From a virus, in the IMG/VR virus record IMGVR_UViG_3300017767_000125, positions 1 through 24,606 of that record: DNA of 24,606 bases. The stretch is one strand, 5' to 3'. Position 1 is the stretch's first letter; each line of letters starts with the position of its first letter. Shown piece after piece: positions 1 through 24,606 of this stretch. The position numbers and the translations under genes are program-made. The notes below the pieces were generated by a model. The model was not told where the DNA came from. It saw only the letters and a list, made by a program, of their open reading frames with translations, and did not search any database.

Positions 1-8
1 AGGTTCAT
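1..8 (-). CDS. Start of a gene running off the left edge
   Basis: An ATG on the minus strand at 8-6 overlaps by one base the TAA stop of the ERF gene, in the TAATG arrangement used repeatedly in this genome. Only two codons (Met-Asn) and part of a third are inside the window, so nothing can be said about the product. By position it would be the next gene of the recombination operon. Confidence 0.4.
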
Positions 9-673
9 TAGTCATTTACGTAAGCATCTAACCAAGTTTGTATGTATGTTACGTGTTTTGGTTCTTGTATGTAATCGCTAAATTTACCTGATTTTTTATC
101 AAAACTAAACTCTACATACATAGCTTCTGTGAGTTGTTTATATAAATCAGTACTGTTTAGATAAAGTTCACCAACTTTTTTAAGGTAATGATCTCTTGTA
201 TCTTTATCAAGAATGGTTGGCATACCAACAGTTTTATTCTTTGTTATTGGTGTTACGTTATCTTTTTTGTTATAAACAGCACCATCATCATCTTTTATAC
301 CTGCGTTTAAATTTAATTTAGCTAATAATAAATATCTTCTTAAATACGTTATTGCACCACCAATATTATATAAATCATTAGATTGGCTACCTTTTGGCAA
401 TAGTATTTCACTAGGTGGTAAAGTTTCTCCTGATGTATGAAAAATACTAACAACTAATATATTTTGACCATCAACTACTTTTGTACTGTTAGAAACAAAT
501 AAACCATTATTAGCTAATGCAGGGTTAACAACCTTAAGTACTTTAGATAAGTCAGCATATTTATATTCAAAGCCACTACCATTTCTTGTAGGAATTTTAG
601 CAGTTTCAGTTTCTACGATTGTACCCACCTCTGTCATAAACTTACACAAGGCTGCTGTTATTTCTTTTGTCAA
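8..673 (-). CDS. erf: ERF-family single-strand annealing protein
   Basis: A 221-aa protein of the ERF superfamily (PF04404), phage recombinases that anneal complementary single strands during recombination and genome circularisation. Hallmarks visible are YKYADLSKV at about residues 37-45, GAITYLRRYLL at 106-116 and the acidic DDDGA at 128-132. Together these are the conserved core of the family. The C-terminal 80 residues are lysine-rich and less conserved. The start is the ATG at 673, preceded by an AT-rich stretch without a clear Shine-Dalgarno. A 53-aa gene lies just upstream on the same strand, and the stop overlaps the start of another gene in TAATG. Divergent plus-strand genes encode a RecB-like and an Hjc-like nuclease fold, consistent with a recombination module. 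Family identity is strong; the actual substrate is inferred from the family. Confidence 0.9.
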   Translation of the reverse strand: MTKEITAALCKFMTEVGTIVETETAKIPTRNGSGFEYKYADLSKVLKVVNPALANNGLFVSNSTKVVDGQNILVVSIFHTSGETLPPSEILLPKGSQSNDLYNIGGAITYLRRYLLLAKLNLNAGIKDDDGAVYNKKDNVTPITKNKTVGMPTILDKDTRDHYLKKVGELYLNSTDLYKQLTEAMYVEFSFDKKSGKFSDYIQEPKHVTYIQTWLDAYVND

Positions 674-701
674 ATTGTTTTATATATTTGCCTTAGTATA
701 A

Positions 702-863
702 CTATGGTTTACCCTTATGGCAATCATGGGTGTTAATAATCTGTCTTAATCGTTCGTTTTCTACTAATGCTTCTGCCAATAGTTCAAAAGGGTCATTTAT
801 CCCTGCTAACTCATTTCTAAGCATTTTCGTACGTCTATTCTTGTCAGCTAATGTACTGGACAT
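702..863 (-). CDS. Small hypothetical protein, 53 aa
   Basis: An ATG-to-TAG reading frame of 53 codons fills the gap upstream of the ERF gene on the same strand. It begins MSSTLADKNRRTKML and ends NTHDCHKGKP. The middle (NDPFELLAEALVENERLRQII) is predicted as an amphipathic, leucine-rich helix, which suggests a short coiled coil. I do not recognise the family. Support for its being real: it fills the space between a minus-strand promoter-like element (TATAAT at 899-894) and ERF, and the composition looks like protein rather than AT-rich noise. It would be the first gene of the leftward recombination operon. Confidence 0.6.
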   Translation of the reverse strand: MSSTLADKNRRTKMLRNELAGINDPFELLAEALVENERLRQIINTHDCHKGKP

Positions 864-893
864 AGCAAAGTAGACTTATGTGCTAAACATAAC

Positions 894-899
894 ATTATA
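894..899 (-). promoter_or_regulatory. Candidate -10 element of the leftward (ERF) promoter
   Basis: Minus-strand TATAAT lies 31 bases upstream of the ATG of the 53-aa gene. No good -35 sits at 16-18 bp: TTGAAT occurs, but with a 21-bp spacer. This is therefore a perfect -10 with a weak or factor-dependent -35. With the opposing promoter at 947-974 it forms a divergent control region. Confidence 0.4.
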
Positions 900-946
900 T
901 ATAGTGTTCGTAAAGTTTTAATTCAATATATCTAGTACATTGATTG

Positions 947-974
947 TTGACATGGGCTAAAAAGGGTCTATATT
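947..974 (+). promoter_or_regulatory. Sigma70-type promoter for the rightward early operon
   Basis: TTGACA at 947-952 and TATATT at 969-974, separated by 16 bp, are close to the sigma70 consensus. The expected transcription start is near 981. This rules out the TTG codon at 973 as a start codon for this transcript and favours the ATG at 1006. Confidence 0.65.
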
Positions 975-988
975 GAACCCTATTAGAA

Positions 989-1024
989 CCCATTACGTAC
1001 CCAAAATGACCCCATTACGTACCC
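989..1024 (+). repeat. 14-bp direct repeat at promoter/start, probable operator
   Basis: CCCATTACGTACCC occurs at 989-1002 and again at 1011-1024, 22 bp apart (about two helical turns). The copies sit just downstream of the -10 element and flank the ATG at 1006. The adjacent gene encodes a ribbon-helix-helix-type N-terminus, and such repressors typically bind tandem sites, so an autoregulatory operator is the natural reading. The repeat lies partly in the 5' coding region, so protein-level constraint is possible but does not explain the copy upstream of the ATG. Confidence 0.55.
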
Positions 1025-1560
1025 GAATAGATGACAACGTTTCAGAAAAAGTAAAAAAAATACAGCCAAGTCACCTGTCAAGACAGGCTTTTATAAACGA
1101 ATTAATACTTTTAGGTATTTTAATGAAATACAAAGAAGAAAATAATATGGCACAATATATATATAAAGATAAAGAATTAGACAAGAAGGGTTTAGAAGCA
1201 AAAGAACAAAAAGAAAAAATTAATAAAAAAGAAAAACAAGAAAAGATAATACCAGAAGACTTAATACACTTAGAAGACTTAATACAAGACTTCTGGAAAG
1301 TTAAGAAAGGTTCTAAATCGATACAGGCTTGGAAACTTCAAATTACAGAATATAGAAAGTTTATAGATAAGTATGGTGAACAAGTTTTAAAAGATCAGTT
1401 AGATGCAGGGGTTCTTGCAGGTACTTGGAAAGGTTTAAAGCTTAGTAACTATGAAGAACAACAGCAACGCATAAACAGGTTTAATAAAGAACCAGAACAA
1501 ACAGCTACGCACCCTAACCAGAAGGTTGTACAGTTTGATGATATGGGGAACTTAATCTAA
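1006..1560 (+). CDS. Ribbon-helix-helix-type DNA-binding/replication-associated protein
   Basis: A 184-aa protein read from the ATG at 1006. A TTG at 973 in the same frame lies inside the -10 element and is rejected for that reason. The N-terminus, MTPLRTRIDDNVSEKVK followed by a helix ending NELILLGIL, fits a ribbon-helix-helix fold: a basic beta strand, a helix, a turn at HLSRQ and a second helix. A lysine/glutamate-rich linker follows. The C-terminal part has aromatic residues and a KYGEQVLKDQL stretch, ending TWKGLKLSNYEEQ; this resembles the C-termini of phage replication-associated proteins. It is the first gene of the rightward operon and the 14-bp repeats overlap its start. Its exact role (repressor, ParB-like accessory or replication protein) is not settled by the sequence. 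Confidence 0.6.
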   Translation: MTPLRTRIDDNVSEKVKKIQPSHLSRQAFINELILLGILMKYKEENNMAQYIYKDKELDKKGLEAKEQKEKINKKEKQEKIIPEDLIHLEDLIQDFWKVKKGSKSIQAWKLQITEYRKFIDKYGEQVLKDQLDAGVLAGTWKGLKLSNYEEQQQRINRFNKEPEQTATHPNQKVVQFDDMGNLI

Positions 1561-1823
1561 TGGATATTTTATTTGGTGGTAGTGCGAGAAGAACACTAAA
1601 CAGAATGGTTAGTAAAGGTCTTATAAAAGTACAAGACTTAGACACACCGCCTGATGGTTGGTTTTTAGCAATGGGCTATGAAAGAGAAACTGGTACAGGA
1701 AAATGGAAAAGAATACAAAAAACACAATATGGTGCAAGACCTTCTATACCAACACATAAATTACCAAAATATATAAATAAGATTACAGGGAAAGTAACTT
1801 TTGATCCTGTAATAGATGGATAA
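1560..1823 (+). CDS. Hypothetical protein, 87 aa
   Basis: An 87-aa basic protein starting in a TAATG overlap with the previous gene and overlapping the next gene by 8 bases, so it is almost certainly translated in a coupled operon. The N-terminal half (SARRTLNRMVSKGLIKVQDL) could be a winged-helix-like DNA-binding segment, since short helix + helix + KGLIKV patterns are typical of such folds. The rest is tryptophan-, glycine- and lysine-rich without a family I recognise. Position between a DNA-binding protein and a nuclease suggests nucleic-acid work, but this is context only. Confidence 0.7.
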   Translation: MDILFGGSARRTLNRMVSKGLIKVQDLDTPPDGWFLAMGYERETGTGKWKRIQKTQYGARPSIPTHKLPKYINKITGKVTFDPVIDG

Positions 1824-2442
1824 TATTAAAAATATTCTTGTACAAGATCCATTTGTACAGTTCTTACCAGAACCACATAAATACTACGATTTAAAACGTA
1901 AAAAATATGTATCAAGATCTATCAGTGATGTTATTAAACCTAATGATTTTGTTAGTAAAAATATGGAAAAGGCAGCAGCTAGAGGTACAACAATTCATGA
2001 GGCTGTACAAATATGGTGCGAAACAAAAGATGAAACATTAGCACTAGCATATGCAAAAGAATTTTCAGGATGGGTTAAGCATCTTATAAATTACAGAATG
2101 TGGAATACATGGGAATGTGTCGTTAATGAGTTACGTATGATAGATAGAAAAAGAGATATTGCAGGTAGTTGTGATGTGATATTGCAGCATAAAGATACTG
2201 GTGTATTATGTCTGGCAGATTTTAAAACGCAAGCAGTTTATAAAAAAAAGAACCATAGTTTACAGATGGGTGGATATGTATCTTTGTTAAATCAAAACTA
2301 TCCAGATATAACTTTATTTACTTGTAGAATTATTTACATAACACCTGATGGGATAAAAACACAAGAATACAATCCAGCAGAATGTATGTATGACTATGAG
2401 GAGGCAAGAGGTTTATACTTTAATAAACAAGTAAAGTTTTAG
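1816..2442 (+). CDS. PD-(D/E)XK nuclease, RecB/Cas4-like exonuclease fold
   Basis: A 208-aa protein with the ordered motifs of the RecB/Cas4-like PD-(D/E)XK clan. They are RGTTIHEAVQ at 56-65 (the GxxxHE helix motif, His61-Glu62), Glu105 in VVNELR, GSCDVI with Asp120, LADFKT with Asp135 and Lys137 (the D-x-K catalytic pair), and QMGGY at 150-154 (the QxxxY motif). All catalytic positions are present, so it should be an active metal-dependent DNase. The partner of an ERF annealing protein in phage recombination is commonly a 5'-3' exonuclease of this clan. That makes an annealase-exonuclease pair plausible here although the genes are divergent. No Fe-S cysteine cluster of the Cas4 type is visible. 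Confidence 0.85.
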   Translation: MDNIKNILVQDPFVQFLPEPHKYYDLKRKKYVSRSISDVIKPNDFVSKNMEKAAARGTTIHEAVQIWCETKDETLALAYAKEFSGWVKHLINYRMWNTWECVVNELRMIDRKRDIAGSCDVILQHKDTGVLCLADFKTQAVYKKKNHSLQMGGYVSLLNQNYPDITLFTCRIIYITPDGIKTQEYNPAECMYDYEEARGLYFNKQVKF

Positions 2443-2448
2443 TTAGGG

Positions 2449-2477
2449 TTGCATTACTTTAGGGTATACCCCATACT
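2449..2477 (+). promoter_or_regulatory. Promoter with GGGTATACCC palindrome in the spacer
   Basis: TTGCAT (2449-2454) and CATACT (2472-2477) are 17 bp apart. The spacer ends in the perfect palindrome GGGTATACCC at 2462-2471, directly against the -10. The same 10-mer is in the promoter at 4104-4132 and in front of the tail operon at 24572-24581. The palindrome ends 41 bases before the ATG at 2513. An operator or activator site for a phage regulator is the simplest explanation. Confidence 0.5.
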
Positions 2478-2512
2478 ATTGTTTAACTGTTGTTCTTTAT
2501 TAATTTACAATT

Positions 2513-2674
2513 ATGTCATTTGAAGAAGAACTAGAACAAATTGACCGAGAGGAATGGTTAGCCAAGTTTGATGATATACAAATTATGAACGCTGCAAAAA
2601 TGTATTTAGAATGGTTAGTAAATTTACCTGATGATTACCAGCCTGACCTTTATCCAGAATATAGATTTTATTAA
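2513..2674 (+). CDS. Small acidic hypothetical protein, 53 aa
   Basis: A 53-codon frame from ATG 2513 to TAA 2674. It is acidic and aromatic: it begins MSFEEELEQIDREEWLAKFD and ends with a tyrosine/proline-rich tail (PDDYQPDLYPEYRFY). The next gene starts two bases after its stop, and a promoter-like element with the GGGTATACCC palindrome precedes it, so it leads a sub-operon. I do not recognise the family. Small acidic phage proteins of this kind are often anti-host or DNA-mimic proteins, but nothing here proves that. Confidence 0.65.
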   Translation: MSFEEELEQIDREEWLAKFDDIQIMNAAKMYLEWLVNLPDDYQPDLYPEYRFY

Positions 2675-2676
2675 TT

Positions 2677-2991
2677 ATGAACGTACAACCAGAACAATTA
2701 CTAAGGCAGATAAAGGTAGCACAACTGCAAATAAAAGAACTTGAAACACAAATTACAGAGAAGAAGATGGTATTAGAAAAATATTATCAAGAAGGTATTA
2801 TTATGAGTTCTTTTAGTATTGATGGTGTTAAGGCAACACGCAAACGTAAACCAGAAAAGTGGGAATATAGTGATACTACAAATCAATTTAAAAAAGATAT
2901 GATAAATGCTATTGAAGACAAACAACAACAGGAAAGAGAAGAAGGTATAGCAGTAAAATTAGAAACTGGCTTTACATGGGCGATGAGATGA
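2677..2991 (+). CDS. Coiled-coil hypothetical protein, 104 aa
   Basis: A 104-aa protein with a long N-terminal amphipathic helix (residues 5-40, LRQIKVAQLQIKELETQI with heptad-like leucines/isoleucines), then a short SFSIDGVKATRKRKPEKW segment and a second charged helix. Phage proteins with a coiled coil followed by a W-x-Y-S-like motif and a helix rich in Glu/Gln are common next to recombination nucleases, but I know no assigned function. It is two bases downstream of the 53-aa gene and overlaps the following gene, so it is operon-coupled. Confidence 0.75.
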   Translation: MNVQPEQLLRQIKVAQLQIKELETQITEKKMVLEKYYQEGIIMSSFSIDGVKATRKRKPEKWEYSDTTNQFKKDMINAIEDKQQQEREEGIAVKLETGFTWAMR

Positions 2992-3254
2992 AAACAACAG
3001 AAAGAGTAGAACAGGCATTTAAAAGGGTTAAAGAATTGCTTAATTTAGTTGCTGATTGGACTAAGAACCCAAAAGAAGACGAATTAACAAAAGAATTTAA
3101 AGATAAGAAACAAAAAATGATAGATGATCTACATAATCAATTAGGTGCTTTAAGTGATCGTTATATGTTTAACCATAAATCAGAATTTGCTACTAAGGAA
3201 TATTTAGTAGAGTATGAAGCACTAAAAAAGAAAATTCAAGAATTAGAAAAATGA
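2988..3254 (+). CDS. Helical hypothetical protein, 88 aa
   Basis: Start chosen at ATG 2988 because it forms the ATGA overlap with the previous stop seen at many junctions here; an in-frame ATG at 2976 would add four residues (MGDE). The protein is almost entirely charged helix (KTTERVEQAFKRVKELLNLV at the start, a KKKIQELEK end) with a YMFNHK turn near the middle. No family is recognised. It ends in ATGA with the HNH endonuclease gene, which itself looks inserted. In an ancestor it may have been directly followed by the Hjc-like gene. Confidence 0.7.
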   Translation: MKTTERVEQAFKRVKELLNLVADWTKNPKEDELTKEFKDKKQKMIDDLHNQLGALSDRYMFNHKSEFATKEYLVEYEALKKKIQELEK

Positions 3255-3754
3255 AAAAAAATAAACTACCACTACCATCTTTAGATATTATTCAAAATAA
3301 ATTTACATATCATATAGATGGATATTTAATATGGAATATAGATGTTATAAATAACCGGATTAAAAAGGGTAATAAAGTTAAAGGTACTTTACATAAAAGC
3401 GGTAATTTAATTTATAAATTTATTGGTGTAAACGGAAAACAATATGCAGAACATAGAATAATTTATTATTTATGCAAAAATGATAATCCAACTGATTTTG
3501 ATATAGATCATATAAATAAAAACACATTAGATAATAGGATTGATAATTTGAGAAAAGTTACAACAAAAGAAAATAATAATAACAAAAATTTATATAAAAA
3601 TAATAAAACTGGTTATTCTGGAATTTATAAAGATTTAGATGGCAAATATAAAGCTAATGTTTTTATTAATAATAAATCATATACGTGTGGTACACATAGG
3701 ACAATTGAACTTGCAATAAATGCACAAAAAAGGAAACAAAAGGAGTTATTATGA
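3251..3754 (+). CDS. HNH homing-type endonuclease with AP2 domain
   Basis: A 167-aa protein with an HNH core: His68 in AEHR, then Asp86-His87 in DIDHINKNTLDNRIDNLR with the asparagines of the motif, then KENNNNK. It is followed by an AP2-like DNA-binding domain at about residues 120-156 (TGYSGIYKD, KYKANVFINNKSYTCGTH). This HNH + AP2 architecture is typical of free-standing phage homing endonucleases that cut a cognate locus and spread by repair. The gene is visibly richer in A/T and in Asn/Lys/Ile codons than its neighbours, a sign of separate origin. It sits between two ATGA junctions, so its insertion left translational coupling intact on both sides. Confidence 0.85.
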   Translation: MKKNKLPLPSLDIIQNKFTYHIDGYLIWNIDVINNRIKKGNKVKGTLHKSGNLIYKFIGVNGKQYAEHRIIYYLCKNDNPTDFDIDHINKNTLDNRIDNLRKVTTKENNNNKNLYKNNKTGYSGIYKDLDGKYKANVFINNKSYTCGTHRTIELAINAQKRKQKELL

Positions 3755-4071
3755 ACCCACAAAAAAACAAAGGTGATAAAGCAGAAAGAGAGGCAGCAGA
3801 TGTATTAAGTACTGAAACAAAATATAAAGTAGAAAGAAGATTTGGTGCAGGTCAGGATAATGATAAAGGCGATTTAGTTGGAATACCAAATTTTTGTATA
3901 CAGGTTGCAGATTGGCAGAATAAATCAGCAGCATGTTTAGTAAAACCTAGAGAAGTGGAACAACAAAGAAAAAATGCGGGTGTAGATTATGCAATGACAA
4001 TGATTAGATTTAGGGGTGGTAATTGGCGTGTTGTTATGACAGTAGAACAGTTTGCAAGATTAATAAAATGA
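3751..4071 (+). CDS. Hjc-like PD-(D/E)XK nuclease fold, possibly inactive
   Basis: A 106-aa protein resembling phage Holliday-junction-resolvase-like (Hjc-type) nucleases. Visible are KGDKAEREAADVL with Glu12, an Arg pair and FGAGQDNDKGDLVG with the catalytic-type Asp41, then a hydrophobic strand and a C-terminal WRVVMTVEQFARL. In relatives the strand after GDL carries E-x-K (as in IEVK); here it reads CIQVADW, with Gln51 and Ala53 at those places. The protein may therefore have lost catalysis, or may use other residues. It starts in ATGA overlap with the HNH gene. Junction resolution is the family role; activity is doubtful from the sequence. Confidence 0.65.
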   Translation: MNPQKNKGDKAEREAADVLSTETKYKVERRFGAGQDNDKGDLVGIPNFCIQVADWQNKSAACLVKPREVEQQRKNAGVDYAMTMIRFRGGNWRVVMTVEQFARLIK

Positions 4072-4124
4072 AGGTATTGGTTGCCTGTGAATATTTTAAT
4101 TACTTGACAGGGGTATACCCTTAA
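4068..4124 (+). pseudogene. N-terminal remnant of a phage methyltransferase-like gene
   Basis: Starting in ATGA overlap with the previous stop, the frame reads MKVLVACEY and then FNYLTGVYP before a TAA, 18 codons in all. MKVLVACEY/F is the very characteristic beginning of a widespread phage SAM-dependent (cytosine) methyltransferase-like family that normally continues SGxVRDAF. After residue 9 the similarity stops abruptly, and the DNA becomes a promoter (TTGACA at 4104). The likely history is that a deletion or replacement removed the body of the gene and left its coupled start codon. A functional 18-aa leader peptide cannot be excluded. Confidence 0.5.
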
Positions 4125-4132
4125 GTAATACT
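4104..4132 (+). promoter_or_regulatory. Promoter with GGGTATACCC palindrome in the spacer
   Basis: A consensus -35 TTGACA (4104-4109) and an AATACT -10 (4127-4132) are 17 bp apart. The spacer contains GGGTATACCC at 4111-4120, directly after the -35. The palindrome ends 40 bases before the ATG at 4161, matching the 41-base distance at the 2462 site. It drives the 48-aa gene and sits inside the methyltransferase remnant. Confidence 0.6.
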
Positions 4133-4160
4133 AAATATACACAACACCAAAAGGTATTTA

Positions 4161-4307
4161 ATGCAAAATTTACTAATGATGTTAGCAGCGTCAGGGTTGT
4201 TTTATACAGCCCTCTCATCTTCTCTATTAGACATGACAGTTACAGATTGCAATGCAGGTATAGAACTAGCGTGTAATGCGATCTCTCGACATACAAAAAC
4301 CCCTTAG
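4161..4307 (+). CDS. Small membrane/exported peptide, 48 aa
   Basis: A 48-codon frame from ATG 4161, with AAGG six bases upstream as a weak ribosome-binding site and a good promoter in front. Residues 1-23 (MQNLLMMLAASGLFYTALSSS) form a hydrophobic helix suitable as a membrane anchor or signal. The polar tail holds two cysteines (DCNAG, ACNAIS) that could pair outside the cytoplasm. A hairpin immediately overlaps its stop. The family is not recognised. Its own regulated promoter argues that it is expressed. Confidence 0.55.
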   Translation: MQNLLMMLAASGLFYTALSSSLLDMTVTDCNAGIELACNAISRHTKTP

Positions 4308-4328
4308 GGGAATCCATCTAAAGGGTTT
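4297..4328. terminator. Inverted repeat between convergent genes, probable bidirectional terminator
   Basis: AAACCCCTTAG (4297-4307) pairs with CTAAAGGGTTT (4318-4328), ten base pairs with one mismatch and a 10-base loop. A mutually exclusive shorter hairpin CCCC-TTA-GGGG exists at 4300-4310. Flanking T-runs are short (TTT on the plus strand; TTT then TTGTAT on the minus strand). It lies between the plus-strand 48-aa gene and the minus-strand gene ending at 4397, where a two-way terminator is expected. Confidence 0.5.
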
Positions 4329-4396
4329 AAGTTGCCTACTGCTTTGCATATCATAGGCATACCAAAAGTAATTTATATTTACACTTAACGCAAGTG

Positions 4397-4579
4397 CTAT
4401 CTAGGTAAACTGCTAATTTTTCTATTTGGAAATAATTGCTGTTCCAAAAATAAAACAGCTTTATCATCAAGATCATTAGAACTTTTTTTGCAAATTTCCT
4501 TTAAAAGACTAATAATTAAATCCTTACAAGCAGAAGAAGAAAGAAATGTAAGTAGTATAGGTTTTAAAATTTTCAACAT
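4397..4579 (-). CDS. Small conserved phage protein, 60 aa
   Basis: A 60-aa protein beginning MLKILKPILLTFLSSSACK, then a leucine-rich helix (LIISLLKEICKKSSNDLDDK) and AVLFLEQQLFP. The pattern of a hydrophobic N-terminus, LLxxLxKxxxNxxDDKAVxxLxxxLF, resembles small proteins I have seen next to lysis or holin genes in marine phages, though I cannot name a function. It is second in a two-gene minus-strand island embedded among plus-strand genes. No clear Shine-Dalgarno precedes the ATG. Confidence 0.6.
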   Translation of the reverse strand: MLKILKPILLTFLSSSACKDLIISLLKEICKKSSNDLDDKAVLFLEQQLFPNRKISSLPR

Positions 4580-4613
4580 TTACTTATGTTATGTATTCTA
4601 ACGATACCAAATA

Positions 4614-4775
4614 TTATCGGTTTTGACCTTCTAATCTGCTAACCGCTTGCGATAACTGGTTTAATCTGTTGTAAATATCTATTATGGTACGTTCTCTACG
4701 GTTACTCATGTTTGACAACACCATGACAAATGCGGTAGCTGCTGCTCCTAGTAAAGCTGCCTGTACTTCTGTCAT
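4614..4775 (-). CDS. Small membrane protein, 53 aa, holin-like layout
   Basis: A 53-aa protein from ATG 4775, with an AAGGA ribosome-binding site nine bases upstream, one of the few clear ones here. Residues 5-21 (QAALLGAAATAFVMVLS) form one transmembrane helix. After a basic patch (NRRER) the C-terminal part (IIDIYNRLNQLSQAVSRLEG) is a heptad-patterned coiled coil. One helix plus a short cytoplasmic coiled coil fits a small holin, a spanin-like accessory or a membrane anchor. No endolysin is in the window to settle it. It shares a 46-bp divergent region with the gene at 4822. Confidence 0.65.
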   Translation of the reverse strand: MTEVQAALLGAAATAFVMVLSNMSNRRERTIIDIYNRLNQLSQAVSRLEGQNR

Positions 4776-4784
4776 TTGCTTAAA

Positions 4785-4789
4785 TCCTT
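4785..4789 (-). promoter_or_regulatory. Shine-Dalgarno AAGGA
   Basis: AAGGA on the minus strand, nine bases before the ATG at 4775. Notable because most starts in this window have no Shine-Dalgarno and rely on stop-start coupling or AT-rich leaders. Confidence 0.45.
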
Positions 4790-4821
4790 AATTATGTCTA
4801 GTATGACTAATAAAACTATTT

Positions 4822-5223
4822 ATGGCAGAAGAAAAGAAAGGGCCACTCCAAAAACTGAAGGAAAACATTACTGATAAAGAAGAGCAATTAGCTTTTATAT
4901 CTGTAATCGTCAGGCTCAGTGTTGTTGCTTGGAGTGGCTTCATAGTATCCCTTAACTACATTTCTTTACCTGGTTACAGTAACGAACCAAAAGATATAAC
5001 TTTTCCAGCAAGTTTGTTAACAGGTGCATTAGCTTCTTTTGGTTTAGAAGGTGCAAAGAAACGTGGAGATGGTACTTTTAAACCTGACGAAAAGCCATTA
5101 AACAAGAAAGAAGTAGAAGCGTTACTAGCGTCACAGTCAGGATCGTACCAAACAGTTAGAATAGAAACACCAATTAAAATCATTGGTGCGGAAATTGTTG
5201 ACCCTAATTCATCCAAAAAATGA
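4822..5223 (+). CDS. Membrane protein with two helices, holin candidate
   Basis: A 133-aa protein with a charged N-terminus (MAEEKKGPLQKLKENITDKEE), one clear transmembrane helix at about 24-47 (AFISVIVRLSVVAWSGFIVS), a short loop and a second, weaker hydrophobic stretch at about 59-75. A lysine-rich cytoplasmic tail includes KPLNKKEVEALLASQSG. Size and topology are compatible with a class II holin. The neighbours, small membrane proteins and exported proteins, suit an envelope-related cluster, but no lysin is seen. Its stop overlaps the next gene in ATGA, so it is translated together with the exported trio. Confidence 0.65.
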   Translation: MAEEKKGPLQKLKENITDKEEQLAFISVIVRLSVVAWSGFIVSLNYISLPGYSNEPKDITFPASLLTGALASFGLEGAKKRGDGTFKPDEKPLNKKEVEALLASQSGSYQTVRIETPIKIIGAEIVDPNSSKK

Positions 5224-5729
5224 AAAAGTTTTTATTACTTGCAGCATTACTAATGCCAGCAGCCCATGCAGATTTAATGCATAAAATGACTAGCTCAACG
5301 CAAATTACAGTTGATGGAGCATATACCATTGCTGAACGTGGTGCTAGTACATATAGCGTATCGGGTTCAAATATTAAAGTTGCATCTGCTGACGATCATT
5401 TTGGTAAATTAGTAGCACCAGCAAGTGCAACCGCAGCAGCGACTTTAGACGCTGGAACATACGACATTAATACAGCAGGGGCAGCATATTCTTTCCAAGA
5501 GTCATTTATTGGTGGAGATGCTTTATATGCAGTCGGTTCTGGTGTTGACGTTTCTGCGGGTGTAATTCCTGATTTACCTGTCTTAGCAAAGACAACCACC
5601 TACAGTGGTGGAGTTGCTGGAACTTTAGCTGGTACTGTGTTATCTAATAACACCAATACTTGTACTGCTGGCGGTGCTGGTACAACTTGTATCGGTCAAT
5701 TTGTCACAGAGTTGAGTATTCTAGATTAA
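5220..5729 (+). CDS. Exported Ala/Gly/Ser/Thr-rich protein (first of three)
   Basis: A 169-aa protein with a textbook Sec signal peptide: MKK, a hydrophobic core FLLLAALLMPA, and AHA before Asp at a predicted cleavage site after residue 17. The mature part is beta-rich and low in charge, with a STYSVSGSNIKV segment, a YSFQESFIGGDALYAVGSG segment and a TAGGAGTTCIGQF end. It has two cysteines near the C-terminus that could form a disulfide. I remember similar proteins in marine cyanophages, always without an assigned function. It is coupled upstream (ATGA) to the membrane protein and downstream (TAATG) to a second exported protein. Confidence 0.75.
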   Translation: MKKFLLLAALLMPAAHADLMHKMTSSTQITVDGAYTIAERGASTYSVSGSNIKVASADDHFGKLVAPASATAAATLDAGTYDINTAGAAYSFQESFIGGDALYAVGSGVDVSAGVIPDLPVLAKTTTYSGGVAGTLAGTVLSNNTNTCTAGGAGTTCIGQFVTELSILD

Positions 5730-6148
5730 TGAAATGGTTTGGATTACTTGTTTTATTTGTATCTAACCCACTGTATGCAATCCCTGTTGTGCCTAATTTT
5801 TCGCAGGGCAGTTCATTTTCCACAACTAGAACAACTACAAATATTAACGAACAAATCAAAACCGTTGAGTTCTCAGGATCGACTTACAGCGTTACAGGAA
5901 CTGGGGTCAGTGCTGACAGTAGCATTAGTCCGAAATATACTGACTTACAAACTACTTTAAATGGTGAAACCTATACATGGAAGCAAGTAGATTTAGACAA
6001 CAAAGCAAACTTTTCACTAACGACAAACGGATCAGCCTTTCAATTTTCAGAGGTGTACAAGCAGCCCTCAGTAAGCCGAATAACAGACGTTACAAGACAA
6101 ATAACAAGCGAAAGCGTCACAGAAACTACTACAGTGTTCTCCCAGTAA
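5729..6148 (+). CDS. Exported Ser/Thr-rich protein (second of three)
   Basis: A 139-aa protein whose start is the ATG at 5729, overlapping the previous TAA; the open frame extends upstream to 5660 but that would remove the signal peptide from the N-terminus. MKWFGLLVLFVSNPLYA is a signal peptide with cleavage after residue 17. The mature chain starts IPVVPNFSQGSSFSTTRTTT, is rich in Ser/Thr, and contains FSGSTYSVTGTGV, similar in style to STYSVSGSNI of the preceding protein, so the two may be distant relatives. It ends SESVTETTTVFSQ. No catalytic motif is visible. Structural or surface-exposed roles fit best. Confidence 0.75.
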   Translation: MKWFGLLVLFVSNPLYAIPVVPNFSQGSSFSTTRTTTNINEQIKTVEFSGSTYSVTGTGVSADSSISPKYTDLQTTLNGETYTWKQVDLDNKANFSLTTNGSAFQFSEVYKQPSVSRITDVTRQITSESVTETTTVFSQ

Positions 6149-6756
6149 TAGCAAGTCTTTTTGGACAACCAGTTTTAGCAAACACTTCATCGACTGCGGC
6201 TCCAGTAGCACAATCTAGTTCATCAGTGTCCAATCAAGCAGTGCAAGTGTTACAGGGTAATCTTATAGAGTCGCAATTTGGAAATGGTGTTGTTTGCCAG
6301 AACTCAATGCTAACTATTAGTCCGTTTGTAACCACTACATATAACCAAAAACGACCACAAGATTTAAGATATGAAACACCAGTATATAACATGGCAACTG
6401 ATGACAATGGAAACTTAACTAATGCTGGAGAAATTTTATATCATCAAGAAAACTACTCTGCTAATAAAGATAATCTAGGAATTAATTTTGGTATTGCTGC
6501 AACCTTTTCAATACCTTTAGGGCGTGCATATCAAGATGCCTGTTTAAAGTCAGCTACTACACAAGAGAAAATACAAAATCAAATATTAAATAATAAAATG
6601 CTAGATTATGAATTGGCAAGATTGAAAAACTGTGGCGAATTAAAAATTACAGGAATAGTTTATCACCCAAAAAGTCCTTACCATGCAATTTGTGCCGATG
6701 TTCTAGTTAAGCCACAGATGGGTCAAGTTATACCGCATACGCATCAATTAAAATAA
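5977..6756 (+). CDS. Exported protein with unresolved start (third of three)
   Basis: The conserved part starts around 6133 with a signal-like segment SVLPVIASLFGQPVLA followed by NTSSTAAPVAQ, then SNQAVQVLQGNLIESQFGNGVVCQ, FGIAATFSIPLGRAYQDACLK, LDYELARLKNCGEL and HPKSPYHAICADV. There are four cysteines in the mature part. I recall this family from marine cyanophages, function unknown. The only ATG in frame is at 5977, which overlaps the preceding gene by 172 bases and gives a 50-residue, very basic N-terminal extension that looks like an out-of-frame shadow. No ATG, GTG or TTG lies closer; an ATA overlaps the previous stop as TAATA at 6146-6150. The true start may be non-canonical or reached by frameshift. 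Confidence 0.65.
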   Translation: MEASRFRQQSKLFTNDKRISLSIFRGVQAALSKPNNRRYKTNNKRKRHRNYYSVLPVIASLFGQPVLANTSSTAAPVAQSSSSVSNQAVQVLQGNLIESQFGNGVVCQNSMLTISPFVTTTYNQKRPQDLRYETPVYNMATDDNGNLTNAGEILYHQENYSANKDNLGINFGIAATFSIPLGRAYQDACLKSATTQEKIQNQILNNKMLDYELARLKNCGELKITGIVYHPKSPYHAICADVLVKPQMGQVIPHTHQLK

Positions 6757-6794
6757 GCAACTGGCGACTAGGCTTTTAACCTAACGTCTTCTCA

Positions 6795-6812
6795 TTATGG
6801 AGCGACCCATAA
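6795..6812. terminator. Hairpin between convergent operons
   Basis: TTATGG (6795-6800) and CCATAA (6807-6812) form a 6-bp stem with a 6-base loop. An outer GTCTT (6786-6790)/AAGAC (6811-6815) pairing offers an alternative extended stem. It sits in the 71-base gap between the end of the exported-protein operon (6756) and the end of the long leftward tail operon (6828), where a two-way terminator is expected. There is no perfect T-run. Confidence 0.4.
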
Positions 6813-6827
6813 GACAGATGCTTAATA

Positions 6828-7466
6828 TTATTCTACCTTTTTTTTCTCTTTTGAAATCTTTTTCTTTAATTTTTTAAATATTGTAGAGATAAGCTTTTTT
6901 ATTAAAGGAGCCAAAATCGCAGAGCCACCAGCAACCACACCTAACAAAGAAGTAGATATAAGACTTTGAGGTGTCCCAATAAAAGTTTCTCTGAATGGTA
7001 CTTCTTCCCAATTTTCGACACACTCAAGAACTCCATTTATCTCTATTCTTTCGTAAAAATCAAATCTTTGAATCCTTTTGTCATTTCTGTAATCACCTTT
7101 CATAAATTGAGGGTTTAAAGGTGGGCAAGGTATATAAAGTTCATCTTCTTTTTTCTTCTTTGGTATTTCTTGTTGAACAGGTCTTTGGACTGTCTTTTGT
7201 TCTGCCTTATTAGTAAGAGTTGACTGAGTTCCGCTGAAATACATAGGTGTGTAATTTAATGGCTCATAGCTTGGCATCTGTGTTCCGCACTCAATGACAG
7301 TACCGTTCTCATCAATATCTATTTCAGTAAATAAATTATTTCTATGAACTTTTATACAACCTGGATAATCAACAATTAATTTTGGTACTTTTTTTATTCT
7401 TGGAATAAATGGTTCATAAACTTGTACTTTAGGAATATTTATTTCTTGAATTTTAATCTCAGGCAT
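6828..7466 (-). CDS. Cyanophage-type membrane protein with PGC motif
   Basis: A 212-aa protein. The N-terminal half is proline/isoleucine-rich (KIQEINIPKVQVYEPFIPRI) and leads to a DYPGCIKVHR segment, then ENGTVIECGTQMPSYEPL, a linker with KKKKED, a PCPPLNPQ motif and a conserved-looking ELYIP/GVLECVENW region. Cysteines fall at 37, 60, 114 and 149. A transmembrane helix lies at about 170-193 (STSLLGVVAGGSAILAPLI), followed by a lysine-rich tail. The layout (PGC, DG-x-MPSY, PCP, late membrane helix, basic tail) matches a family I remember from Prochlorococcus/Synechococcus phages, unassigned. It is the last gene of the leftward operon and starts in a TAATG overlap. Confidence 0.75.
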   Translation of the reverse strand: MPEIKIQEINIPKVQVYEPFIPRIKKVPKLIVDYPGCIKVHRNNLFTEIDIDENGTVIECGTQMPSYEPLNYTPMYFSGTQSTLTNKAEQKTVQRPVQQEIPKKKKEDELYIPCPPLNPQFMKGDYRNDKRIQRFDFYERIEINGVLECVENWEEVPFRETFIGTPQSLISTSLLGVVAGGSAILAPLIKKLISTIFKKLKKKISKEKKKVE

Positions 7467-8011
7467 TAACAGTCGTTAAAGTCAGAAGCCATATCTGCAC
7501 CTAACTTACCACCTTCTCTTCTAGCTTGGTTTGTAGCAAAACCAGACAAGAACCAGCCGACAATAGGAACATTAGATAATGAGGTTGCAAGTCCTGTTCC
7601 TGTAGCTACTGACGTTCCAATAAGTTGTCCAGTAGATTCACCTTTAGCTTTTTCTTTTATACAGACTATTTGTTTTGCTGTTAACTCACCATTATTCACA
7701 ACGGTTATATCTTTTTCTCCAGCTACTTTTTGAGTTTCTTTTGTAGATAAAGCCTTACTTGCTCCTAAAAACCCTGCTGGTTTTTTGCTTGTTTCCATTG
7801 ATGCAATAATCCTTGGATCGTGCATACGATGTCTGATTCTATAACCTTGCATATCAGCTTCAATCTCATAAGTAGAATATTTACTAACAGGTAAATCAAA
7901 CATAGGTAAATTAGATTTCTTGCTTAATAAACTAATTGTATAAAATTGAGCAGATACAAAAGCAGTACCAAGTCCTACAGCTACTCCTTTAAAAATAATA
8001 TTAGTATTCAT
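7466..8011 (-). CDS. Phage membrane protein, 181 aa
   Basis: A 181-aa protein with an N-terminal hydrophobic helix (IIFKGVAVGLGTAFVSAQFYTISLL). A middle domain has EADMQGYRIRHRMHDPRI, a KQIVCIKEKAKG segment and a C-terminal glycine-rich hydrophobic region at about 126-160 (TSVATGTGLATSLSNVPIVG, WFLSGFAT). The glycine-rich helix could insert in a membrane. Two cysteines only. I do not recognise a characterised family. It lies between two other membrane proteins in the late operon and is coupled to the next gene by TAATG, so the three probably act together at the envelope. Confidence 0.7.
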   Translation of the reverse strand: MNTNIIFKGVAVGLGTAFVSAQFYTISLLSKKSNLPMFDLPVSKYSTYEIEADMQGYRIRHRMHDPRIIASMETSKKPAGFLGASKALSTKETQKVAGEKDITVVNNGELTAKQIVCIKEKAKGESTGQLIGTSVATGTGLATSLSNVPIVGWFLSGFATNQARREGGKLGADMASDFNDC

Positions 8012-8017
8012 ATAACT

Positions 8018-8257
8018 TTAAAATTTAGTCCAATCTTTTCCTTTTGGTACTACTACAGATGGCCCTGTCATCTCTGGTAAACCTTTATCTAATACGTTGG
8101 GCAATAGCCCAGAAACATTACCCATGACTTCTTTCATTAGTTTGGATTTAAACTGTTCTGAAGTTACATACTTATAACCAAAGTACGAAGCTCCTAAAGT
8201 TGTGCTTATAAGAACGAATGATAAAATGGATAAGACGTTAGCAATTTTTTGAAACAT
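8018..8257 (-). CDS. Small membrane protein, MFQKIANVLSILSF family
   Basis: A 79-aa protein from ATG 8257. The open frame continues upstream to a GTG at 8311 and an ATG at 8302 (with AAGG in front). I prefer 8257 because MFQKIANVLSILSFVLI matches the N-terminus of a phage membrane-protein family I remember, with the membrane helix at about 6-27. The rest is a soluble tail (VTSEQFKSKLMKEVMGNVSG, then a proline-rich PSVVVPKGKDWTKF). No known function. Its ATG shares the CATG sequence with a plus-strand ATG at 8256, a divergent start-start overlap. Confidence 0.65.
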   Translation of the reverse strand: MFQKIANVLSILSFVLISTTLGASYFGYKYVTSEQFKSKLMKEVMGNVSGLLPNVLDKGLPEMTGPSVVVPKGKDWTKF

Positions 8258-8387
8258 GATTAAAGAAACGTTTTTAAGAGCTTTAGTACCTGTTACTATC
8301 ATAACCTTCACAGGAATTTTGGCTTTGGCTCCCCTTTATGTTACGCTCGGAATCGTAACAAGACAAGTATCAACTGAAACTAACTAG
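8256..8387 (+). CDS. Small membrane peptide, 43 aa, opposite strand
   Basis: A plus-strand frame of 43 codons, ATG 8256 to TAG 8387. It starts MIKETFLRALVPVTIITF and continues TGILALAPLYVTLGIVTRQVSTETN. A basic/acidic N-terminus, one transmembrane helix (about 9-33) and a polar tail make a credible membrane peptide. It is the only plus-strand candidate in the 18-kb leftward operon. It occupies exactly the space upstream of the 8257 start, and its ATG overlaps that start in CATG. If the 8311 or 8302 start of the opposite gene is used, the two overlap. No promoter or Shine-Dalgarno is obvious, so it may be chance. Confidence 0.4.
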   Translation: MIKETFLRALVPVTIITFTGILALAPLYVTLGIVTRQVSTETN

Positions 8388-8493
8388 ATTTTTTTCTACG
8401 ATAATACCTAGTTTTACAAGCATTAGAACAATATTTCCTTCTTTGTTCTGTGGTAGCAAACACTTTGCCACAGAATTTACACTCCTTTTCTAT
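8380..8493 (-). CDS. Short zinc-finger protein lacking a canonical start codon
   Basis: A 37-residue frame with a C-x2-C...C-x3-C zinc-binding pattern: ECKFCGKVF, then RRKYCSNACKTRYYRRKK. This is a typical small phage zinc-ribbon, probably nucleic-acid binding given the basic tail. There is no ATG, GTG or TTG between the frame's upstream stop (8517-8515) and the first cysteine. The only candidate start is ATA at 8493-8491, placed like the ATG in the TAATG junctions because it overlaps the previous TAA as TAATA. It may be translated from AUA, be a recently inactivated gene, or be a -1 frameshift product of the upstream gene. Zinc-finger identity is good; expression is uncertain. Confidence 0.5.
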   Translation of the reverse strand: MEKECKFCGKVFATTEQRRKYCSNACKTRYYRRKKSS

Positions 8494-8663
8494 TATTTCG
8501 CAATAGACTTTTTTTCAGTTTCGGCCTCTGCTCTATCTACTAATATAGCTTCAATACGCATAATCTCGTCACGACAATTATTAGCAACCTGAACAGCTTG
8601 TTCTTGATTATTTTTTAATTCTTGTATGCGTTGCTGTAGTTCTGCGTCTGTTTTACGAGCCAT
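8493..8663 (-). CDS. Small coiled-coil protein, 56 aa
   Basis: A 56-codon frame from ATG 8663 to TAA 8495-8493, almost entirely a charged amphipathic helix: MARKTDAELQQRIQELKNNQ, then EQAVQVANNCRDEIMRIEAI. Heptad spacing of Leu/Ile/Val supports a coiled coil. No family is recognised. It is 44 bases downstream of the third chaperone-like gene and directly abuts the zinc-finger frame, so it belongs to the late operon. No Shine-Dalgarno is visible. Confidence 0.65.
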   Translation of the reverse strand: MARKTDAELQQRIQELKNNQEQAVQVANNCRDEIMRIEAILVDRAEAETEKKSIAK

Positions 8664-8707
8664 TAGTAGTTACTGTGTTTCTTATAGTGTAACAGCAGCT
8701 TTTATTC

Positions 8708-9142
8708 TTAGCTAGGTTCTGTAGGCCAAGTAATATTATATGGATCTGCTTGTGTTGTAATATCACGCAAAGCCTGTCTATAAGTTTTCCAAGCATCAGA
8801 CATGGAAAGGTCACTACTAGCTCTCCAATCTGTATCTTTTAACTTACGTTCTCTTTCAATTCTTACCTCTCCCCATTTATTATTTGTTAGAGTAGTCTGC
8901 TCATCTGAAGTTGTAGATTCTACCTTAACTGTATAAGCTTTACCACTATCAACATAAGCATCTACTGTAGATAGCTTTTGTGTTGGGGTTGTAAAGGTAA
9001 GAGTTTCTACAAGTTCAACGGTATTATTTGCTGTTAAAAAATCTGCATTTGGGCCAGCAACAGTAAAGCTAGTATTAGGAAATAATTGTTGGATCGTACC
9101 AGTGCTTTTTACAGTAGTGCCATCAATAATTGCGTAGTTCAT
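8708..9142 (-). CDS. Tail-fiber assembly chaperone-like protein, third copy
   Basis: A 144-aa protein. The C-terminal 55 residues carry the PF16778-type (phage tail assembly chaperone) signature: ERERKLKDTDWRA, AWKTYRQALRDI and NITWPTEP. The N-terminal 85 residues are a different, beta-rich domain (FPNTSFTVAGPNADF, VETLTFTTPTQKLS) that the other two copies lack. It lies 16 bases downstream of the LamG-domain protein, so it probably assists folding or attachment of that fiber. Its start is preceded by the AT-rich leader TAAATTATTATTATG, nearly the same as in front of two fiber genes. The family assignment of the C-terminus is firm; the mechanism is inferred from the family name. Confidence 0.8.
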   Translation of the reverse strand: MNYAIIDGTTVKSTGTIQQLFPNTSFTVAGPNADFLTANNTVELVETLTFTTPTQKLSTVDAYVDSGKAYTVKVESTTSDEQTTLTNNKWGEVRIERERKLKDTDWRASSDLSMSDAWKTYRQALRDITTQADPYNITWPTEPS

Positions 9143-9158
9143 AATAATAATTTAGTAA

Positions 9159-10040
9159 TTAACGCCCAAATAAGGCTTTTTGTTGGTTCCAATTCTTAGC
9201 TACCTCTGCGTCTGATAATACTTTATTTTTATAGAATCTATATATAGAGTAATCACCAACAAAACGTGATTGATAACCACCTGTGCCTTCACTACCTCCT
9301 AAATAAAGGTAAAAAGTACCGTTATTATTTGGAGAGGCAGGGTTTCGAGTATCTTTATAGTGAGGGCCACCATATTGTGTACTGTTCACTCTCACGCCAT
9401 CAATATAATATCTTCTATATCCTCCATAACTCCATGCAGGGTACGAATCATTAACTATAGCAAGATGAAACCACTTGTTTTGTAACCAACCACCAGTTCC
9501 TAAGTTTGGAGTTGTTATTTGAGCATTATTATAGCCACTTCCACTATTACCATTTCCAGCACTATAATGAAACCAAGAAAGTGAGGGGTTGTCGCTACTA
9601 CTGGCATTGATGAAAACAGAACTTAAACGAGTATTACTAGCGTTTGTGTCACCTACAGAACCAACACTATAAGCGTGTCTTTTTAAACCTAATACTCTTC
9701 CCCATGATGCGTTGCCACTAGCACCAAGTCTAACCCACATATCTACACTAAAATTTGGATAAGTAATAATATCAAATTCACTACTAGCATATGCCTGTCC
9801 AAAAGTTACATTACTTGGGTATGTAAAAAATGCAGGGTTAGATCCAGATACAGCAGTATGACTTATAGTTCCGTCATAACCTGTGCCATTATTATTATTT
9901 ATACTGCCGACTAAAGAATTTACTTGATAGCCAGAGCCGGAATATGAAGAAGCATTGCCAGCATCTACATGAAATGCCAATCCATCTGTAACAATATTCG
10001 GGCCTTGTGCATTAGCAACTCTAAGACGGTGTGATCTCAC
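9159..10040 (-). CDS. LamG/concanavalin-like receptor-binding tail protein
   Basis: A 293-aa protein starting at a GTG (10040) that overlaps the previous stop as GTGA. It has the LamG/concanavalin-A-like jelly-roll pattern: GLAFHVDAGNASSYSG at the start, FSVDMWVRLGA near 95-105, KWFHLAIVND, YYIDGVRVN, FYLYLGGSEG, and an ending FVGDYSIYRFYKNKVLSDAE with QKALFGR. These are the strands typical of LamG domains that bind sugars, common at phage tail-fiber tips. With the 159-aa protein before it, it makes up what is a single fiber in the neighbouring modules. It is probably the host-glycan-binding tip; the ligand is unknown. Confidence 0.8.
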   Translation of the reverse strand: MRSHRLRVANAQGPNIVTDGLAFHVDAGNASSYSGSGYQVNSLVGSINNNNGTGYDGTISHTAVSGSNPAFFTYPSNVTFGQAYASSEFDIITYPNFSVDMWVRLGASGNASWGRVLGLKRHAYSVGSVGDTNASNTRLSSVFINASSSDNPSLSWFHYSAGNGNSGSGYNNAQITTPNLGTGGWLQNKWFHLAIVNDSYPAWSYGGYRRYYIDGVRVNSTQYGGPHYKDTRNPASPNNNGTFYLYLGGSEGTGGYQSRFVGDYSIYRFYKNKVLSDAEVAKNWNQQKALFGR

Positions 10041-10516
10041 CCTAAATCTCCTATTGTAGCTCCATAAAGTGTGCTTCCAACTTTAAATAATTCTATTGCG
10101 GTGGGAGTTGCACCACCTAAGTCTGGAGCAGAGCCACCTCTCCATGTCATAGTAGGCCATGTCAAAGTGTAACTAGAACCAGTTGCTGTTACTATGAGTA
10201 GCATTGATTGACCTGTAGTTAAACTATCGGTTGCAGTTCTATTTGCTCCTAATGTCCAAGTTTGTACCATTCCATTATCAGGATCTAAGGCAACAGAAGA
10301 AGCGTCAGTTATAGCAAATACATTTTCATTTATTGCATCTTCAAAAACAACAGAGCCTGTAAACGTACCACCTGTTGCAGTAATACCTGTAGCTGTAGTT
10401 GCAAGCTTTGCAGATCCGCTATGTTTTAAGGCAACACTAGAATCAGCAGCAAGCGATATTGCATCATGGGTGCTATTTTGCCTAGACCGTATATCATCTA
10501 CTTTTATTCTTGACAT
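10037..10516 (-). CDS. Short tail-fiber protein, module 3
   Basis: A 159-aa protein beginning MSRIKVDDIRSRQNSTHDAI, the N-terminal cap shared with the other two fibers here (MSTIKVEEI, MSKVIVDEI). Next comes HSGSAKLATTATGITATGGTF, closely matching LKHSGSAKLATSSTGV in module 2. The C-terminal part is a small beta-rich domain (GMVQTWTLGANRTATDSLTT, ESS-free) ending FKVGSTLYGATIGDLG, a common closing segment of marine phage fibers. The cap probably attaches to the tail or another fiber. It is coupled to the LamG gene by GTGA and preceded by TAAATTATTATG. Confidence 0.8.
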   Translation of the reverse strand: MSRIKVDDIRSRQNSTHDAISLAADSSVALKHSGSAKLATTATGITATGGTFTGSVVFEDAINENVFAITDASSVALDPDNGMVQTWTLGANRTATDSLTTGQSMLLIVTATGSSYTLTWPTMTWRGGSAPDLGGATPTAIELFKVGSTLYGATIGDLG

Positions 10517-10568
10517 AATAATTTACTGCTTTAGTTTGATTTTACTATTAATTTCATAATTTGTCCTC

Positions 10569-10850
10569 TTAACTTGGTTTTGTTGGCCATGTAATATTAC
10601 CTGGGTCGGATTGAGTTGGTACATCTCTTAAGGCTTGACGATAAGTCTTCCACTCATTACTTACAGCAACTCCTGTTTCAGATGCTCTTGCAGCCACCCA
10701 ATCTGTTTCTGACAATAAACGATTTCTTTCATTCCTTACTTGAATCCATTTAATATCTGTTTCTGAAGGTGCAGCAGCCCTTTTAGCTTCTACTTCTGCT
10801 ATTTCTTCAGCAGTTAGAGATATAAGTTGACCATTTACTAATTTGTTCAT
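10569..10850 (-). CDS. Tail-fiber assembly chaperone-like protein, second copy
   Basis: A 93-aa PF16778-type protein: MNKLVNGQLISLTAEEIAEV, RNERNRLLSETDWVAARAS, EWKTYRQALRDVPTQSDP and ITWPTKPS. The start overlaps the fiber stop as TAATG, so one chaperone is made per fiber translated. Its last 30 residues are nearly identical to those of the first copy (11636-11905), pointing to duplication of the fiber-chaperone pair. An assembly or trimerisation aid is the family role, not directly shown here. Confidence 0.85.
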   Translation of the reverse strand: MNKLVNGQLISLTAEEIAEVEAKRAAAPSETDIKWIQVRNERNRLLSETDWVAARASETGVAVSNEWKTYRQALRDVPTQSDPGNITWPTKPS

Positions 10851-11629
10851 TAGGACTCCTTAAATTTGTACAATAATAATTCAGTATCAGGATTAAAATC
10901 ATACGACCCATTATAAGTCTCTAAAGTAAATCCATTCATTTTTGCATAAGTTCCTGTTTGGTTTGAGTCATTGTTAGTATTATTTTGTTGCGCTTTTCTG
11001 CCATTCATAATAGAGAAAGATCTGTGAGTATTACCCCGTAGAGTTCCTTCAATCCAAGGTCGTTCAGTTGTACCAAAATCTATATGACCTCCATAATACT
11101 GAGATTCATAACCACCAGTTTCAAATACCCAGTAACTATCTCGAGTAACATAACCAACACCATAATCACATACAAAACTATAACTGACCACACCGTTAGA
11201 ATAGTTATAAACAAACTTACTTGAACTGTTGTCCATGTGTGGAGTAAATTGTATCTCTCGAGTCATTGAATCAAGTTTTAAATGTCTTACAACAAGTCTA
11301 TATACACTGTCATAAGCAAGACCTGTTTCTACTATTGAAGTTGTATTTGCAGAAGGGCTTATTTTTTTTATAAACTCTAAGGAACCACCACCAACGCCAG
11401 TTAAAGCTGAACCGTCAATAGCAGGTAAAGCACCTGTTAAATTAGATGATGCTAATGATCCAGAAAGAGTTGTAGCTGTGCAAGTTCCAGTTATATTTAC
11501 ACCTGTAGATGAAGTTGCCAGCTTTGCAGATCCACTATGTTTTAAGCTAACACTAGAATCTGATGCAATAGATACTGCGTTATTAGAGTTGGACGGATGT
11601 TGTATTTCTTCTACTTTTATTGTTGACAT
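10850..11629 (-). CDS. Tail-fiber/receptor-binding protein, module 2
   Basis: A 259-aa fiber. The N-terminal cap is MSTIKVEEIQHPSNSNNAVS, then LKHSGSAKLATSSTGV, then an ASSNLTGALPAIDGSALTGV linker. From about residue 83 a beta-rich globular domain follows, with SIVETGLAYDSVYRLVVRHL, an aromatic YWVFETGGYESQYYGGHIDF stretch and an end ELLLYKFKES. The final YKFKES closely parallels FKLKES at the end of the module 1 fiber, so the two have related C-terminal folds despite diverged middles. Preceded by TAAATTATTATG and followed by its chaperone in TAATG. Confidence 0.8.
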   Translation of the reverse strand: MSTIKVEEIQHPSNSNNAVSIASDSSVSLKHSGSAKLATSSTGVNITGTCTATTLSGSLASSNLTGALPAIDGSALTGVGGGSLEFIKKISPSANTTSIVETGLAYDSVYRLVVRHLKLDSMTREIQFTPHMDNSSSKFVYNYSNGVVSYSFVCDYGVGYVTRDSYWVFETGGYESQYYGGHIDFGTTERPWIEGTLRGNTHRSFSIMNGRKAQQNNTNNDSNQTGTYAKMNGFTLETYNGSYDFNPDTELLLYKFKES

Positions 11630-11635
11630 AATAAT

Positions 11636-11905
11636 TTAATTAGGTTTTGTGGGCCAAGTGATGTTATCAGGGTCTGATTGTGTAGGTACATCCCTTAATG
11701 CTTGACGATAGGTTTTCCATTCGTCAGCTAAAGTAAGGTCACTAAAAGCTCTCCAATCACAATCTGCTAATAAATAATTTCTATGTGTTCGTACATCTTG
11801 CCATTTTTTAGCAAGAATCTCTGATTCTGTTGGTTGATTTGCGTTGTATTCTGCGATTTCCGCATCAGTCATTTTAGATACAACACCATTAACAATTTTT
11901 TTCAT
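11636..11905 (-). CDS. Tail-fiber assembly chaperone-like protein, first copy
   Basis: An 89-aa PF16778-type protein: MKKIVNGVVSKMTDAEIAEY, RTHRNYLLADCDWRAFSD, EWKTYRQALRDVPTQSDP and ITWPTKPN. It is coupled to the upstream fiber by TAATG. The three copies in this window share DW-R/V-A, W-K-T-Y-R-Q-A-L-R-D and NITWPT, with a different length and N-terminus in the third. Fiber-specific chaperones are the most economical reading. Confidence 0.85.
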   Translation of the reverse strand: MKKIVNGVVSKMTDAEIAEYNANQPTESEILAKKWQDVRTHRNYLLADCDWRAFSDLTLADEWKTYRQALRDVPTQSDPDNITWPTKPN

Positions 11906-12759
11906 TAGCTTTCTTTTAGTTTAAAAAGAATAAAAACACTACCTGTATCAATAGTTCGACTATTAGCTAAAGTAAATCTTAATCCAGTAAGTTTATTACT
12001 TGCATAAGGAAAATTATCTTTAGATAAATGTCCATATACATCTACGTATTCCTGTTGATTTCCAGTACCAACAGAAGTTGCTTTGAACCAACTATTATAA
12101 TCTGTGCTAAATTCCATTTCAAAAGTTTCATGACCAATATTTGAACTGTCAATACCTTCTTGATAATTAGGATCAAGTGTAATTTTATTGTAATTTACGA
12201 ATTGTGTCATAGCTGTAGCATAGCCTTGAGCAGAACCATACTTATGAAGGATATATCTCCAACCACTATAAACAATACTTGTACCTCCATTAACAAAAGG
12301 TGCAATTTCTATTTCACCGTCATAATGACTTTTTAAAACTTTTTTACCTACAAGTTTATATTGTCCAGCACTTAAACCACCAGCAGGATTAAAATCTACC
12401 TGAGAAACACTTGAAGACACTGTAGTTTTGCTTACAAAATCATAAGCACCACCACCAGCTACATCTGCATACTCCAACTGTCCTACTGCTGTGGCTCCAC
12501 TACCTGTAATGCTCTTAACTTTTAAATACTTATCTGCTGCTACTTGATTGTCTGGCAAGATCATTGTATAGCTTTGACCAGCACTATGAGCAGGGGATTT
12601 AAGCTTTACACCATGACTTTGTGCAGAACAGTTTAATTGCAATATCGCATCATCACCACCAGCACCTTTTACTTCTAAAGCACCAGTACCGTTAGGAATA
12701 ACTCTTACATTCCCATTCGTGGTATCAGTTTGAATTTCGTCAACAATAACTTTTGACAT
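11905..12759 (-). CDS. Tail-fiber/receptor-binding protein, module 1
   Basis: A 284-aa fiber: cap MSKVIVDEIQTDTTNGNVRV, then GALEVKGAGGDDAILQLNCS and the SYTMILPDNQVAADKYLKVK type segment often seen in marine phage fibers. From about residue 105 a globular beta-rich domain follows (AYDFVSKTTVSSSVSQVDF, SAGQYKLVGKKVLK, WRYILHKYGSAQGYA), ending SVFILFKLKES. The C-terminus is the likely receptor-binding head. Compared with module 2, cap and end are similar and the middle has been exchanged, as expected for host-range diversification. Confidence 0.8.
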   Translation of the reverse strand: MSKVIVDEIQTDTTNGNVRVIPNGTGALEVKGAGGDDAILQLNCSAQSHGVKLKSPAHSAGQSYTMILPDNQVAADKYLKVKSITGSGATAVGQLEYADVAGGGAYDFVSKTTVSSSVSQVDFNPAGGLSAGQYKLVGKKVLKSHYDGEIEIAPFVNGGTSIVYSGWRYILHKYGSAQGYATAMTQFVNYNKITLDPNYQEGIDSSNIGHETFEMEFSTDYNSWFKATSVGTGNQQEYVDVYGHLSKDNFPYASNKLTGLRFTLANSRTIDTGSVFILFKLKES

Positions 12760-12811
12760 ATTTAAAAACTGTTTTTTCTATTGTAAATCATATTTATAAA
12801 TATATCCACTT

Positions 12812-15028
12812 TTAAACAAACGTCATAGTAGAATTAGCACTCACTGTAAGGGTAGCACTAGAAGCAATAGTCATAGGACTTGCTGCTACATAGTTAAAGT
12901 TTGCTGTTGTAGTAAAGCTGTTGTCCATTTGATTTTCTGCTTCAACAAATAATTTTTCGTTTGAACTACCAACTAAACCACCTGGTAAGTTTGTTAAGTT
13001 TGCACCACTTATCGCTGGTAGTGTACCAGTAAGATTAGCTGCTGGTATTGATGTTAAGTTTGCTGCCGAAGCTGCTGGTAATGTAGCAGGGAATCTAGCA
13101 TCTGGTATCGTTCCAGAACTTAAATTAGCTGCATTTAAAGCTGAACCATCAATATATCCAGCACCGTTAGTAATAGCATTATTGTTTAGAGAAATATTTG
13201 CCGAACCATCAAAGCTCACACCAGCTATATTACGAGCAGTTGCAAGTGTAGCTGCGGTTGTAGCTGCAATACCAAGAGCATCAATATCTGACTTTGTTTG
13301 ATCTGCTGTGGCTGAAGTTTCTATTCCTGATAACTTTGTTTTTTCAGCGTCAGTAAATGCATTTGTGTCACTTTCTCCCTCGTATAAACTTTTTATTTCA
13401 GCACCAGTTTGGTCTGCGGTTGCAGAAGCTTCGATAGCATTAAGTTTTGTATGGTCAGCATCAGTAAATACATTACTATCACTAGCACTTTCTACTAAAG
13501 TTCTAATCTCTGCTGCGGTTTGATCGGCTGTAGCTGATGCTTCAACACCTGATAGTTTTGTTTGCTCCGCATCTGTAAAAGCATTTGTATTACTATTACT
13601 TTCGTACGATGTTTTTATCTCGGTAGCAGTTTGATCCGCAGTCGCTCCAGTCTCTATCGCATTTAGTTTCGTATGATCTGCGTCTGTAAAAGTATTAGAG
13701 TCTGTGGCTGCTTCTACTGCTGCTGCTATCTGTGCAGCCGATATTGCTCCTGTATTACCATTAATAGATAAAACTTGATCTGTAGGTGTTAATAGTTCTG
13801 TGAAATCTGCCATTGTTCCAGCAGTTCCACTATTTCTCACATAAGACTTATTCTGGTCTGATCTGACAACAATATCTCCTTCTTGGGTCGTAAGACCTAA
13901 TTGTGCAGATTCATTTGCTGCTGTCTGAACAGTAGTAAGTGCTATTTGATCTACATTAAAAGTAGTTCCAGATAATGTTAAACCTGTTCCAGCAGTGTAA
14001 GTTGTATCACTACTATTAGCATCAACATAAGCTTTTACTGATTGTTGGCTTGGAACTTTGGTAGCACTGTTAGATGCCATGTTATCTTCATCAACAACAA
14101 AACTCATTGCAGCAGTTGAAGCGTCAGTATTCATTACCGCACCAGCAGCGTCTACATTGGTTGCGTCTGTGACATCTGCACTAGCTTCTATTGCAGTAAG
14201 TTTTGATTTTTCAGCATCAGTAAAAGCATTGGTATTAGATTCTGCTTCATATGCTGTTTTAATTTCTGCTCCTGTCTGATCTGCTGTAGCACTGGTTTCT
14301 ATAACTGTTAATTTTGTCTTTTCTGCGTCAGTAAAAACATTAGTATCTGCATTTGCTTCATATGCTGTCTTTATCTCTGCGTTTGTTTGATCTGCAGTTG
14401 CATTACTTTCAATACCATCTAATTTTGTTTTATCTGCTGAACTCATAGAACCAGCAGCAGATGTTGTGGCTGCTGAAATACTGATAGCTGGAGTCGAGCC
14501 ACCAGAAGAAACTATAGGGGTTGTGCCTGTAACTGAAGTAACACCACCAGCAGAACCAGATGCAGCAGATGTTATCCTTCCCTGTGCATCAACTGTAATA
14601 TTTGTATTTGTGTAACTACCAGCACTAACAGAAGTGTCAGCTAACTTAGCAGCAGTAACAACATCATTATCAATAGTAAAAGTTGCACCAGAATTACTAA
14701 CAACAATATCTCCCTTATCTCCATCACTGATCGCTCCATCTGCTCCATCATTTCCAGCTACACCTTGAATGCCTTGTATTCCTTGTATTCCTTGTATCCC
14801 CTGATCACCAGCATCTCCTCTTGGAATTGTAAAATTTAATGTAGCTGCTGTTGCACTACCAACATTAGTGACTGAAGCATTTGTACCAGCATTTCCTGTG
14901 GTTACTGTACCTATAGTGACTGTTGCAGAACCTTCTCCTTGTAGCCCCTGGGCTCCGTCCGCGCCTGCTGGCCCTTGTGGCCCTTGGCTAATAATTTCAA
15001 CAATGGCAATAGGATTAGACGAACTCAT
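12812..15028 (-). CDS. Long collagen-like and tandem-repeat tail fiber
   Basis: A 738-aa fiber starting in ATGA overlap with the previous gene. Domains in order: a short cap; collagen-like Gly-X-Y runs at about 16-32 (GPQGPAGADGAQGLQG) and 71-98 (GIQGIQGIQGIQG); a GDIVVSNSGATFTIDNDVV segment; two blocks of a 37-residue repeat (197-290 and 449-580, unit DAxKTKLxxIExSATADQTxx and so on); an intervening domain with LSGTTFNVD, DQNKSYVRNSGTAGT and LSINGNTGAIS; a PAANLTGTLPAISGANLTNLP repeat at about 655-685; and a small beta-rich end. Such proteins form long trimeric shafts. It is probably the main side or tip fiber, with the repeats setting length and spacing. No catalytic motif is visible. Confidence 0.85.
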   Translation of the reverse strand: MSSSNPIAIVEIISQGPQGPAGADGAQGLQGEGSATVTIGTVTTGNAGTNASVTNVGSATAATLNFTIPRGDAGDQGIQGIQGIQGIQGVAGNDGADGAISDGDKGDIVVSNSGATFTIDNDVVTAAKLADTSVSAGSYTNTNITVDAQGRITSAASGSAGGVTSVTGTTPIVSSGGSTPAISISAATTSAAGSMSSADKTKLDGIESNATADQTNAEIKTAYEANADTNVFTDAEKTKLTVIETSATADQTGAEIKTAYEAESNTNAFTDAEKSKLTAIEASADVTDATNVDAAGAVMNTDASTAAMSFVVDEDNMASNSATKVPSQQSVKAYVDANSSDTTYTAGTGLTLSGTTFNVDQIALTTVQTAANESAQLGLTTQEGDIVVRSDQNKSYVRNSGTAGTMADFTELLTPTDQVLSINGNTGAISAAQIAAAVEAATDSNTFTDADHTKLNAIETGATADQTATEIKTSYESNSNTNAFTDAEQTKLSGVEASATADQTAAEIRTLVESASDSNVFTDADHTKLNAIEASATADQTGAEIKSLYEGESDTNAFTDAEKTKLSGIETSATADQTKSDIDALGIAATTAATLATARNIAGVSFDGSANISLNNNAITNGAGYIDGSALNAANLSSGTIPDARFPATLPAASAANLTSIPAANLTGTLPAISGANLTNLPGGLVGSSNEKLFVEAENQMDNSFTTTANFNYVAASPMTIASSATLTVSANSTMTFV
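13289..13684 (-). repeat. 111-bp tandem coding repeats, block B
   Basis: Three full and one partial copies of a 37-codon unit, protein residues 449-580 of the long fiber: DADHTKLNAIETGATADQT, DAEQTKLSGVEASATADQT, DADHTKLNAIEASATADQT and DAEKTKLSGIETSATADQT. Copies alternate between DADHTKLNAIE and DAExTKLSGxE forms, suggesting expansion of a two-unit block. Predicted coiled-coil/helical shaft segments. Confidence 0.75.
14159..14440 (-). repeat. 111-bp tandem coding repeats, block A
   Basis: Two full and one partial copies of the same 37-codon unit, residues 197-290 of the long fiber (SADKTKLDGIESNATADQT, DAEKTKLTVIETSATADQT, DAEKSKLTAIEASAD). They are separated from block B by about 158 unrelated residues, so either a domain was inserted into one repeat array or the array was copied. 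Confidence 0.7.
14763..14798 (-). repeat. 9-bp tandem repeat encoding Gly-Ile-Gln
   Basis: Four adjacent 9-base units (plus-strand forms CCTTGAATG, CCTTGTATT, CCTTGTATT, CCTTGTATC) encode GIQGIQGIQGIQG in the collagen-like part. Near-identical units are prone to slippage, so the length of this segment may vary between isolates. Confidence 0.7.
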
Positions 15029-15369
15029 GATGTGTAACCTTCACTTATAAACAGTTTACCCTCTAAAGGATAAAATTTATCACCGTTAGGATCTGTTAAT
15101 TTTATGTCATAATCAAGAATAGCTAAAGAAAAATTTTCAGTATCAGTATCACTTAATTTTAAATCAACCAATCCATTAGGTCTATCTGTATAAGTAACAC
15201 TAAAATCTGCAAATTTATTAGAACGCTCATTATTCCAAACTTGTGCAGCAACAGTGTATCCTGTAAGATCAGTTACTGTACCAGCAGAATCTTTGAATCT
15301 TAATTGAAGAGGAAAATCTGCCCTTCTTTGAACTGTAAAATTTTTTCTAGCAGTTTTGTAGACAGCCAT
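15025..15369 (-). CDS. BppU-N-like baseplate/fiber-attachment protein
   Basis: A 114-aa protein resembling the N-terminal domain of baseplate upper proteins (PF10651-type): ARKNFTVQRRADFPLQLRF, the typical DLTGYTVAAQVW, FSVTYTDRPNGLVDLKL, and LAILDYDIKLTDPNG followed by GKLFISEG. This small beta-sandwich attaches receptor-binding proteins to the tail tip in phages of Gram-positive hosts and recurs in marine phages. It lies between the S74 fiber and the long fiber, coupled to both (TAATG before, ATGA after), so it is probably the adaptor for one of them. Confidence 0.7.
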   Translation of the reverse strand: MAVYKTARKNFTVQRRADFPLQLRFKDSAGTVTDLTGYTVAAQVWNNERSNKFADFSVTYTDRPNGLVDLKLSDTDTENFSLAILDYDIKLTDPNGDKFYPLEGKLFISEGYTS

Positions 15370-16409
15370 TAGCTTCCCTCAAGTGCAGCAACTTTAGTTT
15401 CTAATGTTTCTATCTTAGCAACTGCCTCTTGCAATGCTGCTACAAGTAAAGGAACTAATTTCGATTCATCTATAGATTGATAAACAGGATCACCTTTTTT
15501 AACACCACGCATATCATCATCTGCTGGTTCAACTTGGTCTTTTGTACCTACTATAGCTTCTGGTACTGCCGTTACTTCATGTGCAAAAAAACCGTCAACT
15601 GTTTTTGAACTGTCAGATTTCCAATTAAATCTATACGGTTTTAAAGTTTTCAATCTTGTAATACCATCTGAAACATTAACAGCATTTTCTTTTAATCTGT
15701 AATCTGAGCTTGTTGCATAATTTGTTGTAGTACCATTTGTTGAAATACCACCAACCGCTGTTCCTGTTCCAGATGTACCAGTATTCCATTGTATTTCTAA
15801 AATATTTCTATAACCGCCAGCAGGTAAGGTGCTTGAGTTCGCAGCATCTAATAATTGAATAAATAAAGGAGTACCCCAGCTATATTGATTTTTTACAAGA
15901 GCTAACCCATTAAAATTATCACCATTTGTATAAAATGCAGCACCACGAGTTGTTAAAAAGTCAGCAACATCTCTAGCATGAGTGGTTAAACTACCATCAG
16001 ATAAAACAGTCCATCTTTCTGTGCCAGCCGTAGAAATAGCGACTTCATTAGCAGCACTTCTAAATAATCCAGTATCAGAGTCACCGTCAAAAGATATAGC
16101 TGGTGCAGCAGCAGTGCCTCCATCATCAGTTAAAAGTTGACCTGTCATAGTACCACCAGCAACAGGTAAAAGACCTAAATTAGCTGTATTGATACTTCCT
16201 ATATCAGTAAAAGCACTATTTGCACTATTTCTAATTTTTAAAGTATTTGAAGTGGTATTAACAAAAAGCATACCAGCAACACATTGACTTGATAATAAAT
16301 CCGATGATTTTGAATTACTTGACTGGATCGCCCCAAAAACATTGTTCAGGTCAATTCTTACGTTTGCTCCCGAAGCGTTTTCAATAGTGTAATTAGATAC
16401 GTCAGCCAC
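15369..16409 (-). CDS. Tail fiber with self-cleaving S74 chaperone domain
   Basis: A 346-aa fiber. The N-terminal third is beta-rich with a GGTMTGQLLTDDG motif, and a GDSDTGLFRSAANEVAIST segment is typical of phage fibers. The C-terminal part from about 232 is the peptidase S74 intramolecular chaperone (PF13884). It reads SSDYRLKENAVNVSDGITRL, with Ser235 and Lys240 the expected Ser-Lys dyad for autocleavage, then LKPYRFNWKSD, DGFFAHEVTAVPEAI, an invariant-looking SKLVPLLVAALQE and a coiled-coil end. The domain trimerises the fiber and then cuts itself off just before Ser235, leaving a mature fiber of about 234 residues. No clear Shine-Dalgarno. Immediately follows J. Confidence 0.88.
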   Translation of the reverse strand: MADVSNYTIENASGANVRIDLNNVFGAIQSSNSKSSDLLSSQCVAGMLFVNTTSNTLKIRNSANSAFTDIGSINTANLGLLPVAGGTMTGQLLTDDGGTAAAPAISFDGDSDTGLFRSAANEVAISTAGTERWTVLSDGSLTTHARDVADFLTTRGAAFYTNGDNFNGLALVKNQYSWGTPLFIQLLDAANSSTLPAGGYRNILEIQWNTGTSGTGTAVGGISTNGTTTNYATSSDYRLKENAVNVSDGITRLKTLKPYRFNWKSDSSKTVDGFFAHEVTAVPEAIVGTKDQVEPADDDMRGVKKGDPVYQSIDESKLVPLLVAALQEAVAKIETLETKVAALEGS

Positions 16410-16433
16410 AATTAAATACTCGTTGTTTTCATG

Positions 16434-19400
16434 TTAACCTCCTTTACCAAAACCAGCAGCACTGTATGTAAAATCTCTATCAATACTACCATTACTTGAG
16501 TCTTTAAAGTGAACCGTAAAACCAGTTCCAGATATACCACTTAAGACAAAGTAATCTCCTGTTGCCATATTTTGTGGAGAGATATTAACAGAAGGTAAAA
16601 AACTATTTAAGTTTCCTAATGCAGACGTTCCAACAAAAAATGGTGCTGCAAATGTGACTGCTTTTGCTCCTGCTCCAGAAGCTATAACAGCAGATTGTTC
16701 AACTCTTGATGGCATTGATGCTGTGTACCCTGCTTGTTGAAGATTCATATTTTGTGCCGAGTCAACTGTTTGTAAAGTAACTCTGAACTGAAATCCTCTA
16801 CCTTTGAACACTCCATTAGCAAAATCGTTGAAATCTGTATATGTAGGCGAACTACTAGGATCATCAGTCGTGGTGCGTACAGAAATTCTTGCATTTGCTT
16901 CATTAGCAACAGTTCCATCAAAGTCTGTCCAGGTATCTATAAGATCCGTTCTATTGTCAAATAAATCTCCTGTATAATATCCAACACCTTGAAAATGTCT
17001 TTTCAAAGTAAGAGAAAATGTACCACCTAAATCTAAAGTATCAACAAAGTCATAAGTACCAGTTAAATTTGATGCTGGATTGCTAAGAATCAAACCACCT
17101 TTAGTTGAGTCGTATTGAGTATTAGTAAATAAACTGGAAGTCGTATTATTAAAAGGTGGACTGTCAGTATCTTCTCTATCTGTTTTTATGGTAATAGAAT
17201 CAATAACATCAACAAGAGATACAGTTATACTTGCTTCTGTATCACTAAACCTACCTCCATCATCTTGAAACTTAACAAGATATGTACCAGCTAATGCTGG
17301 AACTAAAGCTTCAGTTGCATTACCAGGTACAGCTTGAATAATATCTTGGGCTGCCTGAAATGTAGCAGAACCTCCAGTTAAATTTGAATGTCTTATATAA
17401 ACACGACCACCATGTAATACATCAATAGCAGTTGCTTGGTCAAATCTTATTCTTGCTAGTTGTTCATTAACAGGTTCAATAGTTAATCCAGATACGTTTT
17501 CTGGTAAAGCAGTTGTACCAATGGCATTAAAAGTAGTTTCCGTTGGATTTTTAGATAAAAATAAAGCTTGATTATATGAAAGCACTTGAATTGTGTAAGT
17601 ACCTTTTTTACTATCTAAAAGTTCAAAATCAGTACTAAATACTACTTGTGAAACAAAGTTAGTATCTTCATATTTGTAATTAACAAGGTATTGTGTAACA
17701 CCAGTTACAGCTTGCCAGCTAATAATAAGTTTACTTCTAGCAATATTATTAATTACAACAGTTTTTTCAGCAACATTTAAAAAACTTGGGGATGGTGCAC
17801 GTTGATTTAGTAACGATATAGTTCTTGTTGGTAAAGAAACAGTTGGATCATCAATAAAATCATATTTACCGTCAACATAAGACAAAGCTGTAATTATATA
17901 GTTAATATCATCCTGTTCTTCTACTTGAATTACCCTAAATAGCTGAGTTTGTAATGTTGTACTAGATATTAAATATGGAGAATTAACATTTGGTGCTGAC
18001 GTAAATGCAGAACTTACAGTTAAAACTGCACCTGAGATATTAGATATAGATTTAGATTCTACCGATCCATCTGAAAGAATTACGCTTATTGTTGGGCTAT
18101 CCGTTAAAGACGGTAAAGTTGTTTGTGCCTCTGCATCAATAGTAATAGTAGTAGTTGTTGCTGCCACAACACGACCACCTCTTCTAGCTCCTGCCCTCAC
18201 TGGATCGTTTATCTCAATAATGGCTCCAGGTCTGACCACTACACCAGAATCTATCGAGGTTGAAAAAGTAATTGTCTCTGATTCATTTTGTTCAGCAAAT
18301 AGTATTGCTCTCCCAAGTCTTATTGCCTGACCCCGTGAAGTGCAAGCAAATGCTTTGACTTGTTTTACTGTCCTTCCAACTTTTGTTATAGATGTTGAAT
18401 CTTCTACAAGTTCAAAATCAATTTCTTTTGAGTCCATATTGAAGTAGCTAACAGAAATAACATTATGACGTTGCTTTAAACTACTTCCTGAGTAACTAAA
18501 ACCTGATTCTCCTACATTGGCTAAGTTAAATAAATAACTAGCTGATTTTGATTCATCCTGCGATAAAGTTATGCCTCCAGCAGACCATATTGGCATACAT
18601 CTCATAACACCAGCCAAATCATTTACTGCTGCAAATGCTTCTTTAGGACTTTGAATATTAACATTGCAACTAAATCTAGCTTCCTGACTATTTAAAAGAT
18701 CAGAAACTAATGCATTAGCGTATTTACTCGCGTGAACAAAACTAAATAAATCTAGGTTACTGTCAACAATATGATTTCCCAAACCATAACGAGTATTTGT
18801 AAGGAGATCAAGTAAACACATTGCAGGGCAGTTAGTGTAAACAGCAGCACCCATAGTTCCATTAAAAATATAACCTGGTGGATAATATATAAAACCAAAA
18901 CTACTTAAAGAACCAAGATTTAAAGCGTCAGCTTCAGCTTGATTCTTTATTACTTGAGGAGTACCAGTACCTGATGCACCAGCACCAGGGATTCTTACTT
19001 TTATTCCTCTTATTCTGTACGCTCTTCTTGGGATGCGATTGAATTGTTTACTATCTAAACGAAGAGCAGCATAAGCACTATTATCATAAGTTGAACTGTT
19101 ATCAATTACTTCTTGAAAACTTGTAAATTGAAAAGCATTTACTCTTGATGATTCAGTACTGTCTGCTGTAACTCGAACTACTCTTATGTCTACAGGAAAA
19201 GAACCTGTGATGTTTATTCTATGATCTCTGGCATAAGCATCTGCTGTTCTACCACTAACAGAAGTACTTATAGTATCTGAATATCCACCAGAATTATATT
19301 GAACCTGTATTTTGTATTCAATAGTATCTCCTCTAACATCTCCGTCATCTTCAGCTACTTGAATTTGAGGCCAAGTTAAAGTAACAATAACTGCATTTAC

Positions 19401-19835
19401 ATCTGTATTTGTAATTTGTCTAGTAACAGAAGCAGAAGTGGTCACAGTAACAGCAACAGCAGTTGGTGATCTGGTTTCTGCTGGTATTCCAGGTAGTGCT
19501 GTTTGACTAGACGTGCCAAAACGAGTATCAAACCCAACATCTGCAAAATTAAAATCTACTGCTTGTGGATTAGTACTATCGGCACTAGCTTCTAAAACTG
19601 GAGTGTCATCTAAAAATACATCTTTCTTTGCCGCTTCTAAATAAGCAGCAGTTCCCTTTGTTCTTCCCTCTTTTGAGGCTGTTGCAAAACCTTCAATTTC
19701 TCCTTCAGATATTAAATCTTGAATAGTAGCAAAACTTCTACTATGTAAAGTATCAGGAGCACGGTAAGGTGCTGGTGGTGGTTTGGGAGCAAAGAAACCT
19801 CCAGATCCTTTAATAAGTTTAGGTTCGTCTGTCAT
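16434..19835 (-). CDS. J: Tail tip attachment protein, lambda gpJ-like
   Basis: A 1133-aa protein, essentially the length of lambda J. The N-terminus has KGSGGFFAPKPPPAPYRAPD, then TLHSRSFATIQDLISEGEIE and KKDVFLDDTPVLEA, the hallmark start of tail-tip J proteins. Central parts include YRIRGIKVRIP, PAMCLLDLLTNTRYGLGNHI, a FAAVNDLAGVMRCMPIWSAG motif and GVVVRPGAIIEINDP. Later parts are Fn3-like beta domains and an FRVTLQTVDSAQNM stretch. It forms the central hub of the tail tip and starts the host interaction. It is coupled upstream to I by ATGA, and the order I-J plus neighbouring K, L and M confirms the call. The C-terminal 200 residues are the likely species-specific part. Confidence 0.93.
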   Translation of the reverse strand: MTDEPKLIKGSGGFFAPKPPPAPYRAPDTLHSRSFATIQDLISEGEIEGFATASKEGRTKGTAAYLEAAKKDVFLDDTPVLEASADSTNPQAVDFNFADVGFDTRFGTSSQTALPGIPAETRSPTAVAVTVTTSASVTRQITNTDVNAVIVTLTWPQIQVAEDDGDVRGDTIEYKIQVQYNSGGYSDTISTSVSGRTADAYARDHRINITGSFPVDIRVVRVTADSTESSRVNAFQFTSFQEVIDNSSTYDNSAYAALRLDSKQFNRIPRRAYRIRGIKVRIPGAGASGTGTPQVIKNQAEADALNLGSLSSFGFIYYPPGYIFNGTMGAAVYTNCPAMCLLDLLTNTRYGLGNHIVDSNLDLFSFVHASKYANALVSDLLNSQEARFSCNVNIQSPKEAFAAVNDLAGVMRCMPIWSAGGITLSQDESKSASYLFNLANVGESGFSYSGSSLKQRHNVISVSYFNMDSKEIDFELVEDSTSITKVGRTVKQVKAFACTSRGQAIRLGRAILFAEQNESETITFSTSIDSGVVVRPGAIIEINDPVRAGARRGGRVVAATTTTITIDAEAQTTLPSLTDSPTISVILSDGSVESKSISNISGAVLTVSSAFTSAPNVNSPYLISSTTLQTQLFRVIQVEEQDDINYIITALSYVDGKYDFIDDPTVSLPTRTISLLNQRAPSPSFLNVAEKTVVINNIARSKLIISWQAVTGVTQYLVNYKYEDTNFVSQVVFSTDFELLDSKKGTYTIQVLSYNQALFLSKNPTETTFNAIGTTALPENVSGLTIEPVNEQLARIRFDQATAIDVLHGGRVYIRHSNLTGGSATFQAAQDIIQAVPGNATEALVPALAGTYLVKFQDDGGRFSDTEASITVSLVDVIDSITIKTDREDTDSPPFNNTTSSLFTNTQYDSTKGGLILSNPASNLTGTYDFVDTLDLGGTFSLTLKRHFQGVGYYTGDLFDNRTDLIDTWTDFDGTVANEANARISVRTTTDDPSSSPTYTDFNDFANGVFKGRGFQFRVTLQTVDSAQNMNLQQAGYTASMPSRVEQSAVIASGAGAKAVTFAAPFFVGTSALGNLNSFLPSVNISPQNMATGDYFVLSGISGTGFTVHFKDSSNGSIDRDFTYSAAGFGKGG

Positions 19836-20449
19836 GCTTCTACCTGATTAGTGTCTATTGCTGCTGAAATTACAACAGAACCCGTAAATATTTCTCCGTA
19901 CACTATTGGTACAGGTGTGCCAGCCCTTGATGTGTTTTGCACTCCACTAAAATTAAAGGATAACTGTGGATCTTCTTCTGAATTTTCCAGTTTAGGTAAC
20001 GGAAATAACAATTCAGATACTCCAGTTAATAGTAAAGAAGCACCAACATAAGCTGATCCTTTGGAAATCATACCAACTTTGCCTAGCCCAATAAATTTAC
20101 CTCCCTCAAAAGCAGACATTAATCCACCTCCAGCTCCAGGAAAATTTATAAATGATAAACCGATCAATGCTGCACCTAATAATATTTTTCCAAACCCTTT
20201 ACCAGCACCACTAATTACAGGAATAAAATGTATATCTTGTTTACCCACAGGATAATGTATTTCTTCCTCTCCAATATCACTATCGCCTACTTTAATTTGG
20301 TAATATTTTGGGTTCATGTAAGACTCTATGCCTGGAAAATTATAAACTAAAAAACTTACAGCTTTCCCTACTGTTTCAGCTTTTACCTCGAACTCTTTAT
20401 GTCCAACAAATTTTGCTAATTCTCCATATAGTTTTACTTTACGAAACAT
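19832..20449 (-). CDS. I: Tail assembly protein, lambda gpI-like
   Basis: A 205-aa protein. The N-terminal 75 residues are a ubiquitin-like beta-grasp (KLYGELAKFVGHKEFEVKAE; DIHFIPVISG). The centre is a glycine-rich hydrophobic stretch (GKGFGKILLGAALIGLSFIN and GSAYVGASLLLTGVSELLF). The C-terminus has the very typical TSRAGTPVPIVYGEIFTGS. This is the gpI family (PF06805), needed for tail-tip assembly. It starts 11 bases before the end of K, and its end overlaps the J start by ATGA. Confidence 0.88.
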   Translation of the reverse strand: MFRKVKLYGELAKFVGHKEFEVKAETVGKAVSFLVYNFPGIESYMNPKYYQIKVGDSDIGEEEIHYPVGKQDIHFIPVISGAGKGFGKILLGAALIGLSFINFPGAGGGLMSAFEGGKFIGLGKVGMISKGSAYVGASLLLTGVSELLFPLPKLENSEEDPQLSFNFSGVQNTSRAGTPVPIVYGEIFTGSVVISAAIDTNQVEA

Positions 20450-21140
20450 ACCGATACCTCTTTCCAGTACATTTTAACAACCATTCAGAATAAGGCTCTC
20501 TACAAGATAGTCTATCGGTTAAATGATGAATTACATCACCATCAAAAAATAATGCTACATGATTTAAAGTTGGATGCAATATGGACATTAAAAGTACATC
20601 ACCATTTTGCAGCTTTTCATCATATCTTAGTTCCCTAAAACCTGTTCTCCAAGCACAACTTTCAAATAATGGTTTTTCTAAAAATTCTTGAGGTGTGGTA
20701 GGTCTATCCCAATCTTTGAGATGTATATTTTTTTCTTCTCTGTACCAATCTCTAACTAAACTCCAGCAGTCAGTAATACCCCACACCCATTGACGACCCA
20801 ATAATGGTGGTTTGTATCCACAAGGTTCTAAATATGCCCATTGTTCTGTCTTTGGATTAACAATATACCAAGGTAAATTACTATTTTCGCAACTAATCTT
20901 GTCTGCTTGACTAGGAGTAGGTGGTGTTATGGGATGACTATGAACAACACCAACAATTTCACCAGCATTATCTGCTTTTACATAATCTTCTGGGTCAATG
21001 ATAAAACATTGATGATCTGTTATTGAAAGATTACGACATGGATAATACCTCTCTTTACCCTTAACGTTTAAAAGAAGTCCACAAGATTCTTTTGGATCTT
21101 CATATTGAGCATGAAGTAGTGCTTTATATTTCCAAGTCAT
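20439..21140 (-). CDS. K: Tail tip peptidase, lambda gpK-like: JAMM + NlpC/P60
   Basis: Start chosen at ATG 21140, giving 233 aa and an ATGA overlap with L; an upstream ATG at 21182 would force a 46-base overlap. The N-terminal half is a JAMM/MPN metalloprotease with the complete set Glu18 (KESCGLL), His67-x-His69 (VVHSHP), Ser77 and Asp80 (PSQAD). The C-terminal half is NlpC/P60 with Cys125 (GITDCWSLVRDWY), His194 (LNHVALFF) and a supporting histidine near 205. All catalytic residues are intact in both domains. In lambda-type phages gpK acts in tail-tip assembly and probably local peptidoglycan cutting at DNA entry. Confidence 0.92.
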   Translation of the reverse strand: MTWKYKALLHAQYEDPKESCGLLLNVKGKERYYPCRNLSITDHQCFIIDPEDYVKADNAGEIVGVVHSHPITPPTPSQADKISCENSNLPWYIVNPKTEQWAYLEPCGYKPPLLGRQWVWGITDCWSLVRDWYREEKNIHLKDWDRPTTPQEFLEKPLFESCAWRTGFRELRYDEKLQNGDVLLMSILHPTLNHVALFFDGDVIHHLTDRLSCREPYSEWLLKCTGKRYRYVS

Positions 21141-21883
21141 GCGACAAACGTACCAATAGAAGGAAAATCGCTTCTTGTGCATTGACGACCTGGGATACGA
21201 ACTCCAGCTAAATCCGTAGGAGCAGCAAGTTCAAATTCAACAACTTCCCTATTTTCTGTTGATTTTCTATCTATAGAATAAATTTCTTGCGGAAATTCTG
21301 CTGTATTATCTGCTGTGGGATTATTACCGTCAGCAAAATTAGCAGCATCAATAAATTTTGCTAATGTTCTTATTCTTGTAACTGTTGCACCCGTAAGATC
21401 ATTACCAGTTGTAGTTTCATTCACACTTAACAATATTGCTGAAATTAGTCCTGTCGCATTACTTATAATTATTTTTGGTCTAGGTAACTGACCTTGTTGA
21501 AAAGCAAAACCTGTAGCTTGTATTGGAAATCTAAGATACTCATTACCAGCCCAAATTATTTTTCCATTTGCATTTAAGTTACTACCAGCATGAAATCTGT
21601 AAACTGTAGTCGCACCATGCAATGTATTAGATAATTGAAGTGTAAATAATTCAATAATTGCTGATGGATTAATAGATTGCAAATCACTAAAAGTAGCACT
21701 TAAAGAAATATATCTAACATCATTATCATAAACTGTCTGACCTATAGAAGTTGCCCAACTTGGTTCACTAGAACCAGTAGTACCAGCAGTAGTTACTTTA
21801 AAAAATAATCCAGCACTTGCACTCGTTGGAGCAATAATGTTTCCAACAGATACGCTAGTGTTAGAAGTCCAAGTAGTTGCCAT
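21137..21883 (-). CDS. L: Minor tail protein, lambda gpL-like, without Fe-S cysteines
   Basis: A 248-aa protein. The first 60 residues form an added beta domain (LFFKVTTAGTTGSSEPSWAT) common in marine phage tail proteins. From about 60 the gpL family (PF05100) core is clear: LQSINPSAIIELFTLQL, VYRFHAGSNLNANGKIIWAG, YLRFPIQATGFAF, GQLPRPKIIISNATGLISA, TRIRTLAKFIDA and EIYSIDRKSTENREVVEFEL, ending GVRIPGRQCTRSDFPSIGTF. Lambda L continues after this with a domain whose cysteines hold an iron-sulfur cluster; here only one cysteine (in GRQC) is present and the protein stops. Part of the tail-tip hub; coupled to M and K. Confidence 0.88.
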   Translation of the reverse strand: MATTWTSNTSVSVGNIIAPTSASAGLFFKVTTAGTTGSSEPSWATSIGQTVYDNDVRYISLSATFSDLQSINPSAIIELFTLQLSNTLHGATTVYRFHAGSNLNANGKIIWAGNEYLRFPIQATGFAFQQGQLPRPKIIISNATGLISAILLSVNETTTGNDLTGATVTRIRTLAKFIDAANFADGNNPTADNTAEFPQEIYSIDRKSTENREVVEFELAAPTDLAGVRIPGRQCTRSDFPSIGTFVA

Positions 21884-22239
21884 TATGATGCTGGTTCAAA
21901 TACTTCTCTAAAGGTTGCTTTTATAGTTGCTAAATTAGAATAATTAATTGTTTTAGACCATGTTTCACAAACAAATTGATATGAAGTTGATTCTCTAGGT
22001 GGTGTATATGTAAAACTTGCACTATCATTTGCTCTTGCATCTAAAAAAGTTTCAATAGTATCACTTTCTGCTTCTGTAATATTATTCCACATTAACTCAT
22101 ATATTTTTGGATTTTGATTTTGTGGCAACCCAAATACAAGACGGTGTTCATATCCATCTGCAAAGCGAACAGTACGAGTTAATGGTGCAGATTGTTTTTG
22201 CAATCCATAACTAGCCTCAACTGCTGGAAATGTAGCCAT
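21883..22239 (-). CDS. M: Minor tail protein, lambda gpM-like
   Basis: A 118-aa protein of the gpM family (PF05939): FPAVEASYGLQKQSAP, then TVRFADGYEHRLVFGLPQNQ, with the typical F-x-D-G-Y-E-x-R motif, a middle helix EAESDTIETFLDARA, and SFTYTPP and FVCETWS strands before TFREVFEPAS. It forms the ring joining tube and tip. Both ends are in TAATG overlaps, with the tape measure before and L after, matching lambda order. Confidence 0.9.
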   Translation of the reverse strand: MATFPAVEASYGLQKQSAPLTRTVRFADGYEHRLVFGLPQNQNPKIYELMWNNITEAESDTIETFLDARANDSASFTYTPPRESTSYQFVCETWSKTINYSNLATIKATFREVFEPAS

Positions 22240-23885
22240 TATGCAAGCAATCCTCCTGGTCTTTGCTGCTGTACTATTTCAGATTGTACTGCAACTGATA
22301 TAAGACGTCCTAGTTCTTTGCCTTGTGCTTCATCACCTTGTACAGAGGTTCCACTAGCATCTACATTAACTACAATATTACCAACACCACCAGTAGCTTG
22401 CACTCCAAGTTTCCCATTAGAACCACGTTTAAGGGGCATAATCGCCTCAGCACCTGCCTCACCCATTAAACCCATTCCGTTCTTCATCTGAAAAACGGTA
22501 GGACGTGAGACTATGCCCCCATAGGCATATTTTTGTACTTTACCATCAACAAATGCATTACCATTTGCACTTCCAAATAAGCCTGTTAAAAAATTAGTAA
22601 AGGGTTGAGTAATAGTTTGTTGTATAGCTATACGTGCCATATCAGCAATAATTGAATTAGCTAAGTTTTTAAAATTTAATTTACCTGTCATAACAAAATC
22701 TACTAATGCATCCTCCATACCTTTTATTCCTTTAACAACAACATCTGCCATAGATTCTTGTATTGTTTTTATACTATCGTTAAAAGTTTTAAGCTTAGAT
22801 TGCATTTGACCACCAAAAGATTTTGTAATTTCTTCTGTAAATTCTTGTACGCTTTTTGTACCTTTACTGAAATATGTAGCAGGTGCATTTTCTTCACCTG
22901 TAAAAATTTGTTTGAATATTTGCATATCTTTTTTTAATTGCTCATTTGTTTCTGTCAGACCACCACCTAATGCATCACCAACACCAGCTAAGTTTCCTTG
23001 ACGTAATTGATTTAAGGCACTAATTATAGATTTGATTGTTGTTGATAAAAATCTAAAACCAGCAACCACTGTAAATACAGAACTTGATATTATTTTTAGC
23101 CCAACTTCTATACCTTTAAAAAACGCATCAAAATCTTTATCTGAGCTAAGTATATTACTAAACATTTTTACTAAATTATTTAATGTAGGTAATAATGCAT
23201 CTGTGAGTTGTTTTCTAAATCCATCAAACCTTATTGCTAATACTGCTATTTGGTCATTAAAAAATTCTGCATTTTGTGCAAATTCATCCGATACTGCATA
23301 GTTAAATTCTTCTAATGAAGCTGCACCACCATTAAGTAAATTTATTAAATTAGCCCCTGACCTACCAAATATTTCCATAGATATAGCTGCTTTTGTTGCA
23401 CCATTTTCCATAGTCGCAAACCTATCTGCAACTTCTCCTAATACCTGTTCGCTTGTTTTCAATGTGCCATCTGTACCTCTTACAGATATTCCTAATGAAT
23501 CAAAACTATCTTTATAAGTAGCAACACCCTGGTCTGCTTCCCTCATTGATTGTGCTAATCTTTTTAACCCTTTGTCTATAGTTTCTTGACTAACACCTGC
23601 TAATTTACCTGCGTTTACATAAGCCTGTAATGTATTAGCTGCAATACCAGTTTGATCTGCCATTTTACCGAAACTGTCTGCACTATCTATTGCACCTTTT
23701 ACAAGTCCTACAAATGCACCACCAGAGACTATCAAACCAAATGTTGCAAATGTCTTATTAAGGCCACCCATTGCAAGCCTTAAATTTTTTACTTTACCTG
23801 ATACACCCTGCATAGAGTTACCAAGTCTTTTTATAGAAGCTGCACCTACAGTTTTTGCTGCTACTACTAAATCAAACTTTGCCAT
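22239..23885 (-). CDS. H: Tape measure protein, lambda gpH-like
   Basis: A 548-aa tape measure. The N-terminal region (KRLGNSMQGVSGKVKNLRLA, FGLIVSGGAFVGLVKGAID) and the adjacent ADQTGIAANTLQAY-KAG and EIFGRSGANLINLL segments are the standard tape-measure start. A hydrophobic/alpha-helical middle follows, then a C-terminal AYGGIVSRPTVFQMKNGMG and GLMGEAGAEAIMPLKRGSNG, which match the tail-processing end of gpH-type proteins. At roughly 0.15 nm per residue it predicts a tail of about 80 nm, shorter than that of lambda. It follows the G-T frameshift product by one base, as in lambda. Confidence 0.92.
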   Translation of the reverse strand: MAKFDLVVAAKTVGAASIKRLGNSMQGVSGKVKNLRLAMGGLNKTFATFGLIVSGGAFVGLVKGAIDSADSFGKMADQTGIAANTLQAYVNAGKLAGVSQETIDKGLKRLAQSMREADQGVATYKDSFDSLGISVRGTDGTLKTSEQVLGEVADRFATMENGATKAAISMEIFGRSGANLINLLNGGAASLEEFNYAVSDEFAQNAEFFNDQIAVLAIRFDGFRKQLTDALLPTLNNLVKMFSNILSSDKDFDAFFKGIEVGLKIISSSVFTVVAGFRFLSTTIKSIISALNQLRQGNLAGVGDALGGGLTETNEQLKKDMQIFKQIFTGEENAPATYFSKGTKSVQEFTEEITKSFGGQMQSKLKTFNDSIKTIQESMADVVVKGIKGMEDALVDFVMTGKLNFKNLANSIIADMARIAIQQTITQPFTNFLTGLFGSANGNAFVDGKVQKYAYGGIVSRPTVFQMKNGMGLMGEAGAEAIMPLKRGSNGKLGVQATGGVGNIVVNVDASGTSVQGDEAQGKELGRLISVAVQSEIVQQQRPGGLLA

Positions 23886-23886
23886 A

Positions 23887-24548
23887 TTATTTATCTCTAT
23901 TTAATGCTTGTAATACTGCTGCTTCTAGGATTTGTAATTTTTCTAGCATAGCAACAGTATCTTCTACTAAATACAGTTTAATCATTTCTAAGACAGATGT
24001 ATAGTCTAACCCAATAATTCCACTTATTCCTACACGCCATTGTGTCTGACAACGTAAAAACATTTGTACAGTTTCCCAATTTTGTGGATATACATAATAA
24101 TTATTATCTATTTCTTTTTTTTCTACTTTTATACCTAATACTGCATCATCTTCTGCTGTTTTATCAATGACAGTAGAGCCAACAGCCCAATACTCACCTG
24201 CCCCTATTAGTTTTTTTCAAAAATCTGTTGATTAGATTCCATAAATGCATAACCTACAGCAGTAGCAAAACCTCTAACTTCACATAACTTATTAAGGTTA
24301 GATTTATTAAATTCTACCTGTGTACCATCTGCTGATTCCATATCTTCCCAACCAACTAATATTTCTTTTGTAACATCAATATCTTCAATTTGTTTATCTT
24401 CTACCATTTTTACCATTTCTTTAAATCTTGATTGAGTAATATTTTTAAATAAAGCAGTAAAGACTTCTGTATGTACAGTTCCATCTTTATTTACATTAAC
24501 TTCTACTTTCCATTTATAAGAAGGACTCTGATCTAAAACAAAAGGCAT
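23887..24548 (-). CDS. GT: Tail assembly chaperone G-T fusion made by -1 frameshift
   Basis: Reading G from 24548 and slipping back one base at A AAA AAC (24216-24210) gives a 220-aa product: 113 residues of G and a 107-residue T extension ending at TAA 23889-23887. The extension continues LIGAGEYWAVGS, then NYYVYPQNWETVQMFLRCQ, TQWRVGISGIIGLDYTSVLE and a helical end LEAAVLQALNRDK. The QTQWR...GLDY pattern is a hallmark of gpT/DUF1799-type proteins. The extension has no usable start of its own and would otherwise be a 320-base gap. In lambda the G to G-T ratio controls tail assembly around the tape measure. Confirmation would be by proteomics of lysates. Confidence 0.85.
24207..24548 (-). CDS. 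G: Tail assembly chaperone, lambda gpG-like
   Basis: A 113-aa protein: MPFVLDQSPSYKWKVEVNVN, TVHTEVFTALFKNITQSRFK, VTKEILVGWEDMESADGTQV, and a C-terminal helix with LNKLCEVRGFATAVGYAFME. This is the gpG-like layout: a K-W-K-V strand, an F-x-A-x-F-K strand, V-G-W-x-D and D-G-x-x-V. It ends GFATAVGYAF...QIFEKN, and the last two sense codons AAA AAC form part of the slippery heptamer before TAA TAG. It is the first tail gene in the window, preceded by the GGGTATACCC palindrome 23 bases upstream. Confidence 0.85.
   Translation of the reverse strand: MPFVLDQSPSYKWKVEVNVNKDGTVHTEVFTALFKNITQSRFKEMVKMVEDKQIEDIDVTKEILVGWEDMESADGTQVEFNKSNLNKLCEVRGFATAVGYAFMESNQQIFEKN
24210..24216 (-). promoter_or_regulatory. 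Programmed -1 frameshift slippery site A AAA AAC
   Basis: On the minus strand seven A's are followed by C in the frame A AAA AAC, an X XXY YYZ heptamer, immediately before tandem stops TAA TAG. Zero-frame reading ends G; a -1 slip enters the open T frame (CTA ATA GGG GCA ...). I see no convincing stimulatory hairpin by eye in the next 60 bases. Confidence 0.85.
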
Positions 24549-24571
24549 AAAAATCTAGTAACTATTTACTA

Positions 24572-24581
24572 GGGTATACCC
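24572..24581. promoter_or_regulatory. GGGTATACCC palindrome upstream of tail operon
   Basis: The third perfect copy of the 10-bp palindrome, 23 bases upstream of the G start. A weak minus-strand -35 (TTGTCT at 24599-24594) lies just upstream but no good -10 is evident at 16-18 bp. It is likely an operator/activator site for the late tail operon, or a promoter that needs a factor. Confidence 0.5.
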
Positions 24582-24606
24582 TTTTTTATGTATAGACAAG
24601 GCTAAA

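Follow-up and report, generated by a model that had tools for sequence, protein, structure and literature searches.

A probable -1 ribosomal frameshift at A AAA AAC, followed by a covarying hairpin, in the tail-assembly chaperone locus of an uncultured virus

In phage lambda, genes G and T lie between the major tail protein and the tape measure, and a -1 shift near the end of G yields a product with a C-terminal T extension, the arrangement that we describe here for an uncultured virus. Both gpG and gpGT of lambda bind the tape measure protein, the T part binds the tail tube subunit, and the two products are made at a ratio of ~30:1 (PMC5009743). The heptamer of lambda is G_GGA_AAG and that of our locus A_AAA_AAC. 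The original prediction for this locus had pointed to that difference, which holds, yet A_AAA_AAC had already been reported at other phage G-T sites. The literature places it at the tail chaperones of Caulobacter phage phiCbK, the Acinetobacter phages Loki and IME_AB3 and the haloarchaeal virus HCTV-2, and perhaps also at that of phage Dragolir; the first four carry the same heptamer in the same gene in other phage groups. In Loki the heptamer directly adjoins the stop codon, as in our locus, and in the passages on the frameshift sites of phiCbK and Loki a downstream structure goes unmentioned. In E. coli A_AAA_AAC is far less shift-prone than A_AAA_AAG (PMC5009743).

We analysed the entire IMG/VR record IMGVR_UViG_3300017767_000125 (24,606 bases, hereafter the window), which is probably a fragment and whose source phage is probably marine. 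The right half encodes, on its minus strand, a tail module that belongs to a long-tailed phage; the order is gpG-like gene, 321-base gap, tape measure and then genes related to lambda M, L, K, I and J. We conclude that the first part of this module is almost certainly a two-product tail-assembly chaperone locus, the second product of which arises by -1 ribosomal frameshifting at A AAA AAC (Table 1). The window ends short of the gene that precedes G, and one relative (L009) that extends further upstream has a Phage_tube_2 tail tube protein gene directly before G and a capsid protein gene among those preceding it. Window and relative combined give the order major tail protein, G, T and tape measure, which is that of lambda V, G, T and H, the upstream part being taken from the relative. 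For the gpI-like protein (19832-20449, minus strand), the closest record in the phage collection is the single-cell marine virus AG-345-A17 (57% identity). A single scan of genome contigs for a host gave a distant Thioalkalivibrio match (39%) as its sole result.

Table 1. Positions of the chaperone locus features in the window and the basis of each assignment
Feature	Position	Strand	Basis
gpG-like tail assembly chaperone, 113 aa, 0 frame, ending ...IFEKN-stop	24207-24548	-	ORF, Phage_TAC_4, phrog_569
Slippery heptamer A AAA AAC, in phase with gpG	24210-24216	-	sequence, relatives
TGA closing the -1 frame right before the heptamer	24217-24219	-	sequence
Tandem 0-frame stops TAA (24209-24207) and TAG (24206-24204)	24204-24209	-	sequence
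Hairpin	24169-24202	-	covariation, RNAalifold consensus, synonymous-codon null
Putative T extension via -1 shift, 107 codons (LIGAGEYW...LNRDK) and stop	23887-24210	-	DUF1799, phrog_680, dN/dS
Tail tape measure protein, 548 aa	22239-23885	-	Tape_meas_lam_C, E=4.2e-22

At the end of the gpG-like frame the minus strand reads ...CAG ATT TTT GAA AAA AAC TAA TAG GGG..., and the layout that the original prediction had described is present: the 113-aa ORF carries the heptamer in phase, the tandem stops stand right behind the heptamer, and an overlapping -1 frame of 107 codons has no usable start. It had also stated that an ordinary gene caller would leave about 320 bases empty here, and we counted 321 (23886-24206) without a normal ORF. 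The TGA just before the heptamer was absent from that description. Because it blocks the -1 frame at this point, the 0 and -1 frames overlap by exactly 7 nt and a shift is possible only on the seven bases A AAA AAC. From its first codon, CTA (24210), the -1 frame remains open to a last sense codon ending at 23890 and closes with TAA (23889-23887), 1 base before the tape measure gene begins. The first ATG, GTG or TTG in it is an ATG at codon 52 of 109, counted from the heptamer, and the T frame is thus without a start of its own. An open frame of 107 codons would arise by chance at window composition with a probability of ~5e-4, a figure that is much weaker evidence than the conservation seen among relatives. 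Of 20 window ORFs with an open -1 frame past the stop, two have an in-phase XXXYYYZ in the overlap. The second is a gene ending at 3254 on the plus strand, with A AAA AAG in the -1 overlap (3245-3262) beside an ATGA overlap with the next gene, and this site is probably a product of chance plus translational coupling.

Profile searches with the 107-residue extension, which had been proposed as a check, matched DUF1799 (PF08809; 56.4 bits with a cut-off of 26, E=3.6e-15) and phrog_680 (E=8e-22). The PHROGs label of the latter, tape measure protein, probably derives from neighbouring genes, because the actual tape measure is the next gene. The original prediction had likened the product to gpT and DUF1799 proteins together, and here only the DUF1799 part stood. 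Lambda gpT belongs to a separate Pfam family, PF06223 (Phage_tail_T), which gpT itself matched as a control and for which the extension gave no match in the profile search; hhalign of the T alignment with lambda gpT returned a probability of 0.2%. Homology of T to lambda gpT was therefore rejected, since profile comparison shows no detectable sequence relation. The gpG-like protein matches phrog_569 (E=3.8e-15) and, only just above the curated cut-off (21.3 versus 21.1 bits), the family PF08748 Phage_TAC_4 of tail assembly chaperones (E=3.4e-4). Searches of solved structures with T and G, by sequence or fold, gave nothing significant, and in a fold comparison of gpG the HK97-type chaperone 2OB9 (Z 2.8, rmsd 5.8 over 87 aligned residues) scored on a par with unrelated chains.

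Relatives were drawn from IMG/VR and phage records. All 80 close relatives, 65-100% identical in T, have A AAA AAC in phase, as do 361 of 364 usable loci, GC-rich viruses included (184 distinct sequences; several of the 364 loci are overlapping stretches of the same contig). In 168 of the 184 distinct sequences a stop is the very next codon after the heptamer. One of the three exceptions (L236) has G GGA AAC, which also fits X_XXY_YYZ and is the variant reported for phage Colossus; a second (L216) has G GGA AAA / A AAA AAA. The third is a short contig (L209, 1-360) with the start of G fused to the end of T through an in-frame deletion that has removed the frameshift site; the deletion sits near a short AAAGTAGA repeat, and the fusion is either a natural variant or an assembly error. 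The hidden T gene that had been predicted from the window is supported by this conservation together with the DUF1799 match and the gene order, and among the 364 loci we saw no relative in which the heptamer was lost and T had a start of its own.

The closest cultured relatives of G and T are the Synechococcus phages S-CBS1, S-CBS3 and S-LBS1, which have the identical A AAA AAC and are 33-48% identical to the window in T. The records of all three (L083, L085 and L084, respectively) carry T as a separate truncated CDS with the frameshift unannotated, and the G of S-LBS1 bears the name ABC transporter ATPase. In the cultured Stenotrophomonas phage Silvanus, the locus is already marked as frameshifted: a joined CDS is annotated as 'tape measure chaperone' with a note that cites the phage T1 frameshift product. 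Silvanus shares the A AAA AAC with a stop right behind it and the DUF1799 extension, and its T is only 32% identical.

These relatives bear directly on a rival account of the window, in which G and T were once one frame and a base was lost or gained by sequencing error or gene decay. Homopolymers are indeed error-prone and the record comes from an uncultured virus. Such an account is nevertheless already refuted by the relatives, and its probability is practically nil: the same arrangement in two frames is found across 184 distinct sequences, drawn from many independent assemblies, as well as in the cultured phages S-CBS1, S-CBS3, S-LBS1 and Silvanus, and both frames are under purifying selection. 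Compared with the window, the dN/dS of relatives is 0.28 for G and has a median of 0.37 for T, the relatives having been picked by T similarity, which lowers dN in T. Values of ~0.3 and ~0.4 indicate that G and T are both translated as genes. Relatives show zero synonymous change in the last three codons of G. Almost no synonymous change was also seen, across 68 sequences, in T codons 15-21 counted from CTA (GATAAAACAGCAGAAGATGAT, window 24145-24165, minus strand), and the supported hairpin does not explain this conservation of GATAAAACAGCAGAAGATGAT, which lies beyond it.

Slippage of the RNA polymerase on the A run, with no shift by the ribosome, would also join the two frames, and the window does hold a run of 7 A. 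Transcriptional slippage usually needs runs of 9 or more, whereas the run here is short and variable, 157 of the 184 distinct sequences having 6 A, 22 having 7 and 5 having 8. Conservation instead falls on the in-phase heptamer, including its C, and on the stop next to it, and the GGGAAAC of L236 dispenses with a long homopolymer altogether. We consider polymerase slippage very unlikely. Even less credit is due to separate translation of T, in which ribosomes would use an internal start through coupling or by reinitiating beyond the G stop, as might be suggested by the separate shorter T gene that GenBank gives the three Synechococcus phages. The first in-frame ATG, GTG or TTG lies about as far into T in most close relatives as in the window, an ATG occurs within the first 12 codons in only 3 of 184 distinct sequences, and conserved residues such as AGEYW stand upstream of any start. 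Separate translation would moreover leave the conservation of the heptamer unexplained.

A hairpin begins 7 nt past the heptamer (GGCAGgtGAGT - 12-nt loop - GCTCtaCTGTC), formed in the window by 5 bp, a 2x2 internal loop and 4 bp; the spacer falls inside the usually quoted 5-9 nt (PMC8211752). In the alignment of the window clade (A3, 37 distinct sequences), columns 15-25 pair with columns 38-48, with 91% of cells paired and changes on both sides at three pairs. None of 500 shuffles reached its covariation score, sliding the hairpin partner by 1-3 columns as a control abolished the covariation, and an RNAalifold consensus supports the structure. One of the covarying pairs links the synonymous third positions of GAA/GAG (Glu) and GGT/GGC (Gly), for which no protein constraint accounts, and by parsimony its two sides changed together three times, no intermediate with a broken pair being seen. 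In one relative (L055), GGCAGGTG:CAACTGTC is swapped for GGCTGCTG:CAGCAGTC and full pairing is restored.

Against protein-preserving shuffles, the 34-nt hairpin, a segment selected after inspection, had z=-1.85 (p=0.03) in the window and a mean z=-2.16 over 25 clade variants. A 60-nt fold of the region was not unusually stable against synonymous shuffles (z=-0.19) in L002, which has the same T protein and junction sequence as the window. Hairpins start 6-8 nt past the heptamer in most representatives of a distant GC-rich group, and these weigh less because Ala-Ala and Gly-Gly codons pair readily there. A comparison with Rfam gave no matching family. An H-type pseudoknot between the loop GCTGTT and a downstream AACAGC was rejected, as its covariation was equalled by 251 of 500 shuffles. 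A conserved Shine-Dalgarno-like stimulator before the heptamer was likewise rejected, AGGA occurring within 20 nt in only 11 of 81 sequences and not in the window.

A separate element lies past the tail tube gene and ahead of G, where GGGTNTACCC stands 22-25 nt before the G ATG in 73 of the 74 relatives whose sequence reaches far enough upstream. A second imperfect inverted repeat usually comes next, CTAGTAAATAGTTACTAG in the window, the region corresponding to 24555-24581 (minus strand). The element could be an operator, a promoter-proximal element or a translational element. At the G start itself we found no Shine-Dalgarno-like sequence.

We propose that most ribosomes would read G to its stop and release the 113-aa gpG, while a minority would slip back one base as the tRNA-Lys and tRNA-Asn move together from A_AAA_AAC to AAA_AAA. 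Reading would then continue as CTA ATA GGG... past the 0-frame stop and yield a 220-aa G-T fusion (...IFEKN-LIGAGEYW...) with the predicted junction peptide NLIGAGEYWAVGSTVIDK. The hairpin would meet the ribosome at its mRNA entrance and is a probable stimulator of this slip. On the model of lambda, gpG and the fusion would bind the tape measure protein, the T part would recruit the tail tube protein, and the share of the fusion relative to gpG is likely to be low. We further suggest that A AAA AAC, stop, 7-nt spacer and hairpin may form a compact element common to the family of DUF1799 phages, in which the hairpin, kept by compensatory synonymous changes, tunes the ratio of G to G-T and the adjacent stop is part of the signal; on this broader proposal we are evenly divided. 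A hidden gene in a widespread uncultured virus group gains a probable function and a correct gene structure, and the extreme conservation of heptamer, adjacent stop and hairpin provides a natural alignment for studying how stop and hairpin affect shifting at A_AAA_AAC.

The frameshifted tail chaperone is an established phenomenon, and the locus described here, which agrees with the G/G-T type in every sequence feature compared, is a well-supported further case. The proteins of lambda belong to PF06894 and PF06223 and those of the window to PF08748 and PF08809, with T domains that have no detectable sequence relation. Unlike lambda, the window has a stop codon directly after the heptamer and then a covarying hairpin, which is a new observation and a modest addition to what is known of these systems.
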